From Actinobacteria bacterium IMCC26103 (lineage in GTDB: Bacteria; Actinomycetota; Actinomycetes; Nanopelagicales; Nanopelagicaceae), in NCBI GenBank assembly GCA_002284875.1, contig CP015604.1:868001-932000 (forward strand): a stretch of 64,000 nt of DNA, read 5' to 3'. Shown here in pieces: positions 1 through 64,000 of the stretch; position 1 is the stretch's first letter, and each line of letters begins with the position of its first letter. The notes under the pieces were generated by a model that was given only the letters and a program-made list of their open reading frames with translations, was not told the origin of the DNA and made no database searches. Both the position numbers and the translations under genes were made by a program.

Positions 1-688
1 GAAATGGTGTCTTAAGCGTTGCTAAGCCTTCCATCGTTGTTGTTGGACGTGGTGGCTCATCAACTGTTGCAATACCCCAACCGATTTCTGCAATGCGAGC
101 AGCAGTTGGAATCAAATCGCGTTGAATCTTGCCGGCGGCATACGCGGCAGCGGTCTTCATCTGAGAGTTATAGGCAAAGCGATCGGCGCGCTCTTTCGTC
201 AAATGCGGAAAGCGATCGTGTAAACGCTCTGCCGTTGCACCCATGGCGAGCGCATCTTGTTCCACAATCTTCTCTGCTAAAAATCTTGGGTTGGGATCTA
301 TGCCTTCACCGATTGGGTGATTGCCCATATGTTCAACCCCACCGGCGATTGCGATATCGATGGAACCAATTGCAATTGCACCGGCCAACGAAGTAGTTGC
401 AGTCATTGCACCTGCACACCAGCGATCTACTGAATATCCGGGAACTGTATTTGGCAGTCCCGCGAGAAGTGAAGCGCTTCTACCGATATTCATTCCTTGA
501 TCGCCGCTCTGTGTCGCAGCTGCGATCGCCACATCTTCAATATCACTTGGGTTAACTTTGGGATTTCGCTCCAAGAGCCCGCGCATTGCACGCACCATCA
601 GATCATCGGCTCGAGTACCGGAGTACATGCTGCCGGCCTTTCCAAATGGAGTACGGACAGCATCAACTAGGACAACGGTGCGAGACAT
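1..688 (-). CDS. acetyl-CoA acyltransferase (thiolase), C-terminus off window
   Basis: Thiolase condenses or cleaves acyl-CoA in fatty-acid beta-oxidation. I translated this edge-truncated frame by hand. It starts MSRTVVLVDAVRTPFGK, the classic thiolase N-terminus, and carries the nucleophile cysteine at about residue 91 in VDRWCAGAMTA. About 229 residues are visible of the roughly 390 usual, and the C-terminal half with its His and second Cys lies beyond the left edge. The enoyl-CoA hydratase and acyl-CoA ligase elsewhere in the window fit the same pathway. No convincing -10 box or ribosome binding site was seen. The exact substrate length is not determinable. Confidence 0.9.
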   Translation of the reverse strand, partial: MSRTVVLVDAVRTPFGKAGSMYSGTRADDLMVRAMRGLLERNPKVNPSDIEDVAIAAATQSGDQGMNIGRSASLLAGLPNTVPGYSVDRWCAGAMTATTSLAGAIAIGSIDIAIAGGVEHMGNHPIGEGIDPNPRFLAEKIVEQDALAMGATAERLHDRFPHLTKERADRFAYNSQMKTAAAYAAGKIQRDLIPTAARIAEIGWGIATVDEPPRPTTTMEGLATLKTPF

Positions 689-773
689 TTGGACTGCTTT
701 CTAAGGGCTCTTGTCTAGGTAACTACGAAGGATAGGTTACTCGCCAGTAGCAGAAAGCGGAAGAAGGGTAGAA

Positions 774-1601
774 CTAAACCGCTGCAGGAATGCGTGGAGC
801 AGGCGCGCTCTTCTTAGATAGATATGGCGCCAGAACGGCGACGAGGTATCCCGCCCAAGCAAAGAATTGCAGAAAAGATGTAGTGGTATCAAAACCGATA
901 GTGCCGCCCAGGATTGATCCCAGGATTGACTCCTTGGCAACCCACGGGGTTACATCCCAGATAAAAGCATCTGCGCCAGGAAGCCAACCGAGTTCTTGGA
1001 ATTCGTGGATGCCATAAGAGAGAACGCCGCCGGCGACAATAATAAGAGCAACGCCGGTTACGGTGAAAAATTTAGAGAGATTTAATTTTACAGAGCGGTT
1101 ATAAATCAAATAACCGAGAGCAACTGCCAGCGCTAAACCAAGTACCAATCCAACTGTTGCAGATGATGCTGCACCGACAGTTTTAAAGTTGGTATATATA
1201 AAGAGCGCTGTTTCAAGGCCTTCGCGAGCAACTGCGAAAAAAGCCACTAAAGCAAGGCTTATTGGCCCACCCATGATTGCGCTATCGACCTTGCCATGTA
1301 ATTCATCTCGCAATGTGCGAGCTGTGCGCTTCATCCAGAAGACCATCCAAGTAACTAGACCGACGGCGATAAATGAAGTTAAGCCAGCGAAAAGCTCTTC
1401 ACCACGAGGCGTTAATTCAGCGGATGTGAAGGAGAGAATTGCGCCAAGTCCCAAACTCACTATTACTGCTATAGCCACGCCAGTCCAAAGCGGCTTGAGC
1501 AGTTGTTGGCGGTTGGTTCTGACTAAATAGGCGACCAAGATGCCGACTATTAGGGCGGCTTCTAGCCCCTCACGAAGGGCGATCACGAAGGTGCTAAGCA
1601 T
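774..1601 (-). CDS. efeU: FTR1/EfeU-family iron permease
   Basis: An inner-membrane ferrous or ferric iron permease of 275 residues, the normal EfeU length. Both signature REGLE motifs, which bind iron, are visible at about residues 10-14 and 126-130, and there are about seven hydrophobic segments. The usual partners EfeO and EfeB are not adjacent. The ATG is preceded by TAGATT with a 6-base gap, suggesting a leaderless transcript, and a 12-bp palindrome covers its -35 region (see separate entry). Confidence 0.9.
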   Translation of the reverse strand: MLSTFVIALREGLEAALIVGILVAYLVRTNRQQLLKPLWTGVAIAVIVSLGLGAILSFTSAELTPRGEELFAGLTSFIAVGLVTWMVFWMKRTARTLRDELHGKVDSAIMGGPISLALVAFFAVAREGLETALFIYTNFKTVGAASSATVGLVLGLALAVALGYLIYNRSVKLNLSKFFTVTGVALIIVAGGVLSYGIHEFQELGWLPGADAFIWDVTPWVAKESILGSILGGTIGFDTTTSFLQFFAWAGYLVAVLAPYLSKKSAPAPRIPAAV

Positions 1602-1607
1602 GGGTCA

Positions 1608-1613
1608 AATCTA
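1608..1613 (-). promoter_or_regulatory. -10 box of efeU
   Basis: On the minus strand TAGATT ends 6 bases before the ATG at 1601. A TTGCGT at 1631-1636 lies 17 bp upstream and could be the -35 box. Confidence 0.5.
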
Positions 1614-1625
1614 GAACTGCTTGGC

Positions 1626-1655
1626 GAATTACGCAACTTAAGTGTTGCGTAATTC
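1626..1655. repeat. perfect 12-bp inverted repeat between rnd and efeU
   Basis: GAATTACGCAAC, a 6-base loop TTAAGT, then GTTGCGTAATTC. It begins directly after the rnd stop codon and covers the putative efeU -35 box. It has no U-rich tail on the minus strand. It may be an rnd mRNA-end hairpin, an operator for an iron regulator, or both. Confidence 0.6.
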
Positions 1656-1656
1656 C

Positions 1657-2982
1657 TCACACCTGGTCGGGTTGGTCTTCTTGCTCTGTTGCCTCCGGCG
1701 TGGCCAGGGGGATCGTCTCTAGGAGGGCGGACTCGAGAATGGGCGCTGCGATCTCGATCTGCCAGTTACGAGCGCCCAGAGCGGCTAGAGCCTGGGCTAC
1801 TGCGCCTTGTGGTGTATTCCAACAGATACGACGGACATATTCCGGAGTGATCATATTTTCTAGCGGAATAGAGAGCTCTTCAGCCTTAGCGCTAAGGCGG
1901 GCCTTGGCATGGGTAAGAGGGGCATACTTTTCGGGAAAGCGCTCGCGCCAAATTTTTAATGGTGGCAGCGAATCTGAATCGGTACGAACTTGTGGCCACT
2001 GATCCTCGGCCAGCGACAGCGCATCCGAAATCGCGCTAATCCAGGAGGCAACATTTTCCATCCAGCGCGCTCGCAACCCAATCGGTCGCAATACCCGTTC
2101 CAAATCCTTTTTAGAATTGATCGCTTTGGTGTGCGCAACCATGGCAATCTCGACAATTGCAGCATCTGACAATAAGCGACCTTGTGAGATATCAACTTCT
2201 TGGGCGATCTCATTTCTCACTGTCCAAAGTGCGCGAACGACCGCGAGTTGGTTTCGCTTTTTAATTTTATGCATTCCGGAAGTTCGGCGCCATGGATCAA
2301 CTCGGGGCGGTGGTGGGGGAGCATCCAATATTGATTGAAACTCTTCGCGCGCCCATTCCCATTTATTTGCACCATTTAATAGCTCATAAACTTTATCGCG
2401 CAGTTCAATCAGTAACTCAACATCTAAAGCGGCGTAATTTAGCCATTCTTTTGGCAGAGGACGTTGCGACCAATCTGCAGCCGAATGTTCTTTGGCGAGC
2501 GATACCTCCATCAAAGATTCCAATAGCGGACCCAATCCGACGCGGGGCAAGCCGGCAATTCGTCCACCAAGTTCGGTATCAAATAAGCGCTTGGGATTGA
2601 TCCCAAGCTCGCGCAAACATGGCAAATCTTGAGTGCTGGCATGCAAGATAACTTCATCGCTGCATAGAAGCGTATTTAACTTTTGAAAGAGTTGGTGATT
2701 TGGACCGAATGGGATCGGATCGATTAGATGCAGACCACCACCATGGCGTTTGATCTGGATTAAATATGCTCGTGCACTAAATTTAAAGCCAGAAGCGCGC
2801 TCAGCATCTACTGCAAATGGACCAGTGCCTTGCGCTAATTTGGCGAGCGCTTTCTCAAATAGCGAAACGTTATCGATAATGATCGGTACGCCTTCGGCCG
2901 GTGCCAAAAGAGGAACTGCGGTGGGAGCCGGTTCAGCTTCAATAGGCAGAACTTCTTCCACCATCTCGCTCTTATCTTCCAT
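1657..2982 (-). CDS. rnd: ribonuclease D family exonuclease with HRDC domain
   Basis: A 3'-5' exoribonuclease of 441 residues, acting in stable RNA maturation or turnover. The DEDD exonuclease fold occupies about residues 35-205: FAVDAERASG supplies the first Asp (59) and Glu (61), LHASTQDLPCL the second Asp, and YAALDVELLIEL the Tyr-and-Asp motif. An HRDC nucleic-acid-binding domain follows at about 235-320. The C-terminus carries the extra domain typical of actinobacterial members. Its neighbour DUF3000 is a conserved actinobacterial pairing. The N-terminal 30 residues are acidic and proline-rich and may be unstructured. Confidence 0.9.
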   Translation of the reverse strand: MEDKSEMVEEVLPIEAEPAPTAVPLLAPAEGVPIIIDNVSLFEKALAKLAQGTGPFAVDAERASGFKFSARAYLIQIKRHGGGLHLIDPIPFGPNHQLFQKLNTLLCSDEVILHASTQDLPCLRELGINPKRLFDTELGGRIAGLPRVGLGPLLESLMEVSLAKEHSAADWSQRPLPKEWLNYAALDVELLIELRDKVYELLNGANKWEWAREEFQSILDAPPPPPRVDPWRRTSGMHKIKKRNQLAVVRALWTVRNEIAQEVDISQGRLLSDAAIVEIAMVAHTKAINSKKDLERVLRPIGLRARWMENVASWISAISDALSLAEDQWPQVRTDSDSLPPLKIWRERFPEKYAPLTHAKARLSAKAEELSIPLENMITPEYVRRICWNTPQGAVAQALAALGARNWQIEIAAPILESALLETIPLATPEATEQEDQPDQV

Positions 2983-3030
2983 GATTTATGATCCAGCCAC
3001 CTAGCAAATTAAATAATCGCAATAGATAAA

Positions 3031-3612
3031 TTACGCCTTACGACGTGCTGCAGATATCGGCGCAACCCCTTCAACCATTGGTGGCAGCCCGGCGACTTCG
3101 CCTAAGAGATTGCACCAGGCTAAGACGTGAGCGATCATCTCGTTGCTGTCTTTGATAATTGGGCTCCAAGATGCGCGGATTTCAATTTCGGATTCATCAT
3201 TACGTGGAGATAGCTTTCCAAAGGATGCGCTGGAGACGCGAGTTACAGTTCCACTCGGTGCCGTAAATTCGCAACCGCCGGCGGCAAGTGAATCAAGGAG
3301 CCAAGACCAACCGACTTCAGGCAGAAGTGGATCATCTTGCATCGCTTCATCAACATCAGCGCTTAAAAATGTTACGCATCGGAATTCACCTTCCCAAGTA
3401 TCTTGCCCACCGGGTTCGTGAAGTAATACAAATCGACCTGATGCGATTTCATCTTCAGCATCGCCAAGTAAACCGTTAGAGACATCAGCGGTAAAAGCAA
3501 AAGAGTAAGTAGCCAATTTTTGCGGAGCCGGAACTTCTTCCAAGATTATTTCTGGTCTTGGGGTCACCGTGCGCAAATGATCGATCATGCGATTGAATTG
3601 GGCGACATCCAC
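3031..3612 (-). CDS. DUF3000 family protein
   Basis: A 193-residue soluble protein of unknown function, conserved in Actinobacteria. It is recognised by the run PRPEIILEEVPAPQKLA near the N-terminus and the segments GRFVLLHEPGGQDTWEGEF and DPLLPEVGWSWLLD in the middle. The start is GTG at 3612, supported by TAGAAT ending 6 bases upstream. It is encoded just ahead of rnd on the same strand. No catalytic motif is evident. Confidence 0.85.
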   Translation of the reverse strand: MDVAQFNRMIDHLRTVTPRPEIILEEVPAPQKLATYSFAFTADVSNGLLGDAEDEIASGRFVLLHEPGGQDTWEGEFRCVTFLSADVDEAMQDDPLLPEVGWSWLLDSLAAGGCEFTAPSGTVTRVSSASFGKLSPRNDESEIEIRASWSPIIKDSNEMIAHVLAWCNLLGEVAGLPPMVEGVAPISAARRKA

Positions 3613-3618
3613 TACTTA

Positions 3619-3624
3619 ATTCTA
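3619..3624 (-). promoter_or_regulatory. -10 box of the DUF3000 gene
   Basis: TAGAAT on the minus strand ends 6 bases before the GTG at 3612, so the start codon would be at or next to the 5' end of the mRNA. Confidence 0.5.
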
Positions 3625-3683
3625 AAGATGGCTCGCCTAGATAAGTGGGAGGCGGGGCGCAGCGCTGTGTAACCTTGCTCTCC

Positions 3684-4526
3684 ATGGCCACCTTATTAGC
3701 GCTCTTTTCTAGCGTTCTCTGGGGAACTGCTGATTATCATGGTGGAAAGCTAAGTAAGAAATATCCTGCGATCGCAGTTCTTGGTGTGACGCAAGCAATT
3801 GGATTGGCCTTTGGAATTATCTTGGCGCTTATTGGTGGAGATTTTTCCGCAAAGGCTTTTGGAGATGGCGGCTATTTTATTCCGGGCGCATGTGCTGGAG
3901 TACTTGGTTATCTTGGCCTAATTTGTTTATATGCCGGGCTCTCAACTGGCCGCATGGGAGTTGTCTCTCCAATTAGCGGTTTATCAGCACTAATTCCAGT
4001 TTCTTATGCATTTTTCATAAAGGGCGATCGCTTATCGCTAATACTTTCAATCGGCGCAACGCTGGCGATCTTGGGGGCTTTTTTAGCCAGTGGTCCCGAA
4101 ATCGCTAAAGATATACCGATCAAACCACTGATCTTGGCACTCGGTGCCGCAGGTGGATTTGGTACTGCTCTTGTCTTTATGGCGATCGGTTCTCAAGGTA
4201 GCGCTTTGATGACGATGGTGATGATGCGCGCTACAACCTTCTTTGTCTCACTTGGGATCTTGGCAAAATATCGTACCTTCGGCGGTTTATCTTTTAAGTT
4301 ATCACCGATTCTTATATTTATCGGGTGTGCAGATTTCTTAGCTAATTTACTTTTAGGTGTAGCAACGACAAAAGGTAATTTAACTCTTTCGATGGTGCTG
4401 GGGGCGTTATACCCAATCTTTACCGCGATTCTGGCTTTTCAATTTCTTCACGAGAGATTACATAAAATTCAATATCTTGGAATCGTTGCCGCAGTCGCTG
4501 GCGTTGCGATTATTTCAGCCTTCTAG
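3684..4526 (+). CDS. EamA/DMT-family transporter
   Basis: A 280-residue membrane protein with about ten hydrophobic segments arranged as two EamA repeats of five helices, the drug/metabolite transporter fold. The N-terminal SSVLWGTADYHGGKL matches the start of the first repeat. I chose the ATG at 3684 over an upstream in-frame one because TAACCT lies 8 bases before it and the extra N-terminal residues are not hydrophobic. The substrate cannot be inferred. Its 3' end overlaps the convergent reductase gene by 17 bases. Confidence 0.8.
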   Translation: MATLLALFSSVLWGTADYHGGKLSKKYPAIAVLGVTQAIGLAFGIILALIGGDFSAKAFGDGGYFIPGACAGVLGYLGLICLYAGLSTGRMGVVSPISGLSALIPVSYAFFIKGDRLSLILSIGATLAILGAFLASGPEIAKDIPIKPLILALGAAGGFGTALVFMAIGSQGSALMTMVMMRATTFFVSLGILAKYRTFGGLSFKLSPILIFIGCADFLANLLLGVATTKGNLTLSMVLGALYPIFTAILAFQFLHERLHKIQYLGIVAAVAGVAIISAF

Positions 4527-5007
4527 CTTCGATAAAACTGGTTCCATCAATTTCTTCACGTTTTACCTCTTGAAAATTTGCCAATAACTTTTCAATATCT
4601 ATTGGGTATTCACCACCAACAACCGAGGTAACGCTTAGATAAATTCCATCTAGAACCTTATTTGCAATTAACTCATTGATTATCGTCGGCCCTGACTCAA
4701 CCAATACGTTGGGGCCAAATTGTTTTATCCCTTTGGCCAGCGCCGCAGTCGGGGAGAGGTTCCACCAGTGGGCTAGGCGATTGTCGGCCAGTGCGCTAAT
4801 CATCGAACGCGATGAGATGACAACCGGAACCGGTGTGCGGTGGTAAGGCTCGGTGCGAGCGGTCTGGCCACCGATTAAGAGGAAATCTGCGCTGCGCCGG
4901 CGGGTTAAGAAAGCGCTTCGATCGACTCCGGATGCAATGCCCCCAGAATTACCGCCTTTGGTGGTCGACCCATCTCCTCCAACTACAAGGGAAGAAAAGA
5001 CCGCCAT
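4510..5007 (-). CDS. RibD C-terminal / pyrimidine reductase-like protein
   Basis: A protein of the dihydrofolate-reductase-fold family that includes the RibD reductase of riboflavin synthesis. Visible are VFSSLVVGGDGSTTKGG near the N-terminus, DFLLIGGQTARTEPY in the nucleotide-binding part, and NVLVESGPTIINELI, the family's conserved ESGP motif. At 165 residues it is clearly shorter than the 220-250 usual for actinobacterial pyrimidine reductase proteins, having lost sequence in the middle. A -10 box TAGCCT six bases upstream supports the ATG at 5007. Whether it acts in riboflavin synthesis is not shown. Confidence 0.75.
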   Translation of the reverse strand: MAVFSSLVVGGDGSTTKGGNSGGIASGVDRSAFLTRRRSADFLLIGGQTARTEPYHRTPVPVVISSRSMISALADNRLAHWWNLSPTAALAKGIKQFGPNVLVESGPTIINELIANKVLDGIYLSVTSVVGGEYPIDIEKLLANFQEVKREEIDGTSFIEARRLK

Positions 5008-5013
5008 TTCAGA

Positions 5014-5019
5014 AGGCTA
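5014..5019 (-). promoter_or_regulatory. -10 box of the RibD-like gene
   Basis: TAGCCT on the minus strand ends 6 bases before the ATG at 5007. It faces away from the TATATT box at 5052 that serves the divergent small gene. Confidence 0.5.
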
Positions 5020-5051
5020 GTGCTTTGTGTCGCCATGTCAGTGGAGGTGGT

Positions 5052-5057
5052 TATATT
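5052..5057 (+). promoter_or_regulatory. -10 box of the small four-cysteine gene
   Basis: TATATT followed by TTTTTC and then ATG at 5064. The 6-base gap matches the other leaderless starts and fixes the start of the small gene. Confidence 0.5.
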
Positions 5058-5063
5058 TTTTTC

Positions 5064-5246
5064 ATGATCATTTCATGCGATACCTGTGCTGTCCGAGATA
5101 TTGGATGCGAAGATTGCATCCTTACTTTTTTCATAACGAAAAAGAGCGAACCTGCTTTATGTGAGATTCCTGATTCCACTGCAGATGCCATCGACTTGCT
5201 CTCATCCCGCGGAATAGTGCGTCCTCTGCGCTTTAATACCGCCTGA
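5064..5246 (+). CDS. small conserved four-cysteine protein
   Basis: A 60-residue protein beginning MIISCDTCAVRDIGCEDCIL. Four cysteines at residues 5, 8, 15 and 18 form two CxxC pairs, which suggests a small zinc knuckle. The C-terminal half (TADAIDLLSSRGIVRPLRF) resembles a short helical segment. From memory, actinobacteria carry similar small proteins close to NlpC/P60 or RibD-like genes, but I know no function. The start codon is decided by the TATATT box at 5052. A 72-residue frame on the opposite strand (5051-5269) is its shadow. Confidence 0.75.
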   Translation: MIISCDTCAVRDIGCEDCILTFFITKKSEPALCEIPDSTADAIDLLSSRGIVRPLRFNTA

Positions 5247-5331
5247 TCAGCGAAAAAATCTAAATTCACAGCCTAGCCACGCTTAACCTAAGTTGAGCCT
5301 GCGCGATATCGCCCGTTAGCCTTGTGGTCTT

Positions 5332-6366
5332 ATGTCATCTACGGGCTTCACTCTGCGTCTGCGAACTGCTGGCGCAACTGCATTCGCACTAATTGCGATA
5401 GTGGCGCCGCTCTTTATCGCACCGAATGCGCAAGCTGCACAGACTTTGGAGCAGGTACAAGCTCGCGTGCGCCAATTGGAAGAAGAGGCGACAACTGCTG
5501 CAGAAGGTGCGCAGGAAGCAAAAGTAAAATTAGCATCCCTTAATCGCACGCTCGCGGGAATTCAAGCCAAAGAGGCGGTGCAGAGTCAGAGCGTTAGCGC
5601 ACTTTCAAAATCTCTAAGTGCAATCGCTGTTGAACAATTTAAGACGGGCGGCCTTAGTCAGAGTTTAGAGCTGCTTTTTTCGGCAAATCCTGCCTTGTAT
5701 TTATCTGCAGCCGGTTCACTTGAGGCGATCACGCGAAAGAAGTCAGTCGAACTTCGCAAATTTCAAGCCGCTAAACAGAAACTTACCGCCACTTCGTTAA
5801 CAGTAAATGACAAGTTAGCTTTAGTTAAGGCGACACAGAAAAAACTGGCAGCACAAAGTGCGCAGGCAACTGCCAAATTAGCCGAAGCCGAATCCTTACT
5901 TGCTCAGTTAAAGAAAGAAGATCGCGAAAGATTGGCGCGCCTTGCCCAAGAGGAAGAAGATGCAGATCAGGCATCGTCACTGGCAGCAGCAAAATCGGCA
6001 TCGGGAGTATCCGGTCGCGCTGGTAAAGCGTTGCAATTTGCGCTAAAACAAATTGGAGATAAGTACGTTTTCGGTGCAGATGGAATGACATACTGGGATT
6101 GCTCTGGGTTGACTATGCGGGCATATCAAGCCGCTGGAGTATCGCTCCCTCATTCTTCTCGGGCCCAGTATGGCTATGGCAAATCAATCAAACGCGCCAA
6201 TCTCATGCCGGGGGATCTCGTCTTCTTTGGTCGCCCAATTTCGCACGTTGGAATTTATCTTGGTGGCGGCAAAATGGTTCACGCACCGAGATCTGGTTCG
6301 CGCGTAAAAGTGGCTAGCGCTTCAAGTCTTGGACGCAAGCCATATATCGGCGCACGTAGACTCTAG
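5332..6366 (+). CDS. secreted NlpC/P60 peptidoglycan hydrolase with coiled coil
   Basis: A secreted cell-wall endopeptidase of 344 residues. A signal peptide ends near APNAQAAQ (about residue 36). A long coiled coil rich in Ala, Gln, Glu and Lys (about 37-220) follows, then the NlpC/P60 domain (about 230-344) with catalytic Cys257 in WDCSGLTM, His305 in SHVGIYLGG and a further His317. This layout matches mycobacterial RipC/RipA-type D,L-endopeptidases, where the coiled coil holds the enzyme inactive. The next gene is a PimB-like mannosyltransferase, as in Mycobacterium (Rv2190c, Rv2188c). A TAGCCT at 5317 lies 9 bases before the ATG. Confidence 0.9.
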   Translation: MSSTGFTLRLRTAGATAFALIAIVAPLFIAPNAQAAQTLEQVQARVRQLEEEATTAAEGAQEAKVKLASLNRTLAGIQAKEAVQSQSVSALSKSLSAIAVEQFKTGGLSQSLELLFSANPALYLSAAGSLEAITRKKSVELRKFQAAKQKLTATSLTVNDKLALVKATQKKLAAQSAQATAKLAEAESLLAQLKKEDRERLARLAQEEEDADQASSLAAAKSASGVSGRAGKALQFALKQIGDKYVFGADGMTYWDCSGLTMRAYQAAGVSLPHSSRAQYGYGKSIKRANLMPGDLVFFGRPISHVGIYLGGGKMVHAPRSGSRVKVASASSLGRKPYIGARRL

Positions 6367-6383
6367 TTACTGAATATATTTAT

Positions 6384-7532
6384 ATGAGCAAGAAAACCCT
6401 TTGCATAACCAATGACTTTGGCCCGCGCGCGGGTGGAATAGAAACATTTGTGATGGGGTTGATTGAGCGGTTGCCGCACAATACGGTAATTGTTTATACA
6501 TCTGCACAAGGTGATACTAAAGATTATGACCAAAAGTGGTTTAACGAATTTGGCGTAAAAGTTATACGTGATCGCTCAAAGATCTTACTTCCGACACCAC
6601 GAGTATCTCGCGCAGTAAGAAAAGTAATAATTAGCGAGAATGTAAAAGTTGTTTTTTTTGGAGCGGCCGCGCCTTTGGGCGTTATGGCCGGTGCCGTGCG
6701 CAGAACTGGAGTGCAAAAAATAATTGGACTAACTCATGGCCACGAAGTTTGGTGGGCGAAAATTTGGCCCTTCAATTGGGCGATCCGTTATATCGGTGCC
6801 AAAGTCGATCACTTAACTTACTTGGGAGATTTCACGCGCCAGGAGATTTCACGCGCCTTATCTAAAAAGGCTAGCGCAGCAATGGTAAAGCTTGCCCCGG
6901 GAATCGATACTGAACACTTTGCACCACAGAAATCAGCTGCGCAATTACGAGCATCACTTGGTTTAACAGATAGGAAAGTTATCGTAAGCGTTGGACGCCT
7001 GGTACATCGCAAAGGCCAGGACTCTTTAATCTCAGCCCTTCCAGAGATTTTGCAACGCCATCCGGATGCACATATCTTGATGGTTGGCGCAGGTCCATAT
7101 AGAGATCATCTAGAGAAAATGGTTTCGGATTTAAAGGTTGAAGGCGCCATAACTTTTATTGGACGAATCGAACATGGCGACCTGCCGCGATATATAAGCG
7201 TGGGGGATGTATTTGCGATGCCATCGAGGTCACGTCTTGCTGGGCTTGAAGTAGAAGGTCTGGGAATCGTTTATCTCGAAGCTAGCGCCTGCGAATTGCC
7301 CGTAATAGCTGGAAATTCAGGTGGCGCCCCGGATGCAGTTCTTGAAGGTGAAACTGGAATAACTGTCGATGGAACAAATCCGTCGGAGATTGCGAAAGCA
7401 GTCATTTCCCTCTTTGATGACCCAGCTCGCGCGAGTGCGATGGGTAAACAGGGGCGTCAATGGATTTACGATAACTGGCGCTGGGAAATATGGGCAAGCA
7501 AGTTCAATGAACTGCTTTATACAAACTCTTAA
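6384..7532 (+). CDS. pimB: GT4 mannosyltransferase, PimB'-like
   Basis: A 382-residue family 4 glycosyltransferase with two Rossmann domains. The N-terminal acceptor domain starts ITNDFGPRAGGIETFV, and the C-terminal donor domain has VGRLVHRKGQDSLI and the E-x7-E motif region EGLGIVYLEASACELPV. PimB' adds the second mannose to phosphatidylinositol mannoside at the cytoplasmic membrane. The placement next to an NlpC/P60 gene matches that of mycobacterial pimB'. Other alpha-mannosyl or glucosyl transfer reactions of the same family cannot be excluded. Confidence 0.75.
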   Translation: MSKKTLCITNDFGPRAGGIETFVMGLIERLPHNTVIVYTSAQGDTKDYDQKWFNEFGVKVIRDRSKILLPTPRVSRAVRKVIISENVKVVFFGAAAPLGVMAGAVRRTGVQKIIGLTHGHEVWWAKIWPFNWAIRYIGAKVDHLTYLGDFTRQEISRALSKKASAAMVKLAPGIDTEHFAPQKSAAQLRASLGLTDRKVIVSVGRLVHRKGQDSLISALPEILQRHPDAHILMVGAGPYRDHLEKMVSDLKVEGAITFIGRIEHGDLPRYISVGDVFAMPSRSRLAGLEVEGLGIVYLEASACELPVIAGNSGGAPDAVLEGETGITVDGTNPSEIAKAVISLFDDPARASAMGKQGRQWIYDNWRWEIWASKFNELLYTNS

Positions 7533-8152
7533 AATAAATTCAGGCTACGTGCTTTTGTTACTGCACCAAATCTACTTTTAACTTCCAATTTTCGATAAAT
7601 TGCGGCCAGATGAGTCTTAAAAGTAGCCTCTGAAATAAACAAGCCTTTAGCTAACTCTTTGTTAGTGCCAGGCTGATTTAAGGCTTGCAGCACTGTCATT
7701 TCCCTTTGCGTCAGCTGTTCTGCTACTTGCGAATTCTTTAGCGCTGCTGCTAGCCCGGCTGCGTTAAAGTTTTTGGGAAGATCTAGCGAACTCTTAAGAG
7801 CTGAAATGACTTCACTCACCGGTGCGCTCTTCTTCACAAATGAACTTGCTCCCGCGCGCATTGCGGCGATTAGCTGGCTTTCATCATCGCTCATCGTCAA
7901 GATAACAATCGCCATCTCTTGTGAATGTTTACGAATCCATTGCACGACATCAAGCCCAGATCCATCGGGCAGGTTTAAATCTAGTATGACCGCATCTGGT
8001 GACTTGTGCGCAATCTGCGCAAATGCCTCGGCTCGATTTGCCGCTTCGCCACAGCAATTTAGACCAGAAACTTCAAGAGCTCTCTTGATTCCAGATCTAA
8101 CTGCGGGGTGATCATCTATCAGCAATATATTTGCGGATAAATGAGAATTCAA
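7529..8152 (-). CDS. NarL/LuxR-type response regulator
   Basis: A 207-residue two-component response regulator. The receiver domain (about 8-125) has the acidic pair in LLIDDHP, the phosphoacceptor Asp in VILDLNLPDGSG, Thr in ILTMSDD and Lys in SSFVKKSAP. The C-terminal LuxR helix-turn-helix runs from LTQREMTVLQAL to the end. Its start overlaps the kinase stop by 4 bases, so the two are translationally coupled. Its stop shares TTAA with the convergent pimB gene. Confidence 0.92.
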   Translation of the reverse strand: MNSHLSANILLIDDHPAVRSGIKRALEVSGLNCCGEAANRAEAFAQIAHKSPDAVILDLNLPDGSGLDVVQWIRKHSQEMAIVILTMSDDESQLIAAMRAGASSFVKKSAPVSEVISALKSSLDLPKNFNAAGLAAALKNSQVAEQLTQREMTVLQALNQPGTNKELAKGLFISEATFKTHLAAIYRKLEVKSRFGAVTKARSLNLF

Positions 8153-8718
8153 AGAGTTATGGAGACGCGAGTTCCTGAACTATCAGAGCGGCAAGAAAAT
8201 ACGCCGCCGAGTGTTTCAGTTCTCTCCTTTATTCCAACCAAACCCAAACGTGAACTCTCCAAGGTCGCACCTCCTTCGCCGTTATCGCGCACCTCTAGGT
8301 AGGTGTGATTTTCAACTTGGCTCAGATGTAATTCAATCTCGCTACCCCTAGAGTGACGCACGCTATTTCGCATTAACTCGGTGGCGATGGCGGTAATTTC
8401 CAGCCCTATCGATGGCGGGATATCAAACTCAGCAATATCTAAAACGCTTAGAAGCGGCCCACAAATCTGGGAAGCTATTTTGGTAAGCGCCTCCTGTACT
8501 GATTCAACTTGTGCCTGGCGAAGTTGGTACATCTCACGGCGTATCTTTGAAATTAATTCATCTACCTGGAAACGCAGCGAGCGAATTCCCTTACGAACCG
8601 GCTCTTGCGATTGCGTTGCCGCAAGGAGTAAATCTAATTCGTATCCTAAGGCCACCAAATCTTGCGCGATTCCATCGTGGAGCTCGCGAGCTAATTCAAG
8701 GCGTTGTGGAGTGCTCAC
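8149..8718 (-). CDS. cytoplasmic sensor histidine kinase (HisKA_3 type)
   Basis: A 189-residue NarX/DesK-type histidine kinase reduced to its core. The phosphorylated His is in ARELHDGIAQDLVALG near residue 14. The HATPase domain follows with MRNSVRHSRG (N box), VRDNGEGG (G1) and RLGLVGIKERTETLGG (G2). There is no transmembrane or sensor domain, so the signal must come from the cytoplasm or a partner protein. It is wedged by 4-base overlaps between the acyl-CoA ligase and the response regulator, so an acyl-CoA-linked signal is possible but unproven. Confidence 0.88.
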   Translation of the reverse strand: MSTPQRLELARELHDGIAQDLVALGYELDLLLAATQSQEPVRKGIRSLRFQVDELISKIRREMYQLRQAQVESVQEALTKIASQICGPLLSVLDIAEFDIPPSIGLEITAIATELMRNSVRHSRGSEIELHLSQVENHTYLEVRDNGEGGATLESSRLGLVGIKERTETLGGVFSCRSDSSGTRVSITL

Positions 8719-10505
8719 TTGGCAAAGAGGTCGCTGATTTCTTTAGCAAACTCTTGCGCCACAACATGGCGCTTAATTGAAAGCTTGGCGGTGAGTTGAC
8801 CACCAGCGATTGTGAAATCGGTCGGCAGAATTGTAAATTTACGAATTGATTCGGCCTTGCTTACCGCTTTATTTGCTTCATCAACGGCTGTCTGTACGAC
8901 AGCGATTAGATCTGGATCCTGGGTAAGTGTTGCAATCGTTGCTCCATCTTTCTTATTTGCCACGATCCAACTCTTGAGCGCGTCTTGATCAATTGTTACT
9001 AGGGCTGCAATAAATGGTTGATTATCGCCCACGACCACACATTGGCTAACGAGCGGATGAGCACGCAAGCGATCTTCTAGTACAGCAGGTGCTACATTTT
9101 TGCCACCAGCGGTAACGATAAGTTCTTTCTTGCGGCCGACTATATAAAGGAAGCCATCTTCATCGAGCTTTCCGAGGTCACCAGATCTAAACCAGCGATC
9201 TTCGGTAAATACTTCAGCGTTTGCCGCATCGTTCTGCCAATAGCCGCGCATTACGATCGGGCCTTTAATTAAGACTTCACCATCATCGGCAATCTTGATA
9301 CTTGTTCCGGGGATTGGTTTTCCGACCGAACCAACTTTTAGCGAACCAGTAATGTTTAAAGTTGCTCCAGCAGTAGTTTCAGTTAAACCATAACCTTCAT
9401 AAATAGTTACACCAGCGCCGCGGTAGAAGTGCCCGAGGCGCTTACCAAGCGGTGCGCCTCCGGAGATTGCACCTTCCACGTTGCCACCTAGCGCAGCGCG
9501 TATTTTTGAGTAAACCAACTTGTCGAATAGCGCATGCTTTAGCGAGAGCAGCGGGTTAAAGCCGCGTTTATCCATCGCTTCGCTATAGGAGACTGCAACT
9601 TCTGCGGCTTTGCGGAATATCTTTCCCTTGCCAGCAGCATCAGCTCTCGCTTCGGCACCGTTGTAAACCTTTTCAAAGATACGTGGCACGGCGAGAACGA
9701 AAGTTGGTTTAAAGGATGCAAGATCTGGTTGCAAGCGGCCAACCGGATCGCTGCAATGTGCCAAGTGTAAACCGGCGCGAATCGCACCGATCTGGACCAT
9801 ACGTCCGAATACGTGAGCTACTGGCAAGAAAAGCAACGTTGAACCATTTGCTTTTAGAAATAGATCACTTGCTCCTTCGACAACATTGCCGCACTCAGAT
9901 AAGAAATTGCCGTGGGTTAGTTGAACGCCCTTTGGCTTTCCAGTTGTTCCTGAGGTATAGATCAAAGTTGCCAAAGTGTCCGGCAGAAGTGCGTTGCGAC
10001 GACGGTCGATTTCATCATCACCAATATGAGCTCCTGCTGTCGCAAGCACAGAGAGAACATCTTCGGTCATAGTCCAAATATGTTTGGTATGTGAAGGCAG
10101 AATTGAGTTAACTAATTCGCGATGGCTTGGGGTTTCGACGATTAGCCCTACTGCTCCAGAATCGCTCAAGATCCAATCAACCTGTTCTGCAGAAGATGTT
10201 TCGTAAATTGGTACTACGCAACCACCGGCAAACCAGATTGCGAAATCTAAAATCGTCCACTCATATCTAGTGCGCGCCATGATCGCCACCCGGTCACCGA
10301 TCTGGATTCCAGCAGCGATCAAACCTTTGGCTGTTGCCCGTACTTCGGCATCTAACTCTTGAGCAGAAACTTTCTGCCAGCCATCACCAAGTGGGCGCGA
10401 CATCATCACGCGATTTGGCTCAAACCACGCACGTTCTGTGATCAGATTTGTGAGGTTGCCGGTAGTTGCTGTTGGGACAAGGGCTGGGATCGTGATCTCG
10501 TTCAT
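8715..10505 (-). CDS. long-chain fatty-acid-CoA ligase (FadD15-like)
   Basis: An AMP-forming acyl-CoA synthetase of 596 residues, normal for the FadD15 group. It activates fatty acids with ATP and CoA. Motifs: TLIYTSGTTGKPKGV (P-loop-like A3), YEGYGLTETTAG (A5), WFRSGDLGKLDEDGFLYIVGR (A7/A8), and a C-terminal catalytic Lys region in GGQLTAKLSIKRH. It is the first gene of a three-gene unit with the histidine kinase and response regulator. A TAGCGT box lies 7 bases before the ATG. Confidence 0.9.
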   Translation of the reverse strand: MNEITIPALVPTATTGNLTNLITERAWFEPNRVMMSRPLGDGWQKVSAQELDAEVRATAKGLIAAGIQIGDRVAIMARTRYEWTILDFAIWFAGGCVVPIYETSSAEQVDWILSDSGAVGLIVETPSHRELVNSILPSHTKHIWTMTEDVLSVLATAGAHIGDDEIDRRRNALLPDTLATLIYTSGTTGKPKGVQLTHGNFLSECGNVVEGASDLFLKANGSTLLFLPVAHVFGRMVQIGAIRAGLHLAHCSDPVGRLQPDLASFKPTFVLAVPRIFEKVYNGAEARADAAGKGKIFRKAAEVAVSYSEAMDKRGFNPLLSLKHALFDKLVYSKIRAALGGNVEGAISGGAPLGKRLGHFYRGAGVTIYEGYGLTETTAGATLNITGSLKVGSVGKPIPGTSIKIADDGEVLIKGPIVMRGYWQNDAANAEVFTEDRWFRSGDLGKLDEDGFLYIVGRKKELIVTAGGKNVAPAVLEDRLRAHPLVSQCVVVGDNQPFIAALVTIDQDALKSWIVANKKDGATIATLTQDPDLIAVVQTAVDEANKAVSKAESIRKFTILPTDFTIAGGQLTAKLSIKRHVVAQEFAKEISDLFAK

Positions 10506-10512
10506 AGCCCTA

Positions 10513-10518
10513 ACGCTA
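10513..10518 (-). promoter_or_regulatory. -10 box of the fadD-kinase-regulator operon
   Basis: TAGCGT on the minus strand ends 7 bases before the ATG at 10505. It would drive the three-gene unit 10505 to 7529. Confidence 0.45.
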
Positions 10519-10566
10519 GCGCCCGCTTAAAGAAAAGGGGAGAGGTTGGAAAGTTATTTTTACAGG

Positions 10567-10572
10567 TAACCT
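10567..10572 (+). promoter_or_regulatory. -10 box of the SRPBCC/glucokinase unit
   Basis: TAACCT ends 6 bases before the ATG at 10579. Confidence 0.5.
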
Positions 10573-10578
10573 TTAGGC

Positions 10579-11016
10579 ATGAGCGATTTCAGTAGTTCAA
10601 CAGTTTCCATCGATGCCCCTATCGCCGAGGTCGGCGCCACGCTATTTGCCGTTGAGTCCTACCCCGAATGGTCGGGCGCTTTTAAGAAAGTGGATGTACT
10701 CGCAACTGATTCGCAGGGTCGTGCAACTAAGGCCAAGTTAACCGTCGATGCTGGTGCCGTTAAAGATGTTGTAACGCTTGATTTTGATTGGAGCCAAGCA
10801 CCAAGCAAAGTTACATTTTCACTCGATGATGCCAACATACTTACCAAGATGGACGGCGCATATCTGCTAAAGAGTTTAGACGCTGATTCAACTTCAGTAA
10901 CATACGAACTTTCAGTCGGCCTATCCATGCCAATCCCAGCGATGATGATTGCAAAGCAAGAGAAATCCACAATCGATAGCGCGTTAAAGCAACTTAAAGA
11001 ACATCTAGAAGGTTAA
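10579..11016 (+). CDS. SRPBCC-family (polyketide cyclase-like) protein
   Basis: A 145-residue soluble protein with the START/SRPBCC hydrophobic-pocket fold. The N-terminus SSTVSIDAPIAEVGATLFAVESYPEW has the family pattern of a strand, a helix and the conserved Y-x-E-W, and the C-terminal long helix ends LKQLKEHLEG. Such proteins bind lipids or other hydrophobic ligands. No catalytic residue can be named. It lies 4 bases upstream of the glucokinase and shares its transcript. Confidence 0.75.
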   Translation: MSDFSSSTVSIDAPIAEVGATLFAVESYPEWSGAFKKVDVLATDSQGRATKAKLTVDAGAVKDVVTLDFDWSQAPSKVTFSLDDANILTKMDGAYLLKSLDADSTSVTYELSVGLSMPIPAMMIAKQEKSTIDSALKQLKEHLEG

Positions 11017-11020
11017 TTTC

Positions 11021-11968
11021 GTGGCAAATAACACCATCGGAATCGATGTCGGTGGCACGAAAGTTCTAGGCGGAGTCGTATCCGAAACTGGCGAGATATT
11101 AACTACTGCGCGGCGTGATACTCCACGAGAAGGCGGTCGCGCGCTAACGCAAGCTATCGCTGATGTAGCAAACGAATTAGCCCACGAATTCCCAGTCGAC
11201 TCAATTGGCGTATCAGCGGCGGGGTTTATCTCATCTGACCGTAAGACGATTTTGGCGACACCTAATATCGCTGAATGGAATGGCGTTAATTTAGATCGAG
11301 AGCTAAATGAAATATTAGGAAAGACAATTGTTCTGGAAAATGATGCTAACGCTGCCGCATGGGGTGAATTTAAATTTGGCGCCGGTCGTGGTCGCAATGA
11401 CCTAATGCTCTTGACTCTTGGCACAGGTGTCGGAGGCGGTTTAATTCTAGATGGTGCACTCTTTAGAGGAGCCTTTGGAATTGGAGCCGAACTCGGACAT
11501 ATCCGCATAGTCCCGGAAGGACATTTATGTGGTTGCGGTATTCGCGGCTGCCTCGAGCAATATTCATCTGGCTCAGCACTGCTGCGCCATGCACGTGAGG
11601 CAATTAGCGCAAGCCCGGATATTGCCCGTAATTTACTGGCGCGCGGCGATGGAACGTTAGAAGGTTTGAAAGGCGAACACATAACAGATGCTGCTCGCGA
11701 AGGAGATCCAGTAGCGATGGCTGCCTTTAACACTATGGCAAGTTATCTCGGCGCCGGAATTGCCTCGTTATGTGCAGTGATTGATCCATCCTGCATAGTT
11801 ATAGGTGGGGGAGTAATTGATGCGGGTGAAATCTTCCTTGGGCCAACTCGCGAAGCTGCGTTAAGGCTGATTCCTTTTAGCGGGAAACATCCATACCCAG
11901 AAATTGTTGCAGCAGAACTTGGCAATCATGCGGGCTTAGTTGGCGTCGCAGACCTTTCGCGAATTTAA
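11021..11968 (+). CDS. glk: ROK-family glucokinase
   Basis: Phosphorylates glucose with ATP in the cytoplasm, the entry into glycolysis. The 315-residue protein has the ATP-binding GIDVGGTKVLGG at the start, the catalytic Asp in ENDANAAAWGE, the ROK motif GAELGHIRIV, and the zinc-binding CGCGIRGCLEQYSSG. The start is GTG at 11021 with a GAAGG site 8 bases upstream, because the gene is second in its unit. The stop shares TTAA with the convergent gene. Other hexose specificity is possible. Confidence 0.88.
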   Translation: MANNTIGIDVGGTKVLGGVVSETGEILTTARRDTPREGGRALTQAIADVANELAHEFPVDSIGVSAAGFISSDRKTILATPNIAEWNGVNLDRELNEILGKTIVLENDANAAAWGEFKFGAGRGRNDLMLLTLGTGVGGGLILDGALFRGAFGIGAELGHIRIVPEGHLCGCGIRGCLEQYSSGSALLRHAREAISASPDIARNLLARGDGTLEGLKGEHITDAAREGDPVAMAAFNTMASYLGAGIASLCAVIDPSCIVIGGGVIDAGEIFLGPTREAALRLIPFSGKHPYPEIVAAELGNHAGLVGVADLSRI

Positions 11969-12243
11969 AGCGCTACTCCGTCGTCATCTCGGAAAGCTTT
12001 ACCGTTCTTCCATTTTTTGAGTGATGCAATTGCGGCTTGAAAAGTTTGTTTAATACTTTTTGCGGGTGGATTAGGTGCAACAAATCTATTCTCGTCGACA
12101 AAATTATCGAGTTCATCTAAATAAGAAGTTGGCGCTGATTCATCCAACGATAAGCCTTCAACCATAGATTGAAATTCCATGTCGATTAACTCACGTTCAG
12201 TGGCATCATCTGGACCATCGGCGCCCTTGTTTTTATCGCTCAT
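11965..12243 (-). CDS. hypothetical acidic protein
   Basis: About 92 residues, acidic in the N-terminal two thirds (MSDKNKGADGPDDATERE) and basic towards the C-terminus (ASLKKWKNGKAF). No known motif, signal peptide or membrane segment was seen. I chose the ATG at 12243 because AGGAG stands 2-6 bases upstream, although a longer frame starts at 12279. The position behind glk and opposite plsC gives no clear hint of its role. Confidence 0.6.
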   Translation of the reverse strand: MSDKNKGADGPDDATERELIDMEFQSMVEGLSLDESAPTSYLDELDNFVDENRFVAPNPPAKSIKQTFQAAIASLKKWKNGKAFRDDDGVAL

Positions 12244-12290
12244 AACTCCTGCTCCATGGTTCATATTCGCACATTCCAACCTTTTGACGC

Positions 12291-12296
12291 TAAATT
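12291..12296 (+). promoter_or_regulatory. -10 box of plsC
   Basis: TAAATT ends 6 bases before the ATG at 12303. Confidence 0.5.
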
Positions 12297-12302
12297 AGCC
12301 TC

Positions 12303-12989
12303 ATGAACAATCTGCCTTATGGCATCTTGCGCGCGTTCTTAACGCCATTTTTGATGATCCTCTTTCGCCCAAAGGTAAAAGGGTTGCGGCACGTGCCCGG
12401 AACCGGTCCGGTAATCATCGCTTCAAATCATCTCTCCTTTAGTGATTCCATCTTTATGCCACTAGTTGTCCCACGCAAAGTTACCTTTCTGGCTAAGAGT
12501 GAATACTTCACTTCTCCTGGACCCAAAGGTTTGCTAAAGAAGCTAACTTTCATCGCGCTAGGTCAAGTACCGGTAGATCGTTCTGGTGGACGCCGCAGCG
12601 AGGCCGCGCTAATTACCGGGCTTAAAGTATTAGCAGAAGGTAAATGTCTTGGTATCTACCCAGAAGGCACACGTTCACCAGATGGACGTTTATATAAGGG
12701 ACGTACAGGCATTGCCCGCTTGGCCATCGAATCTGGCGCGCCAATAATTCCAGTTGCAATGTTTAACACCGAAAAAATTCAACCAACCGGAACGGTAATG
12801 CCAAAGGTAATGCGGGTTGAGATGATCTTTGGCGAGCCAATGTATTTTGAGGGCGATTCAACAGATTTGCTTCACCTGCGAGATGTAACTGACAAGATTA
12901 TGTCTACGATCCAAGAGCTTTCTGGACAAGAATATGTTGATACCTATGCAACGAAGGCAAAGAAGAGCTCAGAAGAAGATGAAGGTTAA
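12303..12989 (+). CDS. plsC: 1-acyl-sn-glycerol-3-phosphate acyltransferase
   Basis: Makes phosphatidic acid at the inner face of the membrane by acylating lysophosphatidate. The 228-residue protein has the catalytic H-x4-D in SNHLSFSDS (about residues 41-46) and the second acyltransferase block YPEGTRSPDGRLYKGR. An N-terminal hydrophobic segment probably anchors it. A second paralogue is at 24279. Its stop shares TTAA with the convergent nuclease-like gene. Confidence 0.88.
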   Translation: MNNLPYGILRAFLTPFLMILFRPKVKGLRHVPGTGPVIIASNHLSFSDSIFMPLVVPRKVTFLAKSEYFTSPGPKGLLKKLTFIALGQVPVDRSGGRRSEAALITGLKVLAEGKCLGIYPEGTRSPDGRLYKGRTGIARLAIESGAPIIPVAMFNTEKIQPTGTVMPKVMRVEMIFGEPMYFEGDSTDLLHLRDVTDKIMSTIQELSGQEYVDTYATKAKKSSEEDEG

Positions 12990-13681
12990 TTTCCTTCAAT
13001 CGCTAGCCGTTTAACCAAGTAATTACAGGTATCGCAATCCGGCCCTGCCGCTGGCAGTTCACCTTCAATGACATCGATTAAATCTGAGATTAAAGAGTTA
13101 AATTGCGCTTGATCGCGGGTTACATGCAAATAGTGTTGGGTGACGCCAAAACCGTGAGCACCATCAGCGGTTTCAGTGATACCAGCTAACTTCCAGACCA
13201 AGAGCCCCATGCTAGAGACGGGAAAAGGTTTTCCTTTATCGGGATTTTCTAGCGCATAGGCATAAGCCTCCAGTTGTGGCGCATAAAACTGGGCGTTATC
13301 TCTCTCTGAATCTGAAACTTTGCAATCGATAATGCCGACTGAACCATCGTCGTAATGTGCCAATAAGTCGTAGATACCAAGGATGCGCCAGCGTGTGGCC
13401 TTTCCATCTACTTCAATCGGCGCGCTCTTTACCCATTGCCCCCATTGCTTAACAACTCCTGGGGCAAGTGATGGATCTAGATCCGGCATGGATGCACGCC
13501 GAAAATGTTCTTCTTGTGCGGCAGAGAGCGGTTTTACGAGAGGGAATTGACCAGGCATTGTGATTTTAAACCAGTACTTAATCCAAAGGCAGCGCTTGCA
13601 AGTCGATAGCCCAAAAGTTAGATCAGATGGCGCGATAGTGTCGCGGGCAGGTGCAGCGGGCTTTGCGATCTTTAAAGTCAT
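12986..13681 (-). CDS. RecB/Cas4-like PD-(D/E)XK nuclease domain protein with four cysteines
   Basis: A 231-residue protein with the core of a PD-(D/E)XK nuclease: Asp105 in GIYDLLAHY, Asp119-Cys-Lys121 in GIIDCKVSD, and Gln136-x3-Tyr140 in PQLEAYAYA. It has two CxxC pairs, Cys28/31 (CKRC) and Cys216/219 (CDTC). The arrangement recalls Cas4 or AddB nucleases, where cysteines hold a 4Fe-4S cluster, but those have a one-plus-three pattern. No CRISPR array or helicase is adjacent. It probably acts in DNA repair, although its partner and substrate are unknown. It is co-directional with the LysE gene, overlapping by 4 bases. Confidence 0.7.
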   Translation of the reverse strand: MTLKIAKPAAPARDTIAPSDLTFGLSTCKRCLWIKYWFKITMPGQFPLVKPLSAAQEEHFRRASMPDLDPSLAPGVVKQWGQWVKSAPIEVDGKATRWRILGIYDLLAHYDDGSVGIIDCKVSDSERDNAQFYAPQLEAYAYALENPDKGKPFPVSSMGLLVWKLAGITETADGAHGFGVTQHYLHVTRDQAQFNSLISDLIDVIEGELPAAGPDCDTCNYLVKRLAIEGN

Positions 13682-14331
13682 GTGGTGATTAAATCACGCA
13701 CTGCTGACGCAATGACCAATAGACCCAAGATAACCATCACGATTCCACCTGTGGCGCGTAACTTTTCTAAACGTTTCTCATCACTTGCCAACCAGATGCG
13801 CGCCGTCCCGGCTAAAAGTCCCCAAGATCCATCTGAGATAAATGCCAGGATTGAAAAGAGCGCACCAAGTAGTACGAGTTGCGAAGTTACATGGCCACGA
13901 TCGATATCAATAAATTGGGGTAGCACCGCGGCATAAAAGACAAGACCTTTTGGGTTTAGCGCTCCTACCCAGAAGCCATCGCGCGCCGAACGCCAGAATG
14001 TAGGAACAATAGTTCCCTGATTGCGCATATCTGCAGCATGAATTTTTCGGGCGCGTATTGCTGTAACTCCTAAGTAAACCAAGTAGCCACCGCCACCCCA
14101 TTGCACAGCAGAGTAAGCCAGATGTGATCGTGAAAGGATTGGCCCTAATCCAAAGGCAACGAGCGATGAAAGCGCAAATGCGCCGGTGACATTGCCGGCA
14201 ACTGTAAATACTGCAACTTTGCGTCCCCACGCGATTGCGCGAGCTATAACGAATAAAACACTTGGACCGGGCGCCAAGATAATTACCATCGCTGCAATTA
14301 TGTACTCGAATATGCGGCTCGGAATTACCAT
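13678..14331 (-). CDS. LysE-family amino-acid exporter
   Basis: A 217-residue inner-membrane exporter with six hydrophobic segments. The N-terminal ILAPGPSVLFVIARA is the LysE/RhtB signature, and GALNPKGLVFYAAVLPQF is the conserved middle motif. Family members export amino acids or homoserine lactones, and the substrate here is unknown. A near-consensus TACAAT box lies 6 bases before its ATG. It overlaps the downstream nuclease-like gene by 4 bases. Confidence 0.85.
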   Translation of the reverse strand: MVIPSRIFEYIIAAMVIILAPGPSVLFVIARAIAWGRKVAVFTVAGNVTGAFALSSLVAFGLGPILSRSHLAYSAVQWGGGGYLVYLGVTAIRARKIHAADMRNQGTIVPTFWRSARDGFWVGALNPKGLVFYAAVLPQFIDIDRGHVTSQLVLLGALFSILAFISDGSWGLLAGTARIWLASDEKRLEKLRATGGIVMVILGLLVIASAVRDLITT

Positions 14332-14337
14332 TTGGCA

Positions 14338-14343
14338 ATTGTA
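14338..14343 (-). promoter_or_regulatory. -10 box of the LysE gene
   Basis: TACAAT on the minus strand ends 6 bases before the ATG at 14331 and lies just beyond the uraA terminator. Confidence 0.55.
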
Positions 14344-14349
14344 ACCACT

Positions 14350-14385
14350 AGAAAATGCAGAAGGGGCGGGATAGCCCGCCCCTTC
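14350..14385 (-). terminator. rho-independent terminator of uraA
   Basis: The 11-bp perfect stem GAAGGGGCGGG / CCCGCCCCTTC has a 4-base loop (14360-14385). It is followed on the minus strand by a short T-rich stretch. Confidence 0.85.
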
Positions 14386-14416
14386 CTCACAGAGTTTTAG
14401 CGCTGATATTTAGCTG

Positions 14417-15685
14417 TTATTTGCTACGCGCATCTGAAATCGCATGGAGTACGCGATAGCCGATAACCGCAACTAGCGTTGCATTTACGATGCCGGTAAA
14501 TGTGTAATCACCACGTGTCCATGAAAAATCAGCGATACCGATTATCAATGCAGATGCGGCAATTAAGAGGTTGGTTGAATCAGCAAAATTAACCTTAGAT
14601 TCAATCCAGATGCGTGCACCCAAAATGCCAATCATTCCGAAGAGCGCTGTGGATACGCCACCAAGTGCGCCGACGGGTGTTGCGCTAAGTACTGCTCCAA
14701 ATTTTGGAGAGAGTGAAAGCACGATTGCGCCGGCTCCTGCTACCCAATATGCAGCAGTAGAATAGACGCGAGTTGCCGCCATAACACCGATATTTTCTGC
14801 ATAAGTTGTAGTTCCAGAACCGCCACCTAGTCCAGCCAGCGTAGTAGCTACGCCATCTGCCATAAGTGCATTACCCATTTGGTTATCTAGATCTTTACTA
14901 GTCATTGCAGCCACTGCTTTAACGTGGCCAACGTTTTCTGCAATTAGTACAAGAACGACTGGCAAGAAGAGGATCATCACATTCATATTAAATGTGGGAG
15001 TCGTGAAAGATGGAGTAGCAAACCAAGCCGCAGCCTGAATTCCCTTAGTGTCAACATCTCCCATGATCAGCGCTACTACGTAGCCAACAACCAACCCAAG
15101 GAAGATGCTTATTCGACTCATAAAGCCTTTAGACATTGCACCTATCAGAGCAATGCTGGCCAAGGTAATAATTGCAATGAGTGGATCCTTAGTGAAGTTT
15201 CCTTTAGCAGCTCCGGCGAGGTTAAAGCCGATGACCATGACGATAGTTCCAGTTACAACCGGTGGAAGGAGCCAGTTGACCCAACCAATTCCCGCAGCTT
15301 TAACTGCAAAACCAACCAGCGCAAGGACAACGCCCGTAAAGACGATGCCGCCAAGAGCTGCTGCCATTCCGCCATTAGCGCCAGCTGATGCAACTGCGGC
15401 GCCGATGGGCCCAAGGAAGGCAAATGATGAACCGAGATAGCTAGGAACTTTATTTCCAGTGATTATTAGAAAGAGGATCGTTCCAATACCGGAGAAGAAG
15501 AGAGTCGTAGTTGGTGGAAATCCAGTGATGATCGGAACCAGGAAGGTTGCGCCAAACATAGCGGCGATATGTTGCAGGCCGACACCGATTGTGCGGGGCC
15601 AGCTAAGTCTTTCATCGGTAGAGACAACTTCTCCAGCAGAAATAGACTTGCCATTTCCGTGAAGTTTCCAAGTAAGTAACGACAT
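14417..15685 (-). CDS. uraA: uracil/xanthine permease (NCS2 family)
   Basis: A proton-coupled nucleobase importer of 422 residues with about 12-14 membrane segments. Visible NCS2 features are GLQHIAAMFGATFLVPIIT near the N-terminus, the LIAENVGHVKAV segment with its substrate-site Glu, and the following GLGGGSGTTTYAENIGV motif. Translation uses GGAAAGG 6 bases before the ATG, so unlike many genes here it has a leader. Uracil is the best guess; xanthine or uric acid are alternatives. Confidence 0.9.
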   Translation of the reverse strand: MSLLTWKLHGNGKSISAGEVVSTDERLSWPRTIGVGLQHIAAMFGATFLVPIITGFPPTTTLFFSGIGTILFLIITGNKVPSYLGSSFAFLGPIGAAVASAGANGGMAAALGGIVFTGVVLALVGFAVKAAGIGWVNWLLPPVVTGTIVMVIGFNLAGAAKGNFTKDPLIAIITLASIALIGAMSKGFMSRISIFLGLVVGYVVALIMGDVDTKGIQAAAWFATPSFTTPTFNMNVMILFLPVVLVLIAENVGHVKAVAAMTSKDLDNQMGNALMADGVATTLAGLGGGSGTTTYAENIGVMAATRVYSTAAYWVAGAGAIVLSLSPKFGAVLSATPVGALGGVSTALFGMIGILGARIWIESKVNFADSTNLLIAASALIIGIADFSWTRGDYTFTGIVNATLVAVIGYRVLHAISDARSK

Positions 15686-15812
15686 TTTTTACCTTTCCAA
15701 ATAAGTTGCTACGAGAGCGTTCACCGTGTGTGAGCACCTATGGAAGGGAAGATGTATCAAGGGTAGGCCTGCTAAATTCTTGGCTAACAGGTTATGTGGA
15801 CGCGACTCGCCA
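15686..15812 (-). other. uraA leader region
   Basis: This is the upstream part of uraA. A TACCCT box at about 15764 on the minus strand would give a leader of roughly 70 bases ending in the GGAAAGG ribosome binding site. I see no recognisable riboswitch or PyrR-type structure here. Confidence 0.35.
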
Positions 15813-15813
15813 G

Positions 15814-15854
15814 AAAAAACCCTCGTCAGCCACTTATTTGCGGCTAACGAGGGT
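15814..15854 (-). terminator. terminator of the unknown membrane protein gene
   Basis: ACCCTCGTTAGCC pairs with GGCTGACGAGGGT on the minus strand, with one U-G wobble that works only in that orientation, and is followed by TTTTTT. Confidence 0.88.
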
Positions 15855-15876
15855 CGCCCTCACGGAGAGTTGAGGG

Positions 15877-16458
15877 TTAAATCGTCGCATCCTCAGGGAC
15901 GCGACGAATATGCATTAACCCAAGTATCGAGAGCAGCAACATTACGAGTGAGCCAATTAGTGCCACGATCGCTGCAATACCCGCGATAGATCCTAAAGTT
16001 CCAAATGCATAAGCTGTCAGTAATGTGCCACGCAACATTGTGCCTTTGAAAACAGTCTCCACCATTCCAGCTTTTGCAGCTGCATCTGCTTTGAGTGCTG
16101 GATCAGCGGGATTTGCTGCCAAGGCTGCACTGGCAGCACGACTTGCACCAGATGCTGCTGCATATGTTGGCATCTTTGATAAATGGAATCCAAGATAGTG
16201 ATCGGCATACATCTGTGCCTGTTTGCCATCAGACAGTACTTTGTCACCATTATCGGCGAAGAACTTTGTTACTTCTGCGCTTTCATCTGGATTTCCAGTA
16301 GCTGCAGGAAATGTAATTTCTTGCGCTTGTAATTGTGAGCTAACTGAATCGGATGCAAAGCCTGCGCCCCAATTCAATAACCCAGCTGCTATCAACAAAA
16401 ATACGGCAAGGCCCAAACCAATTGCAGTAACAATTCTGTCGAAACTCTTTCTCTTCAT
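15877..16458 (-). CDS. unknown membrane protein
   Basis: A 193-residue protein I do not recognise. One hydrophobic helix lies near the N-terminus (about residues 10-31) and one or two at about 140-182. The region between them is Ala-, Asp- and Lys-rich, with HYLGFHLSKMPTYAAASGAS in the middle, and would face the outside if the N-terminus is inside. GGGAGAG stands 6 bases before the ATG. The promoter region contains an inverted repeat, and the gene immediately upstream is a lone LuxR-type regulator, so regulation by it is possible. Confidence 0.7.
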   Translation of the reverse strand: MKRKSFDRIVTAIGLGLAVFLLIAAGLLNWGAGFASDSVSSQLQAQEITFPAATGNPDESAEVTKFFADNGDKVLSDGKQAQMYADHYLGFHLSKMPTYAAASGASRAASAALAANPADPALKADAAAKAGMVETVFKGTMLRGTLLTAYAFGTLGSIAGIAAIVALIGSLVMLLLSILGLMHIRRVPEDATI

Positions 16459-16479
16459 TTTAATCTCTCCCTATTTAAA

Positions 16480-16496
16480 CACCTAACGTTTAGGTG
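16480..16496. promoter_or_regulatory. 7-bp inverted repeat upstream of the membrane protein gene
   Basis: CACCTAA-CGT-TTAGGTG lies 22 bases ahead of the ATG at 16458. A TATTAAT about 10 bases further upstream on the minus strand could be the -10 box. The repeat is a candidate operator or leader hairpin. Confidence 0.45.
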
Positions 16497-16532
16497 CAAA
16501 GCCATTAATACTCCTATAGGGATATCGGTATT

Positions 16533-16582
16533 AAAAAAAGGTCAGGGCTAGCCCTTTACCAAAATTGGTGAGTGCTAGCCCC
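16533..16582 (-). terminator. terminator of the LuxR-type regulator gene
   Basis: GGGCTAGC and GCTAGCCC arms (16545-16582) have a smaller hairpin inside the loop. On the minus strand they are followed by a run of seven T at 16533-16539. Confidence 0.82.
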
Positions 16583-16600
16583 GAAAAATTTGTGATCTAT

Positions 16601-16921
16601 TTAATGTATTTCACGGTTGCAGATAGATTTTCCATCTGCCCCAATCTCCATATGTGAGCAAGGCACTTTTAATCGATCGAATGCCACATCGCCATAATGG
16701 GTGCGGTATGCAAGCGCAAGCAAGACTCGAATATTTGTATCAGGATCTGATTTTATATTGAATGCTTTTGCTGATCGACCGATGGTATTTTCAATGACTT
16801 TCTCGGTGTGTGAAGTTTCACGCGCGATCGCAGAATTTGTCCTGCCTTCGCATAAAAGCCCAAGCACTAAATGTTCAAATGGATTGAGTTCTCGTGCCGT
16901 AATAGTGATATCTCTTGCCAT
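16601..16921 (-). CDS. stand-alone LuxR-type helix-turn-helix regulator
   Basis: A DNA-binding protein of about 106 residues with only the LuxR/GerE helix-turn-helix: LNPFEHLVLGLLCEGRTNSA, then IARETSHTEKVIENTI and RVLLALAYRTHYG. No receiver domain is present. The C-terminal tail has two cysteines (VPCSHMEI and KSICNREIH). I chose the ATG at 16921 because GAGAGG stands 7 bases upstream; longer in-frame starts at ATG 16945 or TTG 16972 would add charged residues. Its likely target is the membrane protein gene downstream. Confidence 0.75.
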   Translation of the reverse strand: MARDITITARELNPFEHLVLGLLCEGRTNSAIARETSHTEKVIENTIGRSAKAFNIKSDPDTNIRVLLALAYRTHYGDVAFDRLKVPCSHMEIGADGKSICNREIH

Positions 16922-16976
16922 GTCTGACCTCTCCCTCTCCTTCATCTTCCTCCTTTCTTCCTTGGTTACCAACCAG

Positions 16977-16982
16977 TAAGAT
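16977..16982 (+). promoter_or_regulatory. -10 box of the enoyl-CoA hydratase operon
   Basis: TAAGAT ends 6 bases before the ATG at 16989. Confidence 0.5.
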
Positions 16983-16988
16983 GGTCAA

Positions 16989-17735
16989 ATGTCTGAAATC
17001 ACCAGCCGCCGCGAGGGCGATATTCAAGTCCTAACCTTTAACCGCCCAGCCAAGATGAACGCGCTTACCCGCGAGATGTATTCAGGGCTAGCCAGTGGTT
17101 TAAATGAGGCCGCCGGAGATTTCGGTGTTCGTGCAGTTGTAATCACCAGCGAAGGCGATCACTTCACCGCCGGTAATGACATCGCAGATTTCTTGGCGAA
17201 TCCACCCACCGGTGAAGATAGCGATGTCGCACGATTTTTAGGTTCGCTACTTGAATTTCCGAAACCGTTAATTGCTGCGGTCAAGGGCAATGCTGTTGGA
17301 GTCGGTACAACCATGCTGCTTCATTGTGATGTTGTGATTGCCTCACCTTCTGCAAAATTCTCAATGCCATTTGCTTCCCTTGGTTTAGTACCAGAGGCTG
17401 GGTCTAGTTATCTCTTCCCACTGTTAGTTGGTTACCAGAGAGCGGCCCGAATTTTTTTCACCGGCGAAAGTTTCGATGCCGAGAGCGCACAAGAGATGGG
17501 GCTCGTCGCATCGATTGTCGCAGATCCGTTACGTGAAGCGATGGAACTTGCCAACCAAATTGCTAAAAATCCACCGCAGGCGATGATAAATACCAAGGCG
17601 CTATTAAAGGCGAGCAAACATGATTCGGTTGCTGCAGTTATGAAGGCCGAATTTGAACTCTTCTCTTTGGCGTTGCAATCGGAAGAAGCCATGGAGGCAT
17701 TTATGAACTTTATGGCAAAGAAGGGAAAGTCATGA
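16989..17735 (+). CDS. enoyl-CoA hydratase/isomerase family protein
   Basis: A 248-residue crotonase-fold enzyme that hydrates or isomerises enoyl-CoA esters. The oxyanion-hole segments are visible as HFTAGNDIADF and VKGNAVGVGTTMLLHCD, followed by the conserved FSMPFASLGLVPEAGSS containing the catalytic-acid position. In that segment the Glu at PEAGSS is kept. It overlaps the next SDR gene by 4 bases, forming a small lipid-degradation operon. The exact substrate is unclear because the crotonase family is very diverse. Confidence 0.85.
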   Translation: MSEITSRREGDIQVLTFNRPAKMNALTREMYSGLASGLNEAAGDFGVRAVVITSEGDHFTAGNDIADFLANPPTGEDSDVARFLGSLLEFPKPLIAAVKGNAVGVGTTMLLHCDVVIASPSAKFSMPFASLGLVPEAGSSYLFPLLVGYQRAARIFFTGESFDAESAQEMGLVASIVADPLREAMELANQIAKNPPQAMINTKALLKASKHDSVAAVMKAEFELFSLALQSEEAMEAFMNFMAKKGKS

Positions 17736-18574
17736 CTATCACTGGAGATCTATCAGGCAAAAAGATCTTTATTACTGGGGGATCGCGCGGAATCGGACTT
17801 GCGATAGCGCTACGCGCGGCGCGCGATGGTGCATCGATTGCAATTGCTGCCAAGACAACAGAGCCCAACCCAAAGTTGCCCGGCACCATTCACACCGCAG
17901 CTGAAGAAATTCGGGCAGCCGGTGGAACGGCACTTGCAATCCAATGCGATTTACGTGATGAAAATCAGATCACTGATGCCATTGCGCAAACCGTCGCCGA
18001 ATTTGGTGGGATTGATATTTTGATTAATAACGCAAGCGCAATTAATTTGACGCCAACGGAGGCCACTCCAGCCAAGAGATTTGACCTGATGTTTGATGTA
18101 AATGTGCGCGGGACATTCTTGACCTCGCAAGCAGCAATTCCGCATCTGCGCGCATCAGCTGAAGCAGGGCGCAATCCACATATCTTGACCCTTTCACCAC
18201 CGCTTTCCATGAAGGCGAAATGGTTCCAGCACCATGTTGCTTACACGATGGCTAAATATGGGATGTCTATGTGTGTTCTTGGCATGTCCGAGGAATTCCG
18301 TAAGACTGGAATAGCCGTAAATGCTTTATGGCCACGTACCGCAATCGATACCGCCGCGTTGCAGATGATTCCTGGCATTGATACAGCTGCTTGTCGCACA
18401 CCAGAAATTCTGGCCGATGCCGCTTATGTAATATTAAATAGAGTCTCTAAAGAGACTACCGGAAACTTCTTCGTAGATGATGAAGTCTTGGCATCAGTTG
18501 GCATAACCGATCTTGATGGCTATTCGGTAGTTCCAGGAACGAAAGATTTTCTCCTTGACTTCTTCCTCGATTAA
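17732..18574 (+). CDS. SDR-family oxidoreductase (HSDL2-like)
   Basis: A 280-residue short-chain dehydrogenase. The cofactor motif TGGSRGIGLAIALRAA is at about residues 15-30 and NNASAI at about 97. The catalytic Tyr-x3-Lys is in HVAYTMAKYGMSMC. The long insert between strands 2 and 3 (TTEPNPKLPGTIHTAAEEI) resembles hydroxysteroid-dehydrogenase-like protein 2. The usual catalytic Ser is in LTLSPPLSM. It is coupled to the enoyl-CoA hydratase gene by a 4-base overlap. Confidence 0.85.
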   Translation: MTITGDLSGKKIFITGGSRGIGLAIALRAARDGASIAIAAKTTEPNPKLPGTIHTAAEEIRAAGGTALAIQCDLRDENQITDAIAQTVAEFGGIDILINNASAINLTPTEATPAKRFDLMFDVNVRGTFLTSQAAIPHLRASAEAGRNPHILTLSPPLSMKAKWFQHHVAYTMAKYGMSMCVLGMSEEFRKTGIAVNALWPRTAIDTAALQMIPGIDTAACRTPEILADAAYVILNRVSKETTGNFFVDDEVLASVGITDLDGYSVVPGTKDFLLDFFLD

Positions 18575-19250
18575 AGATTATGCAACGGTAGTCAACCTCC
18601 TAAAAGATCGAAAGAACGATTTAGAAACCTTTACTACTTATGCTCCAAGCCATCGCTTTATCGAAGCCTTTGTATCTGCAACCAGTGTAAGTTTTTCAGT
18701 AAAAGATGAGGATGGTTCCATTTTCGCTATGGCGCTGGGTAGCGCTCCAGTAATACTCAAATGTGATCGTTTGGCGACATCGCGTGGCCTAAATGTAGAT
18801 GTCACGCTTTTTGAGCAGCGCGCAGATTGGGATTTTTACTCGATTGATACTGAAGTATTCATGAAGTTAGAGAGCGCCGAGATCGGTAGCGATAGCGACG
18901 AAATTAGCGCCTTTTTAAATAAGCACGCTCCAGATTCTTCAGTCTGGCCAGATGATCCAGAGATTCTCTTTTGGGGGCAGAAACGTATCGCAGGTGAGTT
19001 AGTCGCTCTTGGGGCGCTGGTGCAATGGAGAACTGGGCAAGTGATGTTTGCTTCTATTGGCACGCATTTAGATCACCGCAATAAGGGATTGGCGCAGCAA
19101 TTGGTGCGAGAAGCGTTAGCTCGGGTCGCAAAAGATGGGGTAACACATGTTGGATTAGGTGTTTTTGCGGGAAATGTCAGCGCCAAATGTGCTTATGAAA
19201 AAGTTGGCTTTGAACTAGTTAACGAGTTCACCTCTTACCAACGTCTATAA
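18555..19250 (+). CDS. GNAT-family N-acetyltransferase
   Basis: A 231-residue protein with an acetyl-CoA-binding GNAT domain in its C-terminal half. The pyrophosphate loop is HLDHRNKGLAQQLVREAL, and the C-terminal strand region GNVSAKCAYEKVGFELV is typical. The N-terminal half is divergent and may be a degenerate second GNAT fold. The only in-frame start near the family's expected N-terminus is TTG at 18555, overlapping the SDR gene by 20 bases. The acceptor substrate is unknown. Confidence 0.75.
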   Translation: MTSSSIKDYATVVNLLKDRKNDLETFTTYAPSHRFIEAFVSATSVSFSVKDEDGSIFAMALGSAPVILKCDRLATSRGLNVDVTLFEQRADWDFYSIDTEVFMKLESAEIGSDSDEISAFLNKHAPDSSVWPDDPEILFWGQKRIAGELVALGALVQWRTGQVMFASIGTHLDHRNKGLAQQLVREALARVAKDGVTHVGLGVFAGNVSAKCAYEKVGFELVNEFTSYQRL

Positions 19251-19310
19251 CTTGGGGAATTCGCATATAAGGTTTGTCCCGTACCATCGATAAATGAGAA
19301 GGCTAATATT

Positions 19311-20723
19311 TTGAATTTAGAACTTAACGGAACCAATGTCATATCCGAATCAGAACGCTCTGGAAAAGCCTCCTCTCTTTTCTGGCCGTGGTGTGGTGCC
19401 AACGTTTCTCTTTTAGCTCTCTCCTATGGATCTTTCTTCCTCGGCTTTGGAATCTCGTTCTGGCAAGCCACCTTCGCAGCGATTATCGGAACAGTTCTCT
19501 CGTTCCTACTAGTTGGTTTTAGTTCTCTAGCTGGAAAACGATCTAATGCACCAACCATGGTTCTGTCGCGGGCTGCCTTTGGAATAAAGGGAAATCTCGT
19601 ACCAGGCTTGCTCTCGTATTTAATATTTGTTGGTTGGGAGACAGTTCTAGTGTCGCTGGCAACTCTTGCCACCGGAACAATTTTTGTGCGCCTGGGACAC
19701 ATCAACCATGATCTTGCGATGGTGATCGGTTTTCTTATTGCAGTTTGTTTAACTATATATGGCGGTGTACTTGGCCATAGCGTTATTATGCGGGTTCAAA
19801 AATATCTAACGATTATTACAGTCGTTGCGACGGTATTATATATCGCCCTAACTTTAGGAAAAATTGATTGGCAAGCCGTCTCCAAGATCCCAGCTGGTAA
19901 TGCGCAAGGATTTATTGGTGCACTTATCTTTGGCGTCACCGGAATTGGCTTAGGTTGGGTAAATTCTGCAGCCGATTATTCGCGCTACTTGCCAAGAAAA
20001 ACTTCTAGCGGCGCAGTCGTCGGTTGGACGGTCTTCGGCGCTTCAATCGTTCCAATCGCGCTAGTTATATATGGAGCCTTACTTGCTGGAAGCGATTCCA
20101 AGCTCGGCCAGGCGATTGCCATGGATCCGATTGGAGCGCTAACAACCTTGCTCCCGACTTGGTATCTCGGAATATTTGCTCTGATTGCAATTTTAGGTTT
20201 GGTCGGGGGAGCGATCCTGGATCTTTACTCATCTGGGCTAACTCTGATTGCAATAGGACTGCCGATCAAGCGTCATATTGCAGCATCAATAGATGGCTTA
20301 ATTATGTTGGCCGGCACGATTTATATAGTTTGGTTCGCTGAGAACTTCTTTTATCCATTCCAAGGATTCCTGATTACTTTAGGCGTTCCAATTGCTACCT
20401 GGTCTGCAATTTTTGTAACTGATGTCCTTTTGCGAAAGCGCGCTTACGATGAGATAGATTTATATAGTTTGACCGGAAGATACGGACTTTGGAACTTTAA
20501 ATCACTTACCTTAATGGCGATTGGTTCGATCATTGGTTGGGGCTTTGTCACCAATACATTTGCCAGTTGGTTATCTTGGCAGGGATATTTCTTATGGATT
20601 ATTGGTGGGAAAGACGGGGGATGGGCCTTTGCCAATATCGGCGTGCTGCTCGCGCTAGCTGTTGGCGCAATCGGTCATTTCTTATTCGCTAAGCGATCTA
20701 TTGCGCGACAGGAATCCTTCTAA
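19311..20723 (+). CDS. purine-cytosine permease-like transporter (NCS1 family)
   Basis: A 470-residue importer with about 12 membrane segments, related to CodB. It carries GFGISFWQATFAAIIGTVLS and the conserved SRAAFGIKGN, then NSAADYSRYLPRKTS, a hallmark of NCS1 transporters. The start is TTG at 19311 with GAGAAGG 8 bases upstream, because the nearby ATG at 19294 runs into a stop. The substrate may be cytosine, a purine or a related compound. Together with uraA it gives this region two nucleobase importers. Confidence 0.82.
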   Translation: MNLELNGTNVISESERSGKASSLFWPWCGANVSLLALSYGSFFLGFGISFWQATFAAIIGTVLSFLLVGFSSLAGKRSNAPTMVLSRAAFGIKGNLVPGLLSYLIFVGWETVLVSLATLATGTIFVRLGHINHDLAMVIGFLIAVCLTIYGGVLGHSVIMRVQKYLTIITVVATVLYIALTLGKIDWQAVSKIPAGNAQGFIGALIFGVTGIGLGWVNSAADYSRYLPRKTSSGAVVGWTVFGASIVPIALVIYGALLAGSDSKLGQAIAMDPIGALTTLLPTWYLGIFALIAILGLVGGAILDLYSSGLTLIAIGLPIKRHIAASIDGLIMLAGTIYIVWFAENFFYPFQGFLITLGVPIATWSAIFVTDVLLRKRAYDEIDLYSLTGRYGLWNFKSLTLMAIGSIIGWGFVTNTFASWLSWQGYFLWIIGGKDGGWAFANIGVLLALAVGAIGHFLFAKRSIARQESF

Positions 20724-21507
20724 GCCAGAGATACCCCAGGGCGCCAGAAATTAGCGCCGCGAGAATTAACCCAGCTTTCACATCCCCTTGAACGGTTTTA
20801 CTTTCGACTGCAACTTCGGAGATTACCAGGGCAACTGTTAAACCCATTCCGGCAAGTGCCCCAACTCCAGCAATCTCGGAAATCTTAAGGCTACTTGGCA
20901 GTTGCGCCATTCTAAAGCGAACCACCACCCATGCAAATAGAGTAATTCCAATTATCTTGCCAGCGACTCGCGCAATTGTCAGAGCGATCGCTGTTCTGGA
21001 AGTAATTGAATCGAGTGAAATTCCTTGGCTCAATTTAGCAATCACATAAATTGGAATCACGATATATGTGCAGAGTGGTGAGAGTATGGCAACGGTTTGC
21101 TTAACTGGAAATTTTGGAATAAGTGCGAGTGAGGCACCAAGGGCGGCTGCGCCTAAAGTGGAAGCGCTATGAGCAAGATCTAGCTGATCTCCGTAGAAGA
21201 TAGCTAGAACTATTAGCGAGAATAAATCATCAGCAACTGCCAAAGTTAAAAGAAAAATACGAACCGCTGGATTTGCGCGCTTGCCTAGTAGTGCAAAGAC
21301 TCCCAGCGCCAGTGCCAAATCAGTTGGCATTGCAGTAGCCCAAGCTTGGCTGCCGGGGTTAAGAAGTAGAAAGATGGTGGCCGGAAAGATCATTCCGCCG
21401 AGTGCGGCAATTGCTGGCAAGAGGATCTGCTTTGGATGGCTAAGGGTCGCCGTAATCTCAATCCCTATGAATAGAAAGAAGATTGCAATTAGCAGGTCAA
21501 GTACCAT
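20698..21507 (-). CDS. nhaA: short NhaA-type Na+/H+ antiporter
   Basis: A membrane antiporter that exchanges sodium for protons. The 269 residues match NhaA from the segment LLIAIFFLFIGIEITATLS onward: AMPTDLALALGVFALLG holds the conserved Asp, and LAVADDLFSLIVLAIFY holds the ion-binding Asp pair. The family usually has about 380-430 residues, and the first membrane helix and its hairpin are missing. A stop codon three codons upstream rules out an N-terminal extension. The ATG follows TAATAT by 6 bases. Its end overlaps the NCS1 gene by 26 bases. Confidence 0.78.
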   Translation of the reverse strand: MVLDLLIAIFFLFIGIEITATLSHPKQILLPAIAALGGMIFPATIFLLLNPGSQAWATAMPTDLALALGVFALLGKRANPAVRIFLLTLAVADDLFSLIVLAIFYGDQLDLAHSASTLGAAALGASLALIPKFPVKQTVAILSPLCTYIVIPIYVIAKLSQGISLDSITSRTAIALTIARVAGKIIGITLFAWVVVRFRMAQLPSSLKISEIAGVGALAGMGLTVALVISEVAVESKTVQGDVKAGLILAALISGALGYLWLRRIPVAQ

Positions 21508-21513
21508 GTCTTG

Positions 21514-21519
21514 ATATTA
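21514..21519 (-). promoter_or_regulatory. -10 box of nhaA
   Basis: TAATAT on the minus strand ends 6 bases before the ATG at 21507, 9 bases past the glnA terminator stem. Confidence 0.5.
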
Positions 21520-21528
21520 CAAGTAAAG

Positions 21529-21564
21529 GCAAAAGCCCCGCTGAATAATCGACGGGGCTTTTGC
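21529..21564 (-). terminator. strong bidirectional-looking terminator after glnA
   Basis: A 12-bp perfect stem GCAAAAGCCCCG / CGGGGCTTTTGC with a 12-base loop lies 12 bases beyond the glnA stop. The T-rich arm gives a U-tract. Confidence 0.9.
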
Positions 21565-21575
21565 GGTAATTCGAT

Positions 21576-23009
21576 TTAGATGTCGTAGTAGAGTTCGAAT
21601 TCAGCTGGATGTGGGCGCAAACGCACATAATCAACTTCGTTCTTACGCTTCCATTCGATCCATGTATCAATGAGATCTTGGCTAAAGACGCCGCCCTTAG
21701 TTAAGAAATCATGATCCTTCTCGAGGTTGTTGAGTACTGCTTCAAGAGAGCCTGGAACCTGTGGAATCGCGGCAGCCTCTTCGCCTTCGAGTTCGTAGAG
21801 ATCCTTATCAACTGGGGCAGGTGGTTCGATCTTGTTGATGATTCCATCGATACCAGCCATCAACATCGCAGCAAATGCGAGATAAGGATTAGATGATGGA
21901 TCTGGGCAACGGAACTCAACGCGCTTTGCCTTTGGTGATGATCCGGTAATTGGAATACGGATACATGCCGAACGGTTACGGGCTGAGTAAACAAGGTTTA
22001 CTGGCGCTTCATATCCTGGAACCAAACGACGATATGAGTTAACAGTTGGGTTAGTGAAGGCAAGAAGTGACGGTGCGTGCTTTAAGAGGCCACCGATATA
22101 CCAGCGAGCCATATCTGAAAGATCGCCATATGTTCCTGCTTCGAAGAAGAGTGGCTTGCCATCTTTCCAAAGTGATTGGTGAACGTGCATACCTGAACCA
22201 TTGTCACCGAAGAGTGGCTTTGGCATAAAGGTTGCAGTCTTGCCACCTTCCCAAGCTACGTTGCGAATGATGTATTTGAATTTCATCAATTCATCGCCTG
22301 CGCTAAGGATGTCGGTAAAGCGATAGTTAATTTCCATTTGGCCAGCAGTACCGACTTCGTGGTGTGAACGCTCAACCAAGAGACCGGCGCGTCCAAGTTC
22401 CATAACCATCTCATCGCGCAAATCTGCAAATTGATCAGTTGGGGAAACTGGGAAGTAACCGCCCTTAATACGTGTGCGGTAACCGCGGTTTGGGGTGCCA
22501 TCAGGATCTGCAACGATGCCTGTGTTCCAAGCACCTTCATAAGAATCGATGTGATGGTAAGACTCGTTCATTCCAGTGCTAAAGCGAACCGCATCGAAGA
22601 CATAGAACTCAGCTTCTGGTGCAAAGAATGCTTGATCGGCAATTCCGGTTGACTTCAAGTAATCGACAGCCTTAGCAACTACACCACGTGGATCGCGTGA
22701 GTAAGGAGTGTTATCGGATGGGTTGTGAACTGAGAAGAGAATTACGAGAGTCTTCTCAAGACGGAATGGATCGATAAAGGCAGATGATGGAATTGGAAGC
22801 AACTTCATATCTGATTCGTGAATTGACTGGAAGCCACGGATAGAAGATCCGTCGAACATCAAGCCATCGGTAAAGACTGCTTCATCAAATGATTCAACTG
22901 GGACGTTGAAGTGATGCTGGATACCTGGAAGGTCTGTAAAACGAACATCAATTAGTTTTACATCTTCCTTCTTGATAAATGCAAAAATTTCTGCGGAATT
23001 CTTAAACAT
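21576..23009 (-). CDS. glnA: glutamine synthetase, type I
   Basis: Makes glutamine from glutamate, ammonia and ATP, the main ammonium-assimilation step. At 477 residues it matches GSI-beta enzymes. Visible are [11 protein letters not shown], the glutamate-binding [21 protein letters not shown], the ATP-site block [20 protein letters not shown], and the adenylylation-type Tyr at about 405 in [19 protein letters not shown] stands 8 bases before the ATG. The strong terminator isolates it from nhaA. Confidence 0.96.
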
Positions 23010-23193
23010 TAAGCGAGCTCCTCGTATCTTCGAATTTTTCGAGAGTAAGGCCGGATTGTTACATCTGCCAGATTTACTCGGGCCTTCACCTTTGAGGGCA
23101 ACCGATCTGGGTAAACCCTAAGACTTCCAAGGCCATTTGGCATAACTGGTGTGTTACAGCCATGTAAATCCTGCAGCCTCCTAGAGGTCTCTG
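23010..23193. other. glnA / RDD intergenic region
   Basis: This stretch holds the divergent promoters of glnA and the RDD gene. A minus-strand GTAAC, 6 bases, GTTAT near 23137-23152 loosely resembles a GlnR site, but the match is too weak to call. Nothing else was recognised. Confidence 0.3.
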
Positions 23194-23199
23194 TAGGCT
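23194..23199 (+). promoter_or_regulatory. -10 box of the RDD gene
   Basis: TAGGCT ends 7 bases before the GTG at 23207. Confidence 0.45.
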
Positions 23200-23206
23200 C
23201 GCCCGT

Positions 23207-23593
23207 GTGAAACACGAAATCGGCTTGGGGCGGCGCTTCCTGGGATTAAGCATCGATTGGCTGATGTGTTACGCGATCGCGCTGGGATTCTTCGGGGGCA
23301 GCGGCTCTTTCGCCGAACGCGCCCCGCATGCCCGAGTACCTCACCTAGTCATCTTCTTTAGCGAAGTCTTAATCCTGACCGCCTTTGGTGGCGCAACGGC
23401 AGGACATCGAATAGTTGGAATAAAAGTCATTCAATTCCAAGGTGGTGCTAACCCAACGCCCATCCAGGCGCTGATCAGAACGGTATTGCTGTGTCTGGTG
23501 GTTACCGCCATTACCTACGATGAAAATGGCCGCGGCATTCACGAGCGGTTAAGCCGAACAGCACTAATTGATTTACGAGAGAGAAAAATTTAG
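23207..23593 (+). CDS. RDD-family membrane protein
   Basis: A 128-residue membrane protein with three hydrophobic segments. The RDD pattern is GRRFLGLSIDWLMCYAIALG at the N-terminus (Arg and Asp on the first helix), then HRIVGIKVIQ and a final RLSRTALIDL. Members are often involved in ion homeostasis or envelope functions, with no settled activity. It starts at GTG 23207. Its position between glnA and DUF4191 is a known actinobacterial arrangement. Its stop abuts the convergent DUF4191 stop without a spacer. Confidence 0.82.
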   Translation: MKHEIGLGRRFLGLSIDWLMCYAIALGFFGGSGSFAERAPHARVPHLVIFFSEVLILTAFGGATAGHRIVGIKVIQFQGGANPTPIQALIRTVLLCLVVTAITYDENGRGIHERLSRTALIDLRERKI

Positions 23594-24274
23594 TTAACGC
23601 TTTGGAACGCGAATTCCCTTTGGCATTGGACCCTTTGGAATAGGCATAGACATTCCGCCGATTGCCTTAAAGCGTGCTCTAACTTCGCGCATCTGGTGAG
23701 GCGATAATTTCTTTGGCAATTTTGCAACATGTTTTTGTAACTTGCGGAGCGAGACTTGGCCAGGGCCATCTCCAACGTAGATCTCAGTAATCGGAACACC
23801 AGGAGCAAACCGTTCGGCTTTCTTGCGCTCATCTTGCAACATCATGCGCACCGCTTGCGTTCCTTCGCCAGTTAAAACGATTCCAGCGCGGCCCAAACTG
23901 CGATGGACCATATCTTGATTCTTAGTTACTGCAACAGCAGGCGTAGTTACCCAGCCTTTGCGAATTGCCATCAAAACACTTGCACCGGCTCCAATTTGTC
24001 CTTCGATCGAGACATATGCGGCAGATGATGCGATACGAGTGAAGAAGAACATTGCAGCAAGTATTGCAACTGGAAGTGCAACAAAGCCAAGGTAAATTGG
24101 ATGGCCTATAACAATTCCAGCCGAGATTCCAATTGCCCAAGTGATTGCAAAGACTCCGAAAATTCCGGCACCGATCCAAGGCTTAACACTCTTAGTTACT
24201 GAATAGGCATCGCGGAAAGTTTGGAAACGGACCTTTTTAATCTTTGGCTCTGCTGACTTCTTCTTATTAAACAT
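23594..24274 (-). CDS. DUF4191 membrane protein
   Basis: A 226-residue protein conserved in Actinobacteria beside lipA. Two membrane helices occur at about residues 33-57 and 60-78. A soluble domain with NQDMVHRSLGRAGIVLTGEG and VGDGPGQVSLRKLQKH follows, then a basic tail ending MPIPKGPMPKGIRVPKR. These features identify the family, whose function is unknown. TAAACT stands 6 bases before the ATG. The conserved link to the lipoate genes suggests, but does not prove, a related role. Confidence 0.85.
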   Translation of the reverse strand: MFNKKKSAEPKIKKVRFQTFRDAYSVTKSVKPWIGAGIFGVFAITWAIGISAGIVIGHPIYLGFVALPVAILAAMFFFTRIASSAAYVSIEGQIGAGASVLMAIRKGWVTTPAVAVTKNQDMVHRSLGRAGIVLTGEGTQAVRMMLQDERKKAERFAPGVPITEIYVGDGPGQVSLRKLQKHVAKLPKKLSPHQMREVRARFKAIGGMSMPIPKGPMPKGIRVPKR

Positions 24275-24278
24275 GCGG

Positions 24279-24977
24279 TCAGTTTAGGGGAGCAGGTGCT
24301 GTACCACCAAGACGAAGCGGCGCCCAGCGCTGGCCGACGTGGTTATCGGGGTATTTGCCTTGCACTTCATGCAGTAATTCCAGAAGCGTTTCACGCAAGA
24401 GTTTCTCTCCTGCTTCAACATCTGCGCCTTTTTCAAAGAACATCGGTTTGCCAAAAGTTACATAGATCGGGACTTTCTTGCGGCGCAAGTCTCGTTTAAC
24501 ACCTTTGGTCCAAATGCGCTGGGAACCCCAAACGATTGTGGGGATAACAGGAACGCCTGAACCCATAGCTAGGCGGATCGCGCCAGTTTTCAACTCGTTT
24601 ATCTCAAAACTTCTCGAGATTGTGCCTTCTGGAAAAATGCCAACGATTTCACCAGAACGTAGCGCACGAAGTGCGGCAACAAAAGAAGCGGTGCCACTGC
24701 TACGGTCGACATTGATGTGATGCATGCCGCGCATTAACGGGCCGGCAAGTTTGTTATCGAAAATCTCTTTCTTCGCCATAAATCTTACTAATCGACCTGT
24801 TGGCAGCGCAGCAGTCCCAATCAGCGCAAAATCTAAATAACCAATGTGATTCATCGCAAGGATTGCTCCACCTTTACGTGGGATATGCACTTGACCTTCA
24901 AAATGAAATTGCAGACCGAGGTATCTCCAAAAAGTCTTTAAGGCAACGATTACTGGCGGATAAACAATCTCAGCCAC
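24279..24977 (-). CDS. 1-acylglycerol-3-phosphate acyltransferase paralogue
   Basis: A 232-residue PlsC-family acyltransferase with [13 protein letters not shown] (H-x4-D) and [11 protein letters not shown] as the second block. RHH-type anchoring helices are not evident beyond the first hydrophobic segment. It overlaps lipA by 8 bases in the same direction, so it is the third gene of a lipB-lipA-plsC unit. It is a separate paralogue of the acyltransferase at 12303; which one makes bulk phosphatidate cannot be told. Confidence 0.83.
24281..24286 (-). promoter_or_regulatory. -10 box of the DUF4191 gene
   Basis: TAAACT on the minus strand ends 6 bases before the ATG at 24274, overlapping the 3' end of the upstream acyltransferase gene. 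Confidence 0.5.
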
Positions 24978-25914
24978 GCATTGATCCTTGGCTAGCTCGC
25001 GCTTCCAACGCCTGCTTATATAGACGGCCAGCGCGGTAGCTAGAACGCACCAAAGGCCCGCTCATGACGCCAAGAAAACCGACCTCAGTTGCTTCAGCTG
25101 CAAGCTCGACAAATTCTTCTGGCTTTACCCAACGTTCGACTGGATGATGCTTATTCGTTGGACGCAGGTATTGGGTAATGGTTATTAGATCGCAGCCGGC
25201 AGCCTGTAGATCTGCCAACGCTTGTGAAACCTCTTCACGAGTTTCGCCTAAGCCGAGAATTAAATTCGATTTTGTAACTAAACCAAAATCACGCGCCATA
25301 CCGATTACTTGCAAAGATTTCTCATAAGTAAATGCCGGACGAATTCGCTTAAAGATGCGAGGGACTGTCTCAAGATTGTGAGCAAAGACTTCTGGTTGGG
25401 TTTCAAATATTTGGTTTAAGAGTTCGCCCTTGGCATGAAAATCTGGCGCCAACATTTCGACGCCACACCCCGGATTCAATTCATGAACTTGGCGAATCGT
25501 TTCGGCATATAGCCAGGCACCCTCATCTGGTAGATCATCGCGAGTTACGCCAGTAATAGTTGCATAACGCAATCCCATCGCCCTAACGGATTCGGCAACT
25601 TTGCGCGGTTCTTCGCGATCGATTGGCAGCGGCTTACCAGTATCGATATTGCAGAAATCGCAACGTCTAGTACAGCGATCACCACCAATTAAAAATGTCG
25701 CTTCTTTATCTTCCCAACATTCAAAGATATTTGGACAAGCAGCTTCTTGGCAGACGGTGTGCAAACCTTCACTCTTTACCAGTGCGCGTAACCTTGTATA
25801 TTCCGGGCCCATGTTCGCCCGAGTCTTAATCCATTCCGGCTTTCGCTCGATCGGCGTCTCGGTATTGCGCGCTTCGATGCGCAGCAATTTACGTCCCTCA
25901 GGTGCGATCGTCAT
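24970..25914 (-). CDS. lipA: lipoyl synthase
   Basis: A radical-SAM enzyme that inserts two sulfurs into the octanoyl group on lipoyl domains. At 314 residues it is full length. The auxiliary 4Fe-4S cluster motif is in [13 protein letters not shown], and the radical-SAM CxxxCxxC is in [13 protein letters not shown]. The C-terminal [11 protein letters not shown] holds the conserved Arg-Ser-Ser motif. It overlaps lipB by 4 bases. Its clients in this window are the 2-oxo acid dehydrogenase E2. Confidence 0.96.
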
Positions 25915-26579
25915 GCGCTTACCTTACCCAGTGCTTCCAGGAGATACTTCTCAACGATTGGTGAAACTTCAGAGATATCAATTTCCCGCTTGAGTTCTAT
26001 CGCCATGGAGGTCACGTCTGCATCGTCTATCCCGCACGGAACTATCTGGCCAAAGGCGGCTAAATCTGGAGATACATTTAACGCAAAGCCATGCATGCTC
26101 ACACCGCTTGCCACACGGATTCCGATTGCTGCGATTTTGCGGTCTCCTTTGACATCACTAATCCAAACACCAGATCGGTCATCAATGCGAACCGCGTTAA
26201 TACCGAAGTCACTGCAGACTTTAATTAGCGCACCTTCTATCGTGCGAACAAATCCGACAAGTTCGGTGGGTTTTAATAATTTTACGATTGGATAACCCAC
26301 TAATTGACCAGGCCCATGCCAAGTAATACGACCCCCACGATCCACATTTATTACGGGGGTTCCATCATTTGGAAATTCGGAAGGTTGGGTGCGCTTGCCG
26401 GCGGTGTAGACCGATGGATGTTCTAGCAGCAATAATGTATTTGGCCGATTACCCGAAGCAACTTTCAGATGAATTTCTCTTTGTAGGGCAAGTGCCGACT
26501 CATATTCCAGCAGCCCGAGGTGGTTTACCTCAATTTGCGACGCGCTTTGCACGGCGTCAGTGGGTGATTGAAGAGGCAC
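25911..26579 (-). CDS. lipB: octanoyltransferase
   Basis: Transfers octanoate from acyl carrier protein to lipoyl domains, the step before LipA. The 222-residue protein has [16 protein letters not shown], the acyl-binding [16 protein letters not shown] with the catalytic Lys upstream, and the catalytic Cys in [13 protein letters not shown]. The start is GTG at 26579, decided by TAGGCT 6 bases upstream. It heads the lipB-lipA-acyltransferase operon. Confidence 0.95.
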
Positions 26580-26585
26580 AGGTAC

Positions 26586-26601
26586 AGCCTAAAGGTAGGC
26601 T
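26586..26601. promoter_or_regulatory. back-to-back -10 boxes of lipB and the MMPL gene
   Basis: AGCCTA-AAGG-TAGGCT is a perfect 6-bp inverted repeat. The minus-strand TAGGCT (26586-26591) ends 6 bases before the lipB GTG. The plus-strand TAGGCT (26596-26601) faces the MMPL gene. The two promoters would occlude each other. Confidence 0.5.
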
Positions 26602-26652
26602 GTGCTCCTAGCGAATTCTGCTCATAACTTAAGCCCGAAAGGCGAAAATATC

Positions 26653-28806
26653 GTGTCTATACAACGCGCCCAAAAGAACCGTAAACCCTATGCAATTGCC
26701 ATGTTGGTGGTTATCGCCTGGTTCATGATTACCGGCATCTTCGGGCCACTTTTTGGCAAGCTATCTTCGGTGCAAGAAAATAACAACTCATCATTTCTAC
26801 CCAAGGGCGCTGAAGCAACGCTTGCTGCAGATGAGATCAAGGAGTTCTCAGCGCAAGATACCTTTGCTTTTCCAACTCTCGTACTTTTTGAGGGTTCTGC
26901 TACTCCAGCAACGCTCGCTGTGATTAGCGATCACGTATCAAAGGTTGGGTCGTTAACTCTCTCAGGGACCTCAGCAAGAATTTCAGATTACCTAGCTCCC
27001 GGCCAATCGATAACTGTATTCCCAGCGCAAGATGGCAAGGCGCTGCTTGCAAACATTCCACTTGATGGAAATTCATTAGCCAAAGTTCTGCCAAACGATA
27101 AACCGGTTCTGCCGGCGATAATCGATGCGCTGCGCACCGATATCGCACCGATTGCGAAAGCAAATGGCTTTGAGCCATATGTAACTGGCCCCGGTGGATT
27201 ATTGGGCGATCTCTTTGGTGCCTTTGGCACGCTAGATTCTTCTCTATTGCTTACAACACTTGGCGTTGTAGCAATCATTTTGATCGCAGTCTACCGATCA
27301 CCAGTGCTTTGGATTATTCCCCTCATGTCCGCACTGTTCGCGCTATCTACTGCCGGTGGAATTGTCTACCTACTTGCCAAAAACAACATCATCGATGTTG
27401 ATGGCCAATCACAAGGAATTCTCTCTGTTTTGGTAATTGGTGCTGCGACCGATTATGCACTTTTGTTGATCGCGCGCTATCGCGAAGAACTTCACTTCAC
27501 CGACAATCGATTTATGGCAATGCGCGCTGCATACAAAGGCGTCTGGGAACCGATCTTGGCATCAGGTTCTACAGTTTCGATCTCGCTTTTAATCTTGCTC
27601 TTTAGCAAGCTAACAAATACGGCAGGTCTCGGGCCCATTGGCGCGATCGGAATTGTGTGTTCCATGATCACGATCCTTACCCTTTTGCCTGCGCTGCTAT
27701 TGATCTTTGGCCGCTGGATTTTCTGGCCACGTGTGCCTAAAAACGATGGTGATGATCATGTGATGACAGGTGTTTGGTCAAAAATTGCAAACTCAATTGG
27801 CCGCAATCCTCGCAAGGCATGGATTATTACCGGCGTAATTTTGTTGGGATTCGCTGGCGCATCTTCAACCTTAAAGGCAGACGGCATCGGAACGGTAGAC
27901 ACCTTTACTGGTAATCCTGAATCTGTTGTCGGTCAAAAACTCCTCGTCACACATTTCCCTGGTGGTGAAGGCGATCCGACTCAGATTGTCATAGATGTTA
28001 ATAAATTGGCAGCGGTAACAGCTGCAGTTAAATCTGCCCCTGGTGTAACGGATGTAGTTCCGATGCTCGATGGAATGGAACTACCTGGACAACCAAAGCC
28101 GGAAATGAAAGTTGTTAACGGGCGAGCTATTCTAAATGTCACCTTAGACAAGGCGCCAGATAGCGTCGAAGCAGGTAATGACATTCCTAAGATTCGCGAA
28201 GTTGCACATACCGCAGATTCCACATCCTTAGTAGGTGGCACTAGCGCCGTTTATTACGATGTTCGATCTGCAAATAATCGTGATAACCATACAATTATTC
28301 CGATTATTCTCTTGGTCATTACTTTAATTCTAGGTTTATTGTTGCGCAGTATTCTGAGCGCTATCGTTCTACTTGGAACAGTTGTCCTCAGTTATTTTGC
28401 AACTTTAGGTGTGTGCGCACTTGTCTTTAACCATATCTTTGGTTTTGCTGGTGGCGATAACTCCTTCCCACTCTTCGCATTCATATTCTTGGTTGCACTT
28501 GGTATTGATTACAACATCTTCTTGATGACCCGCGTGCGTGAAGAAAGCGGCAAAATTGGCACTCGCGCAGGCGTTGTAAAGGGCGTGACCGTCACTGGCG
28601 CAGTCATTACATCTGCAGGCATCGTCTTGGCTGCAACTTTCGCGGTCTTGGGACTTCTGCCTTTGGTCCCACTTGCCGAACTTGGCTTCGCTGTGGGATT
28701 TGGCGTTCTGCTGGATACGATCATTGTGCGCTCCATTTTGGTACCTGCTCTGGTCCACGAGATTGGACCAAAGATCTGGTGGCCATCTAAATTGCAAAAT
28801 AAGTAA
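26653..28806 (+). CDS. MMPL-family membrane transporter
   Basis: A 717-residue RND-superfamily exporter with a membrane helix near the N-terminus, a large external loop, then a five-helix bundle repeated twice. ATDYALLLIARYREE and LGIDYNIFLMTRVREES are the matched motifs of the two halves. MMPL proteins export lipids or other hydrophobic compounds. I chose GTG at 26653, with AAAGGCGA 7 bases upstream and a leader of about 45 bases from the TAGGCT box. A longer frame starts at 26602 but lacks a ribosome binding site. Confidence 0.85.
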   Translation: MSIQRAQKNRKPYAIAMLVVIAWFMITGIFGPLFGKLSSVQENNNSSFLPKGAEATLAADEIKEFSAQDTFAFPTLVLFEGSATPATLAVISDHVSKVGSLTLSGTSARISDYLAPGQSITVFPAQDGKALLANIPLDGNSLAKVLPNDKPVLPAIIDALRTDIAPIAKANGFEPYVTGPGGLLGDLFGAFGTLDSSLLLTTLGVVAIILIAVYRSPVLWIIPLMSALFALSTAGGIVYLLAKNNIIDVDGQSQGILSVLVIGAATDYALLLIARYREELHFTDNRFMAMRAAYKGVWEPILASGSTVSISLLILLFSKLTNTAGLGPIGAIGIVCSMITILTLLPALLLIFGRWIFWPRVPKNDGDDHVMTGVWSKIANSIGRNPRKAWIITGVILLGFAGASSTLKADGIGTVDTFTGNPESVVGQKLLVTHFPGGEGDPTQIVIDVNKLAAVTAAVKSAPGVTDVVPMLDGMELPGQPKPEMKVVNGRAILNVTLDKAPDSVEAGNDIPKIREVAHTADSTSLVGGTSAVYYDVRSANNRDNHTIIPIILLVITLILGLLLRSILSAIVLLGTVVLSYFATLGVCALVFNHIFGFAGGDNSFPLFAFIFLVALGIDYNIFLMTRVREESGKIGTRAGVVKGVTVTGAVITSAGIVLAATFAVLGLLPLVPLAELGFAVGFGVLLDTIIVRSILVPALVHEIGPKIWWPSKLQNK

Positions 28807-28820
28807 GCCTTGCAACTTAG

Positions 28821-29987
28821 ATGTATGTAGTAATCGGTGCCGGTCTTGCAGGTTTGAGCGCAGCTCTAACCTTGCAAGAAGCAGGCGCTGATGTCACGGT
28901 TTTGGATGCATCAGATCGGGTCGGCGGACGTGTCGCAAGCGATTTAATTGATGGCTTCATCCTGGATCGCGGTTTTCAACTAATTAATTTAAATTATCCT
29001 GAAATCCAACTTTGGGGGATTGGCGAAGAGTTAGATTTTAAGTTAGCGCCGCGTTCGGTACGTGTCTCCTATGACCAATCACATGTATCTCTGGGGGACC
29101 CGCGCAATTCGCCTTTTTCAATATTCTCTGGAGCCTCAGGATCACTCATCGCAAAGGCTTGCTTTCTCAAATATTTGCTCTCAAAACCGAGGTTAAATGA
29201 GAGCGTTGAAGCGCACTTAATTCGCAGCGGCACCACAGATCTATATAAAAAAGCCTTAAAGCCATTTCTTCAAGGCGTTTTTCTTGCAGATCCTGCGCGA
29301 GTTAGCGCAGTTGTGGGGCGAGAGGTTATTGGATCATTTATCTCAGGGAGATCGGGAATTCCCGCCAATGGAGTCGCAGCACTACCACAAGCTTTAGCAA
29401 AGAGAGTTACAAATTTGCAGATCAATACCCGCGTGGAAGAGATCCGGGGAAATCTTCTAGTTACAAATCATGGTGATGTAAAAGCCAAGAAGATCATCTT
29501 GGCAACAGATTTAACTACGGCAGGTCAGCTATTAGGAGCTACGCAGGTGACTCCGTTATTGAGTTCGACTACTTGGTATCACGCAACTGATTCGGCGCCT
29601 ACGGAAAATGCGCAGCTTGCGATTGATTCGCAGTATCGCGGGCCAGTAGTTAATTCAATTGTTATCTCAAATCTTTCGGCTAACTACGCCCCAGCAGGTC
29701 AGTCTTTAATTTCATCCACAACTATTTCGCATGCTTCAGAATCAGAGGTTCGCCGCCACTTAGCGTTGCTTTGGGGAGCCTCAACTGCATACTGGCGCTT
29801 CTTAGCCAAGTACGAGATTCATTCTGCGTTGCCGTTATTTGCTCCCGGTGCGCAAAAGATCCAAAGTTCGCGGATGAGTGAAAATATTTATCGTGCGGGT
29901 GATTATTTAGCAGCGCCTTCACAAAACGGTGCGATGTTATCTGGAAGGTTAGCGGCGCAAGAGTTACTGCTCGACGAGGGCTTCTAG
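28821..29987 (+). CDS. FAD-dependent amine-oxidase-like oxidoreductase
   Basis: A 388-residue flavoprotein with the FAD-binding MYVVIGAGLAGLSAAL, then VLDASDRVGGRVASD, and the C-terminal RAGDYLAAPSQNGAMLSG. It belongs to the protoporphyrinogen-oxidase/phytoene-desaturase-like group of FAD enzymes. The substrate is unknown. It follows the MMPL gene by 14 bases and probably shares its transcript. The 3' end overlaps the convergent SDR gene by 24 bases. Confidence 0.8.
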   Translation: MYVVIGAGLAGLSAALTLQEAGADVTVLDASDRVGGRVASDLIDGFILDRGFQLINLNYPEIQLWGIGEELDFKLAPRSVRVSYDQSHVSLGDPRNSPFSIFSGASGSLIAKACFLKYLLSKPRLNESVEAHLIRSGTTDLYKKALKPFLQGVFLADPARVSAVVGREVIGSFISGRSGIPANGVAALPQALAKRVTNLQINTRVEEIRGNLLVTNHGDVKAKKIILATDLTTAGQLLGATQVTPLLSSTTWYHATDSAPTENAQLAIDSQYRGPVVNSIVISNLSANYAPAGQSLISSTTISHASESEVRRHLALLWGASTAYWRFLAKYEIHSALPLFAPGAQKIQSSRMSENIYRAGDYLAAPSQNGAMLSGRLAAQELLLDEGF

Positions 29988-30854
29988 CGCATTTGTTATA
30001 TGCGGATAATCCCATTGGAAGCCAGCTTCAGTTAGCGCGGTTGGCATAACTTTCTTTGAACCAAGTACTTCGCTAGAAAAACCACCGAGTGCAATCTTTA
30101 GAGCAATTGCTGGAGCAGGAAAGAGTGCAGGTCGCTTCATCGCACGAGCAAGAGCGGCAGTGAATTCTTGATTGGTCACTGGATTTGGGGAGGTTAAATT
30201 CACTGGACCTGTGATTTCGTTTTCGAGGGCGAAGGTAATCGCACGAACGACATCATGCAGAGTTATCCACGACCACCATTGCTTGCCTGAACCTAATTTT
30301 CCGCCTAGCCCAAAGCGGAACAGGGGCAACATGCGTCCAAGTGCTCCACCTGTGGGATCCAGAACTAGCCCAGTACGAAGTTTTACAGTGCGCACTTCAC
30401 CAGCTAAATCGGCAGCCCCTTCCCACTCGCGGCAAACCGCAGCCAGAAAATCATTTCCAACAGAGTCGGATTCAACAACTGCGCGATTGCCAGAATCTCC
30501 ATACCAACCAATAGCGCTGGCTGAGATGAAAACTTGTGGTTTAACTTCTGCCACAGCATTTGCAATCGCAGTTGTTCCGAGTAAACGTGAATTTAAGATC
30601 TCTGATTTAAAGCGTTTGGTCCAACGTTTATCGCTAACACCAACACCAGCTAGGTGGATCACTGCATCTACTCCGCGTAGAGCTTCAACATCTACAAAGC
30701 CGGTCTTGGGATCCCACTGAATTTCCTCTGGAGAGACTGGTGCGCGTCGAACTAAACGTTGGACAGTGTGGCCTTCAGATTTTAAGTGGCCGACTAGTGC
30801 GCTACCGATTAAACCGGAGGCGCCAGTGATGGCAATTCTTTGGGGAACCTTCAT
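29964..30854 (-). CDS. TIGR01777-family SDR oxidoreductase
   Basis: A 296-residue atypical SDR related to YfcH/SDR39U1. The N-terminal IAITGASGLIGSALVGHLKS gives the NAD(P) site, followed by DAVIHLAGVGVSDKRWT and SASAIGWYGD. GGKLGSGKQWWSWITLHDVV and the C-terminal DUF1731-type segment ending with WDYPHITNALEAL complete the family signature. The function in bacteria is not settled. It is downstream of nothing obvious on its strand and ends inside the FAD gene. Confidence 0.85.
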   Translation of the reverse strand: MKVPQRIAITGASGLIGSALVGHLKSEGHTVQRLVRRAPVSPEEIQWDPKTGFVDVEALRGVDAVIHLAGVGVSDKRWTKRFKSEILNSRLLGTTAIANAVAEVKPQVFISASAIGWYGDSGNRAVVESDSVGNDFLAAVCREWEGAADLAGEVRTVKLRTGLVLDPTGGALGRMLPLFRFGLGGKLGSGKQWWSWITLHDVVRAITFALENEITGPVNLTSPNPVTNQEFTAALARAMKRPALFPAPAIALKIALGGFSSEVLGSKKVMPTALTEAGFQWDYPHITNALEALVEQ

Positions 30855-30859
30855 AGATA

Positions 30860-32503
30860 TTAGAGACCTAGGTCAGATTCAAATGCGCCGCCTTCGAGGC
30901 GCTCTTTCAAAGTAACTAGGAAGCGGGCCGCATCGGCGCCATCTACTACGCGATGATCGTATGAAAGCCCGAGATAGACCATAGAGCGAATTGCAATTGT
31001 TTCTCCGCCATCTTCGCCCTTAACAACCATCGGACGCTTTACGACTGCACCCAAACCAAGGATTGCGACCTGCGGTTGGTTAATGATTGGTGTATCAAAG
31101 AGCGCGCCGCGGCTGCCAGTGTTGGTAAGAGTAAATGTTCCTCCGCCTAATTCATCTGGAGTTACTTTGTTATCCCGAGTGCGAGCTGCCAGATCTGCGA
31201 TCTTACGAGCGATTCCGCCCATATTTAGGTCACCTGCGTTATGGATTACTGGAACGAGCAATCCACGTTCGGTATCTACTGCAATACCTAAATGTTCTGC
31301 ACCGTGATAAATAATCTGATCGCCTTCAACGGATGAGTTAAGTACCGGGTGCTGCTTTAGCGCTTCGCAAACAGCGACGGCAAAGAAAGGAAGGAATGAA
31401 AGCTTGACGCCCTCGCGCGCTTCAAAAGTTGGCTTAGAGCGATCGCGCAGACGAGCGATCTTTGTGACGTCAACTTCGATAACGGTGGTTAGCTGCGCAC
31501 TAACTTGCAGTGATTCCACCATTCGCGCTGCGATAACTTTGCGAAGTCGCGACATAGTCACCGTCGTACCGCGCAGTGGCGAAACGGCAACAGGTGCTGC
31601 AGAGCGCTGTGTTGTCGCAGCGGCTGGCGCAGATGTAACAGGCGCTGCAGATGGAGAACTAACTTTTGGTGCTGCCGCTTGCACATCTTCTTTGCGAATT
31701 CGTCCGCCGACGCCCGTGCCAGTTACATTTGCGAGATTTACGCCAAGTTCAGAAGCGAGTTTGCGCACGATCGGAGTTACATAAGCATCAAGTGGTTGCG
31801 AAACTGCAACAGGTGCGGCAATTGGTGCTGCTGGTGTTTGAACGGGAGCTACAGGCGCTGCTACAACAGGTGCGACAACTGGAGCTGCGACTACTGGAGC
31901 AGGCGCAGCAACTGCACCCGCGCCACCGATAACGGCCAAGCGAGCACCGACTGGGACAGTTGTATCTACTGGTACATCAATTGAAATAATCGTTCCGGCA
32001 ACAGGTGAAGGAATTTCTGTATCGACTTTATCTGTAGAAACTTCCAGCAGAGCTTCATCTACTGCAACGCTATCGCCAACTGCCTTTAACCAGCGGGTGA
32101 CTGTTCCTTCGCTAACGCTCTCGCCAAGTGCGGGCATCGTAATGATTGTTCCGGCGCTGCTTGCAGATGGAGTTGCAACTGGTGCTGCAGGGGGAGGAGT
32201 TACTGGTGCTGCAACTGGTGCTGCAACTGGTGCTGCAACTGGTGCTGGCGTTGCAGCAAGGGCTGCGCCATCTGCAATGATCGCAAGTTCGGCACCAACT
32301 GGAACCGTCTGATCTATTCCGACAACAATCTTTTGTAACGTGCCGGCAACAGGTGAAGGAATTTCGGTATCGACTTTATCGGTCGATACTTCAAGGAGCG
32401 GCTCATCCATTGCGACGTGATCGCCTTCGGCTTTGAGCCAACGTGTAACTGTTCCTTCGCTGACGCTCTCGCCAAGTGCGGGCATCGTTACTGAGAAAGT
32501 CAT
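30860..32503 (-). CDS. sucB: 2-oxo acid dehydrogenase E2 (dihydrolipoamide acyltransferase) with two lipoyl domains
   Basis: The 547-residue E2 core of a 2-oxo acid dehydrogenase. Two lipoyl domains (about 1-76 and 121-196) each carry the lipoylated Lys in [18 protein letters not shown]. Ala/Pro-rich linkers, a peripheral subunit-binding domain (about 245-280) and the catalytic domain ending with [12 protein letters not shown] follow, with the catalytic His and Asp. In actinobacteria this architecture usually serves 2-oxoglutarate or pyruvate dehydrogenase, so sucB is the likely, not proven, name. The gene lies just after lpdA on the same strand. Confidence 0.9.
32202..32246. repeat. 12-bp tandem repeat in the E2 linker
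   Basis: About 3.8 copies of ACTGGTGCTGCA (32202-32213, 32214-32225, 32226-32237, partial to 32246). They encode the Ala-Pro-Val-Ala repeats of the first linker. Such repeats can change copy number without shifting frame. Confidence 0.85.
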
Positions 32504-32523
32504 AACTTTTTCCTTTTCCTTAA

Positions 32524-33891
32524 TTAACCGTGAGCGTGCAGTGGTTTACCAGCAAGGGCCATGTGCGCCTCACCCATTGCTTCAGAGAGCGTTGGATGAG
32601 CATGGATGAAAGGTGCAACATCATCTGCTGATGCTTCCCAGTTAAAGATTAGTTGTGCTTCAGCTAAAAGTTCACCGACGCGCGAGCCGACCATATGGAT
32701 ACCTAGAACTGGGCCACCTTTTTGCGAGACCAATTTGATAGATCCTGCGGTACGTAAGATCTGTGCTTTTCCGTTACCGGCTAAGTCGTAATTAAGTTCA
32801 ACCACGTCATACCCACGTTCTTTTGCCTGCGCTGTTGTTAGGCCGACAGAGGCAACTTCTGGTTCAGAGTAAGTAACGCGAGGCACACCATCGTAATTAA
32901 TTGGACGAGGATTCAATCCTGCAATCTCTTCGGCAACGAGAATTCCCTCGCCAAAACCTACGTGAGCTAGCTGCAAAGTTGGGATCAAATCTCCTACGGC
33001 CCAAATGCCTGGAACGTTTGTGCGGCACTTGTTATCAACCAGGATGTAACCGCGATCCATGGTTATGCCTCGTTCTTCATATCCCAGATTTGCCGAAACC
33101 GGTCCACGTCCGACCGCCACGAGAAGAACTTCGGCGGTAAATGCCTTGCCGTCTTCCAAAGTGATAGTTACGCCATCGGCGGTAACAGTGTGAGATTTAA
33201 AGCGCACACCAAGTTCAAAGTTAATACCGCGCTTGCGATAAGCGCGCTCTAGCTGCTTACTTGAAGATTCATCTTCCAAAGCGACAAGGTGAGGCAAGCC
33301 TTCAATGATGGTTACTTCGGCCCCAAAGGATTTCCAGACTGATGCAAATTCGCAGCCAATGACTCCGCCGCCAAGAACTATTACGCTCTTTGGAACATAA
33401 TCTAGTTTCATCGCGTGGTCAGAAGTCATTACTCGCTTGCCATCAATTTCTAAGCCAGGCAGAGTCTTGGCATATGAGCCAGTAGCTAGAACAATATTTT
33501 TACCAGTGTACTTTGCACCATTTACTTCAACGGTATCTTTGCCAACTAATTTACCGTGGCCTTCGATATAGGTGATATTTCTAGATTTAACTAAACCTTG
33601 TAGCCCTTTATGGAGCTTATTGATTACTCCATCTTTATATGAATTAACGCCCGTCATATCTATCGAATTAAAAGTAGCGTTGATTCCGAAATGGCTAGCC
33701 TCGCGAGTGCCATCGGCAATCTCACCAGCATGCAGGAGCGCCTTAGTTGGAATACATCCGCGGTGCAGACATGTGCCGCCGAGTTTGTCCGCTTCGATCA
33801 AAGCCACATTCAAACCTAGTTGAGCCCCGCGTAGTGCTGCTGCGTATCCGCCGCTGCCGCCACCTAAAATTACAAGATCAAAGTTGGACAC
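32524..33891 (-). CDS. lpdA: dihydrolipoyl dehydrogenase
   Basis: The E3 flavoprotein that reoxidises dihydrolipoamide with NAD. At 455 residues it is full length. The FAD site is [19 protein letters not shown], the redox disulfide [14 protein letters not shown], the NAD site [19 protein letters not shown], and the C-terminal catalytic His is in [16 protein letters not shown]. The start is GTG 33891, with GAGGGAGC about 10 bases upstream. It sits directly ahead of the E2 gene with 20 bases between, an E3-E2 operon. Confidence 0.95.
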
Positions 33892-33955
33892 CCGTGCGCG
33901 CTCCCTCGTAAAGCAATCTACTTAACGTGCCTATCTTGCCAGTTTTACCCAGTGA

Positions 33956-35467
33956 TTACGAAATTGCGGCAGATTGTGCCAGCGCCACCAAGGAGCGAAG
34001 GGCGATACCCGTTCCGCCTACAGGTGTGTAGCCATACGGGTCACCTTCGTTATAGGCAGGTCCTGCAATATCTAGATGTAACCAAGGTAACTCGGGGGCG
34101 ATAAATTCATTTAAGAATAGGCCAGCAACCATCATGCCGCCCATTCTCTCGCCGGTATTTGCCATATCGGCAACCGGTGAATCAAGGGATGCGCGAAGTT
34201 CAACAGGTAACGGCATCGGCCAGAAAGCTTCACCAACGCTCTTACTAACGGAAAAGAAGTGATCGCTGAAATCTTGGTTATTAGTCATTATCGCACTTGT
34301 GCGAGTTCCGAGTGCTACCACTTGTGCTCCAGTTAAAGTCGCTACATCAATAATTCCATCGAGCTTCTTATTTTCCTGTGCCTTAACTAAAGCATCTCCA
34401 AGTACGAGACGTCCTTCACAATCAGGATTTAAGACTTCAATAGTCTTTCCGCCAAACATCGTAATAATGTCACTAGGTCTAGTCGCGTTATCGCTAATCA
34501 TATTTTCAGCGAGTGGTGCATAGGCATCTATAGCCACGGGTAGCTTCATTAGCGCAATCGCAAGTGTTGCGGCACATACTGCAGCAGCGCCAGACATATC
34601 TGACTTCATTGCCTCCATACCAACAGCAGGCTTTAACGCCAGGCCACCGGTATCGAAAGTGATTCCCTTACCGACAAATGCGTAACTCTTCTTCGCTTTT
34701 GCTTTAACGGGGGTGTATGAAATTTGTAGAAGTCGCGGCGGATTTGCAGAGCCTTGACCAACAGCGGTAATCCCACCGTAGCCCTTTGATTTAAGTTGTG
34801 ATTCGGTCATCACCGAAACCTTCAGACCAGCAGTAGCGCCGCCGGCTTTCTTAACAAGTGCCGTAAATTCTTTGCAAAATGAATCCGGGGTTAAATGGCT
34901 CGGCGGAGTATTAATCAAATCTCGAACTAAATTGGTGTATTCGCCGATGACTGCGGCGCGTTTGATTGCATCTTTAGCCTCAGCTTTGTTGGCGAGGTTT
35001 GAATGAATAGTCGCTGACTTAAGGCTTAACTGGCGCTCTTTCATTGAATCTACCCGGAACTTATTAAAGGTATAGCCGCCAAGTGCAACACCTTGCGCAA
35101 TAGCCTCCAACGTGGAAATTTTCTTTGCCGGTAGCGAGAAGGTTGCACCGGTACTTCCTGCAAGGGAGCGCGCGGCCGCTCCTGCTGCGCGACGAAGTAT
35201 CTCATCATCTTGCGTTGTTTTATTCTTACCGAGTCCCGTGAAGACAAGTAGTCGAGTAGTTAGGCCAGGAATTTTTATTACTTCATCGCACTTTCCAGTC
35301 GCGCCCAAATCGGCGAGGCTTTGCAGCAATTTCTTAGTATCGAGGGCGATATCGCCACTTTCTATAACTAACGTTGCCTTGCTATCTTTCAAAGACTTCT
35401 TGTAGGAGAGGCCAATGACCAGAATCTCATCTTTGATGATGCCATCGGATAGACGAAGGGCGGTCAT
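33956..35467 (-). CDS. pepA: leucyl aminopeptidase (M17)
   Basis: A two-metal cytosolic aminopeptidase of 503 residues. The metal ligands lie in VGKGITFDTGGLALKP and SDMSGAAAV. The family signature appears as NPDCEGRLVLGDAL, where the usual form is NTDAEGRL. Thr-to-Pro and Ala-to-Cys are therefore changed, but the Asp and Glu ligands are kept. The N-terminal domain (about 1-180) is the variable PepA domain. AAGGAGA stands 5 bases before the ATG. Divergent gcvT starts 68 bases away. Confidence 0.92.
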   Translation of the reverse strand: MTALRLSDGIIKDEILVIGLSYKKSLKDSKATLVIESGDIALDTKKLLQSLADLGATGKCDEVIKIPGLTTRLLVFTGLGKNKTTQDDEILRRAAGAAARSLAGSTGATFSLPAKKISTLEAIAQGVALGGYTFNKFRVDSMKERQLSLKSATIHSNLANKAEAKDAIKRAAVIGEYTNLVRDLINTPPSHLTPDSFCKEFTALVKKAGGATAGLKVSVMTESQLKSKGYGGITAVGQGSANPPRLLQISYTPVKAKAKKSYAFVGKGITFDTGGLALKPAVGMEAMKSDMSGAAAVCAATLAIALMKLPVAIDAYAPLAENMISDNATRPSDIITMFGGKTIEVLNPDCEGRLVLGDALVKAQENKKLDGIIDVATLTGAQVVALGTRTSAIMTNNQDFSDHFFSVSKSVGEAFWPMPLPVELRASLDSPVADMANTGERMGGMMVAGLFLNEFIAPELPWLHLDIAGPAYNEGDPYGYTPVGGTGIALRSLVALAQSAAIS

Positions 35468-35523
35468 TAAATCTCCTTAGAAACGGGCGGTAATTACGCC
35501 CTGAATTTTGCCTGAGGTAAGTG

Positions 35524-35529
35524 TAAGTT
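35524..35529 (+). promoter_or_regulatory. -10 box of gcvT
   Basis: TAAGTT ends 6 bases before the ATG at 35536. Confidence 0.45.
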
Positions 35530-35535
35530 GTTGCT

Positions 35536-36624
35536 ATGAAAAATTCTCCCTTAGCCGAGAAACATCTCCAACTTTCGGCGAAGATGGCCGATTTCGGTGG
35601 CTGGCTAATGCCGATCGAATATCCAGGTGGTGGCGTATTGGCAGAACATGCTGCGGTCCGCGAGAAAGTTGGGATTTTCGACGTTTCGCACTTGGGAAAG
35701 GTGAGCGTCAAAGGCACTGGTGCCCTGGAATTTCTCAACTCGGTATTCACAAATGATTTAAATCGGATCTCTGATGGCCAAGCGCAATACACCTTGCATT
35801 GCAATTCTGATGGGGGAGTAATTGATGATCTGATTGTCTATCGCAATAGCGCAAGTGATCTTTTTCTAATTCCAAATGCTTCTAATACCAGCGATGTGGT
35901 AGCAGATCTCAAGAGTAAATCGCCCGATTTGATAGAGATCGTAAATCTCCACGAATCATTTGGTGTTATTGCAGTGCAAGGACCGCTCTCTAAAGATGTG
36001 ATCAAGAGTTTTGGGATTGATCCTGTGATGGATTACATGGCCTTTGCGCATGTGGTAATTGCAGGATGCGAGGTAATTCTCTGCCGCACTGGATATACCG
36101 GTGAACATGGTTACGAAATCGTTCCTCGCTGGAAGGATGCCTCGAAAGTTTGGGATGCACTGGCATCTGCAATCACCCCACTTGGCGGGCTAGTTTGCGG
36201 ACTTGGTGCGCGCGATACGTTGCGAACCGAGATGGGATACCCATTGCACGGCCACGAGTTAACTCTCGCCATCAGCCCAGTTCAGGCAGCCGCAACTTGG
36301 GCAATCGGTTGGGATAAAGCATCATTTAGCGGAAGCCAAGCGCTAAGCGCTGAAAAAACTGCGGGAGCGCATCCGCGGATACGCGCCTTAGTAAGTCAAG
36401 ATCGCGGTATTCCACGCGCTGGTATGGAAGTCAGGAGCACATCTGGTGCCGTCATTGGAGTTGTAACAAGCGGAACCTTTTCACCGACGCTAAAGAAAGG
36501 TATCGCGCTAGCTCTCTTGGATAATTCAATAAAGCTAAGTGATCAAGTAATTGTTGATGTGCGCGGCCGCGATTGCCTAGCGGAAGTTACAAAGCTGCCG
36601 CTAGTTAACTCAAACGTTCGCTAA
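35536..36624 (+). CDS. gcvT: aminomethyltransferase (glycine cleavage T protein)
   Basis: Transfers the methylene group of glycine from the lipoylated H protein to tetrahydrofolate. The 362-residue protein has FGGWLMPIEYPGGGVLAEH at the N-terminus, FDVSHLGKVSVKG, the folate-binding Asp region DALASAITPLGG followed by GLGARDTLRTEMGYPLHGHE, and the C-terminal GVVTSGTFSPTLKKGIAL. The other gcv genes are not in the window. It is linked in function to the lipoate genes nearby. Its end overlaps the ECF gene by 20 bases. Confidence 0.93.
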   Translation: MKNSPLAEKHLQLSAKMADFGGWLMPIEYPGGGVLAEHAAVREKVGIFDVSHLGKVSVKGTGALEFLNSVFTNDLNRISDGQAQYTLHCNSDGGVIDDLIVYRNSASDLFLIPNASNTSDVVADLKSKSPDLIEIVNLHESFGVIAVQGPLSKDVIKSFGIDPVMDYMAFAHVVIAGCEVILCRTGYTGEHGYEIVPRWKDASKVWDALASAITPLGGLVCGLGARDTLRTEMGYPLHGHELTLAISPVQAAATWAIGWDKASFSGSQALSAEKTAGAHPRIRALVSQDRGIPRAGMEVRSTSGAVIGVVTSGTFSPTLKKGIALALLDNSIKLSDQVIVDVRGRDCLAEVTKLPLVNSNVR

Positions 36625-37411
36625 ATTCAATCGGAGTTAAGAAAGCTGCTCTATTTTTGCTGCGCCTTAGCGCTGCCAAAACCGCAGGTCCGGCAGAGAT
36701 TACTAGGACAGTAGTTAATACCGCGCGCGGAATATCCCAAGCCATCGAGGATAGAAAATGAAACACGATAAAGCGATGCAGATTTTCAGAAAGTGCGCCG
36801 CCTGGAATAAAAGAGAGTTGGGTATTAGCGCCAATGGCCCACGGCCAAAATTGCAGATCCATCAGCAACCCATAACTAAGTGCGGAGATTATTGAGATCA
36901 AGATAAGTAAGGCAAGTTCGCGCCGGCCACGCAATTTCTTGGCAAAGCTGCCCGCTAATAGCCCGATAATTCCTGCAGCAAATAATTGGTAACTAAGCCA
37001 CGGACCAATTCCCCCGGTAAATAGCGCCGAAGCAAGCATTCCTAAGACACCAAGGAGAAAACCGAAAGCGCCACCGAAGACGCGTGCTGCCAATATTAAG
37101 AGAAACCACATTGGTTCGAGCCCTACTGCACCCGCGCCAAGTGGGCGAAGTGCTGCCAATAATGCAGCCAGCATTCCAAGAAGAGCTACAGATTTGGCAT
37201 CGAGACTGCGATCACTTAACTGTGCCAATAGTAAGAAAAGAGCGAGCGGTAAGGCGATCCAGAAAAAATATTGCGCGAAATGAGCACTACTTATGTCGGC
37301 AGCGAAGAAGGGCCAAATAAAACCTGCCAAAGCAAAGGCCGAGGCAAGCGTTAGCGCAATCTTCGAAGATAGCGAGAAGCGATAAATATCTTTGGTTTGT
37401 AACTTCATCAC
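36605..37411 (-). CDS. ECF transporter S component (substrate binder)
   Basis: A 268-residue membrane protein with about six to eight helices. The segment GAGAVGLEPMWFLLILAARVFG and LGVLGMLASALFTGGIGPW match actinobacterial ECF S components associated with cobalamin riboswitches. It binds the vitamin and docks on the T component. It is the last gene of a four-gene operon and overlaps the ATPase gene by 4 bases. The upstream riboswitch makes cobalamin the best substrate guess. Confidence 0.82.
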   Translation of the reverse strand: MMKLQTKDIYRFSLSSKIALTLASAFALAGFIWPFFAADISSAHFAQYFFWIALPLALFLLLAQLSDRSLDAKSVALLGMLAALLAALRPLGAGAVGLEPMWFLLILAARVFGGAFGFLLGVLGMLASALFTGGIGPWLSYQLFAAGIIGLLAGSFAKKLRGRRELALLILISIISALSYGLLMDLQFWPWAIGANTQLSFIPGGALSENLHRFIVFHFLSSMAWDIPRAVLTTVLVISAGPAVLAALRRSKNRAAFLTPIEFSERLS

Positions 37412-39003
37412 TCAACCGCCCGCAGAACATCCGAAACAGTTAGCCACGGCCGAGGCGACATAACTTTGGCAACTTGTGGCGCAAATGCAGGTGAAGATAG
37501 AAGAATTTCCAGCGTTGGACCATCGGCTACAACTTCACCTTCGGCTAAGAAGATAACGCGATCGCAGAGTTCAGCCACCAACTCCACATCGTGCGTTGCG
37601 ATCAAAACCGATCGATTTAACTCTTTTGCAAAACTCTTAAGCAATGTGATCAAAAGTGTCTTTGCTTGATAATCCAATCCACGAGTTGGCTCATCCAAAA
37701 TTAGAACCTGTGGCTGTGCGGATAGGACAATGGCGAGGGCAAGTGCTAATCGTTGCCCTTCAGATAAATCTCGGGGGTGGGTATCTGGATCTATCGCGGG
37801 GACGATTCGCTCGAGCAGAGCCAGTGCAGTTCCTGCGGCACATTCATTATCTTTATCGGCTTGCGCACATTCACCTTTCACACTCTGCCCATAAAGTAAA
37901 TCACTTGGCTCTTGTGGAATGAATCCAACTATTTCGCGTCGCGCTCTTCCTTTGAGATCTGCGGAAGATAAACCACAAATTTCAGAACTCCCTTTCGCCT
38001 CTTTATTGAGACCCACCAATGTCGTTAGCAGCGAGCTTTTGCCGGCGCCATTTCTTCCCATTAAGGCGACAATTTCTCCGTTGTAGATATTAGTTGTCAC
38101 ATCACGCAGCGCCGGTTTTCCTTGATAGGAGAGCGATAAATTTAGGGTACTAATTACCAAGTCTGCTTGCACAGGTGCAATAACTTCCGGGTCTCTTCCA
38201 TTTGTTCGAATCTCTTCAGTCATTCTTCTAACATCACGCACATTTAAGCCGACTTGTGAAAGCCCCAAAGCGCGGGCGAGATGAACAATTGGGGGCGCAA
38301 TGTCGGAGCGTTTTAAGATTTCTTCCGGCAAATTAATCTCGGCGCTACCATCGCCTGCGATATGGATGATTCGATCAGCAAAACCAATTACTCGCTCTAG
38401 GCGGTGTTCGGCGATAACCACGGTCAAACTCAAATCATGAACGAGTCTGTGCAATATCGAGAGAACTTCTTCAGCAGCTATTGGATCGAGTGCGCTAGTT
38501 GGTTCATCAAGAAGCAGAACCTTAGGGTTCATAACTAAAGCGCTACCGATGGCAACTCGCTGTTGTTCACCGCCGCTAAGAGTTGAAATTGCTCTATCTC
38601 GCAAATGTGAAAGCGCTAACAAATCTAGGATCTCTTCAACCCGCTTACGCATTAGATCTGGCGCGATATTTAACGCCTCCATACCGAAGGCGAGCTCTTC
38701 TTCCACGATATCTGTGACAAAACCTTGCGCGGGATTTTGACCAACGATTCCGACTAAATGCGAGAGTTCACCAGGTCTAACCAGACGCGTAGAAATTCCA
38801 TCGACAGTGATATCTCCGGCCAGAATGCCGCCGGTGTGATGGGGGACTAGTCCATTTATTAAGCGTAAGAGCGATGATTTTCCGGTACCAGTTGAACCAA
38901 TAACCAGAACCATCTCACCTTCGGAAATTTCGAAGGAGAGATCTTCCAGAATTGTCTTTGTAGAAGTCGGATATACCAAAGAGACTCTTGAAAAATTAAT
39001 CAT
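37408..39003 (-). CDS. ECF transporter ATPase, two fused ATP-binding domains
   Basis: The 531-residue energising subunit contains both ATPase halves in one chain. The first half has Walker A GSTGTGKSSLLRL, the signature STLSGGEQQRVAIG and Walker B KVLLLDEPTSAL. The second half has GRNGAGKSSLLTT, a shorter signature DLSEGQRLALALA and VLILDEPTRGLDY. In most ECF systems these are separate EcfA1 and EcfA2 proteins. It overlaps its neighbours by 4 bases on both sides, so the complex is made from one mRNA. Confidence 0.92.
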   Translation of the reverse strand: MINFSRVSLVYPTSTKTILEDLSFEISEGEMVLVIGSTGTGKSSLLRLINGLVPHHTGGILAGDITVDGISTRLVRPGELSHLVGIVGQNPAQGFVTDIVEEELAFGMEALNIAPDLMRKRVEEILDLLALSHLRDRAISTLSGGEQQRVAIGSALVMNPKVLLLDEPTSALDPIAAEEVLSILHRLVHDLSLTVVIAEHRLERVIGFADRIIHIAGDGSAEINLPEEILKRSDIAPPIVHLARALGLSQVGLNVRDVRRMTEEIRTNGRDPEVIAPVQADLVISTLNLSLSYQGKPALRDVTTNIYNGEIVALMGRNGAGKSSLLTTLVGLNKEAKGSSEICGLSSADLKGRARREIVGFIPQEPSDLLYGQSVKGECAQADKDNECAAGTALALLERIVPAIDPDTHPRDLSEGQRLALALAIVLSAQPQVLILDEPTRGLDYQAKTLLITLLKSFAKELNRSVLIATHDVELVAELCDRVIFLAEGEVVADGPTLEILLSSPAFAPQVAKVMSPRPWLTVSDVLRAVE

Positions 39004-39746
39004 CGAACCGCCACCAGCGTTACAGCCAGAACTACTGCCGAGGTAAGAACTATTACCGAATCAACTCCATGCCAAGTGATCGGGCGATAACGAGAACGCT
39101 TACGATTGACTCCGAAGCCGCGCGCATCCATGGCCGCCGCTAGTTCAAGTGAGCGCGAAAGTGAATCCTCTAGCAAAGGCAGAGCAATGGAGCGCCAAGA
39201 TGGCTTCTCATCACCGCGCAGCGCACGTGCTCGGCGGATACGCGAGATACTTTGGACCATATTTGGTAGCGCAGATGTGGCAATTACTGTGGCAACGCCA
39301 AACTCGTAAATTGCAACCGGTGTTACTCGCAGTAATTTATGGGGGCTAGTTAGTGAAACAGCTGCGCCAAAGAGCGAAATCACGGCAACGATTATCAGAC
39401 CTTCATGGATCGATGAAAGTAAGCGCTCCTGTGTGATGACGCCACCGATGCGAATACCAGCTAACCAATGTGGAAGCGGCACAATCGGCAGAGTTGCCAA
39501 TTTAGTGCCAGGGATGGGCACTCCTATTAGAACTCCAACTATGGTGCGAATTATTAATATAAAAGCGCCAATTCTGAGGGAAAACCAGAAACTTTTAGCC
39601 CATGGTGCGGCAGCGGCGAATCTCCAAACTAAAATCGCTGCAACCGCCATGGCAGATACAGCCAACCATGCGCTATCGGCGCTAATTACCGCGCAAATAG
39701 TCAGAAGTGACCAGATCCACCACGTAAGCGGATGCAGCGATCTCAT
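39000..39746 (-). CDS. ecfT: ECF transporter T component
   Basis: A 248-residue transmembrane coupling protein with about five hydrophobic helices. The two signature short helices are visible as RIRRARALRGD and ELAAAMDARGFG, each with the Ala-Arg-Gly core that contacts the ATPases. It links the S component to the ATPase. The operon order is SCO2322-like protein, T, ATPase, S, all tightly coupled. Confidence 0.88.
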   Translation of the reverse strand: MRSLHPLTWWIWSLLTICAVISADSAWLAVSAMAVAAILVWRFAAAAPWAKSFWFSLRIGAFILIIRTIVGVLIGVPIPGTKLATLPIVPLPHWLAGIRIGGVITQERLLSSIHEGLIIVAVISLFGAAVSLTSPHKLLRVTPVAIYEFGVATVIATSALPNMVQSISRIRRARALRGDEKPSWRSIALPLLEDSLSRSLELAAAMDARGFGVNRKRSRYRPITWHGVDSVIVLTSAVVLAVTLVAVR

Positions 39747-39756
39747 TTAGTACTTA

Positions 39757-40296
39757 TTACTTCTTCAGAGCAGTAGGTGTTGGAATTTCAACTCCACACT
39801 CTTTTTTCGGGTAGCCATTTATGCCGCAGATTAAGCCGCTCTTGGCGGCGCGAATCTTTACCGCCATACCGAGAACATCTATGCCTTGCGATGTTTTAGC
39901 GGTGCGGACGCAAGTTGTAAAGCTCTTTTGTACCTTCTCGCCCTTTGGCGCATACGCCGATGAACCAAAATCAATTACCAACGCAACACGCTTGGTGTCG
40001 TTATCGGCCTTGACCTTGCCACAAATAGTTGCAAAATCTGGCTTAATCGCCGGAGCGATAGATGGGACATCATCTGAGCTAAATACAAATGACCAACCTT
40101 CAACAGCGCCATCTGCAACATCAACGGTAGGCCCGGTCATTGCCGCAGTCCAAGTGGTTGCACCTGGGGCTGCTTGGTAATAACCCCAATACCGCCAACC
40201 TTTCCCAGCCGCATTGGCGGTAGGCGCGAAGGTAATTCCGGTTACGATTAAAACGGCAGTAGTTATAACTGCGAAAAATCTATTATTGGTACTCAT
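39757..40296 (-). CDS. SCO2322-like secreted protein
   Basis: A 179-residue secreted protein with a signal peptide ending near TANAAGKG (about residue 30). The segment WRYWGYYQ, then WTAAMTGPTVDVADGAVEGW, is the mark of the family named after Streptomyces SCO2322, of unknown function. Cysteines in ATICGKV and TCVRT could form a disulfide. It is the first gene under the cobalamin riboswitch and precedes the ECF genes by 10 bases. A role in capturing cobalamin outside the membrane is an attractive but untested idea. Confidence 0.78.
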   Translation of the reverse strand: MSTNNRFFAVITTAVLIVTGITFAPTANAAGKGWRYWGYYQAAPGATTWTAAMTGPTVDVADGAVEGWSFVFSSDDVPSIAPAIKPDFATICGKVKADNDTKRVALVIDFGSSAYAPKGEKVQKSFTTCVRTAKTSQGIDVLGMAVKIRAAKSGLICGINGYPKKECGVEIPTPTALKK

Positions 40297-40349
40297 TTAA
40301 GTTTTTGGAGCCTCTCTAAAGTTGAAGAGTCTCACGGGGTAGCGGCAAT

Positions 40350-40404
40350 GAAAGTAATCAAACTACTTTCTTTGTGACTACACCCCGCAAACCTCGGCGG
40401 GTGT
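40350..40404 (-). promoter_or_regulatory. candidate expression platform of the riboswitch
   Basis: Two hairpins follow the aptamer on the minus strand: ACACCCGC / GCGGGGTGT with a bulge (40380-40404) and GAAAGTA / TACTTTC (40350-40370). The GGGGTGTAG arm can also pair loosely with CTACCCC downstream. There is no U-tract, so the mechanism is unclear. Confidence 0.45.
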
Positions 40405-40423
40405 TGGTCTTTCTTGACTTAGC

Positions 40424-40545
40424 GATCCAGGTAATCCGACTTAAGCGCGAGAGCGCTCTTACGGTTGCGGGTCAGCGTCGGATTTGCACCGACTTCCCCT
40501 GAAAGGCAAGCTTTAAAACTATTAAATTGTCTTACCTGCGAACCA
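40424..40545 (-). ncRNA. cobalamin (B12) riboswitch
   Basis: On the minus strand the conserved core GGGGAAGTCGGTG, AATCCGACGCTGACCCGC and AACCGTAAG is present, and the B12-box-like GTCGGATTACCTG closes it. The closing helix pairs CAGGTAA (5' side) with TTACCTG (3' side), 7 bp, at 40532-40538 and 40428-40434. The aptamer lies upstream of the SCO2322-like gene and the ECF genes. Binding of adenosylcobalamin would be expected to lower expression of the uptake operon. It is in the divergent gap with the aldo/keto reductase gene. Confidence 0.9.
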
Positions 40546-40615
40546 AACCATAAGCCAGCTCCCTTTGCAACTAACCACGCTTTAGCGGTGTCGATACAAG
40601 TATTGACAGCGAGGG

Positions 40616-40621
40616 TATGGT
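40616..40621 (+). promoter_or_regulatory. -10 box of the aldo/keto reductase gene
   Basis: TATGGT ends 6 bases before the ATG at 40628. Confidence 0.5.
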
Positions 40622-40627
40622 CAGCGC

Positions 40628-41629
40628 ATGGAATATCGTCGCCTCGGTTCATCAGGAATGTATGTATCAGAAATCTCCTACGGCAATTGGATCACACACG
40701 GTTCACAAGTTGAATCTGACGCGGCGATTAAATGTGTCAGGACTGCATACGATCTAGGGATAACCACTTTTGATACTGCAGATGTGTATGCCGCAACTAA
40801 GGCGGAAAGTGTTTTAGGAAAAGCGCTCAAGGGCATTAGGCGCGAATCATATGAACTTTTCACTAAGGTTTATTGGCCAACGGGTGCAGGCAAGAACGAT
40901 CGCGGCCTATCGCGTAAACATATTATCGAATCCTGTAACGCATCTCTGAAGCGCTTAAATACCGATCACATTGATCTATATCAAATGCACCGCTTTGATT
41001 ATGAGACCCCGCTGGAAGAATCTCTCAGCGCCTTTGATGATCTAATTCGCGCCGGTAAAGTTCATTACATTGGTTTCTCGGAATGGAACGCCAAGCAGAT
41101 CGCGGATGCGCTAAAGATTCAAGATAACAAGGGCTATAGCCGCTTTGTATCTAGCCAGCCGCAATATTCAGCGCTATGGCGAGTCATTGAAAGCGAAGTA
41201 GTTCCGCTAAGTGCCAAAGAAGGTATCGGCCAAATTGTTTGGTCACCTATGGCTCAGGGAGTTCTAACAGGTAAGTACTTGCCAGGGAAGAAACCACCTG
41301 CAGGATCGCGCGCAACTGATAAGAAATCAGGCGCCGGCATGATTTCACGCTGGATGCGCGATGATGTATTAACTGCAGTTCAAAAGTTGGCCCCAATTGC
41401 AAAAGAAGCCGAGCTATCTATGGGACAACTGGCTATTGCGTGGGTACTACAAAACCCTAACGTTTCAAGCGCGATCATGGGTGCGACCAAACCATCACAG
41501 GTGAAAGAGAATGTAAAAGCATCTGGCGTGAAACTTTCACCTGATCAGATGAAGGCTATCGATAACGCGCTTGGTGCAATCCCAACTACAGATCCGAAAG
41601 AGACCAAGAGCCCCAACCCGCGCGCTTAA
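40628..41629 (+). CDS. aldo/keto reductase
   Basis: A 333-residue NADPH-dependent TIM-barrel reductase, similar to the potassium-channel beta-subunit/YajO group. The N-terminus reads MEYRRLGSSGMYVSEIS. The catalytic Asp and Tyr are in FDTADVYAATKAESVLGKAL, with the Lys in LFTKVYWP and the His in LYQMHRFD. SSAIMGATKPSQVKEN near the C-terminus is the cofactor-binding segment. The physiological substrate is unknown. Its stop shares TTAA with the convergent DUF3043 gene. Confidence 0.9.
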   Translation: MEYRRLGSSGMYVSEISYGNWITHGSQVESDAAIKCVRTAYDLGITTFDTADVYAATKAESVLGKALKGIRRESYELFTKVYWPTGAGKNDRGLSRKHIIESCNASLKRLNTDHIDLYQMHRFDYETPLEESLSAFDDLIRAGKVHYIGFSEWNAKQIADALKIQDNKGYSRFVSSQPQYSALWRVIESEVVPLSAKEGIGQIVWSPMAQGVLTGKYLPGKKPPAGSRATDKKSGAGMISRWMRDDVLTAVQKLAPIAKEAELSMGQLAIAWVLQNPNVSSAIMGATKPSQVKENVKASGVKLSPDQMKAIDNALGAIPTTDPKETKSPNPRA

Positions 41630-42165
41630 TTAACTTTATCGCCAGGTTTAGATTGTGGCTTTGGTGCGCGCATGCGACGCATCTGGGTCGAGCGTAGCCA
41701 GCCATAAAGACCTAAGCCTTTAGTGCTCTGATTTGGAAAGCGTTGTGCGACCTCGGATTTTATTTTGCGAGATAAGAAGAATCCATCGACCACAGAGAAG
41801 AGTAAAACGCCGTACATAATTATGATTCCCGAAACGGCGAATGCAGCAATTGGAATTAGCGAAAGAATCAGAACGAAACCGATTACCGGCAGGAAATATT
41901 CGCCAATCGAACGGCGTGAATCGACTAAATTACGGACTAACTTCTTCTCGGGTCCACGATCTCGCGCAGGAAGCGCTGACTCATCCCCACGTAGATACGC
42001 AGCACGCTGTGCAATTCGTGATGCACGAGCGGCTTCTTTAGCGCGGGCTTTCTCAGCCTTTGTTGAGGCGGGAGCTAAAGAAGAGAACTTTGTAGATGCT
42101 TGCGCATCTTTGCGCTTTGGCGTTGGGCGTCCCTTTTTCTGGGAATTATCGTCAGGGCTAGTCAT
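41626..42165 (-). CDS. DUF3043 membrane protein
   Basis: A 179-residue actinobacterial protein of unknown function. A basic N-terminal region begins QKKGRPTPKRKDAQA, followed by RNLVDSRRSIGEYFLPVI, which is the DUF3043 signature. Two adjacent membrane helices lie at about residues 93-130, and a basic tail follows. TATAGT stands 7 bases before the ATG inside the 3' end of nadA. The link with nadA upstream suggests no clear role. Confidence 0.85.
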   Translation of the reverse strand: MTSPDDNSQKKGRPTPKRKDAQASTKFSSLAPASTKAEKARAKEAARASRIAQRAAYLRGDESALPARDRGPEKKLVRNLVDSRRSIGEYFLPVIGFVLILSLIPIAAFAVSGIIIMYGVLLFSVVDGFFLSRKIKSEVAQRFPNQSTKGLGLYGWLRSTQMRRMRAPKPQSKPGDKVN

Positions 42166-42172
42166 ATCGCAA

Positions 42173-42178
42173 ACTATA
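42173..42178 (-). promoter_or_regulatory. internal -10 box of the DUF3043 gene
   Basis: TATAGT on the minus strand ends 7 bases before the ATG at 42165, overlapping the last codons of nadA. Confidence 0.4.
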
Positions 42179-43337
42179 GGGCGAGCATCTGCTCGAGAGC
42201 CAACTTTGAGAAGCGAGCGGTCTCAGGATCAACCTTGATCTGATTGACCACATGGCCCGCTACAAGCGATTCCATCGCCCACACCAGGTGAGGCAGATCA
42301 ATTCGGTTCATAGTTGAGCAATAGCACACTGTCTTATCCAAGAAGACGATCTCTTTATCGGGATGGCTATTGGCTAATCGAGAAACCAAGTTCAACTCTG
42401 TTCCGATCGCCCACTTGCTGCCAGGCGGTGATTGTTCAACAGCGCGAATGATCGCTTCTGTACTACCAACTACATCGGCTATTGAAACGACTTCATTCTG
42501 GCATTCTGGATGAACTAGGACTTTCACTCCGGGAAGGCGTTTGCGTACTTCATTTACTGATTCAACGCTAAAGCGTCCATGCACCGAACAGTGACCGCGC
42601 CATAAAATAACTTTGGCAGCCTGTAATTGTTCGGCAGTCAATCCGCCCATAGGTTTCCATGGATTCCACAGAACACAATCTGCGAGGGTAAGGCCAAGTG
42701 AGAGCACTGCAGTATTGCGGCCAAGGTGTTGGTCTGGCAGGAAGAGAATTTTTTCACCTTGAGTAAAGGCCCATTCCATACTCTTCTTGGCGTTAGAAGA
42801 AGTACAAATAGTCCCGCCATGTTCACCAGTAAAACTTTTAATCGCAGCCGATGAATTCATGTAAGTAACTGGAATCGTTTTATCTGCGATACCAATTGCC
42901 GAAAGTTGGCTCCAGCATTCCTGCACTTGATTAGCGGTTGCCATATCAGCCATGGAACAACCAGCTGCCAGATCAGGCAAGATCACCTTTTGCCGAGAGG
43001 AAGTTAAAATATCGGCGCTTTCTGCCATAAAGTGAACGCCACAGAAAATTATGTATTCTGCCGATGATTGTGCGGCTGCTGCTTGAGCTAACTTAAATGA
43101 ATCACCGGTTATATCTGCAAACTCGATTACTTCATCGCGTTGATAGTGATGCCCTAAAACGAGAGCACGATCACCTAACGCAGCGCGGGCGATACGAGCG
43201 CGGGAGACTAGTTCAGGATCGCTGGCTGCAGGTAGTTCACCTGTACAGGAGACGCCACGTTCTGATTCCAGATCAAGACCTCGGCCAAGTAGCAGCAGAT
43301 TCGTCAAGGACCCGGTTTGGGATGTGGACATAGCCAC
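42174..43337 (-). CDS. nadA: quinolinate synthase
   Basis: An iron-sulfur enzyme that makes quinolinate from iminoaspartate and dihydroxyacetone phosphate in NAD synthesis. At 387 residues it is of the long actinobacterial type. Visible are VLGHHYQRDEVIEFADITGDS, CGVHFMAESADIL, TSSNAKKSMEW and the last cluster region VCYCSTMNRIDLPHLVW. Three conserved cysteines hold the 4Fe-4S cluster. The start is GTG 43337, or ATG 43331 with GAGAAT 6 bases upstream. nadB and nadC are not in the window. Confidence 0.93.
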   Translation of the reverse strand: MAMSTSQTGSLTNLLLLGRGLDLESERGVSCTGELPAASDPELVSRARIARAALGDRALVLGHHYQRDEVIEFADITGDSFKLAQAAAAQSSAEYIIFCGVHFMAESADILTSSRQKVILPDLAAGCSMADMATANQVQECWSQLSAIGIADKTIPVTYMNSSAAIKSFTGEHGGTICTSSNAKKSMEWAFTQGEKILFLPDQHLGRNTAVLSLGLTLADCVLWNPWKPMGGLTAEQLQAAKVILWRGHCSVHGRFSVESVNEVRKRLPGVKVLVHPECQNEVVSIADVVGSTEAIIRAVEQSPPGSKWAIGTELNLVSRLANSHPDKEIVFLDKTVCYCSTMNRIDLPHLVWAMESLVAGHVVNQIKVDPETARFSKLALEQMLAL

Positions 43338-43386
43338 ATTCTCGCTTATAAATGGCGTTGCTGTCGCATCGACTCAGCAGGGCAGG

Positions 43387-43392
43387 TAGGCT
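43387..43392 (+). promoter_or_regulatory. -10 box of erpA
   Basis: TAGGCT ends 6 bases before the ATG at 43399. Confidence 0.5.
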
Positions 43393-43398
43393 AAGCCC

Positions 43399-43767
43399 AT
43401 GACAACTGAGACAACCACAACATCGTCCGAGACATCAATCTCAACTTCAATTGCACTCACCGATGTTGCCGCCGCCAAGGTAGCCGCACTTCTAGCGCAA
43501 GAAGGTCGTGATGATCTCTACCTGCGCGTTGCTGTGCAGCCTGGTGGATGTTCTGGGCTTCGTTACCAGCTCTATTTTGATGATCGTAACCAAGAAGGCG
43601 ATATCGCCCGCGAATTTGGTACGGTAAAAGTTGTTGTAGACAAGATGAGCGATCCATACCTAATGGGCGCAACTATCGATTTCGTTGACACTATCGAGAA
43701 GCAAGGATTCACTATCGATAATCCACAAGCGCAGGGTTCTTGCGCATGTGGCGATTCATTTAATTAA
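43399..43767 (+). CDS. erpA: iron-sulfur cluster insertion protein (HesB/ErpA type)
   Basis: An A-type carrier of 122 residues that delivers Fe-S clusters to apoproteins. The three conserved cysteines are present: VQPGGCSGLRYQLYFD, and the C-terminal QGSCACGDSF. The N-terminal 20 residues are Thr/Ser-rich and probably disordered. Its neighbours nadA and the respiratory Rieske protein are Fe-S clients. The same neighbourhood occurs in Streptomyces. Confidence 0.92.
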   Translation: MTTETTTTSSETSISTSIALTDVAAAKVAALLAQEGRDDLYLRVAVQPGGCSGLRYQLYFDDRNQEGDIAREFGTVKVVVDKMSDPYLMGATIDFVDTIEKQGFTIDNPQAQGSCACGDSFN

Positions 43768-43792
43768 AGTTAAGCGCTCTCTTTAAAGACTA

Positions 43793-44773
43793 ATGAAAAT
43801 TGGTGTTGCAGGTTCTGTAGGCCTTGACCATTTGATGACATTTTCCGGCAAATTTACCGATTCACTGGTTGCCGGATCACTTGAAAAAGTTTCGTTATCT
43901 TTCTTAGTTGATGGACTCGAAGTCCGACGCGGGGGATGCGCGGCAAATATTGTCTATGGCATGGGCGTCTTGGGTTTAAATCCAATTCTGATTGCAGCAG
44001 TTGGAATTGACTGGCCTGATTACGATGCGTGGCTAGTTCGACATGGCGTTGATACTTCTCACGTCTTGGTCTCAAAGACTTTGCATACCGCGCACTTCAT
44101 GGTCACAACTGATACCGAACTAAATCAGATTGCCTCATTTTTTCCAGGTGCGATGTCGGAGGCGCGTAATATTGAGTTAGCCCCAATTATGGAGAAGACT
44201 GGAAAGCTGGATTTACTTGTTATTTCACCGGATGATCCGGAAGCGATGTTGCGCCACACCGAAGTCGCCCACCAGATGGGAATTGCAATCGCAGCCGATC
44301 CTTCCCAGCAAATGGCTCGGATGAGCGGTGAAGAAATTAAGCAACTCGTAACTGGTGCCACTTACTTATTTCTAAATGAATATGAACTGGCGCTTGCAAT
44401 CCAAAAGACAGGGTGGAGCGATCGCGAAATTTTGGAGAAAGTTAAATATCGCATCGTGACCTTAGGTTCAGATGGTGCACGCGTTGAATCAGTCGCTGGC
44501 GAAACGATAAAAATTGGTTGCCCAAAGGAGAAAGGCAAAGTTGATCCAACCGGAGTCGGCGATTCATTTAGATCTGGGTTCGTTGCCGGCTTAGCTTGGG
44601 GGCTTAACCACGAACGATGTGCACAATTAGGTGCGATGATCGCGACTTATGTAATTGAGACAACTGGCACCCAGGAATATCGTTTTACAAAGGCAGAATT
44701 TTTAGCACGCTTTAGCGAAGCTTATGGTGCTACTTCTGCTGCAGAGATTGAACCGCATCTAACAACGCGGTAA
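43793..44773 (+). CDS. PfkB-family kinase (adenosine kinase-like)
   Basis: A 326-residue carbohydrate or nucleoside kinase of the ribokinase fold. GGCAANIVYGMGVLGLNP is the first PfkB signature, and the ATP-site block VDPTGVGDSFRSGFVAGLAWG carries the catalytic Asp. The equivalent gene at this position in mycobacteria (Rv2202c) is an adenosine kinase, which is the best guess. Its 3' end overlaps the convergent cysteine-desulfurase-like gene by 44 bases. Confidence 0.85.
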   Translation: MKIGVAGSVGLDHLMTFSGKFTDSLVAGSLEKVSLSFLVDGLEVRRGGCAANIVYGMGVLGLNPILIAAVGIDWPDYDAWLVRHGVDTSHVLVSKTLHTAHFMVTTDTELNQIASFFPGAMSEARNIELAPIMEKTGKLDLLVISPDDPEAMLRHTEVAHQMGIAIAADPSQQMARMSGEEIKQLVTGATYLFLNEYELALAIQKTGWSDREILEKVKYRIVTLGSDGARVESVAGETIKIGCPKEKGKVDPTGVGDSFRSGFVAGLAWGLNHERCAQLGAMIATYVIETTGTQEYRFTKAEFLARFSEAYGATSAAEIEPHLTTR

Positions 44774-45818
44774 TTAGCCCATTAATTTCAGATTCAGAAG
44801 TTTTTGGATGAATTGCGATTCGAATATTTCCATTAGTAGGAAGCCCCATAGCTGCTAAAACATGGCTCGGTTGCAGATTCATTGCCGTACAAGCCGATCC
44901 GGAATCGACGGCAAATCCCTTAGTCGCTAGAGCACGTAAGATTTCCTCACCATTCGTACCCGGAAATATCATTGAAAGTAGATGTGGCATCGATTTGTCG
45001 AGATCTCCGGCAATTAGGGCATTTGGTACTGCTGTGGTGATGGCACTGCGTATTTTCTTGTTCTGATTTCGGATCAAATCTGTATCTTCTTCAAAATTCT
45101 CCAAAGCAACCGCACTCGCTAGCAATAACGGAAGTGAATATGTGCCGTAGGTGCGACGGACGCTAGAGATATGGGGGAGCGGATTCTTCCATTGTGCAGA
45201 ATTTGCAATCGCGACAATGGCCAATCCAGCGGGTCCGCCCCATGCGCGAGAATCAAAAGCTGCGCTGTCCCATCTTGCAGGCAGTGCCACTCGAGAGCCA
45301 GATGCGGTGGCATCTATTGCGATTAGCAGATCTTTGGGAAGTTGCTCAGGTAGCGAATTAATCGCCCCACTTTCACCATTGGCCAATTGGAGAGCCAGAA
45401 TAGAGTTCGCCTCGATCGCAACTCTTCCAAAATCTAATCGTCCATCTTCTCGCAACGGAATCTCTTTGATTACACCTATATGAGAACGCACCGTGGCGAT
45501 GACTCCGCTGCGATCTCCGGCGCCAAAATATAAATTTTTTTCCGGGTTAAGAAATCCGGCTAACGATAGAAAGTAACTAAGTCCAACTTCGCCGGTAATT
45601 TCGATCTGGTCGACGCCCAGTCCCAATCGATGAGAAATCGATTCCAGTGCGTTATTTCTTAATATCGCCGCTTTGCTGGGGTTTTGTCCGATCTTCTTGG
45701 GATCAGCCCAGCCAGAGTCGAAGGCAGCCAGCAGCGCTTCTTGAGCCAGTGGATTTAGCGCTGTCTCTGCTTGGAAATTTCCTGTGACTGGAACCACGCC
45801 GCGAACGCTACTAGCCAA
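44730..45818 (-). CDS. cysteine desulfurase-like pseudoenzyme (class V aminotransferase fold)
   Basis: A 362-residue protein with the NifS/IscS fold. The Cys loop is intact: DSGSACTAMNLQPSHVLAAMG. The PLP lysine of the usual FSGHKLYGPKG is replaced by Ala in FDSRAWGGPAG. The His that stacks on PLP is lost (AGDRSGVIA where IscS has a TEHKAV-type motif), and the cofactor-binding Gln is Ala in IDATASGSR. It should not bind PLP covalently or desulfurate cysteine by the standard route. Its place next to ctaC is conserved with Streptomyces. The start is TTG at 45818, the only in-frame option. Confidence 0.75.
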   Translation of the reverse strand: MASSVRGVVPVTGNFQAETALNPLAQEALLAAFDSGWADPKKIGQNPSKAAILRNNALESISHRLGLGVDQIEITGEVGLSYFLSLAGFLNPEKNLYFGAGDRSGVIATVRSHIGVIKEIPLREDGRLDFGRVAIEANSILALQLANGESGAINSLPEQLPKDLLIAIDATASGSRVALPARWDSAAFDSRAWGGPAGLAIVAIANSAQWKNPLPHISSVRRTYGTYSLPLLLASAVALENFEEDTDLIRNQNKKIRSAITTAVPNALIAGDLDKSMPHLLSMIFPGTNGEEILRALATKGFAVDSGSACTAMNLQPSHVLAAMGLPTNGNIRIAIHPKTSESEINGLITALLDAVQSLQQK

Positions 45819-45843
45819 GGAGCGGATGAGGGAAATGCAGCAC

Positions 45844-45849
45844 TATCCT
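45844..45849 (+). promoter_or_regulatory. -10 box of the ctaC operon
   Basis: TATCCT ends 7 bases before the ATG at 45857. Confidence 0.45.
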
Positions 45850-45856
45850 TAGCCAT

Positions 45857-46609
45857 ATGTCCGTCAAATCAGCCCGCCCATTAATGCGGGCGCTTCTTTT
45901 AGCGCCGATTGCCTTGCTACTGACAGGCTGCGCCAAAGTCTCTGGGCTTGGGTTTGAAGAAGGTATTACCAGCGTAAATGACACTTCACTATCTCTCTGG
46001 CAAGGCGCCTGGATTGCCGCAGGTGTCGTCGGTGTATTTACTTTAATTTTAATTCTATGGCCGGCGATCTTCCATCGCGCCAAAGTTAGCAATGGAGAAT
46101 TTCCAAAGCAGACTCAATACAACATTCCAGTTGAAATCGCCTACACACTAATTCCATTTATTATCGTGGCCGTTCTCTTCTATTTCACAGCGGTCAAAGA
46201 ACATAAGATCACCGAAAAGACGACTACGTATTCGCACGAGATTAAAGTTGAAGGAATTCAATGGTCATGGCAATTTGCCTATCCTGAAGCTGGCGCGAAA
46301 GCAGTCGTAACAGGAACTCCTGCCTATCCTCCCACCCTCTACGTCCCACTTGGCGAAAAAGTTCGCTACACGATCACCTCCAACGATGTAGTTCATGGGT
46401 TCTGGATTCCGGCGTTCATGATTCAAATGCAGAATCTGCCTGGCGTTACCAATCACCTGGAATTTACGGCTAATAAGCTCGGAACATATCCAGGACGTTG
46501 CAATATTCTCTGCGGTCGTAATCACTCTCAGATGCTTTTTAATGTAAAAGTCGTTACCCCAACCGAGTACAAGGCATATCTAGAGACTCTGAAGGCGAGT
46601 GCAGCATGA
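45857..46609 (+). CDS. ctaC: cytochrome c oxidase subunit II
   Basis: The CuA-bearing subunit of the aa3 oxidase, 250 residues. A lipoprotein-like signal peptide ends [11 protein letters not shown]. Two membrane helices follow, then a periplasm-side cupredoxin domain. The CuA ligands are in [10 protein letters not shown] (His) and [16 protein letters not shown] (two Cys, His, Met). It accepts electrons from the QcrC cytochrome in actinobacterial supercomplexes. ctaD follows with a 4-base overlap. Confidence 0.95.
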
Positions 46610-48258
46610 CAACTTATGCAGAACGTCCAACCATAAACGTAACTCCCATGCCGCCTTCGGCTAAGGGCAAGAATTTTGTAAAGTGGATTACCTCAACCGA
46701 CCATAAGGTCATCGGTTATATGTATTTGATTACGACATTTGCCTGGTTCTTAATTGGCGGTCTTTTAGCCTTGATTCTGCGCGCAGAACTTGCTCGTCCG
46801 GGCATGCAATTCTTAAGCAACGAGCAGTACAACCAGATCTTCACCATGCACGGCACAATTATGCTCTTGATGTTTGCAACACCGCTCTTTGTTGGTTTTG
46901 CTAACGTCATTATGCCGCTGCAAATTGGCGCAGCAGATGTAGCCTTCCCGCGTTTGAATATGTTGTCCTTCTGGCTCTTCTTCTTTGGCAGCGTTACTGC
47001 AGTTGCGGGTTTCTTAACCCCAGGCGGCGCTGCCTCATTTGGTTGGACCGCTTATGCACCACTCGCCAACTCAACATATTCACCAGGTATTGGCGGAGAT
47101 CTGTGGGTAATTGGCCTTGCGGTATCAGGTCTGGGAACAATCTTGGGTGGCGTTAACTTCATTACGACTATTTTCACAATGCGCGCACCAGGTATGACGA
47201 TGTTTCGTATGTCGATCTTCTCCTGGAACGTGCTACTTACCTCAATTCTTGTGCTACTGGCGTTTCCTCCACTAGCTGCGGCGTTACTTGGCTTGGAATC
47301 AGATCGTCTATTTGGTTCGCATCTATTTGATCCAGCAAATGGTGGCGCGATGTTGTGGCAGCACTTGTTCTGGTTCTTTGGTCACCCTGAGGTTTATATT
47401 CTGGCGCTGCCATTCTTCGGTATCGCAACTGAAATCTTGCCCGTCTTTAGCCGCAAACCAATCTTCGGTTACAAAGGTTTGATTGCAGCAACGATCGCAA
47501 TCTCCGCACTCTCTGTTGCGGTTTGGGCCCACCATATGTTCGCCAGCGGCCAAGTGCTTTTGCCATTCTTCTCGTTTATGACTTTCTTGATCGGCATTCC
47601 GACGGGTGTGAAGTTCTTTAACTGGATCGGCACGATGTGGCGCGGCCATGTCACCTTCGAAACCCCAATGCTCTGGGTAATGGGCTTTCTAGTTACCTTC
47701 TTATTTGGTGGGCTGACCGGAATTATCCTTGCTTCACCACCGCTTGATTTTGCAGTTTCTGCCTCTTACTTTGTTGTTGCCCACTTCCACTACGTTCTCT
47801 TCGGCACCGTGGTCTTTGCGATGTTCGCGGGTTTCTATTTCTGGTGGCCAAAGATGACCGGGCGCATGTTAAACGAGCGCTTAGGCAAGATCCACTTCTG
47901 GACTTTGTTCTTCGGATTCCACCTAACCTTCTTAATTCAACACTGGCTTGGTATTAAGGGTTTTCCCCGTCGCTACGCTGATTACCTATCAACTGATGGT
48001 TTTACAACGATGAATATGATTTCAACAATCGGTTCAGCGCTGCTTGCCCTTTCCATGATTCCATTCTTTGTAAATGTTTGGATTACCCGGAAGTCACCGC
48101 TAGTTAATTGCGATGATCCATGGGGTTACGGTTCTTCTCTGGAATGGGCGACATCTTGTCCGCCACCACGCCACAACTTCTTGACGATGCCACGTATCCG
48201 CTCTGAGCGACCAGCATTTGATTTGCATCATCCGCACATTAAGACCGAAGGACACTAA
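46606..48258 (+). CDS. ctaD: cytochrome c oxidase subunit I
   Basis: The catalytic subunit with haems a and a3 and CuB, 550 residues and 12 membrane helices. Visible are [15 protein letters not shown] (haem a His), [16 protein letters not shown] (CuB His and the cross-linked Tyr), [10 protein letters not shown] (CuB His pair) and [13 protein letters not shown] (haem His ligands). ctaF starts at its stop codon. Oxygen reduction at this site is coupled to proton pumping. Confidence 0.97.
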
Positions 48259-48665
48259 TGAAAGCCAACTGGCGCCTATTTACCGGCCTCTCAATCTTCT
48301 ACGTAATAATGGCAGTTGTTTATTACTTCGTTGGGGGAGAAGCGGTCGGTATAACCGGCATGACGCTAGCTGCATGCTTGGCTGGCATGGTGGGTTTCTA
48401 TCTCTGGTTTACCTCAAAGAGAATTGGTCATGAACTTCCTGAAGATCGTCCGACTGCAGAGATTGCAGATAGCGCAGGAGAACTCGGCTTCTACAGCCCT
48501 CACTCGTGGTGGCCACTTCCTGTTGCGCTAAGTGCCATGGCTTTAGGTCTATCTCTTGTAATTGGTTGGTGGTTAACCCTTATCTCACTCGGTGCACTGA
48601 TCATTAGCATTATCGGTTTTGTCACCGAATATGAGAAGCCACTTCCTGAGAACTCTTCCCACTAA
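48258..48665 (+). CDS. ctaF: cytochrome c oxidase subunit IV (actinobacterial)
   Basis: A 135-residue accessory subunit specific to actinobacterial aa3 oxidases. Two N-terminal membrane helices (about 10-50) lead to EDRPTAEIADSAGELGFYSP, the family signature, followed by HSWWPLPVALSAMALG and one more helix pair. Its ATG overlaps the last base of the ctaD stop. Confidence 0.9.
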   Translation: MKANWRLFTGLSIFYVIMAVVYYFVGGEAVGITGMTLAACLAGMVGFYLWFTSKRIGHELPEDRPTAEIADSAGELGFYSPHSWWPLPVALSAMALGLSLVIGWWLTLISLGALIISIIGFVTEYEKPLPENSSH

Positions 48666-48678
48666 AGGGTTTTATCTC

Positions 48679-48684
48679 TAGATT
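48679..48684 (+). promoter_or_regulatory. -10 box of the SRPBCC gene
   Basis: TAGATT ends 6 bases before the ATG at 48691. Confidence 0.5.
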
Positions 48685-48690
48685 TACGCA

Positions 48691-49164
48691 ATGGAAAAAG
48701 TCCGCGCACAAATTCTGGAAGTTGATATCCCACGAACTACCGCAGCACGCATCGTAATCTCTGCACCTGCAGAAAGAATCTTTGATCTAATCGCCGATCC
48801 ACGTTCACACCAACTCTTTGATGGTTCAGGCACGATTCAGAAGAGTATTTCAGGACCGAATCGACTTAGCCTAGGCGCTAAATTTGGAATGGGAATGAAG
48901 ATTAAAGTTCCTTATCGCATCACAAATAAAGTGGTTGCCTTTGAAGAAGGAAAGAAAATTTCTTGGTCTCACCTTATGAAGTGGACTTGGACATATGAAC
49001 TGCAAGACCTTGGGGATGGGAAAACCCAGGTCACTGAAACCTTTAGCGGCGCCAATATTCCTTGGTACGCCGTTAAGTGGCTAGATGCCACAGGCTCCTT
49101 AGAACGCAATCCAAAATGGATGGCAAAGAGCTTGGTGCAGTTAAAGAACCTCTGCGAGAGTTAG
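48691..49164 (+). CDS. SRPBCC-family protein
   Basis: A 157-residue START-like protein: SAPAERIFDLIADPRSHQLFDG opens the fold and ISWSHLMKWTWTYELQDLG forms the central sheet, then the long C-terminal helix. It probably binds a hydrophobic ligand. Its place between the two halves of the respiratory gene block may be chance, since it has its own promoter. Its stop (TAG) overlaps the convergent qcrB stop by 4 bases. Confidence 0.75.
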   Translation: MEKVRAQILEVDIPRTTAARIVISAPAERIFDLIADPRSHQLFDGSGTIQKSISGPNRLSLGAKFGMGMKIKVPYRITNKVVAFEEGKKISWSHLMKWTWTYELQDLGDGKTQVTETFSGANIPWYAVKWLDATGSLERNPKWMAKSLVQLKNLCES

Positions 49165-50747
49165 TGGTGTTCGATCTCTTTGAGATCTTCGGCGGTAACC
49201 TTTGGAACAGCAACTGCATGCGCCTTACTTAAACGTGCACGTAGCTTGTTCTTAAGAGCTCCTGGGCGACGAACGCCACGTGAATCGTTCTCGTCTAAGG
49301 CTAGTGCTGGGTTCTGCTCATGCTGAGTCAAAAGCCATGCCTTTTCAGGTGAGATCGGTTCGTGGACTTCCACGAATTCACCATGCGGCATCATTACCAA
49401 ACGACCAGTTTCGCGTCCATGTAGCACAAGGTCACGGTCGGCTCGTTGTAGCGATAGACAGAGACGCTTTGTAATAACGAATGAAAGCGGTGGAAGTACA
49501 AAGATTGCAATTCGAGAGAACCACATAATCTGATTGATAGTTAAGTGGAATGTAGTTGCGATGATGTCGTTACCGCCGTTGATAAGTGCAACCAACATAA
49601 AGGTAAGAGACATGACGCCAAGGGCCGTACGGTTTGGCGCATTGCGTGGGCGATCAAGTAAATGGTGCTCGCGCTTATCGCCAGTCATCCAGCTTTCGAT
49701 AAATGGGTATAGAGCCATTCCGGTAAATAAGATTCCCGGAACAATTAGGCCGGGAATTAAGATATTCCAAGAGATGGTGTGGCCAAAGGCATGCGTTTCC
49801 AGCGGCGGAGCCATACGGACTAAGCCATCTAGCCAACCCATGTACCAATCGGGTTGTGATCCGGCAGAAATTTGTCCTGGTGTGTAAGGACCATATAACC
49901 AGATCGGGTTAATTGATGCGACAGCTCCAAGGAATGCTGTAACACCGAAGACGATGAAGAAGAAGCCGCCAGCTTTAGCCATATAGACCGGCAAGAGTGG
50001 ATAACCAACGACGTTCTTTTCAGTTCGTCCTGGACCTGGGTATTGGGTGTGCTTCTGATACCAAACCAACATTAAGTGCACGGTAATAAGCGCAAGGAAT
50101 GCGCCAGGAAGTAAGAGCACGTGCACGGTGTAGATACGTGGAATAAATGCCTCACCAGGGAATGCTCCACCAAATGCAAAGAAAGCTAGGTAAGAGCCGA
50201 CCAAGGGAAGGGCTTGGATAATCGCTTCGGCAATTCGGATACCTGTTCCTGAAAGTAGATCATCAGGAAGTGAGTAACCGAGGAAGCCTTCAACAATTCC
50301 TAAAGTCAAAAGTCCAACACCGATAATCCAGTTAAATTCGCGGGGCTTGCGGAAAGCGCCGGTGAAATAGACGCGCATTAAGTGAACGACGATCGCGGCC
50401 ATAAAGATAAGAGCTGCCCAGTGGTGAATCTGTCGCATCAAGAGTCCGCCACGAACTTCAAATGAAATATGCAGAGTTGATGCGTAAGCCGCTGACATCT
50501 TTAATCCAGATAGCGGTTGGTATCCACCATCGTAGATAACTTCACGTTGTGATGGATCGAACCAGAAAGTTAAAAATGTGCCAGAGAGCAACAAGATCAC
50601 AAATGAGTAAAGTGCGATTTCGCCAAGTAAGAATGACCAGTGATCTGGGAAGACCTTATTTAGGTTCTTCTTCATCCATGCGGCTGCGCCAGTTCGCTCG
50701 TCAACATAGTTAGCGACACTGCCTGCGATTCTTTCACGTGCTGTCAT
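49161..50747 (-). CDS. qcrB: cytochrome bc1 complex, cytochrome b subunit
   Basis: The quinol-oxidising subunit, 528 residues with eight membrane helices and a long C-terminal extension typical of actinobacteria. The haem-ligand helices are seen around MRQIHHWAALIFMAAIVVH and VHVLLLPGAFLALITVHLML. The quinol-oxidation site motif PDW(Y) is in GSQPDWYMGWLDG. It ends the ctaE-qcrC-qcrA-qcrB operon. Confidence 0.96.
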   Translation of the reverse strand: MTARERIAGSVANYVDERTGAAAWMKKNLNKVFPDHWSFLLGEIALYSFVILLLSGTFLTFWFDPSQREVIYDGGYQPLSGLKMSAAYASTLHISFEVRGGLLMRQIHHWAALIFMAAIVVHLMRVYFTGAFRKPREFNWIIGVGLLTLGIVEGFLGYSLPDDLLSGTGIRIAEAIIQALPLVGSYLAFFAFGGAFPGEAFIPRIYTVHVLLLPGAFLALITVHLMLVWYQKHTQYPGPGRTEKNVVGYPLLPVYMAKAGGFFFIVFGVTAFLGAVASINPIWLYGPYTPGQISAGSQPDWYMGWLDGLVRMAPPLETHAFGHTISWNILIPGLIVPGILFTGMALYPFIESWMTGDKREHHLLDRPRNAPNRTALGVMSLTFMLVALINGGNDIIATTFHLTINQIMWFSRIAIFVLPPLSFVITKRLCLSLQRADRDLVLHGRETGRLVMMPHGEFVEVHEPISPEKAWLLTQHEQNPALALDENDSRGVRRPGALKNKLRARLSKAHAVAVPKVTAEDLKEIEHH

Positions 50748-51736
50748 GATGAGCGCTCCCAGAAGCTAGGTCCAACAGGTTCGGTAAATGGTTGTTTCGC
50801 AATTAAGTATCCCTCAGAATCAACGGTGATCGCTAGTTGAGGAAGCGGGCGAGCTGCTGGCCCAAAGATAACTTTGGCAGCGCGAGTAACATCGAATGTC
50901 GATTGATGGCAAGGGCATAACAAGTGCTTGGTCTGCTGTTCATACAAGGCAACCGCACAACCCATGTGAGAACAGATCTTAGAGAAAGCGATGATTCCTT
51001 CGTGCGTCCAAGAGAGACGTTCAGCATCTAAGTTAAATTCTTCGGGGCGGAGGCGAATCAATAGAACTGCATCTTTTCCAATATCTGAAAGTGCGCGATG
51101 GCCACCCTTAGCAATTTCTGGCAAGGTCTGTGCAACTGCGCCAACTTCGAGATCTTCGGCGCGAATTGGACGATCGCCAGGATCTGTTACTAAACGAGTT
51201 CCAGCTTTCCAAGAAGTCTTTGAGAGTTCATCTTTTGGCAGCGGACCAAGGTCGCGAAGCAAGATAAGAGGAGATAGACCCGCTAATCCAAGAGAAAGGC
51301 CAAGTGATCGTTTAATTAGTGAGCGACGGCCAAGTCCGGCAGCTGCAGCTCCTGCCTTAGCGGTTGCTACAAAGTCTGCGCGATCTTCATCAGGGGATCG
51401 GAACTCATGGCGTTGAATAACTACTTCTTCATCCGGCATCAAAGTCTTAGCCCAATGAATTGCGCCCATTCCGATAAAGAAGAGCGATGCCGCCATTCCT
51501 AGACCAAGGAAGAGTTGGTGTGCATTTGTATTACCTAAAACTGGGAAGAAGATAAAGATATCTTGCGGAATAAAAATATAAGAACCAATCATTGTGACTG
51601 TGCCTAGCGCAGAAAGAAGAAAGAGAATCGCAACCTGACGTTCGGCTTTCTTAGCTGCCTTGGGATCAGTATCTGCGCGGCGATGAACGTGCGCTGGAAG
51701 GCCAGGATCTTTTATCGCTTCGATTTCATTAGACAT
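50744..51736 (-). CDS. qcrA: cytochrome bc1 complex, Rieske iron-sulfur subunit
   Basis: A 330-residue Rieske protein. Three membrane helices (about 33-55, 65-90 and 145-165), a trait of actinobacterial QcrA, precede the [2Fe-2S] domain with CSHMGCAVALYEQQ and LLCPCHQSTFD, each supplying one Cys and one His ligand. A twin-Arg-like RRSLIKRSLGLSLGLAGLS occurs before the third helix. It overlaps qcrB by 4 bases. Confidence 0.96.
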   Translation of the reverse strand: MSNEIEAIKDPGLPAHVHRRADTDPKAAKKAERQVAILFLLSALGTVTMIGSYIFIPQDIFIFFPVLGNTNAHQLFLGLGMAASLFFIGMGAIHWAKTLMPDEEVVIQRHEFRSPDEDRADFVATAKAGAAAAGLGRRSLIKRSLGLSLGLAGLSPLILLRDLGPLPKDELSKTSWKAGTRLVTDPGDRPIRAEDLEVGAVAQTLPEIAKGGHRALSDIGKDAVLLIRLRPEEFNLDAERLSWTHEGIIAFSKICSHMGCAVALYEQQTKHLLCPCHQSTFDVTRAAKVIFGPAARPLPQLAITVDSEGYLIAKQPFTEPVGPSFWERSS

Positions 51737-51739
51737 TCT

Positions 51740-52531
51740 CTATCTCGCCTTCATCGCTAGCCAGACCGCGACGCCAACTAACAGCCCGAGTCCAAGAGTC
51801 CAAACAAGTAGTCCTTCAGTAACCGGACCAACTCGACCAAGTGCTGCCCCGCCAAGTTGTGGCTCGGCTTCGGCTGCCTTAATCCATTTTATAATTGAAA
51901 GTTTTTCAGCAGGTGTAATTGTCTTATCGGAGAAGACGGGCATTGATTGCGGACCAGTGATCATCGCTTCGTAGATATGACGAGGTTCTACACCCATTAC
52001 AGATGGTGCATATTTACCTTGAGTAAGTGCTCCACCTTGTCCAGCGAAGTTATGGCACATCGCGCAGTTTGTGCGAAATAGCTCACCGCCTTGCGCAGCT
52101 GATCCATCGCGTTCGTAATTCAATTGCGATTCGCCCGGAACTTCTGGTCCAGGTGCCAGTGATGCAACATATGCCGCTAAAGCTTCAACTTGCTTCTCGT
52201 TATATACCGGCTTTTTGCGCATTGCTTGGGTGCTCATATCCGCCATCGGCATACGACCAGTTGCTACCTGAAAATCTACAGATGCTGCGCCAACGCCTAT
52301 TAGTGAAGGTGCGATACCTCCACCTTCAGCATTTAAACCGTGGCAAGAGGAACAGCCCTTAAGAAAGAGTTGCTTTCCCTCATCGATTAGCGCGCTCTTT
52401 TCAGCCGCGGAGATTGGTGTGCTTGTCGCAGCACCTGCAACCGAGAAAGTTGTTCCGATTGAGAAGAGAGCCAAAACTAATAGAAGTGGCGCGACTGCAC
52501 GGTGTCTGCGAAATCTAGAGAGACGCTTCAA
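51740..52531 (-). CDS. qcrC: cytochrome bc1 complex, dihaem cytochrome c subunit
   Basis: A 263-residue membrane-bound dihaem cytochrome c. The N-terminal signal/anchor ends near VAGAATST. Two haem sites are CSSCHG and CAMCHN, with axial Met candidates in MPMADMS and MPVFSDK. A C-terminal membrane helix lies at about 237-260. It passes electrons directly to CtaC without soluble cytochrome c in actinobacteria. It lies just 3 bases before qcrA. Confidence 0.95.
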   Translation of the reverse strand: MKRLSRFRRHRAVAPLLLVLALFSIGTTFSVAGAATSTPISAAEKSALIDEGKQLFLKGCSSCHGLNAEGGGIAPSLIGVGAASVDFQVATGRMPMADMSTQAMRKKPVYNEKQVEALAAYVASLAPGPEVPGESQLNYERDGSAAQGGELFRTNCAMCHNFAGQGGALTQGKYAPSVMGVEPRHIYEAMITGPQSMPVFSDKTITPAEKLSIIKWIKAAEAEPQLGGAALGRVGPVTEGLLVWTLGLGLLVGVAVWLAMKAR

Positions 52532-52562
52532 GATATTTTTTCCGTTTCTTCTCTGTAAGTTC

Positions 52563-53192
52563 TTACTTAATTAAATAAATCGCTGAGAAAAGGGCAATCC
52601 AAACAACATCGACAAAGTGCCAGTAGTACGAAACTACAATTGCTGTTGTTGCTTGGTTATGGGTAAAGCGACGCGCTTTTGAAACGCGGACCATTACAAT
52701 TAAAAATGCGATCAGACCGCCAGTTACGTGCAGTCCGTGGAATCCAGTTGCGACATAGAAAACTGAACCGTAGGCAGTTGAAGCCAGGGTTACACCTTCA
52801 GTTACTAGGCTGGCATATTCATAAATCTGGCCCGCGATAAAGAATGCGCCCATTAAGAAAGTTAGCGAGAACCATTCGCGCATTCCCCAGGCGTTAATCT
52901 TAAAAATTGATCCGGTGCGCTTTGCTTGAAATCTTTCCGCTGCAAAAACTCCGAATTGACAGGTAACTGAGGAGAGAACTAGGACTGTCGTATTTAGCGC
53001 AGCAAAAGGGATATTTAATATCTCTGTTGATTCCAGCCAGATAGCCGGTCCTTGAACGGCGCGCGTAGTGAAATACATTGCAAAGAGCGCTGCGAAGAAC
53101 ATCAACTCGCTTGAGAGCCAAACGATCGTTCCGACCGCGACCAAATTTGGGCGGTTTATCTTGTGCGCAGCAGCGATTGTTGAACTGGTCAT
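52563..53192 (-). CDS. ctaE: cytochrome c oxidase subunit III
   Basis: A 209-residue membrane subunit with five helices. [20 protein letters not shown] carries the conserved Glu, [18 protein letters not shown] is the family signature, and [20 protein letters not shown] ends the protein. It is the first gene of ctaE-qcrC-qcrA-qcrB. A GATACT 7 bases before the ATG is an imperfect -10 box. Confidence 0.95.
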
Positions 53193-53330
53193 GGGGGCAA
53201 GTATCCCTGAAAGTGCGCCTACCTACCTATTTAGCGGACGAGTTCTGGCCCTTAAATTGGCTGGATTTGGGTGAAACGGGTCACGCCCTTTTCGGCGAGA
53301 AAACAGGCAGATGCAGGGGTTGGCTTTGAT

Positions 53331-53336
53331 TAGACT
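53331..53336 (+). promoter_or_regulatory. -10 box of the receiver-like gene
   Basis: TAGACT ends 6 bases before the ATG at 53343. Confidence 0.5.
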
Positions 53337-53342
53337 TGCCCC

Positions 53343-53771
53343 ATGTCAACGACCCGTAAGCCAATCATCATCGTCTATTCCGATGACGCTTCCGTCCGCG
53401 CCGCAATCAAAGCTGCCCTTGGCAAACGAGTGAGCGATGACTTGCCAGAACACCAAATCGAAGAGTTTGCAACAGGTCCTGCCCTGCGCGCATTTGTAGA
53501 TCGTAAGAGCGTAAGTGGCCAACTGCGCGCAGATCTATTTATCTTGGATGGAGAAGCAGTTCCTGAAGGTGGCATGGGAATTGCCCGCCAATTAAAGGAT
53601 GAGGTCTTTAACTGCCCACCAGTTTTGTTGATTACCGGACGTCGTGAAGATGCCTGGCTTGCAGCATGGTCACGCGCCGAGGCCAGTGTTATTCATCCGA
53701 TAGATCCATTTACTTTGGCCAATACGGTCGCAGATTTAATGCGATCAAATACCGCAGCCGCTATCGGCTAA
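53343..53771 (+). CDS. degenerate receiver-domain protein
   Basis: A 142-residue protein with a response-regulator receiver fold: PIIIVYSDDASVRAAIKAAL gives the acidic pair, and LFILDGEAVPEGG has an Asp at the phosphorylation position. The conserved Lys is lost (VIHPIDP where VxKP is expected). There is no output domain. The family resembles a non-phosphorylated pseudo-receiver. The partner is unknown. It lies upstream of trpD, which has its own -10 box. Confidence 0.7.
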   Translation: MSTTRKPIIIVYSDDASVRAAIKAALGKRVSDDLPEHQIEEFATGPALRAFVDRKSVSGQLRADLFILDGEAVPEGGMGIARQLKDEVFNCPPVLLITGRREDAWLAAWSRAEASVIHPIDPFTLANTVADLMRSNTAAAIG

Positions 53772-53773
53772 CT

Positions 53774-53779
53774 TAAAGT
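53774..53779 (+). promoter_or_regulatory. -10 box of trpD
   Basis: TAAAGT ends 7 bases before the ATG at 53787. Confidence 0.4.
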
Positions 53780-53786
53780 TTAAATC

Positions 53787-54833
53787 ATGAGCTCTATCGA
53801 TTGGGCTGCCTCTATCTCCAAGTTAAATAACGGCTTGGATTTAGAACCGCTAGAAGCGCAAGGCTTGATGCGCGAAGTCTTAGAAGATCGATCAGATAAA
53901 GAAACTCTCAAGGAATTTTTACTCGCCTTAAAAGCCAAAGGTGAAACCCCGGAAGAAGTTGGCGCCTTGGTCGAGCAGATGTATTCCCATTGCGGGCCAA
54001 TCAGTATTGCCGAACGTTCCGTTGACACAGTCGGCACTGGTGGAGATGGTGCACATACGATAAATATTTCAACGACTGCCGCGATTATTGCTGCGGCAGC
54101 TGGCTCACGCGTGGTTAAACATGGAAACCGCGCTGCATCTTCAAAATCTGGCGCTGGTGATCTATTGGAAGCACTCGGTGTTGCGATAAATCTTGATGGT
54201 GCAAAGGTGGCTAAAACAGTTGCAGAACTGGGGATTGGTTTCTGTTTCGCACCGGTCTTTCATCCAGCGATGCGCTTTGCCGCACCTGCTCGTAAAGAGT
54301 TAGGCACACCAACCGTCTTTAACATCCTCGGACCTTTAGCAAACCCAGCGCGACCCAAGGCCGCTGCAATTGGTGTGGCAAATGAGCGTATGCACTTGGT
54401 TATGGCGCAAGTTCTGGCAGACCGTGGCGTTGAAGGTTTCGTCTTTCGCGGCGATGATGGTTTGGATGAAATAACTCTTGCTACGAGCACTTCCGTTCTA
54501 ACAATTGGCAACGGTGAAATCACTAGCGATCATATTGATGCCAAAGATTTTGGTTTAGCTAACGCTCCAATAAGTGCTTTAGTCGGGGGAGATGCCACTG
54601 AGAATGCCCGAATAACCAAAGCGATTTTTGCTGGAGAAAAAGGTGCCCCGCGAGATGCGGTATTACTAAATGCCGCCGCTGCAATAGCTGCTTTCGATGG
54701 AGACATGACGCAAGGTATTCACGAGAGAATCAGTAAATCGCTGGCTAAAGCAATCGCCGCGGTCGATAGCGGTGCGGCAAATAATTTGCTCGATCGCTGG
54801 GTTGCCTTAAGCCAAGAGCTAGCTGTTAATTAA
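53787..54833 (+). CDS. trpD: anthranilate phosphoribosyltransferase
   Basis: Adds phosphoribose to anthranilate in tryptophan synthesis. The 348-residue protein has the PRPP-binding DTVGTGGDGAHTINIST and the anthranilate/metal site KHGNRAASSKSGAGDLLEALG, then FAPVFHPAMRFAAPARKELG. Other trp genes are not in the window. Its stop shares TTAA with the convergent exonuclease. This gene at this spot matches the Streptomyces order qcrB-trpD region. Confidence 0.95.
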   Translation: MSSIDWAASISKLNNGLDLEPLEAQGLMREVLEDRSDKETLKEFLLALKAKGETPEEVGALVEQMYSHCGPISIAERSVDTVGTGGDGAHTINISTTAAIIAAAAGSRVVKHGNRAASSKSGAGDLLEALGVAINLDGAKVAKTVAELGIGFCFAPVFHPAMRFAAPARKELGTPTVFNILGPLANPARPKAAAIGVANERMHLVMAQVLADRGVEGFVFRGDDGLDEITLATSTSVLTIGNGEITSDHIDAKDFGLANAPISALVGGDATENARITKAIFAGEKGAPRDAVLLNAAAAIAAFDGDMTQGIHERISKSLAKAIAAVDSGAANNLLDRWVALSQELAVN

Positions 54834-55450
54834 TCTAACGGACGGCGGGCGCGCTTGCGTTTGAATTTTATTAACTGATCAAGAGTTGTTACATCGTGAG
54901 TACCAAGGCGTTCAAAGATGCCGTGCAGAACGTCGACGGTGGCGCGCGCATCATCTAAGGCGCGGTGAGTCGGCGATGTGGCAGAACCGAAGAACGGCGC
55001 AAGAGTAGATAACTTGCAGTTGGGGACTTCGTCGCGATCAAGCACGTAACGAGCCACACGTGCTGTATCTACAACTTTGTATTCCGGCCATTCATACTCA
55101 TGAGCGATCGCGGCAGCCTTCATAAAACTCATATCAAATGGTGCGTTGTGGGCGACTAAAACCGTTTCATGGCCAGGCCCCAAGAAATCTAAAAAAGTGG
55201 GCAGTACTTGATCGATGGTTGGCGCATCGGCCAACATCGAATCTGTGATGCCAGTAAGTGCGGTAATGAAGTCAGATAGATAGTGCCCAGGATTTACGAA
55301 AGTTTGGAATTCACCAATTACATGCCCGCCTAAAACTTTCACGGCACCGATTTCCGTAACGGCCGCGCCGGTGGATGGCGCAGACCCCGAGGTCTCAAGG
55401 TCAAAGACGACAAAGGGCACATCGACTAATAAACGATCCGCACCCGACAT
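54830..55450 (-). CDS. DEDDh 3'-5' exonuclease (PolC/DnaQ-like)
   Basis: A 206-residue exonuclease. All five active residues are visible: FVVFDLETSGSAPSTG (Asp, Glu), VLVAHNAPFDMSFM (Asp) and THRALDDARATV (His, Asp). Such proteins proofread or trim DNA or RNA. I chose the ATG at 55450, which has TAGCCT 7 bases upstream. A longer frame from 55696 lies over the divergent hydrolase gene and is not supported. Confidence 0.88.
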   Translation of the reverse strand: MSGADRLLVDVPFVVFDLETSGSAPSTGAAVTEIGAVKVLGGHVIGEFQTFVNPGHYLSDFITALTGITDSMLADAPTIDQVLPTFLDFLGPGHETVLVAHNAPFDMSFMKAAAIAHEYEWPEYKVVDTARVARYVLDRDEVPNCKLSTLAPFFGSATSPTHRALDDARATVDVLHGIFERLGTHDVTTLDQLIKFKRKRARRPLD

Positions 55451-55457
55451 AAATGTA

Positions 55458-55463
55458 AGGCTA
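55458..55463 (-). promoter_or_regulatory. -10 box of the DEDDh exonuclease gene
   Basis: TAGCCT on the minus strand ends 7 bases before the ATG at 55450. Confidence 0.45.
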
Positions 55464-55491
55464 ATCCATCGCTCTGACACTAAGTACTTAG

Positions 55492-55497
55492 TACGCT
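55492..55497 (+). promoter_or_regulatory. -10 box of the hydrolase/amidase unit
   Basis: TACGCT ends 6 bases before the ATG at 55504. Confidence 0.5.
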
Positions 55498-55503
55498 TGC
55501 GAT

Positions 55504-56274
55504 ATGACAGTAATTGGCGCACCTGCAGGTTTGGTTTCAGATTGGTCAGCAATTGGAACCGGTGCAAATAAAGAGATCGGTGTTGTTCTGGTGCACGGAT
55601 ATACCGGTTCTCCTGCCGGAATGCGTCCCTGGGCTGAGTATTTAAACCAAAAGGGTTACACCGTGCGAGTCCCATTGTTGCCGGGACATGGAACAAAGCC
55701 AGAAGATTTAAATGAAATTAAATGGGAGCAATGGCCGGCAAAGGTTGAAGCCGAGATCGCCGAATTACAAAAGACTTGCACCAAGATCTTTGTTTGCGGG
55801 CTATCCATGGGCGGTGGGACAACGCTACATATCGCCGCCAAAGCTTCAAATAAATTGACCGGGATTATCTTGGTCAATCCGATGATCCACGTCGCATTTA
55901 TCGGCCCAAAGATTGCCTTCTTCTTATCTCGCTTTCAGAAATTACGTAAATCAGTTGGCGATGACATTAAGCGCCCGGGTGTAACCGAATGGGGTTATGA
56001 CGCACTGCCAACTAGAGGCGTTTATGAACTATTGAAAATGCTCAAATATACGCGTGAGCGATTGCATGATGTGACTGTGCCGATGCAGCTCTTCCACAGC
56101 GTCGATGATCACACTCTGCCAGTATCTAATACGGAGATCGTCATGAAGGGCGTTGGTTCCCGAATTAAGCAACGCATCGAACTTACAAATAGCTATCACG
56201 TTGCCACACTTGATTATGATGCCGAAATCATCTTTGAAAATTCTCGCATCTTTATAGAAAGCCAGTGTTCGTAA
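55504..56274 (+). CDS. alpha/beta-hydrolase, carboxylesterase/monoacylglycerol-lipase-like
   Basis: A 256-residue hydrolase like Est30. The nucleophile Ser is in VCGLSMGGGTT, the oxyanion His-Gly in VLVHGYTGSPAGM, the acid in HSVDDHTLPV and the His in NSYHVATLDYD. It probably cleaves esters or monoglycerides in the cytoplasm. The amidase gene follows with no space: its start is directly after this stop. Confidence 0.88.
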   Translation: MTVIGAPAGLVSDWSAIGTGANKEIGVVLVHGYTGSPAGMRPWAEYLNQKGYTVRVPLLPGHGTKPEDLNEIKWEQWPAKVEAEIAELQKTCTKIFVCGLSMGGGTTLHIAAKASNKLTGIILVNPMIHVAFIGPKIAFFLSRFQKLRKSVGDDIKRPGVTEWGYDALPTRGVYELLKMLKYTRERLHDVTVPMQLFHSVDDHTLPVSNTEIVMKGVGSRIKQRIELTNSYHVATLDYDAEIIFENSRIFIESQCS

Positions 56275-57615
56275 TTGGATTTTACAAAGATAGAAGAATC
56301 TCTACAGAAGATTGCAGATGTAGATCAGAGCGGATACCAACTCAATTCGGTATTGGCCTTAACGAAAGATCTCAAATTTAATGAAGTATCTGGCTCGCTT
56401 TCTGGTATTCCAATACTGATCAAAGACAATATTGAGGCAATTGGCTTACCCGCAACCGCAGGTTCTCTTGCTCTGCAAGACACCGAAGTCGTTAGAGATT
56501 CAACGATCGTTAAACGTTTGCGCGCAGCCGGCGCCACAATAATTGGTGCAACAAATCTTTCAGAATGGGCAAATATTCGATCTGGAAAATCCACCAGTGG
56601 TTGGTCAGCGGTCGGCGGATTAACAGCCAACCCATGGAAGCATGCGCACAGCGCTGGTGGTTCTTCTTCTGGATCAGGTGCAGCTGTCGGTGCCGGCCTG
56701 GTTTCGATGGCTGTCGGTAGCGAAACCGACGGTTCGATTGTTTGTCCGGCATCGCTAAATGGTTGTGTTGGAATTAAGCCAACGGTTGGTGCAATTGCGC
56801 GCGATGCGATGATTCCAATTAGCGCCAGCCAAGATACGCCCGGGCCAATGGCGCAGACCGTTGCCCAAACAGCGGCGCTATTAGATGTACTGACCAATAA
56901 GAATATTTACACAAAGGCAGTTACTTCAGATGAACCACTGCGCATCGCTTATGTAAAGGAATGGGCGACTGAAGATTCTGGGACAAATCAATTATTTACA
57001 GAATTACTCTCAAAGATGAGTTCGACAAATATCAAGATAACTGAAATTTCTCTGCCGGCTCCAACCGATGAAGACGGGACCGCTGAGTTCCAAGTCTTAA
57101 TGCACGAGTTAAATGAAGGCTTAGCGGCCTATTTATCTGGTCGGGCAGGTGCACGCATTCACTCGCTATCGGATGTAGTTAAATTCAATATCGATAATGC
57201 AAGCACAGAGATGAAACATTTCGGACAGGAATACTTCGAGCAGGCGCTACAACTGGGCGGTCGCAATTCAAATTATGCGAAGCTTCGTAAAGAAAATCTC
57301 GATTGGGCGCTAAATCGTGTTTTAAATCCAGCATTCGCGGACTTTGATATCTTGATCGGAGAAACTTACGCACCTGCCTGGAAGAGCAATCTGGGCGGCG
57401 GTGATGACTTCTCGTCTGCGACTTGGATAACTATGGCACCAGCAATTGCAGGTACTCCGATTGGATGCTTGCCTATGGGGCTAGTTGATGGGCTACCGGT
57501 TGGAATCGGAGTCGTATCACGCGCGAATGAAGAAACGAGATTGATTGCTGCCATGGCTAAAATTGAACATGTTCTAGACCTAGGCGTATTAACCCCTTCG
57601 TTCACGAAAAATTAA
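56275..57615 (+). CDS. amidase-signature family protein
   Basis: A 446-residue amide hydrolase. The Ser-Ser-Lys triad is visible: the Lys in GIPILIKDNIEAIG, and the two serines in SAGGSSSGSGAAVGAG and VGSETDGSIVCPASLNG. The start is TTG immediately after the hydrolase TAA, so the two genes are coupled. The substrate is unknown. It is close to amidases that act on small amides or glutamyl-tRNA, but the genes gatB and gatC are not adjacent. Confidence 0.87.
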   Translation: MDFTKIEESLQKIADVDQSGYQLNSVLALTKDLKFNEVSGSLSGIPILIKDNIEAIGLPATAGSLALQDTEVVRDSTIVKRLRAAGATIIGATNLSEWANIRSGKSTSGWSAVGGLTANPWKHAHSAGGSSSGSGAAVGAGLVSMAVGSETDGSIVCPASLNGCVGIKPTVGAIARDAMIPISASQDTPGPMAQTVAQTAALLDVLTNKNIYTKAVTSDEPLRIAYVKEWATEDSGTNQLFTELLSKMSSTNIKITEISLPAPTDEDGTAEFQVLMHELNEGLAAYLSGRAGARIHSLSDVVKFNIDNASTEMKHFGQEYFEQALQLGGRNSNYAKLRKENLDWALNRVLNPAFADFDILIGETYAPAWKSNLGGGDDFSSATWITMAPAIAGTPIGCLPMGLVDGLPVGIGVVSRANEETRLIAAMAKIEHVLDLGVLTPSFTKN

Positions 57616-57739
57616 CTAAAAAATTCTAAGAGTTTGGTTGCGATACTCCGGTAATTAACCGCTAAGTCAGATAGCCGACATACCTTGCGCGAGTGAGAAA
57701 TCCTCGCCCCTACCCTGGGAACGCAAGATTGGTATTGAC

Positions 57740-59344
57740 ATGAAAACTAGCGTAAAAATCGGCGCGGTAATTGCATCTATTGCAGTTGCTGTCTCCGGAG
57801 GCGTTGCATACTCAGCCTCATTAAAGCCTGAATACATTCTGCCAGTTGCATCTGGTGTTTCAATTAAGCCAATCGCCTACGCAGGCGACAAGATCACGAG
57901 CACCGTTGTACGCGGAATCCCTGATGGTATGGGCGCATACAAGAATGCAGCTGGAGATCTAACACTTCTCTCTGTTCACGAAATTCCTTCATATTCTCCA
58001 CTTGCTCAGCTTTCAAAGTCTTCAACTTCACAATGGGGCGTATCCATTACAGAATTTAACTACGCCACAAAGACTGGTCGCATTACATCGGCCAAGAATT
58101 TCATCCAAGATATTAAGTACTACAACTACAACACCGGTGCTTACGGGGACACACCAATTGGCGGAGCTCCAGCCGGAACAACTAAGGGTATGGACTGGAA
58201 CATTTCACGTTTCTGTTCTGCAACTTTGGTACAAGCCGGAAACCTCGCCTTTAAAGATGGCGCCACAACTTATGGCTACGAAGGTGGAGTATTCCTAAGC
58301 GGTGAAGAAGATGGCGATAGCGGATATGGACGCGGCTTCGCATTCGACATGGATGGCCATGGAATTCAGCTACCCCGTATGGGACTTGCATCATGGGAGA
58401 ACTTGATGCCAAATCTAAAGCCAGGAATCAACACTGTCGTAATGGGTAACGAAGATGGCTCATCAACAGATAGCCAGCTCTTTATGTATGTTGGCAAGAA
58501 GACAACTTCTGGAACATTTGCCGATAAGGCAGGGCTGACAAACGGCGATGTACACGTAATGAGCATCCCAGATATCGCAAATGACAACGCTTTCCGTGCC
58601 AAGTACGGCAAGAACAACCCAGTAGAAGTCGATTTCAAGAAGACAATCTGGAACGCCGATATGGCCACACAGCAGAAAGATCATGCTGAAAAGGGAACAG
58701 AGATGACACGTGTTGAAGATGGCGAATGGGATTCATCAAATCCAAACGTCTTCTACTTCATTACAACCGAATCCAATAAAGATGCTGGCGCAACTAAGCC
58801 AAATCCTGCTGAGCCAGGTATTTCACGTGATGGTGGAGCGCTATGGCGTTTGACTTTCGTTGATGGTCAAAAGCCTGAACTTGGTGCAAAGCTAGAACTT
58901 CTTCTTGATGGTTCTGAAGCACCATATTTGAGCAAGCCAGATAACTTGGCTTTGACTTCAAATGGAATCGTTATGATTCAAGAAGATCCAGGTAACAACG
59001 CTCACGTATCTCGCATTGTTGCTTTCCGCCCATCTGATAAGAAGATCGCAGTTGTTGCGGAATTTAACAAAGCCTACTTCGCAGCTGATGCAGCCCAATT
59101 CATGACAATCGATGAAGAGTCCTCAGGAATCATCGACATTACCAAGATGCTGGCGAAGTCAGATGATAAGAACACTTACTTCTTCTTCAACGCTCAGGTT
59201 CATACAACTGGTGGAGCAATTGCTCGACCAGACCTTCCTTCAAAGAGCGCACCAAGAAAGCTCGCCATTGATAAGGCGACTATCGAAGGTGGCGCTTACT
59301 ACCTAATGACAATCTCTGATTGGAACGCGGTATTTTCTAACTAA
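57740..59344 (+). CDS. secreted PhoX/DUF839-like protein
   Basis: A 534-residue secreted protein with a signal peptide (MKTSVKIGAVIASIAVAVSG, cut near VAYSASL). The DUF839/PhoX features are GIPDGMGAYKNAAGDLTLLSVHE, FLSGEEDGDSGYGRGFAFD, ASWENLMPNLKPG and the late SKPDNLALTSNG with IQEDPGNN. PhoX proteins are calcium- and iron-dependent phosphatases with a beta-propeller fold; phosphate release from organic compounds is the likely role. Codon use (AAC, AAG, GTT, CTT) suggests high expression. Nothing clear was seen in the 124-base region upstream. Confidence 0.75.
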   Translation: MKTSVKIGAVIASIAVAVSGGVAYSASLKPEYILPVASGVSIKPIAYAGDKITSTVVRGIPDGMGAYKNAAGDLTLLSVHEIPSYSPLAQLSKSSTSQWGVSITEFNYATKTGRITSAKNFIQDIKYYNYNTGAYGDTPIGGAPAGTTKGMDWNISRFCSATLVQAGNLAFKDGATTYGYEGGVFLSGEEDGDSGYGRGFAFDMDGHGIQLPRMGLASWENLMPNLKPGINTVVMGNEDGSSTDSQLFMYVGKKTTSGTFADKAGLTNGDVHVMSIPDIANDNAFRAKYGKNNPVEVDFKKTIWNADMATQQKDHAEKGTEMTRVEDGEWDSSNPNVFYFITTESNKDAGATKPNPAEPGISRDGGALWRLTFVDGQKPELGAKLELLLDGSEAPYLSKPDNLALTSNGIVMIQEDPGNNAHVSRIVAFRPSDKKIAVVAEFNKAYFAADAAQFMTIDEESSGIIDITKMLAKSDDKNTYFFFNAQVHTTGGAIARPDLPSKSAPRKLAIDKATIEGGAYYLMTISDWNAVFSN

Positions 59345-59360
59345 GGGATAGAGAGAAGAA

Positions 59361-59397
59361 GCTGGGTGGGAGGTCGAGGGCCCACCCGGCTTTTCTT
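59361..59397 (+). terminator. terminator of the PhoX-like gene
   Basis: GCTGGGTGGG / CCCACCCGGC forms a 10-bp stem with one U-G wobble, then TTTTCTTT. Confidence 0.9.
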
Positions 59398-59412
59398 TGA
59401 AATTTTTAGCTT

Positions 59413-60429
59413 TTAAAAGGCTCCGGTGTAACCATTAATTGCAGGTTGTCCGCCCAGGTGCGCATATAGGACTCTTGAACCTTCCTTAAAGAAATCTTCA
59501 CGAATTAAATCGATCATTCCGGCCATAGATTTACCTTCATAAACAGGATCAGTGATCATTCCTTCGAGGCTGCCCGCTAAACGAATCGCTTCAATAGTCC
59601 GAGGACTGGCAACTCCGTAAATGTCATCATGCCAGCGATCTAGTAAAACGATTTCTGAATCACGTAGATCGCGGCCTAAATCAATCGCAGCTGCAGTGCG
59701 CGATGCGATTCGTTTAATTTGATCCCAAGTCTTTTCAACGGTGGCGGAAGCATCAATTCCGATTACAGACTCAGCGCGATTCGAATGAGCGAATCCAGCG
59801 ATCATTCCTCCTTGCGTTGATCCAGTAACTGAGCAGACGATGAAGTTATCGAATTTAAATCCAAGTTCCTTCTCTTGATCTTCAACTTCAAAGGCCCAAC
59901 CCGCAAAGCCATGGCCACCTAGTGGATGATCAGAGGCACCGGCTGGAATTGGATATGGCTTACCGCCGCGTGCAATAACATCGGCGATCGCATCTTCCCA
60001 AGATTTGCGGAATCCAATATCGAATCCTGCTGGATCTAAGCGAACTTCTGCGCCCATGATGCGACTTAGCAAAATATTTCCGGTCTTTTCGTAATTAGCT
60101 TCTTCCCAATCAACCCAATGTTCTTGAACAAGAACACATTTGAGCCCTAGGTGCGCAGCAACTGCGGCAACCTGTCTGGTGTGATTGGACTGAACTCCTC
60201 CAATAGAAACGAGAGTGTCGCAACCATTGGCTAGCGCTTCGGCTGCCAAATATTCGAGCTTGCGAGTTTTGTTTCCACCGTAAGCAAGGCCGGAATTAAC
60301 GTCTTCCCGTTTTGCCCAGATCTCAACCTTGCCGCCTAGGTGCTCAGTTAAGCGATCTAGTCGCTGCAGGGGAGAGGCGCCGAAAGTTAATTTCTCTTTG
60401 GCAAAGGATTCCAGTTTGGCTCTAGTCAT
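59413..60429 (-). CDS. acdS: 1-aminocyclopropane-1-carboxylate (ACC) deaminase
   Basis: A PLP enzyme that opens the ACC ring to give 2-oxobutyrate and ammonia. The 338 residues are the same length as the Pseudomonas enzyme. The PLP Lys54 is in [10 protein letters not shown], the substrate Ser in [13 protein letters not shown], and [10 protein letters not shown] binds the phosphate. The residues that set true ACC deaminases apart from D-cysteine desulfhydrases are kept: Tyr297 and Glu298 in DPVYEGKSM and Leu325 in [15 protein letters not shown] precedes the ATG. Co-transcribed with the upstream small genes. Confidence 0.9.
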
Positions 60430-60447
60430 TGCAGGATCCTCTCACAA

Positions 60448-60996
60448 CTACTCGGCTAAACGAGCCTTGACGATCTGGAGCAAGAGCTTGCTATCAACGT
60501 CCCAGTCACTAGGAATCTGAATCGTTTTCTTGTTGACTTTGTAACCATCTAGCTTTGGGAGAAATTCTTCGATCACACCGGTACTCCAGGGAGCCATCAG
60601 CAAGTATCCCTTGGTGGCTGAAATTCCAAAGACATACTTAGTTCCATCACGCAACATTGGTTGATTCCAAGCCATGACAAGTTCTAACTTTGGATACTTG
60701 GTTTGGATCACTTTCATTATTGCGCGCACTGTCTTGGCTTGCTCGGGTGTAATAGTTTTGTAGTAGTCCGCCGGTTTAGCAAAGCGTTTGGCCGATGTGG
60801 ACCCACGTGAATACATAACCAAGGCATTGGCATGAGCTTGCGAGAAGCCGTAGTTCTCACGCAAGTGCGCGATCTGCTCTGGATATTTTTTACCTTCGAG
60901 TTTAGACATAACACCAAACCAGTACTTCATCTTCTCGCCATACTTCTTTTCGATAGCAGGAAAGTACGCCTCACGCCCTGGATTATCAGCGCTCAT
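60448..60996 (-). CDS. DUF4287/DUF1801 (YdhG-like) protein
   Basis: A 182-residue protein. The N-terminal DUF4287 part has AIEKKYGEKMKYWFGVM and HLRENYGFSQAHANALVMYSRG. The C-terminal DUF1801 (YdhG/frataxin-like) part has YPKLELVMAWNQPMLRDG and a run to LLLQIVKARLAE. No activity is known for certain; some relatives are described as iron chaperones. It lies between a small membrane protein gene and acdS with short gaps. Confidence 0.82.
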   Translation of the reverse strand: MSADNPGREAYFPAIEKKYGEKMKYWFGVMSKLEGKKYPEQIAHLRENYGFSQAHANALVMYSRGSTSAKRFAKPADYYKTITPEQAKTVRAIMKVIQTKYPKLELVMAWNQPMLRDGTKYVFGISATKGYLLMAPWSTGVIEEFLPKLDGYKVNKKTIQIPSDWDVDSKLLLQIVKARLAE

Positions 60997-61000
60997 AAAT

Positions 61001-61174
61001 CTATTTACGTCGATCTCGCAGATTTAAGTAGACGGCGTAACCCATATAAAGGAATACCGATGGTGGGTATAAGAAAACCGGAATTATTAGAAGAATTACC
61101 GCCACCACCTTCATATTTGATGAAAGCTTGTCCCATTCGCCGAGAAAACCTTTACGCGGTTGCTTTTCGTTCAT
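61001..61174 (-). CDS. 57-residue membrane protein
   Basis: I translated this frame by hand because it is short. MNEKQPRKGFLGEWDKL leads into a hydrophobic run VVAVILLIIPVFLYPP and a second SVFLYMGYAVYL before a basic end LRDRRK. This suggests two short membrane segments or a hairpin. TACACT stands 6 bases before the ATG, which supports a real gene with a leaderless start. Its stop is 4 bases before the next ATG, in an operon with the DUF4287 gene and acdS. Confidence 0.7.
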   Translation of the reverse strand: MNEKQPRKGFLGEWDKLSSNMKVVAVILLIIPVFLYPPSVFLYMGYAVYLNLRDRRK

Positions 61175-61180
61175 ACTGAA

Positions 61181-61186
61181 AGTGTA
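61181..61186 (-). promoter_or_regulatory. -10 box of the small membrane protein gene
   Basis: TACACT on the minus strand ends 6 bases before the ATG at 61174. Confidence 0.5.
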
Positions 61187-61214
61187 ATCAACTTTCTAGA
61201 AAAAAGATCGTACG

Positions 61215-61254
61215 TGGACGATACTGGGATCGAACCGGTGACCAACTACTTCAT
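61215..61254 (-). mobile_element. tRNA 3'-end fragment, candidate attachment site
   Basis: On the minus strand the T-arm (ACCGG, loop TTCGATC, CCAGT) and the acceptor 3' strand ATCGTCC plus A are present. The flanking TTTTTT at 61200-61205 is typical beyond a tRNA. The D-arm and 5' acceptor strand are missing, and one C-A mismatch in the T-stem suggests decay. A displaced 3' end with native flank is what a site-specific integration into a tRNA gene leaves. I could not determine which tRNA. Confidence 0.7.
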
Positions 61255-61620
61255 GTTCTCCACTTGTAAGAATTTTATACTTGGCTCACATTTAGCACCA
61301 TAGGTCTGACATTTATGGTTTTGATCGAGAATTGGGTTATTTCTTCTCCCTTTTTTGCGGTAGTAACATTTTCGACAACCGCTCTGGCGCTTGCTGAGAT
61401 TTGACTATTTTCCGTTCGCAATGGATCCACATACAAGGCATTTAGAGTTCCAAGGGGAAGCGCCTGTCTTGAATGGCTTAATTGGCTCCAACTTTGCTTT
61501 ACCGAGTACTTCTCGCACTTTTCTTTCTGAGGTAGAAGATCTTGAACAATTTTTCATTTGTAGCTCACTAAACGGACATGAATCAAGAATTGTTTCAGGA
61601 GACTTCGTGGCGCATTGTTA
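61246..61620 (-). pseudogene. decayed zinc-finger repeat protein fragment
   Basis: Hand translation on the minus strand gives GKAKLEPIKPFKTGASPWN, then a CLVCG, an in-frame TAG at the place where Tyr is expected (GK*SNLSKRQSGC), and CRKC. This matches a repeat unit of the kind GLEP-PF-W-C-CG-YSNL-GQSGC-C found in treble-clef-like zinc-finger proteins carried by phages and islands. A second incomplete unit (KCQTYGAKC) follows. It is broken by the nonsense codon and has no good start. The plus-strand frame of 76 residues here is its shadow. Confidence 0.65.
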
Positions 61621-61814
61621 ATTGAATCCTAGAAGTGAATGTAGGCCGATCTTAAAAGTCTCGGATTTAGAAAAAAAGTCTAGGAGATGTTAGAATAAAA
61701 GTATATAAATTTTGAGTAACAATATCGACTTCAAGTCAAAACATCCCCTCCTCATGCAGATGTGCATTTAGTATTTCGGCACTTCTTCAAGGTGAAAAAG
61801 TAGACAGGAAAAAA
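61621..61814 (+). promoter_or_regulatory. promoter/leader region of the sugar ABC operon
   Basis: AT-rich region with a GTATATAAATT near 61701-61711 as a possible -10 area. AGGAAAAAA stands before the ATG at 61815. No operator was recognised. Confidence 0.35.
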
Positions 61815-62885
61815 ATGTTCAAAAGAAAAACTTCTGTTGTCGCGTTGATTTCAGCTGCGACAATCATTTTGGGTTCATTTGTCTCCACTCCTGCTAAAGC
61901 TGCCTCCGGATTCGTGGGAGTGATACTCCCTGATGCGGCATCTTCAGCACGTTGGGAAACTGCTGATCGTGGATTCTTGAAAGCTGCGTTTGATAAAGCA
62001 GGCGTAACTGTAGATATCCAGAATGCAAATGGTGACAAAGCTGCTTTTGCAACAATTGCCGATCAAATGTTGACAAAAGGTGCAAAAGTTCTAATCATGG
62101 TCAATCTTGATTCAGATTCTTCTAAAGCTGTTCAAGACAAGGCAAAAGCACAAGGCGTGCCAACAATTGACTACGATCGTCTAACTCTTGGCGGATCTGC
62201 TTCGTATTATGTCTCTTTCGACAACGTCTCTGTAGGAAAATTGCAGGGAGAAGGAATAGTTAATTGCTTGAAGGCTAAGGGAGTCAAGAAACCACGAGTG
62301 GTCTATCTCAATGGTTCCCCAACCGACAACAATGCAACTTTGTTTAAGCAAGGATATAAGTCTGTTGTTGATCCTTATCTAAAATCAACCGGTGGAACTC
62401 TAGTTGCAGATCAAGCGGTACCAGATTGGGACAACGCAAAGGGTGGAGTAATCTTCGAGCAGATGCTTACGAAAGCTAAAGGAAAGCTCGATGCAGTTGT
62501 TTCTGCTAATGAGGGACTTGGCCTTGCTGCTGTCGCAGTTCTGAAGAAGAATCGACTCAATGGAAAGGTTTGCGTTTCTGGACAGGATGCAACTGTTGAT
62601 GGTCTTCGTGCGGTGCTCACTGGTGATCTTTCAAACACTGTGTATAAGGCTATTAAGGCGGAAGCACAAGGAGCGGCAGATCTTGCAGTAGCTTTGATTA
62701 ACGGAAAGACTGCGAAGACAAATGGAACTACTGATAATGGAGTTTCCAATGTACCTTCGGTTCTTCTCGTGCCAGTTGGAATCACAAAAGAGAATGTTAA
62801 ACTTGTGATCGCCGATGGTTTCCAAAAGAAAGCCGATGTATGTAAGGGAATTGCCCAACTTTGTACAAAGTTTGGCGTTAATTAG
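61815..62885 (+). CDS. sugar ABC transporter binding protein (XylF-like)
   Basis: A 356-residue secreted sugar-binding protein. The signal peptide runs to about STPAKAASG. VGVILPDAASSARWETADRGF opens the first lobe. TIDYDRLT and ASYYVSFDNVSVGKLQGEG match XylF, where these segments contact the sugar. VVSANEGLGLAAVAVLK and GKVCVSGQDATVDGLRA are in the second lobe. D-xylose or a similar pentose is the likely substrate, although ribose or galactose are possible. It is the first gene to the right of the putative island edge. Confidence 0.88.
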   Translation: MFKRKTSVVALISAATIILGSFVSTPAKAASGFVGVILPDAASSARWETADRGFLKAAFDKAGVTVDIQNANGDKAAFATIADQMLTKGAKVLIMVNLDSDSSKAVQDKAKAQGVPTIDYDRLTLGGSASYYVSFDNVSVGKLQGEGIVNCLKAKGVKKPRVVYLNGSPTDNNATLFKQGYKSVVDPYLKSTGGTLVADQAVPDWDNAKGGVIFEQMLTKAKGKLDAVVSANEGLGLAAVAVLKKNRLNGKVCVSGQDATVDGLRAVLTGDLSNTVYKAIKAEAQGAADLAVALINGKTAKTNGTTDNGVSNVPSVLLVPVGITKENVKLVIADGFQKKADVCKGIAQLCTKFGVN

Positions 62886-62903
62886 CCCTTACGTTTGAAA
62901 TCT

Positions 62904-62946
62904 AATAAGTGGCTGGGCTAATAGAATTTAAGCCCAGCCACTTATT
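62904..62946 (+). terminator. 16-bp intercistronic hairpin after the binding protein gene
   Basis: AATAAGTGGCTGGGCT / AGCCCAGCCACTTATT is a perfect 16-bp stem with an 11-base loop, between the stop at 62885 and the ATG at 62968. There is no long U-tract, so partial termination or mRNA protection is more likely than full termination. Confidence 0.7.
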
Positions 62947-62967
62947 ACAACCTGAAGGGAATTTCCT

Positions 62968-63720
62968 ATGACCAGCCCGATCCTTTCTTTGCGTGGAATC
63001 CAAAAAAGTTTTGGTCCAGTAGAAGTACTTAAACGTGTGGATTTCGACGCATATTCAGGGCAAGTAACTGCCTTAGTGGGCGACAATGGTGCCGGTAAGT
63101 CCACACTCATTAAATGTATGTCAGGGATCTATGGAATCGATGCTGGCGAATATTTCTTCGAAGGTGAGAAAATTCAGATAAGTGGACCCAGAGATGCAAC
63201 ATCTTTAGGGATTGAAATCGTTTATCAAGATCTAGCTCTATGCGACAACTTAGATATTGTTCAAAATATGTTTTTAGGCAGGGAGATAATTAACCGTGGA
63301 ACTCTAAGCGAAGAGACCATGGAGACACTCGCACGGAAGACGCTCGATGGCTTAAGTGTTCGCACAGTAAAGTCAATTCGACAACTGGTTTCTTCTCTTT
63401 CAGGAGGACAACGACAAACTGTTGCTATTGCTCGTGCGGTTTTATGGAATAGTAAAGTTGTTATTCTTGACGAACCGACTGCTGCATTGGGAGTTGCACA
63501 GACTGAACAAGTTCTCAATTTAGTACGTCGACTTGCTGACAAAGGATTGGCAGTAATCCTAATTTCACACAATTTAAGGGATGTTTTTCAAGTTGCCGAC
63601 AATATTGCAGCTTTATATCTCGGGCAGATGGCTGCACAGGTTAAAACGCGAGAAGTGACAGATTCCCAAATTATTCAATTGATAACCACGGGCATGCATT
63701 CAAAGAAAAGTGAGGCATAA
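62968..63720 (+). CDS. sugar ABC transporter ATPase, single domain
   Basis: A 250-residue ATPase with Walker A GDNGAGKSTLIKC, signature SSLSGGQRQTVAIARA, Walker B VVILDEPTAALG and switch His in LISHNLRDV. Pentose transporters in enterobacteria have two fused ATPase domains (XylG, about 510 residues), so this is a half-size type. GAAGGG stands 9 bases before the ATG. The permease gene follows after 1 base. Confidence 0.92.
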   Translation: MTSPILSLRGIQKSFGPVEVLKRVDFDAYSGQVTALVGDNGAGKSTLIKCMSGIYGIDAGEYFFEGEKIQISGPRDATSLGIEIVYQDLALCDNLDIVQNMFLGREIINRGTLSEETMETLARKTLDGLSVRTVKSIRQLVSSLSGGQRQTVAIARAVLWNSKVVILDEPTAALGVAQTEQVLNLVRRLADKGLAVILISHNLRDVFQVADNIAALYLGQMAAQVKTREVTDSQIIQLITTGMHSKKSEA

Positions 63721-63721
63721 A

Positions 63722-64000
63722 ATGGGTAAAAATTATGATGTCGCACCGCTCCAGGAATGGTCAAGTGAATACTTTAAGAGGGTTAAATCTGGAGACATGG
63801 GTGCCCTGCCAGGTGTATTGGGCTTAATAGCTCTATGCATTGTTTTTGGTGCGATGAGCGAAGTTTTTCTGACCCCCGGAAACTTTGCCAATCTACTCAC
63901 GCAAGCTGCATCTGTGATGGTAATCGCCATGGGTCTTATATTTGTTCTCCTGCTTGGAGAAATTGACTTATCGGCGGGATTTGCTTCAGGAGTATGTGGC
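63722..64000 (+). CDS. sugar ABC transporter permease, 5' part only
   Basis: 93 codons visible before the window ends. The protein starts MGKNYDVAPLQEWSSEYFKR, followed by a hydrophobic helix and FLTPGNFANLLTQAASVMVI, then GLIFVLLLGEIDLSAGF, which is the conserved motif of ribose/xylose permeases (XylH/RbsC family). It starts 1 base after the ATPase stop, with GAGG just upstream. The rest lies beyond the right edge. Confidence 0.9.
   Translation, partial: MGKNYDVAPLQEWSSEYFKRVKSGDMGALPGVLGLIALCIVFGAMSEVFLTPGNFANLLTQAASVMVIAMGLIFVLLLGEIDLSAGFASGVCG

Follow-up and report, generated by a model that had tools for sequence, protein, structure and literature searches.

The open reading frame at 44730..45818 on the reverse strand of the window (the whole 64,000-nucleotide stretch of DNA analysed) encodes a cysteine desulfurase-like protein that carries alanine in place of the PLP-binding lysine and retains a complete cysteine loop. 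To judge from its residues, the PLP pocket has been dismantled; the sulfur-bearing cysteine and part of the substrate pocket stayed. The lysine-less state is fixed in the window's family as far as read, the lysine-bearing form being the rule elsewhere, and loss of the lysine has apparently been repeated in separate lineages. The locus comprises the following features.

42174..43337 (-), nadA-like gene, presumably quinolinate synthase, bounding the locus at its far end
43399..43767 (+), ErpA/IscA-type Fe-S carrier gene, above the TIGR00049 cut-off and just below the ErpA cut-off
43793..44773 (+), PfkB-family kinase gene, tail-to-tail neighbour with a 44-bp overlap with the 3' end of the desulfurase-like gene
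44730..45818 (-), lysine-less cysteine desulfurase-like ORF, 362 aa from TTG
44730..45797 (-), the same gene read from the GTG at 45797-45795, probably its true start, 355 aa
44859..44903 (-), cysteine loop SGSACTAMNLQPSHV with Cys310 (codon 44889-44891)
45225..45257 (-), FDSRAWGGPAG, former PLP-lysine motif with Ala192 for Lys (relatives: SAHKWGGPAG)
45805..45810 (-), TAGCGT, -10-like box 7 nt before the GTG of the desulfurase-like gene; probable leaderless promoter
45844..45849 (+), TATCCT, -10-like box 7 nt before the ctaC ATG
45857..46609 (+), divergent neighbour that we take, following the earlier note, to be ctaC, cytochrome c oxidase subunit II

The gene, its start and its cofactor site

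The window ORF is real and encodes a predicted class-V aminotransferase-fold protein, matching Pfam Aminotran_5 at 28.6 bits against a cut-off of 21.5. Profile matches identify the IscS/NifS cysteine desulfurases as its nearest kin. A profile built from close relatives matched solved cysteine desulfurases over almost the entire chain (best E 6e-27), with 4R5F and 4EB5 as the top two matches, and the curated NCBIfam equivalog cut-off was missed (best FeS_nifS, 80 bits vs 530.75). An AlphaFold2 model of the lysine-less protein from a 20-row alignment reached a mean pLDDT of 53.3 and a pTM of 0.41, too low to give a usable structure.

The TTG at 45818 is probably the wrong start and the GTG at 45797-45795 the true one, because upstream of the GTG close relatives show CTG (L013) or an in-frame TAG (L019, L061 and L063), and the GTG, at codon 8 of the ORF, is common to them. 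Both the desulfurase-like gene and the divergent ctaC are probably leaderless, since a TANNNT box sits 5-8 nt before the starts in most loci. For the lysine-less gene this holds in 76 of 91 loci (residue aligned), compared with 15 of the 923 start-type codons that lie inside these genes; 75 of 94 ctaC genes have the same TANNNT N5-8 start layout. The window boxes stand back to back within 45795-45859, as TAGCGT N7 GTG for the desulfurase-like gene and TATCCT N7 ATG for ctaC. No two-hexamer sigma-70 promoter was found in a scan of 45700-45950, and the promoter reading therefore rests on the conservation of one box. Near the ctaC start, at 45872-45892, a stem followed by a T-rich stretch resembles a terminator (two overlapping hits vs 0.2 expected), but it is probably a chance occurrence within coding sequence. 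At the other end of the gene, the tail-to-tail overlap with the PfkB-family gene (44730-44773) also occurs in close relatives, for example L009 and L010.

Alignment to the genome's own intact IscS places Ala192 at the PLP lysine, Arg103 at the stacking histidine and alanine at the cofactor glutamine, with Asp/Arg/Gly at the phosphate-binding Ser/His/Thr positions; the cysteine loop is complete. The earlier note had described an ORF with just this combination of a lost lysine and a kept loop, and its description is borne out. The residue roles used here (stacking His, cofactor Gln, phosphate-binding Ser/His/Thr and so on) are those of E. coli IscS. Lys206 and Cys328 of IscS and Cys19, Asp45 and Asp51 of TusA are as given in PMC2854127.

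Across 96 lysine-less rows, the lysine is retained in none, the stacking His and Thr76 (phosphate) in 5 each, Ser203 in 6, His205 in 1 and Gln183 in 2. The Cys328 equivalent, Asn155, the Glu of the NNE motif and Asp180 are kept in all 96, Arg354 in 93 and the His of PSHV in 95. The Asn155 and Arg354 equivalents are presumably the substrate-carboxylate pair. All 48 lysine-bearing orthologues have the cysteine as well. With the PLP residues mostly gone, the sequences support the earlier view that this is probably not a PLP-dependent desulfurase. The change of Gln to Ala that was cited alongside is real but uninformative alone, as 16 of the 48 lysine-bearing orthologues also lack the Gln183 site residue. 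The Thr243 site is another poor witness, being non-Thr in most lysine-bearing rows too (Phe in 35/48).

Cys310 is the only conserved cysteine of the lysine-less proteins. A role as a copper scaffold, raised in the earlier note, found no support: Cys310, the His of PSHV and the Met of AMG form a pattern found alike in ordinary, lysine-bearing desulfurases. Asp now stands at the Ser203 position in 77 of the 87 family rows, and members of three of the remaining four lysine-less groups have it too. In 76 of the 87 family rows a basic residue at site 103 goes with an Asp at site 189. A salt bridge between Arg103 and Asp189 might fill the empty pocket, but we do not claim one, since in other groups the Asp appears with no basic residue to pair with.

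Spread, age and recurrence of the lysine-less state

Genomes were searched at four ranks, 61 in the genus, 121 in the family, 151 in the order and 197 in the class. The loci taken from them gave 168 matches, reduced to 150 by removal of near-copies and to 144 full-length, non-redundant orthologues after six shorter than 300 aa were dropped. Ninety-six lack the lysine, 87 in the clade of the window's family (f1, whose named members are Candidatus Nanopelagicaceae) and nine elsewhere. The 48 lysine-bearing orthologues include none from the window's family and make up 48 of the 57 non-family rows. Eighty further family stretches, taken without near-copy screening, were also read. Nine stop short of the lysine position and nine short of the cysteine position; at each position the remaining 71 lack the lysine (0/71) and keep the cysteine (71/71).

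These counts rule out a recent loss in the window's copy, as 87/87 full-length family rows and 71/71 further stretches are without lysine; all family rows being alike, the loss is old. They also support treating the family's lysine-less proteins as a putative pseudoenzyme clade with defined limits, the outcome that the earlier note had proposed to look for in an alignment of homologues beside ctaC. That note would have counted a lysine in most relatives as a sign of recent loss. Most relatives outside the family do carry it (48/57), whereas none inside does, and the loss is old and apparently repeated.

A tree of five adjacent proteins from 58 loci (L123 and L146 omitted; L135, L152 and L166, the window itself, entered without a lysine label) requires five changes of lysine state, each forced by branches with SH-aLRT of at least 95. 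The lysine-less groups on it are the window's family, f33 with f40, f29 with f34, f22, and f23. Forcing all lysine-less rows together cost 229 log-likelihood units (p-AU 1.3e-47). The gene's own tree, for which 34 of 68 family-coded lysine-less rows were used and 19 named lysine-less loci were omitted, gave four state changes. A single origin is thus rejected on the neighbour genes; on the gene's own tree a single lysine-less clade survives the test (p-AU 0.40). As the latter is indecisive, the case for repeated change rests on the neighbour genes and on the gene staying in place. We infer that the lysine is the ancestral state, because it and the other PLP residues match ordinary IscS; the change counts themselves give no direction.

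A phylum-wide search returned 30 loci. Outside the class, L216, L217 and L224 carry SGHK and a TusA match nearby; for many other such loci the motif pattern gave no reading, and we draw little from them. From these three, which belong to the same phylum but other classes, a desulfurase-TusA pair may predate the class. Two scans of viral contigs found no more relatives.

The gene keeps its place, as had been proposed. Divergent ctaC lies within 600 bp in 94/94 lysine-less and 44/46 lysine-bearing loci in which ctaC was found. Between nadA and ctaC the ORFs read as erpA, a pfkB-type gene and the lysine-less gene itself, with no IscU among them. The ctaC and erpA neighbourhood is common to the lysine-bearing relatives, and it therefore says little about the lysine-less protein; the proximity to ctaC and erpA that had been offered as a clue to function loses its force. 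Two draft genomes each hold two differing loci of ctaC and a desulfurase-like gene (L154/L155 in G072 and L164/L165 in G138), which may reflect a mixed bin.

TusA linkage, constraint and function

Of the 48 lysine-bearing rows, 45 have TusA either no more than 267 bp away on the same strand or fused to the gene. The two share one reading frame in three of these, all from f19 (which we take, from gene order, to be Streptomyces), and both of those scanned contain the Pfam TusA domain. Among the lysine-less rows TusA is found within 120 bp in 44 of 96 and is absent from the other 52 loci; 48 of the 50 TusA-less loci with pfkB in view have no room for it. The family sample has TusA at 60 places in 59 of its 121 genomes, and 60/60 lie 6-130 bp from the lysine-less gene; in the genus sample 9/9 TusA places adjoin it. 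Pairing is not universal outside the family, as in f34 three genomes that possess the desulfurase-like gene, namely G339, G347 and G354, have TusA on another contig. The acceptor cysteine of the Cys-Pro-x-Pro motif is present in 44/44 TusA partners of lysine-less proteins and in 44/45 partners of lysine-bearing rows, the remaining one being a truncated match. A second TusA cysteine, in a Trp-Cys pair, is found in 45/45 lysine-bearing partners vs 7/44 lysine-less partners (e.g. L054, L055 and L070). In E. coli, TusA Cys19 docks ~4 Å from the IscS loop Cys328 and TusA accepts sulfur from that cysteine (PMC2854127).

A loop cysteine, a co-inherited TusA and the lack of a PLP site are most simply explained by a persulfide carrier or docking partner. 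Our leading reading, held with somewhat less than even confidence, is that the window protein is a PLP-free pseudo-cysteine desulfurase, probably a persulfide carrier or docking protein charged from elsewhere. We hold it no more firmly because the cysteine is kept without TusA: all 52 TusA-less loci retain it, so TusA cannot be the sole reason for its presence. The lysine-less protein would not bind PLP, we infer, and Cys310 would carry a persulfide and pass its sulfur on. An actinobacterial IscS/NifS-type desulfurase working with TusA may have lost its PLP site no later than the base of f1 (Nanopelagicaceae), with separate losses in other actinobacterial families if the neighbour-gene tree is followed. 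Selection would have preserved the cysteine loop together with some residues of the substrate pocket (Asn, Glu, Asp and Arg). By the most likely mechanism, Cys310 would then accept sulfane sulfur made elsewhere, supplied by the cell's intact IscS or SufS or by a small persulfide, and either hold it or hand it to an acceptor, which would be TusA where the tusA gene remains.

An ability to hold or relay sulfur, suggested in the earlier note, thus fits the TusA linkage. No TusA match was found in the window's genome; TusA is gone there, and any acceptor would be a different one. Further points count against the carrier reading. The second TusA cysteine has been lost in 37/44 partners of lysine-less proteins and 0/45 of lysine-bearing ones, the gene evolves faster and is dispensable (see below), and its own tree leaves a single lysine-less clade standing. 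More speculative still, and in our view rather doubtful, is a general rule by which desulfurases repeatedly become PLP-free sulfur carriers (about five times in one class, given an ancestral lysine), with nothing kept but the cysteine loop and the substrate-carboxylate pocket. With TusA, such a carrier would form a relay that receives its sulfur from a different desulfurase or from free persulfides, and in streamlined genomes the carrier would outlive TusA.

The main rival is an Archaeoglobus-type role, in which the cysteine would act as a ligand aiding Fe-S cluster formation on a scaffold or carrier protein, either the neighbouring ErpA or SufU, and no sulfur would be supplied. By analogy, A. 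fulgidus IscS, with a natural Asp for the lysine, is reported to be inactive as a desulfurase and to contribute a Cys ligand to the cluster on IscU (PMC7585200, PMC9769115). The ErpA/IscA-type gene in the same locus and the retention of the cysteine without TusA are consistent with such a role. The partner gene at the locus is TusA, however, and not IscU, and the erpA neighbourhood is shared with lysine-bearing relatives rather than specific to the lysine-less form. We consider this explanation unlikely, if the most serious of the alternatives.

A regulatory or structural pseudoenzyme is also improbable in our estimate. It would bind intact IscS or SufS, TusA or a small molecule and alter their activity, with the cysteine loop as a docking surface. 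Potential targets exist: the window's genome (1.46 Mb, one contig) encodes two intact desulfurases elsewhere, both with SGHK, namely an IscS with an MnmA-like ORF as its neighbour and a SufS accompanied by SufU- and SufC-like ORFs (the MnmA, SufU and SufC labels come from reading the ORFs). Retention of the pocket Asn, Asp and Arg without the PLP binders suits this idea, and dispensability would fit a modulator. A docking surface alone, on the other hand, does not predict an absolutely invariant cysteine (96/96).

Selection on the lysine-less gene is purifying. Its dN/dS is 0.075-0.178 (16 pairs) vs 0.008-0.046 for pfkB (15 of the same pairs), which agrees with the earlier argument against simple decay. 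Relative to pfkB, the median rate ratio was 2.65 for lysine-less (45 pairs) vs 1.25 for lysine-bearing genes (58 pairs), about twice as fast; the lysine-less within-family pairs were the usable 45 of a random draw of 60 and share branches, so that a p-value for this difference is not independent evidence. The gene is therefore constrained, though less than before. It is also lost: 27 of 61 genus genomes, many of them incomplete, gave an IscS-level match only or none, as a result of which we regard the gene as dispensable, and 3 of 13 single-contig genus genomes are without it. Among 25 genomes chosen for lacking the gene, 24 loci (L173-L195 and L197) have a pfkB-ctaC gap of 86-146 bp, against a 1323-bp median in loci that contain the gene. 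At L060 (G051, 1474-2671) the gene is split over two reading frames, through either a broken copy or an assembly error, and L263 (G121) and L270 (G120) each have one in-frame stop within the matched stretch, which may lie ahead of the true start.

Slow decay would account for several of these observations. A desulfurase made redundant by IscS and SufS would be leaving streamlined genomes together with TusA, in keeping with the missing copies, the faster evolution, the absence of TusA from 52/96 lysine-less loci, the frame-broken copy in G051 and the stops in L263 and L270. Against this stand the low dN/dS, the cysteine in 96/96 rows and 71/71 further stretches, the -10-like box in 76/91 loci, and persistence across the family and four further lysine-less groups; we judge decay to be distinctly unlikely. 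Least credible, and very improbable, is a PLP-independent enzyme whose retained Asn/Arg carboxylate site would bind an amino acid such as cysteine persulfide while Cys310 does the chemistry: the Asn155 and Arg354 equivalents are kept (96/96 and 93/96) and a new Asp stands at the phosphate Ser (77/87 family rows and members of three of four other lysine-less groups), but Asn, Asp and Arg may be structural, and we know of no precedent for an enzyme of this kind.

Significance and comparison with known systems

Pfam places the protein with class-V aminotransferases beside true desulfurases, and lysine-less members could be miscounted as sulfur donors. This would affect metabolic models of the abundant freshwater acI bacteria; by sequence these members cannot do desulfurase chemistry. 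Loss of the PLP site with the cysteine untouched would mean that evolution has parted the half of a desulfurase that carries sulfur from the half that works with PLP, and the natural TusA-bearing and TusA-free versions are ready test pairs. Titles and opening lines of abstracts, in sources lying mostly outside the subscription journals, described no actinobacterial lysine-less, TusA-linked or ctaC-linked desulfurase among the matches listed. As far as these literature listings could tell, the recurrence, family-wide fixation and TusA coupling are new; a lysine-less IscS-type protein was already known.

That precedent for a PLP-free IscS-type protein is the IscS of Archaeoglobus fulgidus (4EB5), which, like IscS1 of Methanosarcina acetivorans and the window protein, has an IscS-type fold with the PLP lysine replaced. 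It keeps the loop cysteine and is reported to have no desulfurase activity (PMC7585200, PMC9769115). The Gln site of 4EB5 reads DATAS, resembling DATASG in the window protein; the solved 4R5F chain, apparently the Archaeoglobus protein with its lysine restored, has Lys where 4EB5 has Asp. The archaeal protein pairs with IscU and retains the His in VEH, whereas the window's family has TusA as partner or none. Unlike it, the lysine-less actinobacterial proteins have lost nearly all PLP residues, with five changes of lysine state on the neighbour-gene tree.

E. coli IscS shares the fold and cysteine loop of the window protein but binds PLP through Lys206 and generates persulfide by itself. Another close counterpart is the cysteine desulfurase-TusA fusion or pair of Actinomycetes, an orthologue at the same locus by ctaC and usually pfkB with the same cysteine loop. 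It has its own lysine, the stacking His and SAHK, and a two-cysteine TusA adjacent or, in the three f19 rows, fused, whereas the window copy has neither the lysine nor TusA.
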